The notes under the pieces: model-generated | Told to the model about the DNA's origin: nothing | Database searches by the model: none | What the model saw: only the letters and a program-made list of their open reading frames with translations | Shown here: in pieces, positions 1 through 64,000 of the stretch | Layout of the letters: each line of letters starts with the position of its first letter | Position numbering within the stretch: the stretch's first letter is position 1 | Assembly (NCBI GenBank): GCA_943736015.1 | Contig: OX031056.1 | Coordinates: 67,793,277-67,857,276, forward strand | From: Tridacna crocea | Lineage: Eukaryota; Mollusca; Bivalvia; Cardiida; Cardiidae | Reading direction: 5' to 3' | DNA length: 64,000 nucleotides | Program-made: the position numbers and the translations under genes

Positions 1-442
1 TTCAGAGAAGAAGAATTTTTAAGAATTCCTTCATTTCTGTTTAGTGCAAGAAGCCCCCATTCACCAGAGCCATGTTTCTTGACGGATCACAATTTCACGA
101 ACAGTTTTTGAAAAGGGTCACCCAAGGAACATCTCTGTGAAATTATTTTAAAATCTGACCAGCGGTTTCAGAGGAGAAGATTTTTAAAGAATTTCCTAAA
201 AAATTCCATTTTGTTGCCATGGCAACCAGAGTTTTTGATGGAATCAAATTCTGTGAACAATTTTCAAAGAGGACCTCCCAAGGAACATTCCAGCCAAGTT
301 TGGTCCAAATCCGCCCAGGGGTTTAGGAGGAGTTGATGTTTAAAGAATTGTTGACGACGCACTGACGCACGACGGACGACGCACGACTGACACCGGGTGA
401 TCCTAAAAGCTCCCCTTGAGCACGTTGTGCTCAGGTGAGCTA
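1..442 (-). mobile_element. Helentron/HINE-like element, family 1, 5' part
   Basis: The minus strand begins at about 442 with TTAGCTCACCTGAGCAC, followed by a hairpin-forming tip (GAGCACAACGTGCTC). This is the same tip as the complete family-1 element at 39552. The body runs off the left edge and holds two diverged copies of a unit around the phrases 'agaagaattttt' and 'aaggaacat'. No coding potential was seen. Assignment to Helentron-type elements is inference from architecture. Confidence 0.6.
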
Positions 443-1297
443 AAAAGGAGAAAATGTTTATTGTCAGCATTTTTTTCTTTTGTATAAGAAGCCTTCTTTG
501 CCAGGTTGTTTAACTGTGGGATTGCTAGGTAAAGGGTTAAACTCATGGAAATGATTTGATTCACTCTCTGTGAAAAGGGGTTTTGATGCAGTTGCAAATT
601 GTATGACTTAGGTCGGCTGAGAATTCTACACAGGCTAACCTGGGTTAGTGCTTTCTGTCTTTTTCCGATTTTCTGCATATCTGGGGATCATTCCACCAAT
701 CAGTCATTTGTCAGCCAATGGATTTGACGGATGCATAATTGATTATCATACCTTTCTCACTGTGTTTTCAACCCATTTTAGGTCCTCTGAAGTGATTCCC
801 TTTTGAATTGTCATCTGAAAGTGCTTTGAATTTGGTCATGCGTTAAATTTTTCCTTTGGGAAAAACGAGTTTATGTGCTGAGCATGATAATTAAGCTTGA
901 ATGTTTTCTACTCTTCTACAGCCAATTCATGAGTCACATTTATTTTGTCATCTGCAAGTGCTTTCAGTTTGGACAAGTCTAAAATTTTGTTGTTTGGTAA
1001 AGCAGGGCTTACTTGATAAAACACACTCATGTTACAGAAAGAAGACCTTCATTCACATCTCAGTGAGTCCATCACAAGGTTTCTGATGTCAGCCATGATG
1101 ACTTCAATACCCGACCTGGATCTTTGTAAATTTCTAAATCCAAATGAGGTATACATTAGTAAGAGCATATTTTTGCGCACAATGGTCTTTTTTGTGCCTA
1201 AGTTATTACTATCAAACTTGGACATTCTATCAAGGAAGAAAACCCTTGCAAAATGGACAGATAACTCTCAACTAATTTTTAACCATACTGTTCTTTA
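443..1297. other. Intergenic stretch with MITE fragments only
   Basis: I see no exon here. Two broken copies of the TTAA MITE are recognisable: its terminal end GGTAAAGGGTTAA near 526-540, and a half copy at 899-1005 ending in a diverged GTTTGGTAAAG. The rest is AT-rich and unassigned. Confidence 0.5.
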
Positions 1298-1521
1298 TTA
1301 ACTCTTTGCCAAACAATCCCTGGTTTTAACGACCCAGAGGAAGAAGCCTTCTGAAAACATTGTGGGAAAAGAAGAAAATACTGGTAACCAGCATTTTCTC
1401 CTTTTCCCACAATGTTTTCTTCTTAAATCAAGTTTCAATTTTGAGTAATGTTTATTCTGTTGTATACAAATGCTTTCAATTTGGATGTGTCTAAAACTTT
1501 GTCGTTTGGTAAACAGGTAAA
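1298..1521 (+). mobile_element. TTAA palindromic MITE
   Basis: Starts TTAACTCTTTGCCAAACAATCC. The central palindrome lies around GCTGGTAACCAGC, with a TGTGGGAAAAG/CTTTTCCCACA stem. The right TTAA is eroded. I call copies plus when the CACACAATCCC-type end is on the left. Confidence 0.85.
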
Positions 1522-1663
1522 GTTCTAACAAAACCGACAATGCCAGTGCAGTCTTGCAATGGTATCTCCACACAGTACTTGTTTGTTCTGCAGCACTTTT
1601 TTTTTTCTTTTAAATTTTGACACAAAAGTGTTTATTTATACTTAACAATGTACTACACTATTT

Positions 1664-3327
1664 TTAGCTCCACTGGCCGAAGGCCAGCGGGCTTATGTCA
1701 TGGCCCATTGTCCGTCGTGCGTCCGTCTGTTAACTTTTTCTTTAAACATCTTCGCCTCTGAAACTACCCATCCAATTTTGATGAAACTTAACAGAAATGA
1801 TCCTGTCATGGTTCTCTTCAGAATTCCTAGAAAGAATTTAATTCCTTCAAAAACTCTGGTTGCCATGGCAACATAACTGAAAAATTTTGAAAATCTTTGA
1901 AAATCTTCTTGTCTGAAACCATAAGGCCTAGGGCGACCAAATTTGGCATGTAGCTTTATCTAATGGACCTCTACCAAGTTTCTTCAAATTATACTCCTGG
2001 GGTCAAAATTGGCCGCGCCCTGGGGGTCACAAGTTTTACATGGGCTTATTTAGGGAGAACTTTAAAATTCGTCTTCTACCTAGGCATAGGGCCTAGGCTA
2101 CCAAATTTGGCATGTAGTTTTATCTAGTGGACCTCTACCAACATTGTCCAAATTATAGCCCTGGGGTCAAAATTGGCCCCGCCCTGGGGGTAACTAGTTT
2201 TACATGGGCTTATATAGGGAGAACTTTAAAATTCTTCTTTCACCTAGCCATAGGGCCTAGGGCTACCAAATTTGGCATGTAGCTTTATCTAATGGACCTC
2301 TACCAAGAGTATCCAAATTATAGCCCAGGGGTCAAATTTGGCCCCGCCCCGGGGGGTAAAAGATTTTACATGGGCTTATATAGGGAAAACTTTCAAATCT
2401 TCTCGCACCTAGCTATAAGGGCTAGGGCTATCAAATTTTGCATGTAGCTTTATCTAGGGGGCCTCTACCAAGGGCACCTAAATTATATCCCTGGAGTAAA
2501 ATTTAGCCCTGTCCCAGGGGGTTACAAGTTTTACATGGGCTTATATAGGGAAACTTTAATAATCTACTCGTACATAGCCATAAGGCGTAGCGCTACCAAA
2601 TTTGGCGTGTAGCTTCTAATGGGCCTCTACCAAGAGAGCCCATATTTTAACTTTGGGGGTCAAGTTTGACCCCACTCCAGGGGTCACAAGTTTTACATTG
2701 GCTTTTATAGTGAAAACTTGATAAACCAGTCTCATTGGTCACATATTTTAGAGGGCCTTTTAATGATCAAACTTGTTTTACAGGGATTTTTATTGGGCAA
2801 GATTAAAAAATCTTCGTGTTTATAACCACACATTCTAGTTTCATGTTGCAGGACTGGTCTGGTGTCAAAATTGGCTCCATTCCAGGGATCACAAGTTTAA
2901 CATGGGCTTCAAAATATAGTCACTTTAATATTTAAACATTAATCAAGGGAAATAACTCTTTTAATGAAAGAAAGTTTGGTACTATTTACCGTACCTCCCT
3001 TGATTACTATCAAACTGCATTGATACATGATTGGTGCTAGACATTAAGTTTTTTGATAGAAATTTTTTTCAAGGAGTGTGATTCATTTTGATGCTAATAG
3101 TTATGCTCACATGAGGTGAATAATAAATTCAGAGTAAAGTTTCTATCATTTAGCTTATTTTTCCAAGGATTTTACCTTTCATGCTAATGAATTAATCTGC
3201 TTGTATTGCCTGACAGTGTTCATTGTTTTTGAAGGCCCTCTTTTTCATGGTCATGAACACTTCAATTTGTGTGGTAAAGGGTTAAAAAGCCAGTGGAGCG
3301 ATACAGGGCCATCATAGCCCTCTTATT
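1664..3327 (+). mobile_element. Helentron/HINE-like element, family 2, copy 1
   Basis: The left end is TTAGCTCCACTGGCCGAAGG, where TGGCC-GAA-GGCCA forms a hairpin. The matching inverted repeat GCCAGTGGAGC lies near the right end at 3290-3300, followed by GATACA, a hairpin (GGGCCATCATAGCCC) and TCTTATTT. The interior holds about five diverged tandem units of roughly 160 bp built around ACCAAATTTGGCATGTAG. A captured MITE end sits at 3266-3285. No coding sequence was seen. A second copy is at 42168-43810. Confidence 0.75.
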
Positions 3328-3335
3328 TGGTTGAT

Positions 3336-3994
3336 TTAACCCTTTACCAAACAATTAAATTTATCAAACATGAAAAACAAGGTCATTTAAAACACTGTGA
3401 GAAAAGGAGAAAATGCTGCCAGCATTTTCTCTTTTTCTCGCAATGTGTTTTTGTCCTGTCAGAGACAAATCTCACCATTTGAGCAGTAGCTGATTTGTTT
3501 TCGGTAAATTCTTTTGATTTAAACCGGTCTAGGATTAATTATTTGTTTACCCTTTCCTACACAATGACGACTTTTAATGACCCTGAGGAAGAAGCCTTTT
3601 GAAATATGTGAAAAGGAGAAAATGTTGGTAACCAGCATTTTGTCCTTTTTCCACAAAGTTTTCAACCCTATCAAAGAAAAATTGCACCATTTAAGCCACT
3701 TTGAAATTGTTGTTTGCAAATACTTTCACTTTGGATTGGTCAAAAATTTTGGGGCATGGTAAAGGGTTAACCCTTTACCACACAATCCAGACTTTTAACA
3801 CCTCTGTGAAAGAAGCCTTTTGAAAACATTGTGGAAAAAAGAGAAAATGCTGGTAACCAGCATTTTCTTTTTTTCCAACAATGTTTTCTTCCCTTCCTGA
3901 AACAAATTTCAATTCTTTAGTCACATTTATTTTCTCATCTGCAAATGCTTTGAATTGGACCAGTCCAAAAATTTGTCGTTTGGTAAAGAATTAA
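3336..3994 (+). mobile_element. Run of three TTAA palindromic MITEs
   Basis: Three plus-orientation copies: 3336-3538 (degenerate), 3545-3770 and 3767-3994. The last two share the TTAA at 3767-3770, so one inserted into the target site at the end of the other. The final copy ends 34 bases before the splice acceptor of the exon at 4029. Confidence 0.85.
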
Positions 3995-4028
3995 AAGATT
4001 AAAACTACTTCTATAATACTTCATCTAG

Positions 4029-4688
4029 GAGGTTACTTCAATGGAAACAGCATTAAAGTACATAGAGTTAGCATTTGGGAACATCAAAGACAGTACAGAG
4101 AGAGAGAGAATACAGCAAAGGTCTGGCAACATAACGCAAGATAAAGACAAAAAGGAGGATCCAATTCCCAGCACTAGATATACATCCACTACTGAAGAAT
4201 GCAATTTTATAAAATTTATAAACACGTTTAAGGATTTCAAAGTTACAGGACAATGCAAAAGCCGCAAGGAGACAGTTTGTGGGGTAAAGAAGGAAAACTG
4301 TGGAGTGTCTTTATCACCACCCACAAAGAAAAGAAAGCTTTTAAGTGATTCTTTAGAATGTAAATGTCGTTCTAACAATGAATTATCATCGTCAAATCAG
4401 AATCAAATATTGAGTGTAGAAAGCATAAACTTCTCTGATTATTTATCCTTGATAAATTTTGCGGGATCTGATATAGAAAGTTCTGCGGAAAATCGCTTGG
4501 ATAACACTCGAGATAATTCTATTTATGATGGTGGAGAGAATCATTCATCGGATACTTTCAGTATGTCCTATAAAAGTAACCGTGATCACAAGGAAACTTT
4601 TCTATATAGTGTTGTGAATGCCGTGTTAAATCCAAATGTGATTGAACAGATCTCAAGAAACATCTTGAATGCTAACAGAGGTCACTAG
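4029..4688 (+). CDS. Unrecognised protein, probable 3'-terminal coding exon
   Basis: An open frame of 215 codons from an ATG at 4041 to TAG at 4686-4688. The frame is also open for four codons upstream (E V T S) to a plausible splice acceptor, TTCATCTAG ending at 4028, so this is more likely a last exon than a whole gene. The product is polar, Ser/Asn/Lys rich and lacks membrane segments. A basic cluster PPTKKRKLL near residue 95 resembles a nuclear localisation signal, and Cys residues are scattered through residues 50-115. The last 25 residues (around FLYSVVNAVLNPNVIEQI) look like an amphipathic helix. A poly(A) signal lies 112 bases downstream of the stop. I do not recognise a family. Upstream exons were not found in the repeat-filled first 4 kb. 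Confidence 0.6.
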   Translation, partial: EVTSMETALKYIELAFGNIKDSTERERIQQRSGNITQDKDKKEDPIPSTRYTSTTEECNFIKFINTFKDFKVTGQCKSRKETVCGVKKENCGVSLSPPTKKRKLLSDSLECKCRSNNELSSSNQNQILSVESINFSDYLSLINFAGSDIESSAENRLDNTRDNSIYDGGENHSSDTFSMSYKSNRDHKETFLYSVVNAVLNPNVIEQISRNILNANRGH

Positions 4689-4800
4689 TTAAACCCTTGT
4701 AACACTAAGGAAAAGGAAAAAAAAAAGGTGCTGGTAACCGTTTCAAAGACAAATGTGAATATTTTCTATTATAGAAACTGAATAGAAGGTTTTGGAGATG

Positions 4801-4807
4801 AAATAAA
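4801..4807 (+). promoter_or_regulatory. Poly(A) signal after the 4029-4688 exon
   Basis: AAATAAA lies about 110 bases after the stop codon, just before a degenerate family-3 mobile element begins. The spacing fits a short 3'UTR. Confidence 0.45.
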
Positions 4808-4843
4808 TTTTGATCTTTAACCGAGAAAAAAATCCTCTCTTTT

Positions 4844-5575
4844 TTATATGCCTGAAGGGTCTTTTTGGTCCGTAGACCACATTTTTGTCCGGAGCATAAC
4901 TCAAAAAGTGTTTCAGGTATCATCTTGAAACTACATAGGTGGATAGATCTCATTAAGGAGAAGTGCAGTGCTCAAGAATCATAACTCTGCCCATCATATT
5001 TTTGGAGTTATTGCCATTTGTTGATTTTCATACTTAATTTTTGTTTGTTTTTACACTTTGAACTTAACAGTTTATAATCACAAGTTATATTTAGAATTGG
5101 ATGCCATTAGGGCGGCATACATGTTTTAGAAACATCTCTTGTTTTTTGAGTTATTGCCCTTTGTTAATTTTCAGTTTGAATTTTTGTCCAGGCCATAACT
5201 TCCAAACTATAAAAGGTATCAACTTGAAACTACAAACACTGATAGAACACATTATGGAAAAGTGCAGTGCACATGAACCATAACTCTGCCATCCTTCTGT
5301 CTGAGTTATTGCCCTTTTCACTTTGAATTTTTGTCTGGGCCATAATTTCTAAAATATAAAAGATATGATCTGGGAGTTTCAAAGACTAATAGAACACCTT
5401 GTGGATAAGAGCGATACACAAAATTTGTAACTTTGCCACCCTTATTTTTTTAGTTATTGTCCTTTAATATTTTTCACATATCATGGAGAATAACGACTCT
5501 TCATTCATGGCCCATCCATCAATGCAACTCATTTCACTGACAAGCCCCTCTGGGCGTATATGCGCCGCTCTTGTC
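4844..5575 (+). mobile_element. Degenerate Helentron/HINE-like element, family 3
   Basis: Diverged units around 'aactctgcc...gagttattgccctttgtt' match the 156-bp units of the complete element at 59681. The right end GGGCGTATATGCGCCGCTCTTGT keeps the family's inverted repeat, hairpin and CTCTTGT tail. Confidence 0.65.
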
Positions 5576-5849
5576 TTTCAAAGAGGTAAGGCAACACTCT
5601 AAGCTACATTTAAATTGTTGTCCACAAATAATTTGGTCTAGTCTGAAATTCGTTGTATGTTTAGGGGTTATCTCTACCACACGAGAAATTTTTAGACTGG
5701 TCCAAATTGTAAGCATTTGCAGACGACAAAATAAGGGCGACTCAAAAATAGAAATTTTGGGTGCATTCCCCGGCTCAGTAAATTACTTTACCACGATTCA
5801 TGATAGTCTTTGCAACAAGATTCATTCCTCTCCCTCCACTTACCATCGT

Positions 5850-6110
5850 CTCCATGTTGGTTAAGTGGGAAAGTAGCCAGTGCCTTGGAAAGAAAATTTT
5901 ATGGAGTACTGGTAAAAGAGACTCCAGGAAAGCATGGATAGGTGCACTGGCCACTGCTATATAACTGAAGTAATGTTGAAAATGGCGTACAATCACTCAC
6001 TGTTTTGACAATGGCTAAGTGGAAAAGCAGCCCGTAGGGTTGGAAGAATATTATGTAGGCAAAACTCCTAGGGAGGATGAATAGGTGCACTGGCTGCCAC
6101 CATATAACTG
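5850..6110 (+). repeat. Two tandem SINE 3' bodies
   Basis: Two head-to-tail copies of a body running from 'aagtggaaaagcagcc' through 'ggataggtgcactggc' to 'atataactgaa'. The same body follows a tRNA-like head in the minus-strand SINE at 6446-6746. The tRNA head is missing here. Confidence 0.6.
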
Positions 6111-6217
6111 AACTGTTAACAAGTTAACCCAAGTCTGCGGTCTGCATCCTGTGCTCCAACTTTCTTGAACTTTGCCAGCTGATCGATTGATTGATTGAAG
6201 GATTGATTGTATGGTGT

Positions 6218-6444
6218 TTAAGCCTTACCAAACAACAAAATTTTGGCCTGGTGCAAATTGAAAGTGTTTGCAGAAAACAAAATGAATGTGACTAAAGAAA
6301 TAAAATTTTGTTTTCGGAAAGGAAGAAAACATTGTGGGAAAAGGAGAAAATGCTGGTTACCAGCATTTTCTCCTTTTCCCACAATGTTTTCAAAAGCCTT
6401 CTTTCACTAGGGTGCTAAGTCATAATTGTGTGGTAAACGGTTAA
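6218..6444 (-). mobile_element. TTAA palindromic MITE
   Basis: Complete, with TTAA at both ends. The palindrome centre is GCTGGTTACCAGC (single central T, minus orientation), and both arms read GAAAACATTGTGGGAAAAGG in complement. Confidence 0.92.
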
Positions 6445-6445
6445 A

Positions 6446-6746
6446 GCCATTTTCAGCATTATTTCAGTTACATGTATATCGTGCCAGCCAATGCACCTAT
6501 CCATGCATTCCTGGAGTTTCTTTCAGTACTTCATAGTTTTCTTTACAATTTTCTTTCCAAGCCACTGGCTGCTTTCCCACATGATCATTGTTGAAACAAT
6601 TGCCAGTGGTAGGGGAGGAATGAATCCAGTCCTTATCAGTCCTTAGAAAAAAATTGGCCGAGCCAGGGATCGAAGGGTGGTATCTAACCCTGAACCCCTT
6701 GCTCTCAAATCCTGCTTGCTACCAACTGAGCTTCTGTGACTCGGCG
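6446..6746 (-). mobile_element. tRNA-derived SINE
   Basis: Read on the minus strand, the head (6746 down to about 6655) has a box A-like AGCTCAGTTGGTAGC and a box B-like CTTCGATCCCTGG, as in a tRNA gene. The body contains 'ggataggtgcattggc' and ends 'gctgaaaatggcttt'. It is not a functional tRNA because the cloverleaf is not maintained. Confidence 0.7.
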
Positions 6747-6829
6747 CCAGTCAATGGAAACCATGCTTTGGTTATCCTCATTGTTTAAAAAAAGTGTTTT
6801 TTCAAGGGTAGAAAACCATTGTTTATAGT

Positions 6830-7026
6830 TTAACCCTTTACCACACAATCCCAACTTTTAAACAACCCGGAGATAGAGCCTTTAGAAAACAGGGAAAAGG
6901 AGCAAATGCTAGTAACCAGCATTTTCTCCTTTTCCCACAATGTCTTCAATCCTGTTTGTAACAAATTTCCATTATTGAATTACATTTATTTTCAATTTTG
7001 AAGTCTACAATTTTGTTGTTAAAGGG
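6830..7026 (+). mobile_element. TTAA palindromic MITE, right end eroded
   Basis: Starts TTAACCCTTTACCACACAATCC. The palindrome is partly deleted on the left arm (AGGGAAAAGGAG), and the last bases before AAAGGG are lost. Confidence 0.85.
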
Positions 7027-7029
7027 TCA

Positions 7030-7260
7030 TACCTTCTTGAACATTTAGTTGTTGTGGCCAGTACACTTACCCATGCTTTCCTAGAATTCTTCCAAGCTCT
7101 AACCAGTACCAACAAAATATTTCCTCCGATCTACTAGCTGTTTTCCTACACTTGTGTCAAAACAATGGTCAGCAGCCAGTGGGTGAGGAATGAAACTGCC
7201 ACAGTGACTATAATCAATCCTTGGAAAACAAATGCTAGAAAGGAACCAGCAGCCACATTC
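7030..7260 (-). repeat. SINE fragment (same family as 6446-6746)
   Basis: The minus strand carries the body with 'agcatgggtaagtgtactggc' followed by a degraded head. No box B was found. Confidence 0.5.
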
Positions 7261-7397
7261 TCAAATCCTTCAGGCCATTGACCAAGGTACATGGGCATGG
7301 TAAAAGCCTTTTGGAAAAGGAGAAAATGCTCACATGTACATGTAGTTTCCAGATTTTTCTCCTTTGCTCCAACCTTTTTCATTTTTTCAAAAACCTT

Positions 7398-7605
7398 TTA
7401 ACTCTTTACCAAACAAAAATATTTTAAGACTGGTCCAAATTGAAAGAATGCAGAGGACAAAATAAATGTGACCAAACTGAAAGAATGGAAATTTGTTTTA
7501 TGAAGGAAAGAAAACATTGTGGGAAAAGAAAATGCTGGTTACCAGCATGTCCTTTTTCCACATTGCTCTCAAAAGGCTTCCTTCACAGGTGTAAGAAAGG
7601 GTTAA
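7398..7605 (-). mobile_element. TTAA palindromic MITE
   Basis: TTAA at both ends and centre GCTGGTTACCAGC. The right arm carries a deletion (CATGTCCTTTTTCC). It shares its right TTAA with the next MITE. Confidence 0.88.
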
Positions 7606-8556
7606 CCCATTACCACACAACCCCTACTTCTGACACCTCTGAGGAAGAAGTCTTTTGAAAACACTGGGAAAAGGAGATAATGCTGGTAACCAGCATTTTC
7701 TCCTTTTCCCAGTGTTTTCTACCCTTCCCAGAACAAATTTCAATTTTTCAGTCACCAGGGTTTTCCATGACGCACAAATCCTGCGTCATTGACGCAATTT
7801 TAATTCAAATGACCCCCAAAATAAATGACAGTGCATCATCGGTGACGCAACTTTCCAAAATCTAAATAATGTATGAAGTTGAATGAAGCGTCATAATTCC
7901 AAGCCTGTTCTTGCTTCAATGTCAGACGAACACCGTTCCTTTTTAACTACAGGGTTTATTTTAGATAAAAGTGGTTTTCCGGTAATTTATTTATAGAATA
8001 AGACTGGTTTACGCATTATTGCCGAAATGTATATTAGACACGTCATAAATATGGGCCCAGTCAAAGTCGTGGTTTGGTTCTCTGTATTTCATAGCATTTT
8101 TTAAACGACTTCCGGTATATAAATGTACACATTACCAGTCTGTGCTGTTAGCGGAAAAATAATGTTATGACGAAGAAAACTGTAGCACTCTTCTATCGTC
8201 TGCTCCCTACAGCTGCCGATCAAGCCACTTCACGCAATGATTCAGGCGAAAATGTTTGGTCTGTCAAAAAGTGACATCGGCCTTTCCGTCAGAAATGATC
8301 GACCGACTTTTCAATCTCGGAAGTTGGTGTTTAAAAGGTAAAATGCATTATAAATCGTGATTGAAGTTGATGACGAGGAAATCCATATTTTTGACCCCCA
8401 AAATTTATGAAATGACCCGCAACTAATAAGGAAGGGGGTCACAATGACCCCCAATTTTCAAAGCCGAGGGAAAACCCCGAGTCACCTTTATTTTGTCGTC
8501 TGCAAATGCTTTCAATTTGAACCAGTCTAAAATTTTGTCGTGTGATAAAGAGTTAA
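7602..8556 (+). mobile_element. TTAA palindromic MITE split by a nested element
   Basis: The left part (7602-7756) runs from TTAACCCATTACCACAC through the palindrome to 'tcagtcacc'. The right part (8480-8556) resumes with 'agtcacctttattttgtcgtctgc' and ends AAAGAGTTAA. The 723 bases between are a nested hAT-like element. Confidence 0.85.
7757..8479. mobile_element. hAT-like non-autonomous element nested in a MITE
   Basis: The ends are AGGGTTTTCC and GGAAAACCCCG, giving imperfect terminal inverted repeats. AGTCACC is duplicated on both sides (7750-7756 and 8480-8486), giving a 7-8 bp target duplication. No transposase frame was seen. The hAT assignment rests on the duplication length and the CAGGG-like tip. 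Confidence 0.7.
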
Positions 8557-8675
8557 ATTTTGCATTGTGCCATAAGGGAATATTATAACCCTTACTAGGT
8601 AATATTAAAGTACAGCCTCAGAGGGTAAAATATTACAACAGATAATCATAAAATTAAAGATTTTAATGAATTTCC

Positions 8676-8681
8676 TTTATT
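8676..8681 (-). promoter_or_regulatory. Poly(A) signal of the H3.3 gene
   Basis: The plus strand TTTATT gives AATAAA on the minus strand, about 515 bases downstream of the H3.3 stop codon. It is the best candidate I found for the end of a polyadenylated H3.3 message. I saw no replication-type histone stem-loop before it. Confidence 0.45.
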
Positions 8682-9195
8682 TTTTTTTGTCAAAGGTATA
8701 TAACATAAAAAAAAAAAATTAAAACTGAAAATGTTCTTTTTTTTTTTTTGTATTAGCAAAAACATTATGATCCAAAATTTTCCAGCTTCTTATTTTTGAA
8801 AGTATTCATGAAGAAAGAAAAAAACCCAAAACTTCTTTTTAGACAGAGAAAGGAAAGTCACATAGAATACACACACAACAGTTATATATCCACAATAAAA
8901 AATAATTTCCATGATAAATTTCCCCTGAATTCTGCTGTAGGTAAAACTGCAAAATGTTTAAAAATCTGTCTGTATGATAGAAAAGTTTTTGAAGGATGAA
9001 TTGTCTGTAGTATTGAGGTTCTAAAAGGCTGCAACATTAAAAGAAATACCACAATCGAGGAAATAATCCAAACTTTTCTGTATGGTCATACTTCTGTACC
9101 AAAATGGCTATGGTCTTTGAGATGAAACTTTGTACAATGCACTTCTCAATTGACATTGAAAAAAGAATGAGGATTGAGTGAAAGTCACAAGATGA

Positions 9196-12554
<3,359 letters not shown>

Positions 12555-13029
12555 TCAGTGTCATATAAAAAAGACATTAAAGTATCACATGAATACATCA
12601 AAGTCGGTCAGGCAGCTGCATACACTGTCATCATCTTAGGAAAAACCCACTTGGCCATTCTTAGTAACCGGAAGCTGTTCTATTTATAGAACGATCACAA
12701 AAGAATATCGAGAAAATCGATAACATGACTAAAACAAAACCTAATTATTTCACATAATTCTCTTAACCAATGTCAATGATCTATAGAGCTTACTACATGT
12801 GATATGTTCACAACAATATGCACTAAAAACGTTTTAACAATCATTACTTAGTTATGAAAATGGCGGTTGAAGACGATCGAAAAAAATATGTGGTTAACAA
12901 CTGTAAACTGCATTTAGTGAATGGCTGACACCTACGTTTTTACTCAAAACAATTAACAGTACTTTTAAAACAATATATTTCCCAACATAATCGAGTTTTA
13001 ATAGATAATTAGTATGTCTTCATTCTTAC

Positions 13030-13190
13030 CTTCTTTCTGTTACTCGAAACAAGCGGGTAATCTAATCGGATTGAATTCTGGGTTGTGAACTCTTGATAGT
13101 CATACGTCAGAAATTGGTATTTCAATGATTGGTGAAATTTTACCGAGTGTTGATTGGCTAAAAATAACGACATTCTATTGGTCAATAATG
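13030..13190 (-). other. H3-3: H3.3 5'UTR exon (upstream limit inferred)
   Basis: A consensus donor, AAAG|GTAAGAAT, lies on the minus strand at 13030/13029. It gives a 493-base first intron ending just before the ATG exon. The start of transcription, near 13190, is inferred from the TATA-like motif at 13218-13223 and is not proven. Confidence 0.5.
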
Positions 13191-13240
13191 CCGCAAAGCT
13201 TCCTTATGATTGGTCAATTTATAAGAGATTCTATTGGTCA
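13100..13240 (-). promoter_or_regulatory. H3.3 promoter with six CCAAT boxes
   Basis: Read on the minus strand, CCAAT occurs at 13233-13237, 13209-13213, 13177-13181, 13153-13157, 13128-13132 and 13113-13117. A TATAAA lies at 13218-13223 and a CRE-like TGACGTA near 13103-13109. All six CCAAT boxes share one orientation. CCAAT binds NF-Y in animals. Some boxes lie downstream of the TATA-like motif, so the real start could be nearer 13100 with all boxes upstream. Confidence 0.6.
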
Positions 13241-13822
13241 ATTTTTCAATCCGTTTTACCGTTGAAGCTCTGGGTAAAAATTTTCGAGCTGAAGTTGGAT
13301 AGAGACTTGATCTAACATGTTCTATCATCGGAGAAACTTTGATTCATAGAATTTTTTACGTTTTCTCTTTTGATTAATCAGATCTATGATCGAACTTATT
13401 TACAGTCACGAGGCTACTCGATTAATTAAACATAGATCTAAACATTTTATAACCGTACAATTTTTTTCTATTCCATAGATCTACTTTCAAAGTCATTGGC
13501 TGTTTCTATAATTTGATAAGCACTAGATCTACTAAACGTGCAGACTTTTTTTCAAAATTTATGTGGAATCTAGTTGATTTTACTGATTTTACTTCACTGA
13601 TTGTTCAGAAAGTCCGGAAGGTGAGAAATTATAGGTTAAGGTAGATCAACTCATTTGACATTTAGTCCATTTTTTCCCGAGCCGATGCTCACTAAAGATC
13701 ACATGGTCTAGCTGTGCTTGACGGACAGGACAGGCTATTAGATCATTTGCACGGGAGGCTATGCTTCATTTGCAATACACATAAACTTGATAGAGTTGCT
13801 TCCCTTGAATCAAGATAAAGAG
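13241..13822. other. Upstream flank of H3.3
   Basis: AT-rich, with repeated AGATCTA/TAGATCT words between 13310 and 13560. No exon or mobile element was recognised. Confidence 0.4.
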
Positions 13823-14533
13823 ATATATATATGTCGTAGTCCAAACTGGAATCTAGGCAGATCCGGAATCTGCCTAGACCAAATTGGAATTCTATTATGG
13901 TCCAGACCAAATTAGAATTCTACTTTGGTCTAGACGGATTCCAGATCTGCCTAGACCAAATTAGGATTCCAGTTTGGCTAGGCAGATCCAGAATCTGCCT
14001 AGACCAAATTGGAATTTTTAATTTAAACTCAAAAATAAAAGGGGTTGCTCATCAGAAATTCAAAGTAAGACTTAGTGTTGAATGTTTTGCATTTTAGCAG
14101 GAAAAAATGTAGGAAGTGGAGCAAATGGGGAAAAAAAAGATAATGCTTTAACTAGAAATACATCTTAGTTGTAAACATATGTGGATCTGTTTGATTAATA
14201 GAAAGAAATAATCCAATAATAAAGTAGTAAGCACTGTTGGAAAAGGAGATTTTTTTTTTTTTTGTAATTTCATAAGAATTCTACCACAGCGTTGTATTTG
14301 TAAACCTGTTTTATTTTTTTTTTGCAGGACTGATATTGTCAAAATGAGAAAAATGATTAATAAATCTGGTAGAAATTATGATGGGAAAAGGAGAATCATT
14401 CATACTGTATTTTCTTTATATCTTTTCCCAATAAATGGTAATTTATAATATGTGATGGGTCAACCTATCTACCTGGCACAAGTATAATTATGATGTGTGA
14501 AGACCAGTGAAAGTTGAAATTGTGAAAATATTG

Positions 14534-14759
14534 ATAACCCTATACCACTCAATGCTGACTCTTAAAACTGGGAAAGGAGCCTTTTGAAAACATTATGTGG
14601 ATAGAAGAAAATTTTGGTAACTAGCATTTTCTCCTTTTCCCACAATAGTTTCTACCTTACCAAAGAAAAAATGCTCAATCTTAACCACATTGAAATCGTT
14701 GTCTGCAAGTGCTTGCAATTTGGACAAGGCTAAAATTTTGTCGTCTGGTAAAGGGTTAA
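14534..14759 (+). mobile_element. TTAA MITE inside the 13823-15655 element
   Basis: Ends TCTGGTAAAGGGTTAA. The palindrome is diverged (ATTTTGGTAACTAGC centre). It is nested, so it is younger than its host element. Confidence 0.8.
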
Positions 14760-15144
14760 TTGCAAAAATAGTTACATGTAGCTGTAAAGGTATGAATGTG
14801 TGGTATCTTTTTGACCAATCACACATACAGGGACCATCTGGCTACCCTTTACATGAAATTAGAGAGATCACAGACAGTATAACTGTACATATATCTCGGT
14901 TAATAGTTTCAAACATATGACTGTTTATTAGATAGGTAAACATATCATCTACAGAAAATCTACGTGAAGTGAAATTTCAGTCTTGGTCAGCCAATGCAGT
15001 CAGTGTAATCTGACCAGTGTCGATATTTATTGCAGTTTCTAGATGGTCCTTTTTTACATGAAGGGTCACATTTACTAAACCATTTTTTTGTTTTTGAAAT
15101 AATTCATTGTAATTAATTGCTTTGTTCATGAATAATAAATGCCC

Positions 15145-15183
15145 AAATAATAATAATTATAATAATAATAATATTATTATATA
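15145..15183. repeat. AAT/ATT microsatellite
   Basis: TAATAATAATTATAATAATA switching to ATTATTAT. Simple sequence. Confidence 0.85.
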
Positions 15184-15656
15184 GACAAAAGTCCAATCTG
15201 TATTAATGTACATGCTGATCTTTGTCTACACTTCCTACAAAATATATGATTTAAGTTGGGAACTACATAAACAGAAGAATGAGGATAAATTTGTAACTTA
15301 CTACTTTTTTTTCCTTTTGTATAAGTGTTTACTTAATAAAGCATTTACAGAAAAGGTGTAAAAATCAAAATTCAAGTGATAAAGAAATGCTTTTTTTGTG
15401 TTAAAATGGGTATTTACTGAAAAGATTCCAAAGAAAGAAAAGATTCCAATTTGGTCTAGGCAGATCCTGTATCTGCCTAGCCAAACTGGAATTCTCATTT
15501 GGCCTAGGCAGATCTGGAATTTGCCTAGACCAAACAGGAATTCTATTTTGGTCTAGACCAAACTAGAATTCTAGTTTGGCCTAGGCAGATTCCAGATCTG
15601 CCTAGGCCGATTCCGGATCTGCCTGGATTCCAATCTGGCCTACGACATATATATAC

Positions 15657-15926
15657 TTAACTTTTTAACCAAACGATAAAATTTTAGACTGGTCCAAATT
15701 CAAAGCATTTGCAGACAACACAACAAACGTGAAACTTGACTTTGGAAGGGTAGAAAACAATGTGAGAAAAGGAGATAATGCTGGTTACCAGCATTTTCTC
15801 CTTTTCTCACAATGTTTTCAACCCTTCTGAAAACAAATTTCAAATTTTCAGTCACTTTTATTTTGTTGTCTGCAAATGCTTTCGATTTGGTTAAATTTAA
15901 AATTTTGTCGTTTGGTAATAGGTTAA
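15657..15926 (-). mobile_element. TTAA palindromic MITE
   Basis: Abuts the right tip of the 13823-15655 element. The stem reads GTGAGAAAAG opposite CTTTTCTCAC, both arms carrying the matching G-to-A / C-to-T change. Confidence 0.9.
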
Positions 15927-16469
15927 GCATCATATACAATAGAAGCCTGTGAAAAACGTCACCAGAGCCCACTGGGTATTTAGATTTTTCACATCTCACC
16001 TAATTAAAAAATATATATATCACCAAAATTTGTATAAAATAACAAACAAGTTACCAATAATTTAAATTCAAATAATCACACAAAAAATCTTTTTGATGGT
16101 GTTTCTTTAAAAAGTACTACATAGCCTCTTAAGCTATTTTCAGATTTCGCGTCAAAAATAAAAAAAAAAGCATTGTGGGAATGTCAAGTAACTGGCACCT
16201 GACTAATGACGCTTAAATTCCATAACATAATATATATGTACATGTAATTATTTTCCATAATGTCTTCTTAAGATGCTATGTTTGAAGCTTCATCTGTGTA
16301 TTTCCGGTATGTATATGAGCGAGTTGCTCATGTAAAAATAGACCATGTTCCCATTGGTGGCGACCTGGGCTGTAGTAAATCTCGTATTTCTCTTGTTGTT
16401 GGATGGTTTTCGACTACTGGGGTTTTATGAATGAAAATGAAAAGGCTTTGGGAGTATAAGGATTATTTT

Positions 16470-18452
16470 TGGCAGCGGGTGAAACCCGCTGTCATTGTCC
16501 CCAGGTATGAGTAGCTGATTTTCAACGCCTACGATATTTATCTAGGTCGAGAATTCTTGCATCCGGCAGCTTTTTCCTGGATACGTGAGGTAAACAAAAC
16601 TTGATTCCTACGTGTGACTAAATAGTTCCTCCGTGAATACCCAAACGATCATGTATAAATGCGCGCTAATCGCGCAGACGACACCCTTCAAAACCGCTTT
16701 ATACATGTACCTTATGAGTTCATCCGTAAATTAACAATGCAGAATAGAAATGGAAAGAGGGCATCGCTATCTACATAGACCGAGAAAGTGCAAAAGAAAA
16801 TATTTTCAGAGCAAACGTTTTTATCGGTGTTTGTTTGCAAGCATGATGAATATTGAGCATAGGGCACCCTAATGGGATTCATATAGTTCATCGCCTTTTA
16901 TCACCAAAGTCGTACGGATTCGGCTTTGAAAGGTGATGTTAAACGAAAAGTCACCTACAGTAGGATTAAGTCCTTAACAGGCAATGAAATTTCAACTGTG
17001 TTCAAATTGAAAGCGTTTGCAGACGACAATTTCATTGTGGCTCAAATGGCACAATGTTTATTTTATAGGGTAGAAAAGTTTGTGGAAAATGGAGATTCCC
17101 AGCAATTTCTCCATTCCTACATTGTTTCTTTCTCATGGTTGTTAAAAGTCGGCATTGGGTGGTAAAGCGTTAAAAGTAGTGATAAATGCTGATTATGTTA
17201 TACATTTATTTGTACAACACAATCCCAAGTTTTAACGACCCTTAGAACTTTTTACAAACATTGCAGGAATGGGAGAAAATGCTGGTAAGCAGCATTTTCT
17301 CCTTTTCCAACGATTTTTTCTACTCTATCAAAGATGTACGCTGTTATTTGAGCCATGTTTAAATTTTTGTCTGCAAATGGCTTCTTTTAGTATAATTTAT
17401 TAGCATTTGATGCGATTTAAACAGCTTGGATCATACCAGTGACCAGTACTGACACAACTTTCTTTCCAAACCAGGCATCAGAGGTAAAAGGCAATAAATC
17501 ACAGAAAAGGAAGTTTGCTGAACAGGGTATTTTTGCCACACAATGAAGACTTAACGACCCTCTAGTGAGGCCTTCTGAAAAAAAGTTGAAAAAGTTGTTG
17601 TTTCTACTTCAGCTGTTGCTGTTCATGATTTTGGACATTCTAACAAGTTTCCTTTAAGTCATGCACTGAATAACAATATGGCATAAATGACAAGTGGATC
17701 AGAAAGAAGACCATGCTGGAAATTTAAACCAGCGACCCTGATTTCAAGTTTTTGAGCTACCAACTCCGTTAAAGGGATCGGCAAAACTTTTATAAAGCAT
17801 ACTATTTGGCCTACAAGGATTTTGAGCTGTAAAACCTCGAAATTATACTAAAACTGGTTTTCAGTACTCTAAGATGCCTTTCAACAATTGCATTATTGTT
17901 ACAGATTAATAAGATAGAAAACATTGGTTAGATGCACTTTCTCCATTTCCACAAGTGTCTTTGAAGCCCTCTTTCACAGGGTCATAAAAACTTGGGATTG
18001 TTTTGGAAAAGGATCATCTATTCAAGTTCTTGTTTTCTGCCTGTGCCCCTGTATATCTGTTTAAGCCACAAATAAATGAGCCGTGCTTTGGCAAAAGGGG
18101 ATTTCTTGCATCCTCATGATGGATTAAACCAAGCAAGACATAAATAATTATTGGTCCATAATAACCTATTCTTATTACAACCTGCTTCGTTTTTGGGTAG
18201 ACCGATCCTTCGATGTACAGAAAATTGACCTATGGCGAAAAGTTTCAGCCCAGGTCTGCCTGTGCAGACTGCACATGCTGACCGTATGCACAGGCTGACC
18301 TAGGTCTATACTGTTTGCAGATCGATTAAGGCACCCTTTTACTTTTTTAGATTTTTATCGTCAAGTATAAAGGAAACCTGTGCAAAGAAAATAATACATA
18401 TAAGATCTGTAGCTGGCAAAAACCCGCTGCCTTCAGTGCGTCAGCGCTTTGA
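16470..18452 (+). mobile_element. Helentron/HINE-like element, family 5 (nested)
   Basis: The left tip is GGCAGCGGGTGAAACCCGCTG, a hairpin with loop GAA. The complementary ACCCGCTGCC lies near the right end (18422-18431), followed by hairpin GTGCGTCAGCGC and TTTGATT. The boundaries are fixed by the interrupted host MITE. The interior holds broken TTAA MITEs and a palindromic GCACAGGC-type repeat near 18250-18300. No replicase or helicase was seen. Confidence 0.7.
16974..17400. mobile_element. Two diverged TTAA MITEs inside the family-5 element
   Basis: 16974-17173 (minus, stem eroded, ends GGTAAAGCGTTAA) and about 17211-17400 (plus, centre GCTGGTAAGCAGC). Confidence 0.65.
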
Positions 18453-18524
18453 TTTTGTATTATTGTAGAATTTTAGCTCCAAAATCTGAAGGGCTACCTT
18501 TAATTCTGTACATAACAAGAAGAA

Positions 18525-18756
18525 GAATGTGGCTTTTAAAAACATTGTGGGAAAAGGAAAAAAATGCTTGTCATCACCAGCATTTAACAACAAAGGGAAA
18601 AAGCAATTTTAAACATTGTGGAAAAAGTAGAAAATACTGAGCACTAACCAGCATTTTCTCCTTTTTACACAAAGTTTTCTGCCCTGCTTTGAGTTATGCT
18701 GATTTTGACATCTGAAAGTTCTTTCAATTTGAACCAATCTAATGTTTTTTGTGTTG
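18525..18756. mobile_element. Broken TTAA MITE copies
   Basis: Two palindrome remnants, at 18535-18600 (TTGTCATCACCAGC centre) and 18610-18675 (CACTAACCAGC centre). Ends are mostly lost. Confidence 0.55.
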
Positions 18757-18984
18757 TTAAACCATTACCACACAATCCCTTCTTTTGACGCCCCTGAGAA
18801 AGAAGCCTTTTGAAAACACTGTAGGAAAAGGAGAAATGCTGTTAACCAGCATTTTCTACTTTTCCTACAGGGTTTTCTACCCTTCCCAGAACAAATTTCA
18901 ATTTCTCAGTCACCTTTATTTTGTCGTATGCAAATGCTTTCAATTTGAACCAGTCTGAAATTTTGTTATTTGGTAATGAGTTAA
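18757..18984 (+). mobile_element. TTAA palindromic MITE
   Basis: TTAA at both ends. The stem reads CACTGTAGGAAAAG opposite CTTTTCCTACAG, a paired arm change. Confidence 0.9.
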
Positions 18985-18989
18985 GAGAT

Positions 18990-19150
18990 GACATGGTAGA
19001 ATGACCACTTTTCATACAGAAAATATCATGAAAGTGAAAATTGTTGATTCTGATCAGCCTGGACAATTCACGCAGTCTGATCAGAATCGACACTTCTTGC
19101 AGTTCCAAGATGGGTCCCTTTTCGTGTGATGGGTCACAAATTAACTGTTG
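18990..19150. repeat. Palindromic repeat with CTGATCAG core
   Basis: The left 'tgatcagcctggacaattc' mirrors 'gcagtctgatcagaatcg'. The end GATGGGTCACAAA is shared with elements at 14816-15075 and 53747-53999. Confidence 0.55.
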
Positions 19151-19156
19151 CATAAC

Positions 19157-20226
19157 AATTTACCAAACAACAAAATTTTGGAAACATTTACAGACGTTTA
19201 CAGACCATAAAACAAGTGTGAATCAAAAACTGAAATTTGATTTGGGAAGGGTTGTAAAATATTGTGGGAAAAAGAGAAATTGCAGGTAATCAGCATTTTC
19301 TCCTTTTCCGACAATGTTTTCAAAAGTTTTCTTTATCAGAGTCGTATAAGTCATGATTGTGTGGTAAAGGGTTAAAAATTAAATATGCCTTTAGAAGGGT
19401 ACAAGACTGGGGGAAGGGTACAACACCGGGGGGAAATGGAGAAAATATGCTAGTAACCAGTAATTTCACTTTTCCTACAATGTTATCTAAAATCTTCTAC
19501 ATCAAGGTGGTTAAAACTCAAAATCGTAAAGGCTGACATGTCTTTGATTCAGTTTAATCTATAGATCTATAGATCTTTATCTTGAGCTGATGAGCTTAGA
19601 TAAATTGATAGAAATAGAAAAAAAATGCACTATCTAAAGTCTTATATCTCTTGCTAATCAGTTAATTTTACCCTTTATCTAACAAACCCTTTTTTTCAAA
19701 ATCCCTAGCTGACATACATGGCTTTAAAACATTGCATGAAAAAAAGAAGAAAACGCTAATACCCAGCAATTTTTTTACTTCCACTCATTACCAAACAACA
19801 ATATTTTAGGCTTGTCCAAATCCAAAGCATTTGCAGATGACAAAATAAATGTGACTGCAAAAATTGAAATATTGTTTGAGAATGGTAGCCAGCATTTTCT
19901 CCTTTTCCCACAATGTTCTCAAACGGTTTCTTTCTCAAGGTTGTTAAAAGTCAGGGTTGTGTGGTATGGGGGTTAAGCCATAATGTTTTCTATCATTTCA
20001 ACTCTTTACCAAACAACAAAATTATAGACTGGCCCAAATGGAAAGCATTTGCAGACCCAAAAAATAAATGTGACTGAAAATCAAAGTTTGCGTTAGGAAG
20101 GGTAGAAAACATTGTGGGAAAAGGAGAAAATGCTGGTTACCAGCATTTTCTCCTTTTCCCTCAATGTTTTCAAAAGGCTTCTTTCTCAGGGTCGTTAAAA
20201 GTCGGGATTGTGTGGTAAAGGGTTAA
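19157..20226 (-). mobile_element. Three minus-orientation TTAA MITEs
   Basis: 19157-19375, 19784-19976 (left arm of the palindrome deleted) and 19998-20226 (complete arms, centre GCTGGTTACCAGC, ends GGTAAAGGGTTAA). A further remnant lies at 19400-19520. Confidence 0.85.
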
Positions 20227-20396
20227 GTTCAGAAATCAACTTGAAAGTTATATAAACTGGACTTATTGCAAGCAAAAGTTTTCACTTTGGACAAGACTAA
20301 ATTTTTACACACACATCCAACACCAAATTTTTGTTGTTTGGCGATGGGTTAAAGCACCTATATAAATGCAGTTGCATATCAGAATTGTAGCGACCT

Positions 20397-20530
20397 GCAG
20401 AGCTCAGTTAGTAGGGCTTATGACACATGATCATGAGGGTGTGGGTTCGATCCCCACGGCTGGCCATCTAAAATTACTAATAGTCTTTTAGAGGAGACGT
20501 TAAACCGAGGTCCCATGTGATGGTGGTATA
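20397..20530 (+). mobile_element. tRNA-headed SINE
   Basis: Box A-like GAGCTCAGTTAGTAGGG and box B-like GGGTTCGATCCCCACGGC are spaced as in a tRNA. The body GGAGACGTTAAACCGAGGTC follows. The sequence switches abruptly into a MITE fragment at 20537. Confidence 0.75.
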
Positions 20531-20536
20531 CACCGA

Positions 20537-20655
20537 GCATAAAAATAAATGTGACCGCAAACATTGAAATTTTGCTTGAGAAAGGTAGCGAACATTGTGG
20601 GAAAAGGAGAAAATGCTGGTTACCAGCATTTTCTCCTTCTCCCACAATGTTCGAA
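20537..20655 (-). mobile_element. TTAA MITE fragment
   Basis: Only the middle part is present, with an intact palindrome (GTGGGAAAAGG to CCTTCTCCCAC). Both TTAA ends are missing. Confidence 0.8.
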
Positions 20656-20778
20656 AGGTGTTATTTAGGATGGGTTTTGCCCTGTATCTGCACTATCCCT
20701 CGTAAAAATACCAACAGCCTTCAGAGGGTGTTGCCCATAATTATGGGAAACCGGTGGTAATGATAAATAAATGCAAAT

Positions 20779-21240
20779 CAGGCCCGTAGGAAGCAATTTT
20801 GGATTGGGGGGGAGGGGGGGGGGGGGGGAGGCTAACATCATTTTAGAATCAGCTTGTCCTGATTTCACATATATTGCGTTTGGTTATGCAGTGAGAAATA
20901 ACCCACCTACTAATACCAATCACCAAAAAAGAAGGAAATTTGTTCAACAATGTGGTGAATTATGAGATTTGGAGAAAAAATAAAGCAGAAAATCACATTG
21001 AATGAAATGTGACGTCAGAAATTGCTTGGTGTCTGTCAGATAACAAAATTAAAAGAAAAATTTCCATGGCACGCCGCAATTTGTTTAGAACTATTTTAAA
21101 TTGTTCTGAATTTTCTATTATTTCATCCTCTTTATGCACGATGATTGTCTAGCAATATTCAGCGAAATACTAACACAGTTATTTTATTGGTGATCAAATT
21201 ATTTGGGGCGCCTGGCCCCCCCCCCCCGTTCCTACGGCCC
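20779..21240. mobile_element. hAT-like MITE with G-rich ends
   Basis: The left end AGGCCCGTAGGAAGC then a run of G mirrors the right end, a run of C then GTTCCTACGGCCC. TGCAAAT is repeated directly at 20772-20778 and 21241-21247 (7-8 bp duplication). The interior has no transposase. Confidence 0.75.
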
Positions 21241-21376
21241 TGCAAATTCAATCAATCAATTGTAGCTACATATCAGATTTGTATTTTGACAGGTCTAATA
21301 TTTTGTCATTGGTGACAGGTTCAGTATCTGTGCACAAGGGTGTATCAGAATTATGCATGCATGGTAACTATCTTAC

Positions 21377-21860
21377 TTAAACCCATTACCACTCAGTCCC
21401 TACTTTTGACGCCCCTGAGAAAGAAACCTTTAGAAAACATTGTTGGAAAAGGAGAAAATGCTGGTAACCAGCATTTTCTCCTTTTCCCACAATGTTTTCT
21501 ACCCTTCACAAAACAAATTTCAAATTTTCAGTCACTTTTATTTTATCGTCTGCAAATGCTTTCAATTTTGACAAGCCTAAAATGTTGTTGTTTGGTAATG
21601 AGTTAACCCCTAATGCACCAAACCTATAAGTTTAACTCTCTACCAAACGACAAAATTTTGGACTGGTCCAAAATGAAAGCATTTGCAGACGACAAAATAA
21701 TTGTGCTTGAAAACAAGAAAATTATTGTCGAAAGGGTAGAAAACATTGTGGGATAAGGAGAAAATGCTAGTTACCAGCATTTTCTCCTTTTCCCACAATG
21801 TTTTCCAAAGGCTTCTTGCTCAAGGTCCTTAAAAGTCAGGATCGTGTGGTAAAGGGTTAT
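21377..21860. mobile_element. Two TTAA palindromic MITEs, opposite orientation
   Basis: 21377-21606 is plus (centre GCTGGTAACCAGC). 21632-21860 is minus (centre GCTAGTTACCAGC, one unpaired arm base). Confidence 0.92.
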
Positions 21861-22130
21861 TTGCTTATGCAAACAGTGAAAATCAAGATCAAACTGGGTA
21901 GAATAATAGTACTACTTTGATCAATATTTTGGCTAAACTAGTTTGAAATAGTATTACGGTCACCAGCATTTTTTTCCAGCAATATTTTCCAAAGCTTTCT
22001 TCATCAAGGTAGTTAAAACTCATGATTGGGTGGTACAGGGTTAAATGTCTTTGATTGATTTAATCTATCGATCCTTAGGTCTTTATCTTGAGCTGATGAG
22101 TTCAGATAAAATAAAAAAAAAAGTACTATC

Positions 22131-22359
22131 TTAACCCATTACAACACAATCCCTTCTTTTGAAGGCCACGAGAGAGAAGCTTTTGGAAAACATTGTGGGA
22201 AAAGGAGAAAATGCTGGTAACCAGCATTTTCTCTTTTTCCCACAATGTTTTCTATCCTTCACAAAACAAATTTCAAATTTTCACTCACTTTTATTTTGTC
22301 GTCTGCAAATGCTTTCAATTTGGACAAACCTGAAGTTTTGTCGTTTCGTAATGAGTTAA
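22131..22359 (+). mobile_element. TTAA palindromic MITE
   Basis: Exactly 229 bases including both TTAA. Starts TTAACCCATTACAACAC and ends CGTAATGAGTTAA. Confidence 0.93.
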
Positions 22360-22698
22360 ACTAGTTTACAACAGCATTACGGTAAAACTCGTGATTGGGT
22401 TGTACAGGGTTAAATGTCTTTGATCTATATATCCTTAGGTCTTTATCTTAAGGTGATGAGCTCAGATAAATTTAAAAAAAATGTACCATCTTAAGTTATA
22501 TGTATCTTGCTATTTACAATCAAATAATTTACTGTATGTCAAACAAACCCTTTTGTTTTAATGACCCTGAAATAGAGGGCTTTTGAAAATATTGTAGTTG
22601 GTAACCAGTGTCTGCAGACAAAATTATTTGAGGCACTCTTTTGGCAACAAATGTTGAATGCCTCACAATTGATTACCACAAAAGCTCAACTCAGCAAT

Positions 22699-22926
22699 TT
22701 AACTCATTACAAAACGACAACGTTTTAGGTTTGTCTATATCGAAAGCATTTGCAGACAACAAAATAAAAGTGACTGAAAATTTAGAATTTGTTTTGTGAA
22801 GGGTAGAAAATATTGTGGGAAAAGGAGAAAATGCTGGTTACCAGCATTTTTTCCTTTTTCCACCATGTTTTCTAAAGGTTTCTTTCTCAGGGTCATCAAA
22901 AGTAGGGATTGTGTGGTAATGGGTTA
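22699..22926 (-). mobile_element. TTAA palindromic MITE
   Basis: Complete. The right stem arm has TTTTTCCTTTTTCCACC, so pairing is imperfect. Confidence 0.9.
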
Positions 22927-23133
22927 GATACAAAAGAGCTAAGATTAGCTGAAATTGTGGCGATATAAGTTGAAACAAAACAGGTATGAAATTAAAGACT
23001 TCAAGGCTTTGTAATGTATTTCATTTTAATGTTTTATTTCTACAGATCTCTATGTACAAATTCTATATATTTACAGCTTAAGTAATACACAATAAATAAT
23101 GTCCTATTTTATACAAGTGACGAGTTATGTAAG

Positions 23134-23735
23134 TTAACTCTTTACCAAAGGACAAAACTTTGGATCAGTGCAAATTGAAAGCATTTACAGACAATAAAAA
23201 AATGTGAATCAAAAATTGAAATTTGATTTGGAAAGGGTAGAAAACATTTTCGGAAAAGGAGAAAATGCTGGTTTCCAGGGTTAGGGTCGTTAAAAGTTGG
23301 GATCGTGTGGTAAAGAGTTAAGACCTTTTCTTGTCATATCCAACCTTGACAAAATTTGTTTTGCCAAGGGTAGAAAACATTTTGGGAAAAGGAGAAAATG
23401 CTGGTTACCAGCATTTTCTCCTTTTCCCAAAATGTTTTCTAATGGCTTCTTTCTCAGGGGCGTCAAAAATAGGGATTGTGTGGTAATGGATTTAAACACA
23501 TTTAGCCCTAAATCATACAATTCTGACTTTTAATGACCCTGAGAAACACGGCTTTTGAAAACATGGTGGGAAAAGGAGAAAATCCTTGTCACCAGCATTT
23601 TCTCCTTTTTCAACCATGTTTTCTACCCTATGAAAAAAACATTTCCATCCATTAATCTACATCTAAATTCTCATATGCTTTAAAACTGAATAAGTAGTAT
23701 ACAATTGGCTTGTGTAGTAAAGAGTTCATCTATCA
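23134..23735. mobile_element. Three clustered TTAA MITEs downstream of CBY1
   Basis: 23134-23321 (minus, right arm deleted after CTGGTTTCCAGG), 23318-23495 (truncated left; stem ATTTTGGGAAAAG/CTTTTCCCAAAAT with both arms changed) and 23505-23735 (plus, diverged). The first two share a TTAA. Confidence 0.82.
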
Positions 23736-23872
23736 TCCCCAAATGCTTTGAATTTCGATAGGCTTAAATTTTTTTTTGCCTTGTAAATGGTGAAAGAGTG
23801 TTGGTAAACAGCAGGATGAAAAAATGTTGTCTTCATATCATGGTTAGTCACTGTTAAGCAAGGTCAATCACA

Positions 23873-23953
23873 TTATGATCTTTTCTTTCCTCCAGCCTTT
23901 AACTGTTTAAGCTCATTCTCATGATAATGGGAGATTGCTGAAGTCTCTGCGAG
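23873..23953 (-). CDS. CBY1: CBY1 coding exon 3 (C-terminus)
   Basis: Acceptor ATTTCAG ends at 23954. Encodes LAETSAISHYHENELKQLKA then GGKKRS and TAA at 23873-23875. It aligns with the vertebrate LSESTAESHLMEKELDELR tail. Confidence 0.93.
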   Translation of the reverse strand, partial: LAETSAISHYHENELKQLKAGGKKRS

Positions 23954-26530
23954 CTGAAATCATAAAATCATATTTTATCACAAAACCTCCCTTGTCATAT
24001 ACCAATTACAAATATTCTTATCCTTTGGCGAGAGTAATAACATTTTCCTTGTCGAGTTTAATAAAATCTTATCTCAAATTCCCACAAATGTCAGGTTCTT
24101 TTTATCGCATAACGACATTTTGCAAAATATAGATCAGATGATACTAAAACATTCATAAATACACCTTTGATATCACAATTATGTGATGCCATTTTTAAGT
24201 GATTTTGTACATATTTCATAGAAATGCATGGGTTTTATGGATATTGGGTGCATCTACATGTATATATTTGCAGCATCTTCTGACCTATAATTTGTGAAAA
24301 ATCATTATGTGATAAAAAGAATCTGACATTCATTAGCATTTGAGATATATAGGATCTGACATTAGTGGGATTTTAAGATAATATTTTATTAAACGAGTCT
24401 AGGAAAATGTTATTAAACGAGCCTTTGGCTAGCTTAGTAATATTTTCCTTGACAAGTTTGATAAAATCTTATCTCAAATGCCCACAAATGTCAGATTCTG
24501 TTGGTCATATAACGATATTTCACAAAATATAGATCAGATGATGCAAAAACATTCATAAATGCACCCATGTTATTTTCCATCAAACCCATTCACTTGTATT
24601 TTCACTGGTGGTACCAGTGTAAGATCAAAAAATATTTTCACTGCTATTTCTCGATATCCTACCAGAAAGCATAAAATAAAAGTCTGTATTTTTGTCGTCT
24701 AGTAAAAAATCACATGCCAATACTCACACTTGAAGACTGTTGTTCTACAAAAATTTTAGCAAAAACTAACCAACAGGTTTATGTGCAGTATTAAATTCTA
24801 TCTTACCATATCTAGTAAAATATCTATTTTCAGTTTCAGTAAATTGTTTTCCTCTGTCAGGTTTTGGTTCTCTTTTCTCAGTTTCATAACTTCTTTGTGA
24901 CTGGCTGCGTTTGGTCCAGAATCTATCAATAAAGAAAAGAAGACCATGGTCATCTTAACTCTTTACCAAATGACAAAATATTGAAAGCATTTGCAGACGA
25001 CAAAATAAAAGTGACTGAAAAATTGAAATTTGTTCTGGGAAGGGTAGAAAACACTGTGGGAAAAGGAGAAAATGCTGGTTACCAGCATTTTCTCCTTTTC
25101 CCACAGTGTTTTCAAAAGGCTTCTTTCTCAGGAGCGTCAAAAGTAGGGATTGTGTGGTAACGGGTTAACTCTTAACTACACAATGCCAACTTTTAACGAC
25201 CCAGAGAAAGACAGCCTCTGAAAACATTGTGGGAAAGGAGAAAATGCTGGTAACCAGCATTTTCTCCTTTTCCCACAATGTTTTCTACCCTTTCCAAATC
25301 AAATTTCAATTTTAGATTCAAATTCATTTTGTCGTCTGCAAATGCTTTCAATTTGGACTGGTTCAAAATTTTGTCGTTTGGTAAAAAGTTAATCTCTGTA
25401 TGTTATTTCATGCTTGCTGACAATATGTTTTAACAAAAGAAGAGGGTTGCTAAAAACCATCTGGAAAGGAGGTATCATTTCCCAATGTACTTGGTTTGTT
25501 TTTGTAGTATGATATCTAACCCTGTTTCTAACATTGTTTCAGTTATACCAGGGCAACCAGTGCACCTATCCATGCTTTCCTTGAGTTTTTGTTACCAGTA
25601 CTTTGAAGAATACTCTTCCTAAGTCGATGACTGTTTTCCCACATAATCAGTGCCAAAACAATATGTATATATAATGTGGTTTTTATGATGAATTTCTTCA
25701 CAAAAGAATCATGAAAAAAAGTGGAGGAAAAGAAAAAAAAACTCTTATAACCTACATTCTTTAAGTTTCTTTCTTTCCCAATTATGTTTCCTTATAAACT
25801 CCTGTCACACCCTGTCAGATTTTGCCAAACAGACTGAAACTGTGCATGGACGTAGCGGACATAGAAGCAACCTATTATGATCTGTTTATGAATTCAATGA
25901 TCGTGTTAGGATGGAATGAGTGCTCCAGAACTTTGAACCTGCTCAAAATTTTTGCTGTCCATCCTGTCCTGGAAACATTTGCAGACGACAAAATAAAAGT
26001 AACTAAAAATTTGAAATTTGTTTTGTGAAGAGCAGAAAACATTGTGTGAAAAGCAGAAAATGCAGGTTACCAGCATTTTCTCCTTTCCCCACTATTTTTT
26101 TCTGAAGGCTTCTTTCTCAGGGTTGTCAAAAGTAAGGATTGTATGGTAATGGGTTAAATAAGTCTCATAATTATCATGTCTATAAAACGATAGAAATCAT
26201 AATAGAAAATGAGATTATGCTACTTACAAGCATTTTCTCCTTTTCCAACAATGTTTCCAGAAGCATTCTTCAGAGTTGTTAAATTATGGGATTGTTTAGT
26301 ACAAAAATAATTAGAGCAGGGTGCAAGTTCAATGGCATCCTACCTTGTACCCAAAGACCATTTTCAAATGAAACTTCTTGTCCACCGAGTTTCAATTTCA
26401 CAGGACCCACATCAACACCGAATTCTTCTCTAGACTTTTCTGCATCTAAATGAAGGTTAGACAAGGACTGTGCTCTTCTGGGTGGTGTCTTCTTTGGGGA
26501 AAACTTATCTCCAAATGGAAACAGAGGCAT
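23873..26530 (-). CDS. CBY1: Chibby (CBY1), complete coding region in three exons
   Basis: Chibby is a small coiled-coil protein known in vertebrates as a beta-catenin antagonist and a basal body/transition-zone protein. Coding exons 26344-26530 (187 nt), 24807-24922 (116 nt) and 23873-23953 (81 nt) join in phases 1 and 0 to 128 codons, giving 127 residues, close to the 126 of the human protein. The N-terminus has the family's FSPKKTPPRR motif and SLSNLH. The middle has FENGLWV (family FENGQW). The C-terminal half is a Leu-zipper coiled coil around KENQNLTEENNLLKLKID and ILLDM, ending in basic KKRS. The ATG exon starts at an acceptor (TTGCAG) seven bases before the ATG, so a non-coding 5' exon should lie upstream. 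Introns carry MITEs and a foldback element. Confidence 0.95.
24246..24568. mobile_element. Foldback element in CBY1 intron 2
   Basis: The left arm GGGTGCATCTACATG... mirrors the right arm ending CATAAATGCACCC. The inner words AGAATCTGACATT and AATGTCAGATTCT pair. Solo right arms of the same family lie at about 23957-24165 and 62380-62545. Confidence 0.65.
24807..24922 (-). CDS. CBY1: CBY1 coding exon 2 (coiled coil)
   Basis: Acceptor TTGATAG ends at 24923. Encodes D-SGPNAASHKEVMKLRKE through LLDM. The donor is ATG|GTAAGA. A TTAA MITE begins 33 bases upstream of the acceptor. Confidence 0.95.
24955..25392. mobile_element. Two abutting TTAA MITEs in CBY1 intron 1
   Basis: 24955-25168 (minus, stem CACTGTGGG/CCCACAGTG, both arms changed) shares its TTAA at 25165-25168 with 25165-25392 (plus). 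Confidence 0.92.
25520..25680 (-). repeat. SINE body fragment
   Basis: The minus-strand match to the SINE at 6446-6746 includes 'agcatggataggtgcactgg' and 'gggaaaacagtc'. No tRNA head. Confidence 0.5.
25966..26157 (-). mobile_element. TTAA MITE, left end missing
   Basis: Begins within the element at 'gaaacatttgcagacgac' and ends GGTAATGGGTTAA. The palindrome is diverged (CAGGTTACCAGC). Confidence 0.8.
26344..26530 (-). CDS. CBY1: CBY1 coding exon 1
   Basis: Encodes MPLFPFGDKFSPKKTPPRR through ENGLWVQ plus one base. The donor is ACAAG|GTAGGA at 26344/26343, and the acceptor AG is at 26539-26538. Confidence 0.95.
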
Positions 26531-26587
26531 CTTTTATCTGCAAGATATTGAATTCATCTTTTCATTATAGACTGATTTCCCTTCACT

Positions 26588-27334
26588 TTAATCCTTTCCC
26601 AAACAAACCCTGGTTTTTACGACTTTCAAAAAGAAGCCTTTTGAAAAAATTGTGGGAAAAGAAGAAAATGCTGGTAACAAGAATTTTCTCCTTTTCCAAC
26701 AATGCTTTCTACCCTCCCCAAAACATTAAACAAAGCTTTAGTACTTATATTAGTAATTTGAACTAATTATAGGAAAAAAATAGGGTATTTCAGTGTTTCA
26801 CTTGTATTTCGGTGGTACATTGGACTGTGACAAAAGCAGAATTAACTCATTGATAACCATTTCTCCTGTTTTAACAAAGTTTAACCCATTACAACACAAT
26901 CCTTACTTTTGATGACCCTGAGAAAGAAGCCCCTGGTAACCAGCATTTTCTCCTTTTCCCACAATGTTTTCTTCCCTTCACAAAACACATTTCTAATTTC
27001 CAGTCACTTTTATTTTGTTGTATGCAAATGCTTTCGATTTGGAAAAACCTAAAACTTTGTCTTTTTAGTAATGAGTTATAGATAGACTTTTATGAAACAG
27101 ATTGAGGTTTAACCCCTTACCAAACAACAAAATTTTAGCCTTGTCAAAATTGAAAAGCATTTGCAGAAAAATATTTCAGTGCAGGCCAAATGGTGTTATT
27201 GTTCTTTGAAAAAGTAGAAAACATTGAGGGAAAAGGAAAAAATGCTTGTTACCACCATTTTTTCCTTTTCTCACAATGTTTTCAAAAGGCTTACCAGGGT
27301 CATTAAAAGTCAGCATTATGTGGTAAAGAGCTAA
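26588..27334. mobile_element. Three TTAA MITEs upstream of CBY1
   Basis: 26588-26735 (plus, B-end missing), 26881-27079 (plus, left arm deleted) and 27109-27334 (minus, stem GAGGGAAAAGG, ends GTAAAGAGCTAA). Confidence 0.82.
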
Positions 27335-27448
27335 ATGGTACAAACCAAACAATGAAGTCAATATGACAAAAATTGTTATAAAAGTAGAAATTGCTCATTT
27401 AGAGAAATTTCTAGATATAGAAAAATAATTTTCATGAAGGGACCATTT

Positions 27449-27990
27449 AAAGGTGGGTATTTAGAATTTTTACATCTCACCAAATTAAAAAATATATATA
27501 GCACTAAAATTTATATGAAAAAATAATACAAATCATCAGTAATTAAGAGTCATAAAATTACAAATAAAAAAAAAATTTGATGGTATTCCCTTATAAGGCT
27601 ATGTAGCCTCTTAAGCTATTTTTAGATTTCGCGCCAAAAATCAAAATAGCATTGTGGGAATGTCAGGAGACTGGTACCTGACTAATAACACTTTAAATTC
27701 CATTACAAAACAAACATGTAATAATCATTTTCCATAATGTCTTCTTCGGACGCTATGTTGAAACTTTGTGTATTCCTGTATGTAAATGAGAGAATTGATC
27801 ATCTAAAAATAGAATGTATCTCCCATTGGTGTCAATCTGGGTTGTAGTAAATCTGTAATTTCTCGTGTTGTCGGATGGTTTTGGACTACTGGGGTTTTAT
27901 GAATGCAAATCAAAAGGCTTTGGGTGTATAAGAATGATTTTTTTGCATTTTTGTAAATTTTTTGTCCCAAAATCTGAAGGGCCACCTTTA
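27449..27990. mobile_element. Intact MITE with AAAGGTGG/CCACCTTT ends
   Basis: Flanked as TTTAAAGGTGGGTATTTAG at the left and CCACCTTTAAAT at the right. It is the uninterrupted counterpart of 15968-18503. No coding sequence. Confidence 0.75.
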
Positions 27991-27999
27991 AATTTTGAA

Positions 28000-28875
28000 A
28001 CATACATAAGTTAAAATGTTAAAAACCAAACAAGTTTTTCAAAAGGTGGACGATGAATGCAGGAAAAATGACATAGAAACATAGATATGTGTTTTAGTCA
28101 GTACCTATGTGGTCAGCATTTCGGAAACCACTGTATATCAGTTTAGTACAGAACCTATCCATTTTACCTGCGATTATGATTTTGACATTTAGTGATATTC
28201 ACAATTTATATTTGTTTCATGCTTCGATACATTCACTTTCTTACAGTTTTCCAAAATCAACGGACAATAGCCGAAGTTTATGTTACCTGAAGTGTATGTA
28301 TATTCGCCTTTGGATAGTCAGGCTTAAATGTTATCGATCTGTAAAATAATTTGGACTACATCGATGCCATAGTTTTTTCCTCTTAATTAAATTCAACCTT
28401 ATAAATGCATTACAGGTCATGCATCCATGCATTGTAGTGAAGGGGTCCAGTATCAAAAAGTATGGCATCCCGATATGAGAAATATCAGTGCAAGTCAGTT
28501 TTGCCAATCAGCATTTTCTTGCGACGCATGTAAAAGTCTATGGCAAATGGCACCAAATGCAAAGCCCAGCGAGAACCCTGTTAGTATTAAAAGCATGTAA
28601 AATGGCTGAATGGCTACTAAAAGCATATATACTTCACTATTGGTTTGAAATCAAATTCAAACAACTATAAAATAAATCTTACAAGTGTTAGCTAAACATG
28701 ACAGGTGTTAAAAATAAACTTATTAGTGTGAAATTTGTTGCATAAACAATGACAGTGTAATCAGATAGCTTTCGCATCAAGAAACTGCAACTCAAAGTAA
28801 ATAGTGATGAAAAAACTCTACAATTATTTTCAGATAGAACTTTAAAAGCAAAGTTGTATATGAATTTTGAATAAG
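28000..28875. other. CBY1-TMC intergenic stretch
   Basis: I see neither exons nor repeats I can name. It lies between divergent CBY1 and TMC and may hold promoter sequence. Confidence 0.35.
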
Positions 28876-29213
28876 GGGACGATTTCTCCAAAATTTCACT
28901 GGGGGACGATTTCTCTGGGGGTGATTTCTCAGGGGACGATTTCTCAAAGCAGTTCGGGGACGATTTCTCAAAGCAGTTCGGGGACGATTTCTCAGGGGAC
29001 AATTTCTCCAAGCAGTTCGGGGACGATTTCTCAGGGGACGATTTCTCTGGGGACGATTTCTCAAGGGACGATTTCTCAGGGGACGATTTCTCCAAGCAGT
29101 TCGGGGACGATTTCTCAGGGGACGATTTCTCCAAGCAGTTCGGGGACGATTTCTCCAAGCAGTTCGGGGACGATTTCTCAGGGGACGATTTCTCCAGGGG
29201 GCGATTTCTCCAT
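28876..29213. repeat. GGGGACGATTTCTC minisatellite with two unit lengths
   Basis: About 18 units, each GGGGACGATTTCTC followed either by A (15-bp unit) or by (A/C)AAGCAGTTC (24-bp unit), in irregular order. Both lengths are multiples of three, which keeps frames open on both strands. I do not read this as coding. Confidence 0.9.
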
Positions 29214-29774
29214 CATTCTTTTGATCGGAAGGCTCGCTTTGCTTTGTGCAGTCAGATCTTGATCTACACAGACCAAAAAAATATTTGTTGTCATGTCAAA
29301 TGTGATAAAAGAGTTTGAAGAAAATTTACGTACACAAAATTTGAGGTTATTTTAGCAAAATTCTTGTTGATACTTGCCTTTTTGTTTACTGATTGAGCTG
29401 GTACTTTGCTTTCTTATGTTAGATCGTACGTATCTCGGGAACCATGTTATGTTGCGATGATTACCTCCCTTCGCAAACTTGATTACAAGACGCTCTCATA
29501 TATGGTTCCCTCCTTGGCAACGTAATGCATTGGAAAATGTTGAAAAGTCGGTACCAGGAAATCAGGAAGACAAAAAGTAAACAGTTTTGTAAAATTTCGC
29601 TCACTGGTGAGATTTTTCTTTTCTTCCGATCAACGGTTAATAATTCATAAATAATTTTCAGGCTTGACGTATTCCTTAATGCCAGGTCAGCTTCTTGGTA
29701 ATTCTGTTAAACTCATTCTGTTGGATAGCTGATGTGTTAAAAATTCCTAAGTTCTGCGGCCCATTCGGTTTACA
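29214..29774. other. Unassigned sequence in the CBY1-TMC interval
   Basis: Contains 'gatcttgatctacaca', a word recurring elsewhere in the window (for example 33880), and no recognisable exon. A possible promoter region for TMC or the CBY1 5' exon, without direct support. Confidence 0.3.
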
Positions 29775-31424
29775 GTCAAAACGTACCCAAACCAAAAAAA
29801 CGTACCCAAGTCAAAACGTACCCAAGTCGAGTCAAAACGTACCCAACTGAAGTCAAAACGTACCCAAGTGGAGTCAAAACGTACCCAATGTGAAGTCAAA
29901 ATGTACCCATGATTTTTATAGTGTTTTTATCTTCCATCTTTCCACACATTAATAGAAATATTGCTTTATCATCTTGATGATGATAATTTTTCATTCTGCT
30001 TTATTTCAAATTTGCCTTACATGATAAAAACAAACAATGGAGCATATCACAGAATATGTAGCTAAGTCTATCAAACGCTTCATGATAAAATTACACTGTT
30101 TGTATCTCTCTTTATTTTGGCAATTACAATTAACATTAGGGAAAAAGCATCACATACCTTGATATCATTATCCATCATTATATTTTATCCATTAAAAAAA
30201 AAATCGGGGAAAAAAAAAAAATGCATAAGAATTAGCACTTTTATAAAAATGAGATACGTTAATTACATTGTTTGGATAACAAAAGGCGCAATTTTCACAC
30301 CCAAAAAGTGTGTAATAAACTATAATTATGTGGCGAATAAATTAATTATTCACAGTGGTATTAAAGCTGCTGTATATTGGCTGATTATATATTTGAATGC
30401 TTTGTAAATATTGATGATTTGAGAGACAGTTTATTTTAGATGAAAAACTGAAGGGTTGATTTTTTTTAAAATTCATTAAATGCTCTGATGGAAATTTTCT
30501 TATATTTTCCTTTTCTTCCCTTTGAAAGTTCTTCTTTGTAACATTTTTATTATCAGGAAATTCCCTAAATATGCATAAGTAAAAGATTTTGTTGTCTATG
30601 AGTGGTGACACGGTTACACCTTCTTATCATAACAAGTATGAATATTTACACAATTTTTCAGTTAATCAAAACTTTAACAATTAGAGGGCGAATATTATAA
30701 GACATATTCTGCACTGAAAAAAATTGTAAACTTAACTCTTTACCAATCAATAAAATCTTGGACTCTTCCAGATTGAAGACATTTGCAAAGCGTTATAATA
30801 TAAGGCCTCGAAGGGTAAAAAACATTGTGAGAAACGGGAGGAAGTTGTAACAATGTTGTAAAAAACTATTTTTCAGAAGGATTGTAAATACTACAGATTG
30901 TGTAATTAAAGGTACCCCGTGCTTTTTGTGGGTGAAAAAAAATGCTCAACTAAATATCATTGAACATTTTCATTTTAAACTTAAATTGACTAGATCTAAC
31001 TTATTTTTTGTTATCTTTGAAAAGGGGCTGTGTGGTGAATATAATTAATATACTATGAAGCATAGTTTACAAATGTTTGTAAATCATCTTTTATGAAAAT
31101 AAAACTGTTAATGACAACTAGTTTGTTACACCTGATTAGTCCTGACATAAACACATCACCCAGAATTGAATGTAACGTACGTAGGATTAAAACCAAACAT
31201 CATTTGTAAAGAATTAAAAGGATATAAAGTGAGTCAGGAGTTAAAACATCCTTTTAAAAGGTAAGATACATGAAGTTTTTAATCTATAACTCACACTGAA
31301 ATTATTTCAATAAAAAATTTACTTTGGGTACGTTTTGACTTAAATTTTGGGTACGTTTTGACTTAACTTTTGGGTACGTTTTGACTTATTATTTGGGTAC
31401 GTTTTGGTTTGGGTACGTTTTGAC
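29775..31424. mobile_element. DNA element with tandem GTCAAAACGTACCC terminal arrays
   Basis: The left end has about seven spaced units GTCAAAACGTACCC (29775-29910). The right end has five in reverse complement, GGGTACGTTTTGAC (31327-31424). The extreme tips match, GTCAAAACGTACCCAAACC against its complement. The interior is AT-rich, with no transposase frame and an old MITE inside. No clear target duplication was seen. Superfamily unknown. Confidence 0.75.
30732..30909 (-). mobile_element. Old TTAA MITE inside the 29775-31424 element
   Basis: Starts TTAACTCTTTACCAATC. The palindrome is largely eroded and the ends are weak. Confidence 0.6.
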
Positions 31425-31616
31425 CGCATCCCGCCCATTCTGGCATTCACCTTTGCTTTGTCTAAAATGTCACGAATTTATGACTCACTTATCCTCGATT
31501 ATACCCGTACATTGAAGTCTAAGTATTCGTTCTATTTAGAAACTCATTTGTTCTTCACAAATTTAATCAGAATGCTGTTGAAAATTTAGGTATGATTGTG
31601 GAGGGAATTCATATTT

Positions 31617-32470
31617 TGATCTAATCAAAGGAATATGACATTCTATAACCAAAATAAATGATCAACTATGAAAAAAAAATCTCCCCTATATAATATAAAC
31701 ACAAGGAATGCAACGTCTTGATTACCAGCACCAGCACAAGACAGCCTTTCCCACCCAAAATCACCCAAGAAACAAACATTGATCATAATTTCCTTTAGCC
31801 TAGCGATAGACAACAGAAAAATGTGCTTTTGACATTCGGCAATTGCTCAGTAGATACCTTTTAACCGAAGATATCCGTCATTTTTTACAATTTTTTGGAC
31901 AATTTCTATTCACTGAGGAGGCTGTTCGCTGACGTCACAGAATTCCCAGGAAGGGCCACGAAGTGTATTTTTGGATTACGTATTAAGAGTCAAATATCTT
32001 TTCTTTAAAAGAGAATACGGTCAAATACTTTTGGTAGTTACTTCTAGAAAAATTTAAGTATCATGTGATGTTCATAAATATATCTTAAAAATGAAAAAAA
32101 TAATTGTAATACGTAATCGGAAAATACGGTTCCTGGCTCTTCCCGTGAAGTCAGCGAATGGTCTCCTCGATGAAAAGAAATTGTCAAAAGAATTGTAAAA
32201 CATGACAGATATCTCCGGTTAAAAGGTGTCTACTGAGCAATCGCCGAATGTTGCAGGTACATTTTTCTGTTGTCTATCGCTAGGCTAAAGGAAATTATGA
32301 TCAATGTTTGTTTCATCGGTGATTTTGGGTGGGAAAGGCTGTCATGTGCTGGTGCTGGCAATCGAGACTTTGCATTCCTTGTGTTTATATTACATGCATA
32401 TAGGAGAGTTTTTTTTTATCATATTTGATCTTTTTTTTGGTTATAAAATGTCAAATTCCTGTGATCTAAT
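31617..32470. mobile_element. Large foldback element (arms about 370 bp)
   Basis: The left arm from GATCTAATCAAAGGAATATG mirrors the right arm ending in TTCCTGTGATCTAAT. Inner landmarks pair throughout: TAGCCTAGCGATAGACAACAG with CTGTTGTCTATCGCTAGGC, and CTGACGTCAC with GTGAAGTCAGCG. The unpaired middle is about 31990-32100. No coding sequence. Confidence 0.8.
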
Positions 32471-32471
32471 A

Positions 32472-32661
32472 TAGCTCCAAGAGTGAGTAATGGTATTCTT
32501 AATCCTTTTTTTCTCTCTTGCAAACTTTACGTTGTGGGTACTCATTAGAATCATCTCGATAGGACAATTCTAATGAATACCAATTACGTAGGAATTAGTG
32601 GAAAATAACTGATATTTTCAATTTTGAAATCAAAATCACCCCGTCTATCTAGAGCTCTGGT
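32472..32661. mobile_element. AGAGCTCC-ended foldback MITE, diverged copy
   Basis: Contains TTGTGGGTACTCATTAGAAT and its complement around a short centre, and ends ATCTAGAGCTCT. Same family as 46041-46228. It abuts the 31617-32470 foldback. Confidence 0.65.
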
Positions 32662-32709
32662 AACAAAAAGTAAGTAGGAAAACTATCAGGGCACAGCAGA
32701 TGCATTGAT

Positions 32710-32914
32710 TTAACCCTTTTCCAAACAGTTCCTGGTTTTTATGACCCTGAACTAGAAGCCTATAGCAAACATTGTGGGAAAAGGAGAAACCAGCATTTTC
32801 TCCTTTTATCACAATGTTTTCTACCCTGTTCAATTTTTGAGTTACGTTTATTTTGTCACCTGCAAGTGTTTTCAATTTGGACCAGTCTAACGTTTTTTCG
32901 TTTGGTAGAGTTAA
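32710..32914 (+). mobile_element. TTAA MITE just upstream of the first TMC exon
   Basis: TTAA at both ends. The palindrome left arm is shortened (GGAGAAACCAGC). It ends 46 bases before the exon at 32961. Confidence 0.85.
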
Positions 32915-32960
32915 AACCCAAGGCCCCTTTCCTTGGACCATAACATATCAATTTCTACAG

Positions 32961-33038
32961 GTATCAAATTATGAAGGATGGATGACTGGAGGAGAAACCG
33001 TCCATATGGGGCACGACAAGAAATACCCCTATCAAACA
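32961..33038 (+). CDS. Probable TMC N-terminal exon (26 codons)
   Basis: Acceptor TTTCTACAG and donor ACA|GTATGT flank an open frame encoding VSNYEGWMTGGETVHMGHDK and KYPYQT. It ends in phase 0, while the next firm exon (35043) needs a phase-1 partner, so a short exon between them is unseen or this exon belongs to another splice form. Confidence 0.6.
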
Positions 33039-36000
33039 GTATGTTGCTTCCAATGCATTAATTTTTTACCATAAAGTCAGCCCCAGTAGCTCAATGGTTA
33101 GTGTACCCAACTTATGACTAGATGGTTGATGGTTCAGTACCTGGTTGCAGAAATTTTCTTTTTCTTTGTTATTAGTCGAACAAATTGACATGAAATAAGT
33201 GATCTCTATCACCATATATTACACGCTTGAATTATTTCCGAACTTAGCCTCAGCTGATGTAATCTGTACGTAGAACCATGTGCACGTTTTCGAACTCTTT
33301 TAGAGGCCAATAGATTAATAGTGTCTTAACCCATTACCAAACGACAATATTTTAGACTGGTCCAAATTAAAAGCATTTGCAGACGACAAAATAAAAGTGA
33401 CCGAAAATTTGAAATTTGTTTCGTGAAGAGTAGAAAACATTGTGGGAAAAGGAGAAAATGCTGGTTACCAGCATTTTCTCCTTTTCCCACAATGTTTTCT
33501 ACAGTCTTCTTTCTCAGGGGCGTCAAAAGTAGGGATTGTGTGGTAATGGGTTAAAGAAATACTTACTATATCTGAAATGAACATTTTTTTGTTGGTTTAA
33601 TTCTTTATCACACAGTCCCGACTTTTGACGACCCTGAGGATACAGGCTTTCGAAACATTGTGGAAAAGGAGAAAATGCTGGTAACCAGCATTTTATCCTT
33701 TTCCAAGAATTTTTTCTACACCTCTCAAAATGAATTTTATGTCACATTTATAATTTCGTCTGTAAAATTTAATGCTTTCAATTTGGATAAGTCTAAAAGT
33801 TTGCCATTTGGTAAAGAGTTAAACTGGTAAGAGGTGGCGAGTGACTCAGATCCAAGATGCACTTTCTGCGCAGCCTGATCTTGATCTATGCATCCGCAAA
33901 AGCTTTTTGATTTTGGCTATAGGGCAGTAAGGGTCAAACCCGACATTTACCGTTAACAGAATTTCCGTATGGTTCAATTATACCCGATGATTTAAATATT
34001 CTCATTTTAATTAGTCTTTGCATAAAGGTCAATTTCAGGTCAATTTATTTCAGTAATACTTGTGATGCATGTATAAATAAAGTGGTCAGTGGCTTCCAAA
34101 GAAAGTTTTGTCAATACCGATTTGACAGGGCCAGGATACACATGGATGGCTGCTTTTGCTGCTGTGATATGACTGAAGCTGTTGAAATTCTGTTTTAACT
34201 CCACTACAAAAAAACTATACCACACAAAATTAAAGTAGACTTTCGTCCAAATTGAAAGCATTTGCAGACAACAATTTAAATGCACCTGAAATGATAAAAC
34301 TTTTCTTTGATAGGTAGAAAACACTGTGGAAAAAGTAGAAATTGCACGTTACCAGGATTATTTCCTTTCCCTTCAATTTTTTTCAAAAGGCTTCTTTCTC
34401 AGAGTTGTTAAAACACAGAATTGTGAGATGAAAAAAAACAATGTGTAATAAAGGTTATTTTGAGAGAAAAGACAAGAAGTACATATAGTGTTACTAGTAG
34501 TCATTAGATAGATTAACTCATTACCAAACGACAAAATTTTGGACTTGTCCAAACTGAAAGCAATTGCAGACAACCAAATAAATGTTAATCGAAAAATGGA
34601 TCTTGATTTGGAAAGGGTAGAAAACATTGTGGGAAAAGGAGAAAATGCTAGTTACCAGCAAAAACTATCAGCCCAGGGCAGTGAAAAAAACAACAAAAAA
34701 TATTCTATTTATTTCATGCTTTTAACCCTTTCTGGAAGGAGCTTTATCAAAATCCAGTACAGTTCTTTTCCGTTATTTCAGTGGTGTACCCCTACCGCAC
34801 AACAACTCATTACAATATTATGTCAAGCGTGAGAAATATAAGGTACCATATATGACGTCATATTTTACATCTGGTTGTCAGGCACACACAATTTACCTAG
34901 GCAACAAGAACGTGAAAATCGGTATTTTCACTGGTGGTACCAGTGTAAGATCGAAAAATATTTACACTGCTATTTATCGATGTCCTATGGGAAAGCATGA
35001 AATAAATATTATTATTATTTTTCATAATATCAGTTAACCCAGGATATGAAGATGGCTACCAGATAGATGTTGACATGCAAGGTCCAAGTGGATCGAGGTA
35101 TCGGTATCCCAAACATCACATACCTTTGGATAGAAGAGACTCCAAAATGGCGGAAACTTCTGACTTAGGTTCTAAACCACGATCACAATGGGTCAAAGGA
35201 GAAAACATCAGAGATACAGCAATTTTATTAGAAAGTCTGCCTAGCAAACAGCTCGGTAAAACTTTTATAAAACAATTACATGTAGTAACTTTTATCTCTT
35301 TTGGCCAAAGACCAGAAGAGCTCATGTCATGGCGTCATTGGTCTATCCCTTGATCTTTTTTCTTTTTTACAAGATAGTCTGCATTGAAGAGGAGATATTT
35401 TTCAAGCTTTCACAGATTGCTTTTATCATTAGTGACTTGAATCCTATTAAAATTCAGAAAAAGTTGACACTGAATTGCAGAAAAGTAGCCCTTAAAGTTA
35501 ACAATTTAGACTTCTTGCTTAAAGATCTTAAAACTCTGGATTGTGTTGTCAAGGGTTAACTCTGTGCCAAACAAACTCGAATCTTAATCACCTGGAAAAA
35601 GAAGGTTTTCAAAAATATTGTTTTAAAAGATGAAAATACTTTTATCACTTGACCCACATTTAAGTTGTTATCTGCTAATGCTTTTGTTTTGGAAAAGTCT
35701 CGAATTTTGTCAATAGGGTATTACATTAGCTCTTTAGCAAACAACAAAATTTTAGACCGGTCCAAATTGAAAGCAGTTGCAGACAACAAAATAAACATGG
35801 CTCAAAAACTGAAATTTGTTTTGAGAAGGGTAGAAAACATTGTGGGAAAAAGAAAAAATGCTGGTTACCAGCATTTTCTCCTTTTCCCACGTTGTTTTCA
35901 AAAGGCTTCTTTCCCAGGGGTGTTAAAAATCAGGATTGTGTGGTACTGATTTAAACAGTAACTTTCACTGATTTTCCTGTTTTTTCTGGGGTTTATGAAA

Positions 36001-39000
36001 ATCACTGGATTTCCATGTCTTGCCATGTCCAAGATATTGTGAGATTTTTTGGAAAAATCAGTCAAGAAATTGACATGCAAAGATGTTAGAGTACTCATGA
36101 CACAAACATTGTGAGGCATGACACTAGTTTTAGGGCAGATGTTGAGAACAAAAACAATTATTTAGTAAAATTTTGGACCACTCGCTTTGTAAATTGCTAA
36201 ATTTCATGACTTGTTGTACTCCCAGAATTTTGGTACCAGTGTTTTGGGACACTGATAGTAGTGACCCTCTGATTAGATCTGCCACTGAAATGAACACCTC
36301 TGACTTTCATCTGCTCTGTTTACTACAGGCAGATTAACCCTTTCCTTAAACCCAAATCTTAGACTGTCCCAAACTCAAAGTGTTTGCAGATGACAATTTT
36401 GAATTTGATGATAATGGCAGAAAGTTTTCCCGATAGGCTAGAAAACACTGTGGGAAAAGGAAAAATTGCTCGTTACGAGCAATTTTTCCTTTTCCTACAG
36501 TGTTTTCTAAAGCCTTTTACTGCAGACATGTAAAAACCAGGACTTGTTTGGGAAAGAGTTAAGTTAGACTAAGTCCTTATTCGCCAACCAGTCCCAAGAA
36601 AATCTGTAGTCTTATTCTGAAAATTTTTTTAAATTTGAAAGCAACATAACTTCTGATTGGCCCATCCAAACCATTTGGTTTAGCCAATCAGAAGTTGTGT
36701 TACTTTCCAAATCTTTAATGTTTCTAAATATGAAACTAACAGTGGTTGGTGAATATGTACCCTGGTTCTGTATGACAGTAAGATGGTTCAACTATGTAAC
36801 TTTGCCTTTTTTCTGATATTAGAAAAGATGGCCAGTGAAATAGCCCATGGTGGATCATGGAAACAGCGTAGCGGTAAAAAGAGGTCACAACATGGCACCT
36901 TGCATGTACTCCGTGGTAAAGACGTGGTAGATGAAGTCATTCAAAACTGCGAGGATAACCCAGACTTTGTGGAAGATGTAGAACATGATATAAAAGGAAT
37001 GACGATAAACCTGTCCCAGAAACGGAAAGTCAGGTATTAAGATTTGTTAATGAGGGATTCTGAGCTGTGAAGTTTGCGACATGGTTGATCTCGGACCGTT
37101 CGATCTATATTTAAGTTGTTACATTGTTCTGTTGTAACTTCTGGTAAATCCTAGCACTATCTGCAGGCTAGGACTCGGATCAGTCTTCATTTTGTTGTAG
37201 TCTGATCCGAGTCCTTGATGGACGGAAACCTATTCATTGAACATTGTTATAGTGTTTCTTTGACTATAATACTTAGATGCTCAGAATGCCTACTGAACAA
37301 CTTCTTCAAAGGGTACTTGACTATATTGGTTTGATGGGTAGATACTGTTATTTGCATTATGGGCCGGTGGCCTTTTGCATGAAATAAAATTGAGTTGAGT
37401 TGTAAAAAATGTGCCTTAATGTGAGTTTTACCATATTTGATCATAATGAATATTTGCATCATGTTTGTGTATCCCTTTTACCAAACAACAGAATTTTAGA
37501 TGTGCCTAAATTGAAAGTTTCAAATATTGTAGATGACAAAATGAATGTTATTCAAAAACTAGAAATTGTCATTTGAAGGATAGAAAACATTGTGGGAAAA
37601 GAAGTAAATGCTGGTTTCTATTTAACCCTTTACCACATGTCAGAATTTTAGACCTATTCAAATTGAAAGCATTAATTGCAGATGATAATTTCATAGTGGC
37701 TCAAATGAGGCATTTACTTTTTGATAGAGTAGAAAACTTTGTGGGAAAAGTAGAAAATGCTGGTTACCAGCATTTTCTCCTTTTCCCACAATGTTTTTCG
37801 TTAAAAGTCGTCATTGTGTGGTAAAGGGTTAAATCATACTTTAATTAGGAAGCATAGGCCTGTTGCTCAACCCACAGTATTACCGTGCTTTTTTTGTCTG
37901 CCATGTGAATATACAAGCTATCTTCATCAATGAATCAGTGATTCAAATCACAGTTTTACTTACTTTTCAGGAGTAGGTTAAGCATGAAAAAGAAGGGACC
38001 AAAACATGTTTCCAAATGGAAAAGGTTTAAATACAGTTGTAGTATTGTAAGTACATGTACATACCGTATGGCTTGCTAAATGCAAAAAAGGGCATTTGGA
38101 TATTTGCTTAAATTGTCCCCTTGGATCAGCCTGCGCAGTCCCTGCTGGCTGAACCGCGACAGCACTTTATGACTACATTAGATTTTGTCCTTCAGTAGAC
38201 ATGCACAAAACACAAAATTACATAAGAATGAAAAGTCCTGTTTCGGATTAGCCTGCGCGGATTGCGCAGGTTGATCGGACAGCACACTTTACGCAAATGT
38301 CCGAATGCCCCTTTTTGCATGTTGTAGGGCATAGTATTATCTTATGTATATTTTACTACATATATCAAAGGGTTTATACTTAATGAATTGTTGTAATCAT
38401 GGAGTTCACATCAAAGCATGTATTTTGCGGGGAAAGTCTTTTTTCTTGGACATAGTTAACCATTTACCCGGTAAGGCATTTCTATGGTATCTCTAATTGA
38501 CCCTAAATAACAGCAAGGATGAAGTCGTTTCTTATGTGTATATGACACCTTTTGATAGCATGGAAAACATGGTGACAAAAGGTGAAATTGCTCGTCAAGA
38601 GCAATTTCACCTTTAGTCACTATGTTTTCCAAAAGCTCTTACAAGCAATGCATAGAAATGAGTATCTATGGAGTAAAGGATTAAGCCATTTCCAAACAAT
38701 TCCATGTTTTAATGACCCACAGGCAATCTCCTTTAGTGAAGAGTGTGGGAAAAGTAGAAATGTTCATCTAGCTGGTACCCAGCTTTTTTTTCCTTTTCCC
38801 ATAATGTTTTCCACAATTTCAAAAACAAAGTCCATAATTTTTTACCACATTGAATTTGGCTGTATGCAAATGCTTTTAATTTTGACAAGTCTTAAGATTT
38901 TCATCAGGGAAAGAGTGAGATATAAAGTTTCAACTTTTATAGATTCTTCAGAAAGGGCAACACCTGCATTTGTCACAATAAATTTGCTCAAATCTCTCCA

Positions 39001-42000
39001 CGTAAAGGCCATTAACATTAATCCATTACAGCACAATCTCGAGTTTTATTGACCCTGTAAGAGATCGCTTTTGAAAACAATGTGGGAAAAGGGAGAAAAT
39101 GCTGGCAACCAGCATTTTCTCCTTTTCTCACATTGTTTTCTACCTGATCAAAAACAAAAATCATCATTTCAGTTACATTTATTTTGTTGTCTGCAAATCC
39201 TTTCAGTTTGGACCAGTCTAAATTTTTGTCATTTGGTAAAGAGTTAAACTTCACGTTCTTCCCCTCGTGTTTTCTATATGTAATACAATCTTGATACAGC
39301 TTTTAATTATAAGGACAAAGTCATAGAAATTTAGTTCTAAATGAATCATGTTCTGCAGAAGAGGAATTGTAATGCATCTGCATATGAATTGCAGTATTTC
39401 CTGCTTTTCCCACAATGATTTCCATCCTTTCAAATATTGATCTCTCAATTTGAGCCTCAATTAATTTGTCATCTGCAAGTACTTTTGATTTGGACTGACT
39501 CACAATTTTGTCGCTTGGTAAATAGTTAGGCCATAGTGGTTACCTATATTTTTAGCTCACCTGAGCACGAAGTGCTCATGGTGAGCTATTGTGATCATGC
39601 TGTGTCCGGCGTCCGTCATCCGTCGTGCATCGTGCGGCGTGCGGCGTGCGTCGTGCGTCGTCCGTCGTCAACTTTTTACCTTGTGTACGCTCTAGAGGCC
39701 ACAGTTTTAGTCGGATACTCATGAAAATTGGTCAGGATGTTTGTCTCGATGAAATCTCGGACGAGTTCGAAAATGGGTCATGTGGGGTCAAAAACTAGGT
39801 CACTAGGTCAAATCTTAGAAAAACCTTGTGTACGCTCTAGAGGCCACATTTTGAGTCGGATACTCATGAAAGTTGGTCAGGATGTTTGTCTCGATGATAT
39901 CTCGGACGAGTTCGAAAATGGGTCACGTGGGGTCAAAAACTAGGTCACCAGGTCAAATCTTAGAAAAACCTTGTGTACGCTCTAGAGGCCACATTTTCAG
40001 TCGGATACTCATGAAAGTTGGTCAGGATGTTTGTCTGGATGATATCTCGGACGAGTTCGAAAATGGGTCACGTGGGGTCAAAAACTAGGTCACCAGGTCA
40101 AATCTTAGAAAAACCTTTTGTACGCTCTAGAGGCCACATTTCCAGATGGATACTCATGAAAGTTGGTCAGGATGTTTGTCTGGATGATATCTCGGACGAG
40201 TTCGAAAATGGGTCACGTGGGGTCAAAAACTAGGTCACCAGGTCAAATCTTAGAAAAACCCTTTGTACGCTCTAGAGGCCACATTTTCAGTCGGATACTC
40301 ATGAAAGTTGGTCAGGATGTTTGTCTGGATGATATCTCGGACGAGTTCGAAAATGGGTCACGTGGGGTCAAAAACTAGGTCACCAGGTCAAATCTTAGAA
40401 AAACCTTTTGTACGCTCTAGAGGCCACATTTTCAGTCGGATACTCATGAAAGTTGGTCAGGATGTTTGTCTGGATGATATCTCGGACGAGTTCGAAAATG
40501 GGTCACGTGGGGTCAAAAACTAGGTCACCAGGTCAAATCTTAGAAAAACCTTTTGTACGCTCTAGAGGCCACATTTTCAGTCGGATACTCATGAAAGTTG
40601 GTCAGGATGTTTGTCTGGATGATATCTCGGACGAGTTCGAAAATGGGTCACGTGGGGTCAAAAACTAGGTCACCAGGTCAAATCTTAGAAAAACCTTTTG
40701 TACGCTCTAGAGGCCACATTTTCAGTCGGATACTCATGAAAGTTGGTCAGGATGTTTGTCTGGATGATATCTCGGACGAGTTTGAAAATGGGTCACGTGG
40801 GGTCAAAAACTAGGTCACTAGGTCAAATCTTAGAAAAACCTTTTGTACGCTCTAGAGGCCACATTTCCAGATGGATACTCATGAAAGTTGGTCAGGATGT
40901 TTGTCTGGATGATATCTCGGATGAGTTCGAAAATGGGTCACGTGGGGTCAAAAACTAGGTCACTAGGTCAAATCTTAGAAAAACCTTTTGTACGCTCTAA
41001 AGGCCACATTTTCAGTTGGATACTCATGAAAGTTGGTCAGGATATTTGTCTGGATGATATCTCGAACAAGATCGAAAATGGGTCATGTGGGGTCAAAAAC
41101 TAGGTCACTAGGTCAAATGTTAGAAAAACCTTTTGTAGGCTCTAAAGGCCACATTTTCAGTCCGAAACTCTTGTAAGTTGGTCAGAATGTTTGTCTTGAT
41201 GATATCTCAGACAGGTTTGAAAATGGGTCATTGGGGGTTAAAAACTAGGTCACCAGGTCAAATCTTAGAAAAACCCTGTATATACTCTGGATGCCACATT
41301 TTCAGTCCAACACTCTTGAAAATTAGTCAGAATGTTTGCCTTTATAATATCTTGGATGAGTTTGAAAATGGGTCATGTTGGGTCAAAAACTGGGTCAATA
41401 GGTCAAATGTTATAAACACCTTTTGTATGCTCTGGAGGACACATTTTCAGTCTGATACTCCTAAAACTTGTTCATTATATTTGTCCTGGTGATACCTTGA
41501 ATGAGATTGAAAATGGGTCATGTGGAGTCAAAAACTAGGTCAATGGGTCAAATATTAGAAAAACCTTGTGTACACTCTAGAGGCTACATTTTCTGCCTGA
41601 TATTCTTCAGACTTGGTCAGAATGTTTGTTTTGGTGATGTCTCAAAAGAGTTTGATAATGGGTAATTGTCGGGTCCAAAACTAGGTCACTTGATGAAATC
41701 TTAGAAAAACCTTTTGTACACTGTAGAGGCCACATTTTCAGTCCAATACTCATGAAACTTGGCCAGAATGTTTGTCTTATTGATATCTCAAAAGTGTTTG
41801 ATGATGGGTAATGTCTGATAAAAAACTAGGTCACTGGGAAACTAGATGGTGCATGTTTGGTCAATAAACTCAGGTGAGCGATTTCAGGGCCATCATGGCC
41901 CTCTTGTTCAAGGATATTTGTAAGCTGTCTGCTGGTTAACTGTTTACCAGAAGGCAAAATTTTAGACTGTTCCAAATTCAAAGCAATAGCAGACAACAAA

Positions 42001-45000
42001 ATCAAAGTGACTCAAAAATTAGAATTTCTTTCGGGAAGGGTGGAAAACATTGTGGGAAAAGGAGAAAATGCTGGTTACTAGCATTTTCTCCTTTTCTCAC
42101 AATGTTTTCAAAAGGCTTCTTCCACAGATTCGTGAAAACGAGGGATCGTTTGGTAAAGAGTTAATTGTTAGCTCCACTGGCTGAAGGCCAGCGGGCTTAT
42201 GTCATGGCCCGTTGTCTGCCGTGCGTCCGTTCGTCCGTGCGTTACATTTTTCTTTAAACATCTTCTTCTCTGAAACTACCTATCCAATTTTGATGAAACT
42301 TCACAAAAATGATCCTGTCATGGTCCTCTTCTGAATTTCTTGAAAGAATTTAATTCCTTCAAAAACTCTGGTTGCCATGGCAACAAAACTGAAAAATTTT
42401 GAAAATCTTTGAAAATCTTCTTGTCTGAAACCGTAAGGCCTAGGGCTACCAAATTTTGCATGTAGCTTTATCTAGTGGACCTCTACCAAGTTTCCTCAAA
42501 TTATAGCCCTTGGGTCAAAATTGGCCGCGCCGCGGGGGTCACAAGTTTTACATGGGCTTATTTAGGGAGAACTTTAAAATTCCTCTTCTACCTAGGCATA
42601 GGGCCTAGGGCTACCAAATTTGGCATGTAGTTTTATCTAGTGGACGTCTACCAACAGTGTCCAAATTATAGCCCTGGGGTCAAAATTGGCCCCGCCCCGG
42701 GGGTAACAAGTTTTACATGGGCTTATATAGGGAAAACTTTAAAATTCTTCTTCCACCTAGCCATAGGGCCTAGGGCTACCAAATTTGGCATGTAGTTATT
42801 ATAGCCCAGGGGTCAAATTTGGCCCCTCCCGGAGGGGGGGGGGAACAAATTTTACATGGGCTTTATTACAGAAAACTTTCAAAATCTTCTCGCACCTAGC
42901 TATAAGGGCTAGGGCTATCAAATTTTACATGTAGCTTTATCTAGGGGTTCTCTATCAAAGGGTACCCCAATTATAGCCCTGGGGTCAAATTTAGCCCCGT
43001 CCCAGGGGGTCACAAGTTTTACATGGGCTTATATACGGAAACTTTAATAATCTACTCGTACATAGCCATAAGACCTAGGGCTACCAAATTTTGCGTGTAG
43101 CTTTATCTTATGGGCCTCTACCAAGAGGGCCCAAATTTTAACTTTAGGGGTCAAGTTTGACCCCACCCCAGGGGTCACAGGTTTTACATTGGCTTTTATA
43201 GTGAAAACTTGATAAACCTGTCTCATGGGTCACATATTTTAGAGGGCCTTTTATTTAGCAAACTTGTTTTACAGGGCTTTTTATTGGGCAAGATTAAAAA
43301 ATCTTCTTGTTTATAACCACACATTCTAGTTTCATATCGTAGGTCTGGGGTCAAAATTGGCTCCATTCCAGGGATCACAAGTTTAACATGGGCTTCAAAA
43401 TATAGTCACTTCAATTTAAACATTAATCAAGGGAAATAACTCTCTTAATGAAAGATAAAGTTTGGTACTATTTACCTCCCTTGATTATGAAACTGCATTG
43501 ATACATGATTGGTGCTAGACATTAAGTTTTTTGATAGAAAGTATTCCGTTTTCAAGGAGTGTTATTCATTTTGATGCTAATAGTTATGCTCACATGAGGT
43601 GAATAATAAATTCAGAGTAAGGTTTCTATCATTCAGCTTATTTTTCCAAGGATTTTACCTTTCATGCTAATGAATTAATCTGCTTGTATTGCCTGACAGT
43701 GTTCATTCTTTTTTAAGGCCGTCTTTTTCATGGTCATGAACACTTCAATTTGTGTGGTAAAGGGTTAAAAAGCCAGTGGAGCGATACAGGGCCATCATGG
43801 CCCTCTTGTTTTTAGTTAAATACAGTGCTTATTATTATATTATGCCATGTAAAAAGGGGGTATAAGTGCAGCTTCAAAAAGTGTTGAACCTCATCAGCCT
43901 GCCCAGTCCACTCAGACTGACATGTGTCAAAACCTTTTGCAATATGTCAATTTTGGGCATGTCAAGAGATTGTTCTACCTTATGATTAAGTCAGGTTCAA
44001 TGTTTTTTACCCATCTCAAAAGAAAGTTTATATTTTCTAAGGGATATTCATTTTGTCATCTGCAAATGTATTCAGTTTGGACCAGTCTTAAATGTTGTCA
44101 TGTGGTAAAGAGTTAAATGGTTTTCTTTTGTGGTTTGATAGATGACTTGTAATTTCTCTTTCAACAGACATGGAAACATTTCAAATACAAGCTGGCGGAG
44201 TTTGCTTACTTCTTCCAACTGTGGCATGGCCATCTGAAGAAGATTGAAGGCCATTTTGGGACTGGTGTACTGTCCTATTTTCTCTTCCTAAAGTGGCTGT
44301 TTTACATCAACATTCCTGTATTTCTGCTAACCTTCGGATTTGTAATCCTACCGCAGATTTTGTACCAGTCCATGGGAGACCAAAGTTACAGTGATGAAAA
44401 GTTTACAGGGAAAGAATTGATTACAGGAGCTGTAAGAATTTTGTTTTAACTCTTTACCAAACGACAAAATTTTAGACTTGTCCAAATTGACAGCATTTGC
44501 AGACAACAAAATAAAAGTAGCAGAAAATTTGAAATTTGTTTTGTGAAGGATAGAAAACATTGTGGAAGAAGGAGAAAATGCTGGTTAGCAGCATTTTCTC
44601 CTTTTCCCAAAATGTTTTCTAAAGGCTTCTTTCTCAGGCTTGTCAAAAGTAGGGATTGTGTGGTAATGGGTTAACCCTTTCCCAAACAATCCCTGGTTTT
44701 TACGGGTCTGGAATAGTAACCTTTTGAAAACATTGTGGGAAAAGGAGAAAATGCTGATAACCAGCATTTTCTCCTTTTCCCACAATGTTTTCCAGCCTAT
44801 CATAGACAGAAATCATCTACTCAGCAAGAGTTCAATTGTCGTCTGCAAATGATTTCAATTTGGTCTAGTCCAAAAGTTTGTCATTTGGGAAAGGGTTAAC
44901 TCTTTACCAAACAACAAAATTTTAGACTTGTCCGAATTGAAAGCATTTACAGACAACAAAATAAATGTAACTCAAAAATTGAAATGTGTTTCCAGCAGGG

Positions 45001-48000
45001 TAGAAAACATTGTGGGAAAAGGAGAAAATGCTGGTTACCAGCATTTTCTCCTTTTCCCACAATGTTTTCTAAAGGCTTCTTTCTCAGGATTGTCGAAAGT
45101 AGGGATTGTGTGGTAATGGGTTAACTCTTTATCAAATGACAAAATTTTAGACTTGTCCAAATCGAAAGCTTTTGCAGACAACAAATAAATGTAACTCAGA
45201 AATTGAGATCTCTTTCCAGCAGGGTAGAAAACATTGTGGGAAAAGGAGAAAATGCTGATAAACCAGCATTTTCTCCTTTTCCCACGTTTTCAAAAGGCTT
45301 CTATCTCATTGTAGTAAAAACCAGAGGGTTAAATCTTTACTACACAAGAGGTTTTATACGTCACCAAAGCATTGCAGGCAACATTTTCTCAAATGTTGGA
45401 ATTTGTCTTTGTTAGGGTAGGAAACACAATGTTTTTCAAAAGGTTTCTTCCTCAGGGTCACTAAAATTGAAAAAGGGGTAAATATTTTACTAGACAATCC
45501 CTTGTTTCAGTGACCCTGCTGGAGGTTTGGAGGTTTTGAAATTATCATGGTAAAATAAGAAAAATGCTCGTAATCAGCTTTTTCTCCTTTTTCACAATGT
45601 TTTTAATCCTTTTGAAATCATAGTAAAGAAGAAAAAAGCTGGTAATCAGCTTTTTCTCCTTTTTCACAATGTTTTTAACCCTTTAATAATAGTTGGGTTT
45701 TTTTTTGTGTGTGTTTTTTTTTTATCTAGCCCATGTTTACTTTGTCATTATCACTTTGATAGTGCTGGGTACTCGCATTTTCTCCTTCTCCCGCAATGTT
45801 TCAAAGACTGTCTTCCTATGAGTCATTTAAGTTGGGATTGTATGGTAAAGGGTTTATTTTGCTCCTTTTTCTCTTTCAGTACTGGTTCACGGACACAGAG
45901 CTGTATTATGGGTTCTACACTGCAAAGAAAATAACGCTGAATGACGGGGATGCGTACTATAACATGAAATATGCCTACCTGTTTACCTGTGGAGGTTACT
46001 ACATTCTCTGTTTGATAATCCTGGCAATAAGGTAGGTCAGAGCTCCAGATAGAGGGAGTGATTTTGATTTCAAAATTAAAGATATTGATAATTCTCCGCT
46101 AAACCCTATGTTGTGGGTACTCATTAGAATTGTCTCATCGAGACAATTCTAATGAGTACCCACAACATAGGGTTTGGAAGAGAAATAATGGATTTAGAAT
46201 GCCATCACTCACTTTTATCTGGAGCTCTGTAGGTCAGTCAAAATTTACTTCATGCTTTATGTTAGGTTATTGAGAAATATCAGTGAAGTATTTTTTCGAT
46301 ATTTTATGATTATGACCAGTGAAAATACCAACTTTTGTATTCTAACTCTTCAATTGAAGGGGGAACAGTTGTTTCCACACACTAGGTAACCAGGTAACAT
46401 GCATGTGCCTCACAACCAGATGGAAATATGATGTAATTACCTTATGTTTCTCGCGCTTGATGTAATGTTGTAATGAGTTGCCATACGGGAGGGGGGGGGG
46501 TATGCCATGGGGAATAAGTGAAAATATCTGCACTGGATTTTGATTAATAAGTTCCCCCCTCAAAAAAGGTGTTGGAAGCGTCAATTAATAGAATATTTCG
46601 ATGGGTGAGTGCAAGACTATTGTAAGTGCATATACATTGTATATGCACTTAACAATAGTCTTGCACTTACCCATTGATTTGTTTTTTCGGTGAAAGGTAG
46701 AAATTTATTTCATCTTGTGAACATCATCGGTAATATTTTTCACAAGTGGCTGTGCCACTCATGAAAAATATTACCAATGATGTTCATGAGATGGAGCCAA
46801 GAGTGAAAATATAACCAATAATGTTCACAAGATAAAATCAATTTTCATTTTTCATTTAAAAAAAAAAAAAAAAATATCTACATGTATATATATTCTTACC
46901 ATTCCAATATAGTTATCTTTTTTAGAGTGCCCTGAGCATATCTTGAAGACACATATCATTTCGTAAGAAAACAAATAGATCTCTTTGAGACAGGGCAATA
47001 TATTGAGGTCAGATATGGTGCCCGTAACATAGATAGACTATTACTTGAGTCATAACAAGAATACCAAATAAGAAACAAAATACTAGATATACTAATTGGA
47101 CCCTATATTGCAAAAATATCTCTCCCATTGCAAAGATAGTTGCATTTGATTGCATTTTGTACAGGTTGTCATTCAGCTTTGTTAACATGTGCTGTGGGTA
47201 ATAGATCGAAATGCTCCTTTAACCTTTTACCACACAATGACAACTTTTAACACCATTGAGGAAGAAGCCTTTTGAAAATATTGTAGGAAAAGGAGAAAAT
47301 GCTGGTAAGCAGCATTTTCTCCTTTTCCCACAATGTTTTCAACCCTCTCAAGATCAAATTCCATTAATTTAGTCAAATTTTAATTATCCTCTGCAAATGC
47401 TTTCGATTTGGAAAAGGCTAAAATTTTGTCGTCTTGTAAAGGGTTAACTTGAAGAACCAGTCAACTAATGGAAATATGAAGTATTTTCAAGAGAATTCTG
47501 TGAATACAATAGAAAATTGTCATGAAAAAATTAAGATATAACAAGGCTCAACAATTATCAGTTTCCACCAACCTTCTTATGTATTTTTGATATACAAGAA
47601 TACAATATATATTTTATCTATATGCTTATCCTTTTGCATGTTCAAATACTGCAAATAGAAATTTTATTGTTATACATTTCACTGTGTTAATGGAAAAGTT
47701 TTGTTCTATGTTTTCAGTATCTCAAGATCCTACAAAAAGAATTATATAGAAGGAAGTGGTGCCTTTGATTTTTACTATGTGAGCAGAGTTTTTTGTGGCT
47801 GGGACTATGGTATCACTGCAAAACAGTCGGCTGATCTTAAACACAAAAGTATTTATAATGAATTAAAGGTAAGCTTAGTTCATAACTAATCATTCACCAG
47901 GCTAGTTTAAGACATACATGTAGTTCAATGCAGTATAAGTTACAGAGAGAGGAAATATTTGAAGAAGACAACCGAATCTCCGAAAAAAAGACAATCACGT

Positions 48001-51000
48001 CTGCCTTATCAGACAAAAAAGATGAATAATTCATAGCACAGACAAAATGCTGGTTGCTAAAATTTTCTTCTTTCACCATAATGTTGTTAACAGTTTTCTT
48101 CCTTTTGAGACATAGTAGAATTTGGAACGTTTTGTAAAAAGGCTTATAGATATTTATTGAATATTTTGCATTCAGATGATTAACCCATTACCACACAATC
48201 CCTACTTTTGACACCCCTGAGAAAGAAGCCTTTAGAAAACATTGTGGGAAAAAGAGAAACCAGCATTTTCTCCTTTTCCCACAATGTTTTCTACCCTTCA
48301 CAAAACAAATTTCAAATTTTCAGTCACTTTTATTTTGTCGTCTGCAAATGCTTTTGATTTGGACAAACCTAAAATTTTGTCGTCTGGTAATGAATTAAGT
48401 AATAACATTACTGTTTGGTTACCTTGAATACAGTCAGTAAATAAAACCTGCTCTCTAAAAAAGGGGCCAAATGCATCTAAACAAAGTATCAACCCTGGTC
48501 AGCCTATGCAATCAGGACAGGCTGACCTGGGTAAAAACCTTTTACCATTATCAGTTTTCTGCATGCCTAAAGACCAGTCTACCCCATGATTCAAATCAGT
48601 TAGTAAGACAAAATAGATTTTATGGATCCAAAATTATGTGATGACTAGTGTGATACATCACAAAGATGCATTATACCCCCTTTTGTCAGAGTGGCATTTA
48701 ACCTGTTTGCAATATTCATTTTTTTCTGATTATCAGGAGTACCTGTCTGGTAGAAATAAGGAAAAGCAAGAAGTTAGCATTGGGGTGAAATGTAAATGGT
48801 TCTTTATCCGTTTGCTTACCAATCTTGTTACCTTCAGTTTGATTGGTGGATCTTGTTATCTGATTTATTACATCTCCGTGGAGGTGTCCTTGTCAGAAAA
48901 TGTAAGCAATTTTAATCTCATTCTTCTTTATTTATTTATTTTTGTTTTAGCCCGCCTGGGTGGCTCAGTGGTGAGCATGTCGGACTCATGACCTGGTGGT
49001 TGTGAGTTCGATACCCGGTTGAACTTTCTCTCCGGCGTATTTTTGCCTTTCACCTCTGCTGAAACATGTGAGAAAAGTAGTCGTTGGCTTTAAAAAAAAA
49101 ATTGTGTTAGCACTGGTGTGAGAGAGCCAGGAAACATATTTGCGTCACCGACCGCCATGATATGACGTTAGCTGTAAAAGTGGTGTTAAACCACAATACA
49201 ACCAACTAAATCTTTATTTTTTACTATTTCGTTATCTTTCCAAACCGTTTATAAACAAGAAAATTTTAGACTGGTAAAAAATTTGAAAGCATTTACAGAT
49301 GACTAAATGAATGCTTCTGAAAAATTCAATTTTTTTTTGAAGAGTGGAAAACATTCTGGGAAAAGGGAGAAAATGCTGGTAACCAGCATTTTCTCCTTTC
49401 CCCACAATGTTTTCTACAGTCATTTTTCTTTGGGTTTGAAAAAACTCGGGATTGTATAGTAAAGAGTTAACTTTTTACAAATTGACAAAAATTTAGACCT
49501 GTCAAAATTATAAGCATTTGCAGAAGACAATTTCACAGTGACTCAAATAATGTGACTTTTCTGTGATAGAGTAGAAAACACTGTCAGAGTTAAAAGGAGA
49601 AAATGCTTTCGTCTTTTACCACATTGTATTCAGAAGGCTCCTTCCTCAAGGTCGTTAAAAGTCTGAATTGTTTATAAAGGGTTTTTCAGTCTATACCAAA
49701 CTCTTAATCAAACAAGAAAAATGTAGACCTGTCCAAAGTGAAAGCATTTGCTCATGATAATTTGAATGAATTTCTATTTCTTAGACCGAATCAGAACAAA
49801 AAAGAAAAACATATGCACCTTCCCTGGTCAGTTTTCTGTTATACATCTCAGATTAGAACAGTTAAAAACTTGCATTAACAGTATTTTGCATGCAACATTT
49901 TTTATAGACCCAAAGGGTTGTATTATTGCCCCGATCATAGTCTGTCTGTATATCTGTCCATTGGCAATTTCTTGTGTGCGTAACTCCTCCCCTACAGTTT
50001 TAACTAGAATAAGTCCATATTTACCATAATTGATCTCTATTATGTGTAGTTGTGCATGTGACTCTTAAAATTTGGATATCTTTAACCCTTTCCCAAACGA
50101 CAAACTTTTGGACTAGACCAAATTGAAAACATTTGCAGACAACATTTCAACTCATGCTGAAAAGATGATTTCTGTCTATAATAGGGTGTAAAACATTGTG
50201 GGAAAAGGAGAAAATGCTGGTTACCAGCATTTTCTCCTTTTCCAGCAATGTTTTCAAAAGGCTATTATTCTAGAGCCGCAAAAACCAGGGATTGCTTGGG
50301 AAAGGGTTAAGCTCTAGATTGTAACCCATTTCACTATCAAGCCGCTTTCGGGCTTACATATGCCACTCTGTAAGTTCTTGTTTCCGCAATGTTTCAAAAA
50401 CCTTATTTTTATAGGTCTTGATGAGATGAGACAATGAGATTGTTTTGTAAAGTGTTTTCATGTTATATATTTATACTGTTACACCTTATTTTGTTTTTCC
50501 TAAAGGAAGACATACCAGTGTTAAGTGAGATGGCCATGCCACTGTGTGTCTCTGGTGTGAATCTTATTCTTCCATTTTTCTTCGCTCAAATTGCACAACT
50601 TGAAAAATACAAGAAACCTAAAAATGAATTATACATCAACATGACAAGGTAATATTTCATATACTACTTGTTTGTGTTACATATTATAACTAAGTTTGTT
50701 TTTGGTATTTACACATAGGTTTAACAGCTGTGATAAGTCTCACTGTTTTCAGAATTAGTTTTGGACTTCGAAACTTAAGCTTTGTTTAATTCTGCTTCAT
50801 CAGTGATTTACTTTCTAGATCAAGATAAAAAAAAGTTTTTTGTAGGGAAATCATGGACCAAGTAAACATTCTAAACTTTTTAAACCATTACCACTCAATG
50901 ACACCTTTTAATGCCCCTGGGGAAGAAGTCTTTTGAAAACATAGTGGGAAAAGGAGAAAATGCTGGTAACCAGCATTTTCTCCTTTTCTCACAAAGTTTT

Positions 51001-54000
51001 CTACCCAATCAAAGCTAAATTGCACCATTTGAGCCACTTTGCAATTGTCATCTGCAAATGTTGTCAATTTGGATAGGTCTAAATTTTGCTGTGTGGTAGC
51101 GGGATAAACATTCCTAGAGGATTGTTTGATACCTTACCATCCCGCAGACACTGGTTTTGTCTTTCCCAGACTACCTTGAAAATACATACAAAAGGAGAAA
51201 TTGCTCTTCAAAATTTTCCAAAGATGGTCACTAAAAGCAAAGTTGTCTTTATGCCAGAATTCACATAATAAACCACACTTAGAGGAGACAAATGTTCACT
51301 TTAACCTAACCCATTACCTCACAATCCCTACTTTTGATGCCCCTGAGAAAGAAGCCTTTTGAAAATATTGCAGGAAAAGGAGAAAATGCTGGTAACCAGC
51401 ATTTTCTCCTTTTCCCACAATGTTTTCTACCCTTCACAAAACAAATTTCAAATTTTCAGTCACTTTTATTTTGTCGTCTGCAAATGCTTTCAATTTGGAC
51501 CAGTCTAAAATTTTATCGTTTGGTAATGGGTTAAAGATATACGAAGATAATTTTTTTGCTCATACTTTGGAAAGAGTAATGGACAATGTAACTCCAAGAT
51601 CATAGTCTGATCTTGACCTATGCAGGTGGCAAAAGCTACTTTTGTGACCCAAGGAAGTGACAGGGCCAAACAAAATATCTTTTCCAATTACAGGACGATG
51701 TTGTTGAAGGCTGGTACCCTGGCAGTTTTAGTCTATTACTGGTACCAAAGGTTGGAGCGTGATGTAAGTTATCATTTGATTAACCAGTCCCAAACACAAT
51801 CCTGAATGTCTGAATAATGACCTTGAAAGGCTATTGAAAATATTGTGAGAAAAGGAGAAAATGAAGGTAACTGGCATTTTCTCCTTTTCTCACAATTTTT
51901 TCAAAACCTCTCTTTGTAGGCTTGTTAAAACTTGGAATTGTGTTGTAAGGGGTTGAAGAATCGTATACATTTAGAAAGACACATCGTGTATGATTAGATA
52001 ATGTCAATTGACTTGGGGTTACCTGAAGTAAAGGTCATGGCTTGCATATCGCACAAATATTGGCCATTGCAGATTTATGAGTCTTACATTACTCATTAAT
52101 TTGGCTCTATAAACACAGTGCAATGAAAGTGTGGTAAAATCTGTTATTCTCTATAGAGTGACGTCATTCTATATAAAGTAAGTGAGTTATTCAATGGAAT
52201 ATAATATGCACCCGCGTTTTTACACTAAGTATGAACTTGTTTTCCTTTCATTTAGACATTTAGTTATGAGGCACAATAAATGACACACTCTGCCTATCAC
52301 CTCATAACTCGCAAGTGCAGTTTATTTAAGAAATAATCTTCTTTCTTTCATGGTTTATCATTCAATAAACCACAGTTGTGAGTTATGAGGCACAATAGAT
52401 AATCCACAAGGGCGATGAACCACGATAGAAAGAAGATTATTTTGATTCTAACATGGCCAATTCTTAATGAAAGGAAAACAAAGTCAAACTTAAAGTAAAA
52501 ACATGGATGAAGATTATGTTCTACTGAATAACCCACTCATTGAATAACGTCACTCGATATAGAATGATGTCACTCTACAGGGATTGTCGCAGATTTTACC
52601 ACGCTTTCCTTGCTCTGTGTTTATAAAGCCAAATTTGCTTGTCATGTTAGAATGAATGATAAACCATGATAGAAAGAAGATTATTACCAAATTAAACTGC
52701 ACATTTTGATTTGGATTGTCCAGTAAGGCATCTTAACTTGTCTTTTACTTCATATGATTGAAATTTTGCTACATTAATTTGAGTCATGCTCTGGCAAAAG
52801 GATGCTTAACCCTTTCCCAAATGACAAATTTTGGACTGTTCCAAACTGAAAGAGTTTGCAGAGGACAATTTTAGATTTTGAGAAAATGGCAGAAAGTTCT
52901 TAAAAAGGGTAGAAAACACTGTGGGAAAAGGAAAAATTGCTCGTTACGAGCAATTTCTCCTTTTCCCACAGTGTTTTCAAAAGACTTTTACTGCAGACAC
53001 GTAAAAACCAGGGCATCTTTGGGAAAGGGTTAATGTATCAGTGTGATTCATGATACCAAGCAAGTTATCACATTTTTGTGATAAAAATCACATAAAAATA
53101 CTTTTTTTTCTTCAACAACTGACTGAATCATGCGATAAACTACTCTTCCTACATGCAAAAAATCAACCAAAAGCAAAAAGATTTTGCCCAGGTCAGCTTG
53201 TGCAGAATGCACAGGCTTACCTGGGTTGATACTCTTAGCAGATGCATTTAGCCCCCTTTTGTCAGAGCATAGCTTCTTTTTATTTGTGTGAACCTGACCA
53301 TTTTGGCATTTTACAGTAATTTGATCATTTAACCCTTTACTTCATAGATATTTTTTTCTTTGCATCGCTTGTAGGAGCCTTTGTAAAAACATTGTGGCAA
53401 AAGGTGAAATTGCTCATGACGAGCAATTTCACCTTTTGCTACAATGTTTTCTATGCTATCAAAAGGTGTCATACACACATAAGAAACAAGTTCATCCTTG
53501 CTGTTATTTAGGGTCAATTGGAGATAACATAGAAAGGCCTTGTAGGGTAAAGGGTTGACCTGTAACAACCCACCATCTTTGTATGTTTCAGTGTTGGGAA
53601 ACTTTTGTGGGGCAAGAGATATATCGTTTGGTCATTGTGGATTTTCTTTTTATCCTGTTTACAACATTCTTCCTGGAATTTATTAGAAGGTATGTTTCAT
53701 GAAAACTTATCTGGCTCCTATGAATAATAAAAATAAATAAATGTGACCCATCACACATAAAGGGACCTTGTGCGAACTGCGAAAAGTATCAACCCTGGTC
53801 AGACTGCGCAAATTGCGCAATCTGACCAGGGTCGGCACTTTTCGCTTTTATGATATTTTCTCTATGAAAAGTAGTAATTCTACCTTGTTGAACTGTCAGC
53901 TTTTAACTTAAATTGACCTTCACTGTCATTGATCTTTTTTCATTTAATTGATGTGTGGAATTCCCAGATAGTCCCTTTTTTGCGGGACGGGTCACAAATG

Positions 54001-57000
54001 TGTAAGTCTGTAGGTTTTGTACACAACACATAATTAATTACATATAAACAACAAAACTCTGGGCTAAATGATACCTGGATAACTGTAAAGTCTTGTTGTG
54101 ACAAATTCTTGCTGTCCCATTGATATTTTAAAGATCAACTCTACATTTCATGTACAAAACTGAACTGTAAAAATAATTGCAAAGATGTGACTTTAAACAT
54201 TTTTCTATGGACATTGATTGGTTTATGTATATATGCACCTTTCTTTACTGCTGTAATCCTTTCACCCTTTACCCCATAAGGCATTTCTATGGTATCTCTA
54301 ATTGATCCTAAATAACAACAAGGATGAAGCCGTTTCTTATGGGTATATGACACCTTTTGATAGCATAGAAAAAATTGTGACAAAAGGTGAAATTGCTCGT
54401 CACGAGCAATTTCACCTTTTGCCACAATGTTTTCCAAAGGCTCCTACAAGCAGTGTGTAGAAGTGAGTATTTATGGAGTAAAGGGTTAACTATTTACCAA
54501 AAAAAAACCAAATTCTAGACTTGTCCAAATTAAAAATATTTGCAGATGACAAATAAATGTGATTCAAAAATTGAAATGTGTTCTGGGAAAGGTAGAAAAT
54601 GTGGCTGAAAGCAAAGAGACTGGTTACTAGCATTTTCTCCTTTTCCCAAAATGTTTCAAAAGCTTTCTATCTCAGGGTTGTTACAAGTCTGGATTGTGTA
54701 GTAAAGGACGAAGAGCTGAGCATGGCTATAGTGGCTTTTTCAGCCAGAGTAGGTCAAGATCAGACTGTACAGAAAAAGCGCTTTTAAAAAACAAAGTGAA
54801 AATCTTATTTCAGTTTTTGTCCCTTTAACTTACAATTTCAATTATTGTCCCTTTAACTTACAATTCTCTATTTTAACATACTTACAGAGAAACCTTTCGA
54901 AAATGTTGATTTTAACATACTTACAGAGAAACCTTTTGAAAATGTTGCAGAAGGAAATTTTACTTGTGGCAAAAAGTTTTTCCTCTTCTCACAATGTTTC
55001 TTTTATCCAACAAAAGAATTTCAGCTTATTTATGCATGTGTGCATTTTGAATTTGTCATCAACATATGCTTTCAATTTGGAAGAAATCCAGAGTAGTTGT
55101 CCTGGAAAGGATTAAGTGTTTATCAAACAGCAAAAATGTAAAATCATCCAAATCAAAAGCGTTTGCTGATATCAAGTTAAATCTGGCATAAATGCTCAAA
55201 CTAATTTTGAGAAAGGGTATGAGAAAAGATTATTGGAAATAAAGAAAATTAATACTGTTTACTGTCATCTTCTCCTTTTTCCACAATGTTTTCAAAATCC
55301 CTTTAATTTATAACCAGAGTCATTAAAAGTTTGGTTTGTTTATTAAGGGGTTAAGGACACTTTCTGCTTAGAAACATTATTAACATACCCATATAATGAT
55401 TATGGACATTGTTTGTTTCAGGTTGTTGGCCCAGTACTGCTGTGCAAATATTTTAAAACCACCAGAGTTTGAAATAGGGAGGAACACTCTCACTCTCATT
55501 TATTCCCAGGCTTTGTGCTGGTAGGAATTTGTCATTTTTATTACCTGCCAAAAGTGGGGGAATATAGTGTTATTCTGGCTGTCTGTCCATCAGTCCTTCT
55601 GGGAGAATATCTCCAATACCATTGGACAGATTTTCATGAAACTGTATACATGTGTACAATGACCCATTCCACCAAAACACTTTTATATTTTTTGATTTGA
55701 CGAAAAATGGCCGACTGGGAGCGATTTTAAGTTACATGGTCAAGTAAATTTTTTGGTGGAAATTCTTGTTTTTTTTTATTATATGTATTTACTACTTGTT
55801 TATCACAGGGGCTTGTTTAAGTATTTTTGAACAAAAATGAAATTTGTTTTAAAAGGATTATAGATGTAAACTTGGTTTCTAGAATATTTCAAATTGAAAG
55901 CAATTGCAGACGACAAAATAAAGGTGACTGAAAAATTGAAATTTGTTCTGGGAAGGGTAGAAAACACTGTGGGAAAAGGAGAAAATGCTGGTTACCAGCA
56001 TTTTCTCCTTTTCCTACAGTGTTTTCAAAAGGCTTCTTTCTCAGGGGCGTCAAAAGTAGGGATTGAGTGGTAATGGGTTAATATGAATGTGATATGCAGA
56101 CATGGAAATCTTTAGACATACAGTGGAGTGATATACATAATGTTTTTATCTTTTAACATTAATCTAAATGCTGGCTTCTAGCAGCGTTTCCCTTTCCCAC
56201 AATGTTTTCAAAGGCCTTCTCAGGCTGTCAGATCCGTGGGTTGTGTGGTAAATGATAAAGAGATATAATTCCTCTCTGAACTGTAAAGCAGATTTTTATG
56301 GGTTTTTTTCCTCTATATTTCAGGCTAGGGACATATTTCAGCCCCATGTTGTCCCTGATTATGATCATAAAGTTGTTTCTATTATTCTATGTTAAAAGAG
56401 TAAGTACTTTTGATATTTGCGCTATACTATGTTAAGATTAACTCTTTACTTATAACAAAATTTTATACTGGTCCAAATTGAAAGCATTCACAAACAACAA
56501 AATTAAGGTGGCTCAGATATTGAAATTTGTTTTTGGAGGGTAGAAAACACTGTGGGAAAAGGAGAAAATACTGGTTTTTTGCAAGTTCTGTACTGTGTGA
56601 TCTTGATCTGCATCATCAGCACAAGATCCTTGAGATGTGCTAAGCAGCCCAAGGGTTGATTTAGAAGCTTTCATACACCCAAAAAGTTATACACATGTCC
56701 AGACCCAAAACTTTCACATTTCGGAAAGTCTGTCTTTTCTCAGGTCACTTAAAGTCTGGATTCTGTTAATGTTTTCATGGAGGATGTGGTTATTATTAGA
56801 ATCTTTTATGGGTTCATCCCTGAGTGGAATGGCTGTTATTATTTTTGTTTATTGTGTCGAGTTTAAGTTATTCTTTAAAATGAAGTGGGATAATCTGAAG
56901 TATTCCATTGAACAAAAAGAAAGTCATTGTTATTTCAATCTGATTATTGTTTATGTAATTCATATTATTTCATATGTAATGCATATATGAGGGAAAGAAT

Positions 57001-60000
57001 TAACTCATTACCAAACAACAAAATTTTAGTTTTGTCCAAATCGAAAGCATTTGCAGACAACAAAATAAAAGTGACTGAAAATTTGAAATTTGTTTTGTAA
57101 AGTGTAGAAAACATTGTGGTTACCAGCATTTTCTCCTTTTCCCACAATTTTTTCTTACTGCTTCTTTCTCAGGGTCGTCAAAAGTAGGGATTGTGTGGTA
57201 ATGGTGTAAAAGAGGTCGACAGCTACTCATGTATTTTGTTTAAGATAAAGATTATATTGTTTGCAGAACACCAAAACAAATGAACAAAGAAAATTGAATC
57301 AATAAAACGTCAATGAAAAGAATTTTGCAATTTTCAGATCAGTGTGATACAGAATTGTAAGCCGTCACTCAGACCATGGAGGGCTGCCAGATCTCATACA
57401 ATATTCCTTGGATTCTTAATGTGTTTCTTTATACTGACAACAACTGCTGTCACTTGTGCTGTAATCTTGTAAGTTTTATACATTTCTGTACACCAAGTAA
57501 ATAAAAGATTTATATTAAGCCATGGTGTGAAAAGAGGGTAAAATGCATCTTGATGCAACTTAAAAAAGTATCCACTCATGTCAGCAAGCGCAGTCCGCAT
57601 TACAACTCTGAGAAAGACGCCTTTAATGGATCTTATATTTTATGATTACTTTCACTGAGATGAAGTAACCCTTTACTGCACAATGCAGACTTTTAATGAT
57701 CCTGAGAAAACATTGTTAGAAAAGGAGAAACTGTTTTCTATCATATGATAGGCAAATTTTTATGTTCTCAGTTATATTTAATTTGTCATCTGCAGATGCT
57801 TTCAATTTGAACAAGGCTAAAATTTTGTCGCCTGGTAAAGTAACATGGCCCAAATATTTCTACATTTATGATCTTTGCACCTCAGACTTCAAAATGAAGG
57901 TTTGTAATCCTTGAAGTGTTAAATAAATGAAAAGGAAGTCTGGTAGCCCAGTTAACTCTTTACCAAACAATCCCTGGTTTTTATGACCCTGAGATAGGAG
58001 ACTTTCGAAAACAGTGTGAGAAAAGGAGAAAATGCTGGTAACCAGCATTTTCTCCTTTTCCCACAATGTTTTCTACCCTGCTGGAAACAAACTTCCGAGT
58101 TAGGTTTATTTTGTCGTTTGAAAGCAAGATCTTGTCGTTCGGTAAAGAGTTAATTATGCACAGCGCCTGATCAATTGGGGTTTCTATTTCAAATCCTCAG
58201 CTCAATTAAGTTTTTTGGGAGAATAACTGCTAATCAGTGTGGCAGGATTTCCTCTTCTACCATTGATCAATAATGCTTTGACATTACATACTTGGGAAAG
58301 CAGCCACTGACTGGGACGCATCTTGTGCAAAGTACTTGTAGAAAGAAACTCAATGGATGGAAAAGTGCAGTGGCTGACAAGATATAAGTGAAATAATGTT
58401 GAAAATGGCTTTAAACATCATATAATCCATTAAATCAAACTGTCATTTTAGCCACATTGATGTTGTTAGATTTTTCGACTGTTAATTCATTTAATATTGA
58501 AAACAAGAACTTTTTTGCCATGGTAAAGAGTGTAGAAATGACTGTTTCATGCTTTCCGGAAGGTATCAAGAAATAGCAGTGAAAATATTTTTCAACCTTA
58601 CACTGGTACCACCAGTGAAAATGCTGATATTCATGTTCTTGTTGCCTAGGTTAACTGCACATGTCTTACAACTAGATGGAAATATGACGTCATTTACCTT
58701 ACATTTCTCACGCTTGACGTAATATTGTAATGCGTTGCTATGCGGGAGGGGTACGCCATTGGGAATAACGAAAAGGCACTATACTCAGTTTTGATAAAGC
58801 TCCTCCCAGAAAGGGTTAAAGGCATGAAATAAATAGAATATTTGTTTTTTTGGGTGAAAGATCAAAATTTATTTCATCTTGTGAACACCATTGGTAATAT
58901 TTTCACTCGTGGCTGTACCACTCGTGAAAATATTACCGATGATGTCTACTCGATGAAATAAATTTCGATCTTTCACCGAAAAAAACAAATATCCACTATG
59001 TCATATCCATACTGAATTTTTTCATTAACTTGGCTGTTTTTGAAGAAAACATCAAGATGGTAGCCCTTCCATCACAATCTACATTGTTATTGTACTAAAA
59101 GTTTGACATTTTGTAATATATTATGTAAATGCTGGAGATACTTACTTCAAACATGGACTAATTGTTAACTATCAAAAAGGAAACCCATACAACAGGAATA
59201 GGTAACCACTGAAATATTTTTGACAGGGTTAGGCCCCTTTTTTGGCTTAGAACTTTCAGGAAAAACACCTACAGGATAGTGTTTGGACCCTCATTCAGTG
59301 CTCTTGCTTTCCAAATATTGGTATTCTATGTTTCAGTTTGAAGCCCAGTGATGTCTGTGGACCATTTATAAACCACACAACAAGTTACGAGATCGTGGTT
59401 AACCTTGTGGACGATTTGAAGGAGGAATACAATGTGTTACATACTATCATTCGACTCATCTCATCGTCAGGGTTCATCGCTGGATTACTGGTCTTCCTCT
59501 TGTAGGTTATGTTGCTTGCAAAATATCTGACATCATTTCTATCCATATAATTCCTTTTCATTCACAAAAGCCCGTAACCCATTACCACACAATCCCTACT
59601 TTTGACGCCCCTGAGAAAGAAGCCTTTAGAAAACATTGTGGGAGAAGAAGAAAATGCTGGTAACCAGCATTTTCTCCTTTTTATACGCCCATCGAAGACG
59701 GGACGTATTATGGGATCACCCGTGGCAGGCGGGCGGGCGGGCGGCGTCCAGTTCTTTGTCCTGAGCATATCTCCAAAACTATACTAGCTAGGGTTATGAA
59801 ATTTCATGGGTGGATACATCTCATTGAGGGGGAGTGCAGTGCACAAGAATCATAACTCTTGCTCGCTTAATTTTTGAGTTATTGCCCTTTGTTGTTTTTC
59901 ATACTTGAATTTTGTCCGGAGCATATCTCCAAAACTATACTAGCTAGGGTTATGAAATTTCATGGGTGGATAGATCTCATCAAGGGGGAGTGCAGTGCAC

Positions 60001-63000
60001 AAGAATCATAACTCTTGCTCGCTTAATTTTTGAGTTATTGCCCTTTGTTGTTTTTCATACTTGAATTTTGTCCGGAGCATATCTCCAAAACTATACTAGC
60101 TAGGGTTATGAAATTTCATGGGTGGATAGATCTCATTGACGGGGAGTGTAGTGCACAAGAATCATAACTCTTGCTCGCTTAATTTTTGAGTTATTGCCCT
60201 TTGTTGTTTTTCATACTTGAATTTTGTCCGGAGTATATCTCCAAAACTATACTAGCTAGGGTTATGAAATTTCATGGGTGGATAGATCTCATTGACGGGG
60301 AGTGCAGTGCACAGGAATCATAACTCTTGCTTGCTTAATTTTTGAGTTATTGCCCTTTGTCGTTTTTCATACTTGAATTTTGTCCGGAGCATATCTTCAA
60401 AACTATAGTAGCTAGGGTTATGAAATTTCATGGGTGGATAGATCTCACCGAGGGGGAGTGCAGTGCACAGGAATCATAACTCTTGCTTGCTTAATTTTTG
60501 AGTTATTGCCCTTTGTCGTTTTTCATACTTGAATTTTGTCCGGAGCATATCTCCAAAACTATACTAGCTAGGGTTATGAAATTTTATGGGTGGATAGATC
60601 TCATTGACGGGGAGTGCAGTGCACAGGAATCATAACTCTTGCTCGCTTATTTTTGAGTTATTGCCCATTGTTGTTTTTCATACTTGAATTATGTCCGGAG
60701 CATATCTCCAAAACTATACTAGCTAGGGTTATGAAATTTCATGGCTGGATAGATCTTACCGAGGGTGTGTGCAGTGCATAAGAATCATAACTCTTGCTTG
60801 CTTAATTTTTGAGTTATTGCCCTTTGTCTTTTTTCATACTTGATTTTTGTACGGAGCATATCTCCAAAACTATAGTAGCTTGGGTTATGAAATTTCATGG
60901 GTGGATAGATCTCATCCATGGGGAGTGCAGTGCACAGGAATCACAACTCTTGCTTGCTTTATTTTTGAGTTATTGCCCTTTGTTGTTTTTCATACTTGAA
61001 TTTTGTCTGGTGCATGCCCCACCTTTACAACTTGGGGTAAGACGGGCGTATCTTGCGACAATTTGCCGCTCTTGTTCCACAATATTTTCTACTTTTCCTA
61101 AATATAATTTTGATTCTTCAATCACATTTATTTTGTCTTCTGCAGATGCTTACAATTTGGACCAGTCTATAAATTTGTAGTTTGGTAAAGAGTTAAGGAG
61201 GGCTATAACTGCTAACTACCTGGCATCAATTTGTCTGCCATGTGTTATGGGAGACCACTCCTTCCTGCATGGCATACTCCCGATTTAAATACAATACCTG
61301 GCTACTGCGTCAGGGAGATATCTCTTTGGCTCAGTGGTTAGGGTATTGGCTTTGCGTCCGGGAGTTCGGAGTTCGAATCCCGCTCCGATCCTTATTTCTG
61401 CCATGCATTTATTCATTTGTTTCTTTGTTACGGACTTCGTTCGTAAGATGGGGGCTCGTCCGGGATTGGCCATTGAGCCATTAATCCCATTTGTTGTCCA
61501 AAATCGGACTTCCTGCCTAATAAGGCTTTGAGTCATCAATAAATGATGACTTTAAGAGGGGGTGTGTTATGGGAGACCACTCCTTCCTGCATGGCATACT
61601 CCCGATTTAAATACAATACCTGGCTACTGCGTCAGGGAGATATCTCTTTGGCTCAGTGGTTAGGGTATTGGTCTTGTGTCCGGGAGTTCCGGAGTTCGAA
61701 TCCTGCTCCGACCCTTATTTCTGCCATGCATTTATTCATTTGTTTCTTTGTTACGGACTTCGTTCGTAAGACATGTCTTTAACGCTTTATCAGAAAACAG
61801 AAATTAAGCCTTGTCCAAATTGAAAGCATTTGCAGACAACAATTCCAATGTGGCTAAAAAACAGTGCAATCATTTTTTGATGGAGTGAAAAACATTTTGG
61901 GAAAAGGAGAAAATGCTGGTTACCAGCATTTTCTCCTTTTCCCAAAATGTTTTCAAAAGGCTTCTTTTTTGTCATTTTGTGGTAAAAGGTTAACTCTTTG
62001 CCACATGACAAAAGTGTATACTAGACCAAATTGCTAGTATTTGCAAAGGTCAAGTGTAATATGCCGCCAATGATGGAATTTATAGGGAAGAAAATATTGT
62101 CGGTAGAGAATATTGACGGATAAGGAGAAAATACTGTTTAGCAGCATTTTGTTAAGCTTTTCCCTTTCAAGCAATTCTTTCTAAAGGCTTCTTTCTGAGG
62201 GTTGTTGAAGCTGGGGATTGCATTGAATGATTCAAGTTGATTGGGCATGATGTGTGATGTTTGTATTTCTAGCAAAAATTGTAACTATCTCAGAGATAGC
62301 ATCTGAACACGACATATAAGATCTGACATGAGTTGGCTTTTGAGATGAAATATTTCTAAACAAGTCTAGGGAAAATGTTATTAAAGGAGCCTTTGGCGAG
62401 CTTAATAACATTTTTCCTTGACGAGTTTAATAAAATTTCATCTTAAATGCCACCGAATGTCAGATTCTTTTTATCACATAACAATATTTCACTAATGATT
62501 GTTCAGAAGATGCAAAAAACATCTACAGATGCACCCCCAGATATATCTGTATATCCCGTTCACTTCTATGAAAAACATTAAAACTGATGTCAAAAATGAT
62601 GTCACATAAATGTGATATTACACATATATAAGATAAGAAAATTCGTAATGGGTATATTACACAGATAAATAGATAATATATATCCAAATATAAAGATTCA
62701 ACTGAGATTGTTTAAAGGACTACCATACTTTTTACTAAATGACAAAAAATCAAAGTTAACTCTGCGAAACAAGGGAAAAACTGGTTTTGCAGTTGGTAAA
62801 GATTTTCTGTAACAGAACAGATTGGGTACCATAAGTTGGAGTATGATTTAGACCTTTAGTAGACAGTCTTGTCATAACTTTTTTTCTTTCCCATCAACTT
62901 GAGAGTTTTATTATACCCCCAGAAAACAAATGTTGTTGGGGGTATACTCGAATCAGCCTGTTTGTCTGTGTGTCCACCAGTCTGTGTGTCCGTGTACAAA

Positions 63001-63580
63001 ATACTAGTAATTTTTTGTCGCAAACCCCTATAGTTGCAAACTCCTATAGTTTTCCTGTAATGGTATTGAAACTTTGCACATATACTGATCATTTATTGAA
63101 GATTTGTAAGACACAGTTTTCAAGTGTCAACTCTTCCTGGTTGAGGAATTATCTCCCCTTTAACTTGACACTTTTTTCTGTCAATGAGCTAGTGGGGGTA
63201 TTAAGTCACATTCAGTGACAGCTCTTGTTTTAGTTATACAGCAGGTTAAGGGTTAAACTTTAACTTTTTACCACACGAGAAAATTTTGGACTGGTCCAAA
63301 TTGAAAGCATTTGCAGACAATGAAATAAAGGTGACTGAAAAATTGAAATTTGGTCTGGGAAGGGTAGAAAACACTGTGGGAAAAGGAGAAAATGCTGGTG
63401 ACCAGCATTTTCTCCTTTTCCCACAGTGTTTTCAATAGGCTTTTTTCTCAGGAGGGGTCAAAAGTAGGGATTGTGTGATAATGGGTTAATATATATTTCA
63501 GCATGCTGACATACTATATGAGGATTGTAATGGTGGGCCACAAGGAAATGGTGGATTTACTGAGACAGCAGCTATCTATG
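32961..63580 (+). CDS. TMC (transmembrane channel-like) protein, partial multi-exon gene
   Basis: TMC proteins are multi-pass membrane proteins of the anoctamin/OSCA-like superfamily. TMC1/2 form the hair-cell mechanotransduction pore; other members have varied roles. Fifteen exons from 35043 to 63580 have GT-AG borders and join in one frame, about 698 codons. They encode a basic N-terminal region, a first membrane span after FGTGVLSYFLFLKWL, and the family signature CWETFVGQEIYRLVIVDF. Further pieces align with vertebrate TMC7-like proteins: FCGWDYGITAKQSADLKH, YCCANILKPPEFEIG and KPSLRPWRAARS. The loop before CWET is very short (YWYQRLERD), where vertebrate TMCs have a longer Cys-containing loop. 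The extracellular NHT (exon at 59337) is a possible glycosylation site. The C-terminus lies beyond the window. The paralogue cannot be fixed. Introns are filled with MITEs, several within 10-40 bases of splice sites. Confidence 0.96.
33077..33170 (+). repeat. tRNA-like SINE head
   Basis: Box A-like TAGCTCAATGGTTAG and box B-like GATGGTTCAGTACCTGG, followed by unrelated sequence. Pseudo-tRNA head of a SINE. Confidence 0.6.
33326..33554 (-). mobile_element. TTAA palindromic MITE, reference copy
   Basis: The cleanest copy: 229 bases from TTAACCCATTACCAAACGAC to GTGTGGTAATGGGTTAA. The palindrome 33431-33501 has two perfectly complementary 35-nt arms around one central T at 33466. Confidence 0.95.
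33597..33822 (+). mobile_element. TTAA palindromic MITE
   Basis: Starts TTAATTCTTTATCACACAG, centre GCTGGTAACCAGC, ends GGTAAAGAGTTAA. The right stem arm is diverged. Confidence 0.88.
34195..34660 (-). mobile_element. Two broken TTAA MITEs
   Basis: 34195-34428 is diverged, with stem AGTAGAAATTGCACG. 34513-34660 has its left half intact up to GCTAGTTACCAGCA and is then cut by the dispersed repeat at 34690. Confidence 0.7.
34690..35010 (+). repeat. Dispersed repeat ending beside a TMC exon
   Basis: Matches, in the opposite orientation, 58563-58830 and 46300-46580. Shared words include ACCCTTTCTGGAAGGAGCTT, GTCAAGCGTGAGAAAT and ACTGGTGGTACCAGTG. It ends roughly 35-40 bases before the exon at 35043. 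Confidence 0.65.
35043..35255 (+). CDS. TMC exon (N-terminal cytoplasmic region)
   Basis: Acceptor TTAACCCAG, donor CTCG|GTAAAA. Encodes YEDGYQIDVDMQGPSG through LESLPSKQL, polar and basic with no membrane segment. Entry phase 1, exit phase 1. Confidence 0.85.
35550..35955. mobile_element. Two TTAA MITEs in a TMC intron
   Basis: 35550-35720 has lost most of its palindrome. 35727-35955 (minus) is complete, with TTAG at its left end. Confidence 0.8.
36334..36562 (-). mobile_element. TTAA palindromic MITE, subfamily C
   Basis: Palindrome centre GCTCGTTACGAGC with arms AAAAATT/AATTTTT, in place of the GCTGGTTACCAGC and AGAAAATGC arms of subfamily A. Every change on the left arm is matched on the right. 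A second copy is at 52806-53033. Confidence 0.88.
36823..37033 (+). CDS. TMC exon (N-terminal cytoplasmic region)
   Basis: Acceptor TCTGATATTAG, donor TCAG|GTATTA. Encodes KMASEIAHGGSWKQRSGKKR through INLSQKRKV. An acidic stretch (DDNPDFVEDVEHD-like) follows the basic one. Confidence 0.88.
37465..37832 (-). mobile_element. Truncated plus complete TTAA MITE
   Basis: 37465-37620 stops at the palindrome centre (ATGCTGGTTT), where a second copy, 37622-37832, begins TTAACCCTTTACC. The second copy has an AGTAGAAAATG arm. Confidence 0.82.
37971..38046 (+). CDS. TMC exon (basic pre-membrane segment)
   Basis: Acceptor TACTTTTCAG, donor AGTATT|GTAAGT. Encodes SRLSMKKKGPKHVSKWKRF and KYSCSI, rich in Lys. 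Entry phase 2, exit phase 0. Confidence 0.88.
38079..38326. mobile_element. Palindromic MITE with GCAAAAAAGGGCAT ends
   Basis: The left ATGCAAAAAAGGGCATTTGG mirrors the right AATGCCCCTTTTTGCAT. The inner words GCCTGCGCAG and CTGCGCAATCC-type are in opposite order. No coding sequence. Confidence 0.7.
38456..38918 (+). mobile_element. TTAA MITE subfamily B followed by a subfamily-A copy
   Basis: 38456-38684 has palindrome GACAAAAGGTGAAATTGCTC and its complement around one base, with flanks unlike subfamily A ('ggcatttctatggtatctc'). It shares the TTAA at 38681-38684 with a diverged A copy that fades by about 38918. Confidence 0.8.
39018..39530. mobile_element. TTAA MITE and a fragment
   Basis: 39018-39247 (plus) has stem AATGTGGGAAAAGG and centre GCTGGCAACCAGC. 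39370-39530 keeps only the B-side half. Confidence 0.8.
39552..41909 (+). mobile_element. Helentron/HINE-like element, family 1, complete
   Basis: The left tip TTAGCTCACCTGAGCAC forms a hairpin, GAGCAC-GAA-GTGCTC. The inverted counterpart CTCAGGTGAGC lies near the right end (41869-41879), then GATTTCA, hairpin GGGCCATCATGGCCC and TCTTGTT. It is filled by the 145-bp tandem array. This is the plan described for Helentron-derived HINEs such as DINE-1, which also carry central tandem repeats. Family assignment is inference. Confidence 0.75.
39670..41862 (+). repeat. 145-bp tandem array inside the family-1 element
   Basis: About 15 units. The phrase 'gttggtcaggatgtttgtct' recurs every 145 bases from about 39729 to about 41030 with few differences, then units diverge progressively to 41860. 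The nearly identical block in the middle suggests recent array expansion. Each unit leaves a 71-codon open frame that is a by-product. Confidence 0.92.
41936..42164 (-). mobile_element. TTAA palindromic MITE between two Helentron-like elements
   Basis: 229 bases, TTAA at both ends, centre GCTGGTTACTAGC. Confidence 0.92.
42168..43810 (+). mobile_element. Helentron/HINE-like element, family 2, copy 2
   Basis: Nearly collinear with 1664-3327. Left tip TTAGCTCCACTGGC, right GCCAGTGGAGCGATACA then hairpin GGGCCATCATGGCCC and TCTTGTT. It has one fewer intact internal unit around 42795 and a G-rich slip at 42830-42843. It carries the same captured MITE end (about 43750-43767). Confidence 0.8.
43850..44116. 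other. Remnants before a TMC exon
   Basis: A partial GTCAGCCTGCCCAG-type palindromic repeat, and the B-side half of a TTAA MITE ending GTGGTAAAGAGTTAA at 44116, 51 bases before the exon at 44168. Confidence 0.55.
44168..44431 (+). CDS. TMC exon with first membrane span
   Basis: Acceptor TTTCAACAG, donor GGAGCT|GTAAGA; 88 codons in phase 0. Encodes TWKHFKYKLAEFAYFFQLW, the conserved GHFGTGVLSYF and a long hydrophobic run to VILPQILYQ, then an extracellular loop ending KELITGA, matching the vertebrate DLLSGTG position. A MITE begins 15 bases after the exon. Confidence 0.96.
44446..45332. mobile_element. Chain of four TTAA MITEs sharing junctions
   Basis: 44446-44674 (minus), 44671-44899 (plus), 44896-45124 (minus) and 45121-45332 (minus). 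Each neighbouring pair shares one TTAA. The first three are exactly 229 bases. Confidence 0.95.
45329..45855. mobile_element. Degenerate TTAA MITE copies continuing the chain
   Basis: Remnants with CAATGTTTTTCAAAAGG, two near-identical 'gctttttctcctttttcacaatgtttttaa' blocks (45580-45680), and a last end GGTAAAGGGTTTA at 45845-45855, 24 bases from the exon at 45880. Confidence 0.6.
45880..46031 (+). CDS. TMC exon with second membrane span
   Basis: Acceptor TCTCTTTCAG, donor ATAAG|GTAGGT. Encodes YWFTDTELYYGFYTAKK (vertebrate FLEETSLFYGHYT) and a span around YLFTCGGYYILCLIILAIR. The donor is duplicated 197 bases downstream by a mobile-element insertion. Confidence 0.96.
46041..46228. mobile_element. 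AGAGCTCC foldback MITE inserted at a TMC 5' splice site
   Basis: The ends AGAGCTCCAGATA and its complement bracket an inner palindrome (TTGTGGGTACTCATTAGAAT and complement, centre ATCGA). GTAGGTCAG is repeated directly at 46032-46040 and 46229-46237: a 7-9 bp target duplication that contains the exon's GTAGGT donor. Confidence 0.88.
46260..46860 (-). repeat. Dispersed repeat with palindromic tail
   Basis: 46300-46580 matches 58563-58830. It is followed by a perfect-looking hairpin (46610-46672, AAGACTATTGTAAGTGCATA and complement), and a second palindrome (46700-46850) around GGCTGTGCCACT with GAACATCATCGGTAATATT arms. Confidence 0.7.
47219..47446 (+). mobile_element. TTAA palindromic MITE
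   Basis: Centre GCTGGTAAGCAGC; ends TTAACCTTTTACCACAC and CTTGTAAAGGGTTAA. Confidence 0.92.
47718..47868 (+). CDS. TMC exon (cytoplasmic segment)
   Basis: Acceptor ATGTTTTCAG, donor TTAAAG|GTAAGC. Encodes ISRSYKKNYIEGSGAFDFYY, VSRVFCGWDYGITAKQSADL and KHKSIYNELK. The CGWDYGIT...DLKH stretch is strongly conserved in TMCs. Confidence 0.96.
48020..48398. mobile_element. Degenerate and complete TTAA MITE
   Basis: 48020-48140 is a remnant with TGCTGGTTGCTAAAATTTTC. 48180-48398 (plus) has a shortened left arm (AAAGAGAAACCAGC) and ends GGTAATGAATTAA. Confidence 0.75.
48453..48690. repeat. Palindromic MITE with CAGGCTGACC core
   Basis: The left GGGGCCAAATGCATCTAA mirrors AGATGCATTATACCCCC, and GGTCAGCCTATGCA mirrors GACAGGCTGACC. 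Related elements lie at 53130-53275 and 18213-18335. Confidence 0.6.
48737..48901 (+). CDS. TMC exon with third membrane span
   Basis: Acceptor TGATTATCAG, donor GAAAAT|GTAAGC; 55 codons, phase 0. Encodes EYLSGRNKEKQEVSIGVK and a span NLVTFSLIGGSCYLIYYI. Confidence 0.96.
48950..49205 (+). mobile_element. tRNA-derived SINE in a TMC intron
   Basis: Box A-like TGGCTCAGTGGTGAGC and box B-like GTGAGTTCGATACCC start 50 bases after the exon end. The body ends GTGTTAAACCACAATACAAC. Full-length in appearance. Confidence 0.78.
49240..49760 (-). mobile_element. Two TTAA MITEs and a fragment
   Basis: 49240-49470 has palindrome centre GCTGGTAACCAGC and an eroded left tip. 49467-49683 shares the TTAA and has lost the centre. 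A B-side fragment follows to 49760. Confidence 0.78.
50082..50310 (-). mobile_element. TTAA palindromic MITE
   Basis: 229 bases. Ends TTAACCCTTTCCCAAACGAC and TTGGGAAAGGGTTAA: both tips carry CCC/GGG in place of ACC/GGT, a matched change. Confidence 0.93.
50506..50648 (+). CDS. TMC exon with fourth membrane span
   Basis: Acceptor TTTCCTAAAG, donor ACAAG|GTAATA. Encodes EDIPVLSEMAMPLCVSGVNL and ILPFFFAQIAQLEKY, matching vertebrate 'ITPMIFAKIIRYEDY'. Exit phase 2. Confidence 0.96.
50878..51534 (+). mobile_element. Two TTAA MITEs, plus orientation
   Basis: 50878-51105 has stem ATAGTGGGAAAAGG and a weak right TTAA. 51307-51534 is complete, with ends TAACCCATTACCTCAC and GGTAATGGGTTAA. Confidence 0.88.
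51694..51763 (+). CDS. TMC exon with fifth membrane span
   Basis: Acceptor TCCAATTACAG, donor CGTGAT|GTAAGT. Only 70 bases: TMLLKAGTLAVLVYYWYQ then RLERD, which leads straight into CWET of the next exon. Confidence 0.95.
51780..51955 (+). mobile_element. TTAA MITE starting 17 bases after a TMC exon
   Basis: Left tip TTAACCAGTCCCAAACACAATCC, stem TGAGAAAAGG/CCTTTTCTCA (both arms changed), right tip GGGGTTG. Shortened to about 176 bases. Confidence 0.82.
52099..52650. mobile_element. Foldback element in a TMC intron
   Basis: The left TTTGGCTCTATAAACACAG mirrors CTGTGTTTATAAAGCCAAA. TGACGTCATTCTATAT and GAATAACGTCACTCGATATA pair further in. The middle contains repeated 'gttatgaggcacaata'. No coding sequence. 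Confidence 0.75.
52806..53033 (-). mobile_element. TTAA palindromic MITE, subfamily C
   Basis: Centre GCTCGTTACGAGC, stem ACACTGTGGGAAAAGG and its complement. 228 bases, TTAA at both ends. Confidence 0.93.
53130..53275. repeat. Palindromic repeat with GGTCAGCTTGTGCA core
   Basis: CCCAGGTCAGCTTGTGCAG mirrors TGCACAGGCTTACCTGGG. The right end GCATTTAGCCCCC is as in 48453-48690. Confidence 0.6.
53329..53557 (-). mobile_element. TTAA palindromic MITE, subfamily B
   Basis: Palindrome TTGTGGCAAAAGGTGAAATT and its complement around GCTCATGACGAGC. The right tip GGGTAAAGGGTTGA has lost TTAA. It ends 34 bases before the CWET exon. Confidence 0.88.
53592..53689 (+). CDS. TMC exon with the CWET signature and sixth span
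   Basis: Acceptor TGTATGTTTCAG, donor AGAAG|GTATGT. Encodes CWETFVGQEIYRLVIVDF then LFILFTTFFLEFIRR. CWET-VGQE-Y-L is the defining TMC motif. Confidence 0.98.
53747..53999. mobile_element. Palindromic MITE with GTGACCC/GGGTCAC ends
   Basis: The left GTGACCCATCACACATAAAG mirrors a right end with GCGGGACGGGTCAC. The core ACCCTGGTCAGACTGCGCAA is paired with its complement. Confidence 0.68.
54260..54710. mobile_element. TTAA MITE subfamily B followed by subfamily A
   Basis: 54260-54489 (B, centre GCTCGTCACGAGC, arms TTGTGACAAAAGGTGAAATT) shares TTAA 54486-54489 with a diverged A copy (minus) to 54710. Confidence 0.82.
54840..55355. mobile_element. Diverged TTAA MITE remnants
   Basis: 'cttacagagaaacctttcgaaaatgttg' occurs twice in tandem (54884, 54920). 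The B half ends at 55117, and a second remnant ends TTAAGGGGTTAA near 55354. Confidence 0.55.
55422..55520 (+). CDS. TMC exon (after the CWET span)
   Basis: Acceptor GTTTGTTTCAG, donor TGCTG|GTAGGA. Encodes LLAQYCCANILKPPEFEIGR then NTLTLIYSQALCW, the start of the seventh span. Confidence 0.96.
55875..56081 (-). mobile_element. TTAA MITE, left tip missing
   Basis: Stem AACACTGTGGGAAAAGG with right arm CCTTTTCCTACAGTGTT; ends GAGTGGTAATGGGTTAA. Confidence 0.85.
56324..56399 (+). CDS. TMC exon with the rest of the seventh span
   Basis: Acceptor CTATATTTCAG, donor AAAAGA|GTAAGT. Encodes LGTYFSPMLSLIMIIKLFLL then FYVKR, matching vertebrate 'FFSPLLPAIATLKFIIIFYVK'. Confidence 0.96.
56440..57210 (-). 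mobile_element. TTAA MITE fragments in a TMC intron
   Basis: 56440-56590 stops at the palindrome centre (ATACTGGTTT). 57000-57210 has its left arm deleted and ends GGTAATGGTGTAAA. The 56600-56990 stretch between holds nothing I can name. Confidence 0.72.
57338..57468 (+). CDS. TMC exon with eighth membrane span
   Basis: Acceptor GCAATTTTCAG, donor ATCTT|GTAAGT. Encodes ISVIQNCKPSLRPWRAARS (vertebrate TCRPSPRPFRASNS) and span TIFLGFLMCFFILTTTAVTC. Confidence 0.96.
57667..58153 (+). mobile_element. Two TTAA MITEs, plus orientation
   Basis: 57667-57850 lacks the palindrome centre. 57952-58153 has stem AGTGTGAGAAAAGG, centre GCTGGTAACCAGC and ends GGTAAAGAGTTAA. Confidence 0.82.
58225..58420 (+). 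repeat. SINE body fragment
   Basis: Contains 'gggaaagcagccactgact' and ends 'gaaataatgttgaaaatggctttaaac', as in the 6446-6746 family. Confidence 0.6.
58563..58992 (-). repeat. Dispersed repeat with terminal palindrome
   Basis: Includes ACTGGTACCACCAGTG and a palindrome (58855-58985) of AAATTTATTTCATCTTGTGA-type arms around GGCTGTACCACTCG. The same two-part structure lies at 46260-46860, and the front part at 34690-35010. Confidence 0.68.
59337..59501 (+). CDS. TMC exon with extracellular loop and ninth span
   Basis: Acceptor CTATGTTTCAG, donor CTCTT|GTAGGT. Encodes LKPSDVCGPFINHTTSYEIV (vertebrate SSKACGPFTNFNTTWEV) then a span ISSSGFIAGLLVFLF. NHT is a possible N-glycosylation site. Confidence 0.96.
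59574..61196 (+). mobile_element. TTAA MITE split by a family-3 Helentron-like element
   Basis: The left part ends in the right palindrome arm at TTTCTCCTTTTT. The right part resumes CCACAATATTTTCTAC at 61077 and ends GGTAAAGAGTTAA. Nothing of the MITE is duplicated beyond a few Ts. Confidence 0.9.
59681..61076 (+). mobile_element. Helentron/HINE-like element, family 3, complete and nested
   Basis: The left tip is TTATACGCCCATCGAAGACG. The inverted counterpart GACGGGCGTAT lies at 61041-61051, followed by an imperfect hairpin GCGACAATTTGCCGC and CTCTTGTT. Internal tandem units of 156 bp ('tccggagcatatctccaaaac') repeat about eight times. Exact borders are given by the interrupted MITE. No coding sequence. 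Confidence 0.8.
61327..61380 (+). promoter_or_regulatory. tRNA-like pol III promoter in the 5' LTR
   Basis: Box A TGGCTCAGTGG (61327-61337) and box B AGTTCGAATCC (61370-61380) are 43 bases apart, as in a tRNA gene. The 3' LTR keeps both (61649-61659 and 61693-61703). Confidence 0.8.
61449..61466 (+). other. Primer-binding site, tRNA-Pro
   Basis: TGGGGGCTCGTCCGGGAT is complementary over 18 of 18 bases to the 3' end of animal tRNA-Pro including CCA. It sits directly against the LTR end. Confidence 0.92.
61531..61562 (+). other. Hairpin and polypurine tract of the TRIM
   Basis: AGTCATCA and TGATGACT form an 8-bp stem with a 5-base loop (61531-61551), followed by AAGAGGGGG (61554-61562), the expected plus-strand primer site. 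Confidence 0.7.
61779..62230 (-). mobile_element. Two TTAA MITEs after the TRIM
   Basis: 61779-61993 has stem ACATTTTGGGAAAAGG with right arm CCTTTTCCCAAAATGT (both arms changed). It shares TTAA 61990-61993 with a diverged copy to about 62230. Confidence 0.88.
62231..62910. other. Repeat remnants and unassigned sequence
   Basis: 62330-62545 is a solo arm of the foldback family seen in CBY1 intron 2 (ATAACATTTTTCCTTGACGAG, ends AGATGCACCC). 62550-62910 shows nothing recognisable. Confidence 0.5.
62911..63228 (+). mobile_element. Helentron/HINE-like element, family 4 (short)
   Basis: The left TTATACCCCCAGAAAAC pairs with TTGGGGGTATA just inside. A second complement GTGGGGGTATT lies near the right end, followed by hairpin GTCACATTCAGTGAC and AGCTCTTGTT. 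Only 318 bases, with no tandem units. Confidence 0.75.
63260..63489 (-). mobile_element. TTAA MITE ending 12 bases before a TMC splice acceptor
   Basis: Complete, stem ACACTGTGGGAAAAGG and complement, centre GCTGGTGACCAGC, ends GTGATAATGGGTTAA at 63489. The acceptor AG is at 63500-63501, so the usual branch-point region lies inside the MITE. Confidence 0.93.
63502..63580 (+). CDS. TMC exon with tenth span, last in window
   Basis: Acceptor ATATATTTCAG, donor CTATG|GTATGT. Encodes MLTYYMRIVMVGHKEMVDLL and RQQLSM (vertebrate AGAHKRVVIQLREQLSLE). Exit phase 0; the C-terminal exon or exons lie beyond 64000. Confidence 0.95.
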
Positions 63581-63661
63581 GTATGTACATTTTGAACTCA
63601 TTAAAGGCCTGGTGGTGCCCAGAAGTAATCAATGTGGGTGGAAAAGTACGGAAATTGATCT

Positions 63662-64000
63662 TTAACCCTTTCTAAAACAATCCCTGGTTTTTACGACCTC
63701 GGAATAGAACCCTTCTGAAAACAATGTAGGAAAAGGAGAAAATGCTGATAACCAGCATTTTCTCCTTTTCCCACAATGTTTTTCTACCCAGCTGGAAACA
63801 AATTTCATTTTTTGAGTTACGTTTATTTTGTCGTCTGCAAGTGTTCTCAGTTTTGACCAGTCTAAAGCTTTGTCATTTGGTAAAGAGTTAAGTTCACATT
63901 TAACCCATTACCACACGAGAAAATTTTGGACTGGTCCAAATTGAAAGCATTTGCAGACGACAAAATAAAGGTGACTGAAAAATAGAAATTTGTTCTGGAA
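63662..64000. mobile_element. TTAA MITE and a copy cut by the window edge
   Basis: 63662-63891 (plus, centre GCTGATAACCAGC, arm change unpaired). 63900-64000 is the B-side of a minus copy almost identical to that at 63260. Confidence 0.9.

What the first reader, a model, noticed from the sequence alone, without database searches (positions are those of the whole stretch)
61243..61771. A 529-bp LTR retroelement with tRNA-Pro primer site and a tRNA-like promoter inside each LTR
Seen: near-identical 206/207-bp direct repeats, a perfect 18-nt tRNA-Pro PBS abutting the first, a polypurine tract abutting the second, CATG flanking both sides, and tRNA-type box A and box B in each LTR. Known: TRIMs are miniature LTR elements, and plant Cassandra TRIMs carry a 5S rRNA promoter in the LTR. 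Inference: this is an animal analogue using a tRNA-type pol III promoter, mobilised in trans by a tRNA-Pro-primed retroelement. I am not aware of a described molluscan family of this kind, and I could not search.
Basis: partly seen in the sequence, partly recalled or inferred. Interest (0 to 1): 0.88.

Follow-up and report, generated by a model that had tools for sequence, protein, structure and literature searches.

The report
Mini LTR retrotransposon with tRNA-like promoter
This is one of well over a thousand copies, in this animal genome, of a very short protein-less retrotransposon whose end repeats carry a tRNA-type promoter; that kind of element (Helenus) was described in 2024, but this genome also shows which larger retrotransposon probably moves it.

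Summary
The 529-bp element has 206/207-bp LTRs (97.1% identical), an 18-nt tRNA-Pro-type primer site abutting the 5' LTR, a polypurine tract 2 nt before the 3' LTR, a CATG target duplication, and tRNA-type boxes A and B in each LTR. The host assembly (1.05 Gb) has 1,647 exact PBS+10-nt sites and 2,652 exact LTR-end sites; reversed-pattern controls are 0. Of 38 canonical copies read, 36 have a perfect 4-bp target duplication, as do 7 of 10 solo LTRs and 6 of 6 tandem arrays.

The kind is known: Kojima 2024 named it Helenus, with 51 families in pteriomorph bivalves. This is a new member.

New here: a likely driver, a Gypsy family with integrase before reverse transcriptase (Gmr1-like order), sharing PBS, similar LTR tips and PPT, and a 4-bp duplication, with 701 LTR-PBS sites. 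One chimera, joined at the PBS, puts Helenus-type LTRs on that family's gag-integrase. Fold-back LTRs centred 7 nt before box A may mark the RNA 5' end. Pol III transcription remains inferred; box conservation among copies is weak support.

The parts
61239..61242 (.). target site duplication, left copy (CATG)
61243..61448 (+). 5' LTR, 206 bp, TGTTATGG...CGTAAGA; 28 of the 41 listed matches in the host assembly score as fully identical (this one included; only 40 of 1,014 first-look candidates were scored)
61315..61324 (+). 10-nt palindrome GAGATATCTC just upstream of box A; centre of fold-back LTRs elsewhere in the genome; inferred region of the RNA 5' end
61327..61337 (+). box A (TGGCTCAGTGG) of the tRNA-like promoter, 5' LTR
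   Evidence: same in 104 of 107 full genomic LTRs
61370..61380 (+). box B (AGTTCGAATCC), 5' LTR
   Evidence: RGTTCGANNCC in 106 of 107 full genomic LTRs
61449..61466 (+). primer binding site, 18 nt, tRNA-Pro type
   Evidence: PBS+10 nt at 1,647 exact places genome-wide
61467..61553 (+). spacer of the internal domain, no long ORF
61554..61562 (+). polypurine tract AAGAGGGGG, followed by TG and then the 3' LTR
   Evidence: compare AAGAGGGGAAG in the candidate partner
61565..61771 (+). 3' LTR, 207 bp
61649..61659 (+). box A, 3' LTR
61693..61703 (+). box B, 3' LTR
61772..61775 (.). target site duplication, right copy (CATG)

Best explanation
A Helenus-type TRIM: an LTR retrotransposon without genes that is most likely transcribed by RNA polymerase III from the tRNA-like promoter inside its 5' LTR, packaged in particles of a Gypsy element of Gmr1-like gene order with the same PBS, reverse transcribed from its PBS and PPT, and inserted with a 4-bp target duplication. 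Shown: anatomy, copy number, target duplications, young copies, a candidate partner with the same PBS, and one integrated chimera between the two. Inferred: pol III use, an RNA 5' end near window 61315, and co-packaging. Model: RNA from about 61315 through the whole 3' LTR; the element holds no TTTT, so pol III would run on to the next T run (61873 here), leaving about 135 nt of terminal redundancy for strand transfer.
For: 36 of 38 canonical copies read have perfect 4-bp target duplications, as do 7 of 10 full solo LTRs and 6 of 6 tandem arrays. 18 of 38 copies have no LTR-LTR substitution. Genome counts are 1,647 (PBS+10 nt) and 2,652 (LTR end), controls 0. Box A is exact in 104 of 107 full LTRs and RGTTCGANNCC present in 106 of 107. 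No TTTT in 37 of 38 canonical copies, against 14 overlapping TTTT in each of the longer LTRs of the partner copy; shuffles lack TTTT in 1.2% (one LTR plus internal) or 3.0% (LTR alone) of 5,000. Partner: same 18-nt PBS, TGTTATG...CGTAACA tips, AAGAGGGGAAG PPT, ATTA duplication, domain order gag - integrase - RT - RNase H. Chimera L111: Helenus-type LTRs at both ends, PBS, then 3.3 kb about 94% identical to the partner, with an ACTA duplication. Fold-back LTR centre 7 nt before box A in the three loci examined; its central 26-mer at 39 exact sites.
Against: No expression data. Conservation of the boxes among copies is weak evidence: in 107 LTRs 30 of 196 windows of 11 bases vary as little as box A, and 108 of 196 as little as the whole box B (one search had looked stronger because its box B range left out the variable first base). 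Box B has that off-consensus base in most copies (GGTTCGA in 14 of 107). The tRNA-like stretch has no tRNA fold: no tRNA match at E up to 10, fold z about 0. The TTTT shortage is modest and the copies are related; a diverged fold-back LTR (L113) does hold TTTT between the boxes. Outside the tips, the TRIM and partner LTRs share only a 12-nt local match. The partner has a 5-nt spacer before its PBS that the TRIM lacks. The chimera shows no evident PPT before its 3' LTR. Its junction pattern occurs at only 8 places, one of them read.
Confidence: 0.75

Rival explanations
1. An ordinary TRIM transcribed by RNA polymerase II; the tRNA-like stretch is a relic of a SINE that once landed in the LTR and does nothing now.
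For: The stretch has no tRNA fold; box B is one base off consensus in most copies and, taken whole, is no less variable than much of the LTR; no RNA data.
Against: Box A and the core of box B are kept in nearly all 107 LTRs, though many copies are young; TTTT is absent from 37 of 38 copies; fold-back LTR centres lie 7 nt before box A.
Confidence: 0.25
2. The chimera (L111) and the fold-back LTRs arose by DNA-level rearrangement (ectopic recombination, gene conversion, palindrome-driven inversion), not during reverse transcription, and so say nothing on co-packaging or on the RNA start.
For: Only one chimera was read in full; GAGATATCTC is itself a palindrome within a longer imperfect one, which could drive rearrangement; other rearranged inverted copies exist, such as C13:35972244-35972863 and C5:4651789-4652499.
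Against: L111 has near-identical LTRs (98.5%) and a 4-bp duplication, so it was most likely inserted as one unit; the junction falls at the PBS, where second-strand transfer joins molecules.
Confidence: 0.3
3. A local tandem duplication of a tRNA-derived SINE.
For: The tRNA-like boxes; one tRNA-SINE-like copy with a box pair lies elsewhere in the window (48961-49005).
Against: The same LTR-internal-LTR unit with different 4-bp duplications recurs across the assembly; solo LTRs have duplications too.
Confidence: 0.01

Closest known systems
Helenus (Kojima 2024, PMC10886601; results, discussion, tables and figure legends read; one passage of the introduction)
   Same: TRIM with tRNA-like boxes A and B in the LTR, PBS and PPT, 4-bp target duplication in animals, tRNA-Pro among bivalve primers, 311-1263 bp long, Gypsy suspected as driver in animals
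   Different: Not compared by sequence (Repbase and the supplement were not available). The driver proposed there for animals rests on PBS likeness. The words Gmr1 and palindrom do not occur in its main text, and the sections read describe no animal chimera.
Cassandra (plants)
   Same: TRIM with a pol III promoter inside the LTR
   Different: 5S rRNA promoter with a terminator, so that the RNA ends share only 18 bp (passage in PMC10886601); here tRNA-type, no TTTT in the element, predicted redundancy about 135 nt
biv-TRIM (Satovic et al. 2019, PMC6934838; first part of the results and the discussion read)
   Same: bivalve TRIM, terminal repeats of 202-218 bp, solo repeats and tandem arrays
   Different: internal domain of 77-80 bp, no canonical PBS, conserved TGATCCCAAAGGAC; here 116 bp, an 18-nt PBS, and no such motif in the element
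Gmr1-like Ty3/Gypsy elements (candidate partner, not the TRIM itself)
   Same: integrase before reverse transcriptase (order described in a PMC6238403 passage); a SCAN match in gag below Pfam's cut-off, SCAN being derived from a Gmr1-like capsid (PMC3406341 passage)
   Different: clade membership not tested by a tree here

Membership tests
Helenus | TRIM: two LTRs, short internal part, no coding capacity, 311-1263 bp | tested here: met
   529 bp, internal 116 bp; longest ORF overlapping it 84 aa, not searched for relatives
Helenus | tRNA-like sequence in the LTR with box A (TRGCY...YGG) and box B (GGTTC) | tested here: met
   box A exact in 104 of 107 full genomic LTRs; box B RGTTCGANNCC in 106 of 107, but strict GGTTCGA in only 14 of 107 and not in the window copy: met with one common departure
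Helenus | PBS and PPT between the LTRs | tested here: met
Helenus | 4-bp target duplication (animal Helenus) | tested here: met
   36 of 38 canonical copies
Helenus | sequence match to a published Helenus family | not testable with these tools
   consensus sequences are in Repbase or the supplement, not held
Helenus | host in a lineage reported to have it (Pteriomorphia among bivalves) | not tested
   the assembly is unnamed; I ran no call to identify the host
TRIMp3 (functional pol III promoter) | transcription by pol III | not testable with these tools
   no RNA or ChIP data
Cassandra | 5S rRNA sequence in the LTR | tested here: not met
   no Rfam match in the window at gathering score; at E up to 10 in 61200-61820 only one chance-like microRNA match
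biv-TRIM | internal domain of 77-80 bp with TGATCCCAAAGGAC and no canonical PBS | tested here: not met
   116-bp internal with an 18-nt PBS; motif not within the element with up to 3 mismatches
Gmr1-like Gypsy (partner) | integrase upstream of reverse transcriptase | tested here: met
   one copy, L112/L114: zf-CCHC and SCAN (both below Pfam's cut-offs), then Integrase_H2C2, rve, p58_C, then RVT_1, then RT_RNaseH
Gmr1-like Gypsy (partner) | groups with Gmr1 in an RT or integrase tree | not tested
   no reference sequences fetched

The most novel reading that the evidence does not exclude
The element records its own life cycle in the genome. Pol III starts its RNA at a 10-nt palindrome just upstream of box A, so two strong-stop cDNAs can anneal by their 3' ends and extend into a fold-back LTR whose centre marks the RNA start. 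TRIM RNA travels in particles of a Gmr1-like Gypsy element, where intermolecular strand transfer at the shared PBS makes chimeric insertions that carry gag and integrase between tRNA-promoter LTRs.
Probability: 0.3. Interest if true: 0.65.

Novelty: new member of a known kind. Interest (0 to 1): 0.45.

Why it matters
For animal Helenus the driver element was inferred from PBS likeness and the use of pol III from box conservation. A genome with over a thousand copies, many very young, a candidate partner at hundreds of sites and at least one chimera makes both questions testable in one animal. The fold-back LTRs, if they arise during reverse transcription, offer an RNA-free way to guess a transcription start.

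Tried and rejected
A local SINE duplication was rejected by genome-wide target duplications. Cassandra and biv-TRIM membership were rejected. The tRNA-like stretch as a real tRNA gene was rejected: ARAGORN found none in the window, and neither Rfam nor folding gave a tRNA shape. A scan of viral contigs with the PBS region found nothing; one with a window ORF found no relative. The 116-bp internal domain as a DNA query found nothing, not even the window's own copy; the tool says that it skips very common words. Paper searches on strand-transfer chimeras (0 papers) and on palindromic LTRs with self-priming (2 papers, listing seen only) did not settle the point. The empty-site comparison is only supportive: the best related copy of the surrounding repeat (window 21420-21757) is 74% identical and gapped near the insertion point. 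Pfam scans of four window ORFs found no family at E up to 0.1. The claim that boxes A and B are the least variable LTR parts, drawn, was withdrawn.

Full report
What is there. The window holds a 529-bp element at 61243-61771. Its LTRs are 206 and 207 bp and 97.1% identical; the internal part is 116 bp. The primer site TGGGGGCTCGTCCGGGAT directly follows the 5' LTR. The purine run AAGAGGGGG is followed by TG and then the 3' LTR. CATG stands on both sides. Each LTR has a tRNA-type box A (TGGCTCAGTGG) and box B (AGTTCGAATCC), starting 43 and 44 nt apart. With box B written so as to allow A or G at its first base, no pair arose in 5,000 dinucleotide shuffles of the LTR, and only one other pair occurs in the window. 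A first set of patterns had not matched the box B of this element, and gave a pair in 3 of 5,000 shuffles.

It is a mobile family. The window lies in an unnamed 1.05-Gb assembly of 31 contigs. PBS plus ten bases occurs 1,647 times exactly, and the last 20 bases of the LTR 2,652 times, with reversed-pattern controls of 0 in both. Ninety loci, chosen by LTR identity (30), exact PBS+10 nt (30) and exact LTR end (30), merge into 59 regions with 68 element chains. Of 38 canonical LTR-internal-LTR copies, the window's among them, 36 have a perfect 4-bp target duplication; the misses are C1:893421 (one mismatch) and C13:35972333 (beside an inverted fragment). Of 10 full solo LTRs 7 have one (misses: C1:1567570, C5:4651789, C5:43352043), as do 6 of 6 tandem arrays. 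The other 14 chains are partial or rearranged and have no perfect duplication by that script. Eighteen of 38 canonical copies have no LTR-LTR substitution (median 0.485%), so many are young; the first 30 loci were picked for likeness to the window LTR, but in the 21 canonical copies among the first sites on C1 it is 10 of 21. The window copy has 5 substitutions and one indel between its LTRs, clustered in the tRNA-like stretch.

The promoter. Across 107 full genomic LTRs (61 distinct) box A is exact in 104 and RGTTCGANNCC is present in 106. This is weak evidence of selection: in the same 107 rows, 30 of 196 windows of 11 bases vary as little as box A (mean minor-base frequency 0.0025) and 108 of 196 as little as the whole box B (0.0127); only box B without its first base is very uniform (0.0009), and the stretch between the boxes is the most variable of the parts compared (0.0231). 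My first count had left out that base and looked stronger. TTTT, the pol III stop, is absent from 37 of 38 canonical copies; shuffles lack it in 1.2% (one LTR plus internal) or 3.0% (LTR alone) of 5,000 trials. The two LTRs of the partner copy each have 14 overlapping TTTT, but are more than twice as long. The tRNA-like stretch does not fold like a tRNA. Together this fits a promoter rather than a tRNA gene, but copies are related, a diverged LTR (L113) does contain TTTT, and no RNA was seen.

The likely driver. Of 210 PBS sites not followed by T, 20 were read around the PBS: 14 were TRIM copies, 4 (L091, L096, L100, L105) end their LTR in CGTAACA with GAAAT before the same 18-nt PBS, and 2 (L097, L104) had a TRIM-type LTR end before another internal sequence. 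The copy at C1:35629543-35635772 has LTRs of 565 and 539 bp starting TGTTATG, PPT AAGAGGGGAAG and an ATTA duplication. Its domains run zinc knuckle and SCAN (both below Pfam's cut-offs), integrase, reverse transcriptase, RNase H: the Gmr1-type order described in PMC6238403 (passage). Its LTR end plus PBS occurs 701 times.

A chimera. L097/L111 (C2:32619977-32623784) has Helenus-type LTRs at both ends, 98.5% identical, an ACTA duplication, and from the PBS onward 3.3 kb about 94% identical to the partner, with a zinc-knuckle match and integrase but no reverse transcriptase match. A junction at the PBS is what second-strand transfer between two co-packaged cDNAs would leave; this step is inference. 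No PPT is evident before its 3' LTR, which this account does not explain. A pattern for that junction found 8 places, of which only this one was read.

Fold-back LTRs. The LTRs of L111 and the 5' LTR of L031 are 258-bp palindromes made of two inverted copies of LTR positions 78-206, centred at GAGAT|ATCTC; L113 is a diverged case centred at GAGAT|ATCCC. In all three the centre is 7 nt before box A, and the central 26-mer occurs at 39 genomic sites. L031 has a normal 3' LTR. In L111 the two arms differ by 6 bases in the 5' LTR and 8 in the 3' LTR; the right arm of the 5' LTR equals the window 5' LTR, from which the left arm differs by 6. This hints at joining of two different molecules, though later mutation is possible. 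If so, the centre marks the RNA 5' end, about where pol III would be expected to start (recalled from tRNA genes). DNA rearrangement at a palindrome is not excluded, and other centres were not searched for.

What is known. Kojima 2024 (results, discussion, tables and legends read) describes Helenus, with the features tested here, including 51 families from pteriomorph bivalves. biv-TRIM and Cassandra fail tested features. Later papers naming TRIMp3, Helenus or Cassandra retrotransposons were sought in one search (12 papers) and bivalve tRNA-derived TRIMs in another (10 papers). By titles and openings of abstracts, the listings showed no report of a Gmr1-like driver or of fold-back LTRs; apart from PMC10886601 and PMC6934838 these papers were not opened.

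Verdict. The partner, the chimera and the fold-back LTRs are the parts worth following.

Noticed in passing
window 61114-61199 and 61776-61861: The element sits inside an inverted repeat (arms 71% complementary). Its right flank matches a palindromic repeat (core GGAGAAAATGCTGGTTACCAGCATTTTCTCC) with more than ten other matches in the window, for example 44896-45082 and 21420-21757.
   Followed up: partly
window 48961-49180: A tRNA-SINE-like copy: the only other box A/box B pair found in the window, followed by a tail ending ...GGTGTTAAACCACAATACAACCAACTAAA.
   Followed up: no
window 59755-61015: About eight tandem copies of a 156-bp unit end just upstream of the element.
   Followed up: no
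window 39678-41835: About 15 tandem copies of a 145-bp unit, 91% matching.
   Followed up: no
G000 C3:13874452-13874756: A chimeric-junction pattern on the minus strand, a fold-back centre and a TRIM PBS on the plus strand lie within about 300 bp, as if one fold-back LTR served two elements head to head. The stretch from 13874452 to 13874677 was not read; from 13874678 on it was (L102).
   Followed up: no
L104/L113 (G000 C4:45288700-45291900): A diverged fold-back LTR of the same type followed by the same 18-nt PBS and an internal sequence that showed no match to the TRIM internal domain or the partner copy beyond the PBS.
   Followed up: partly
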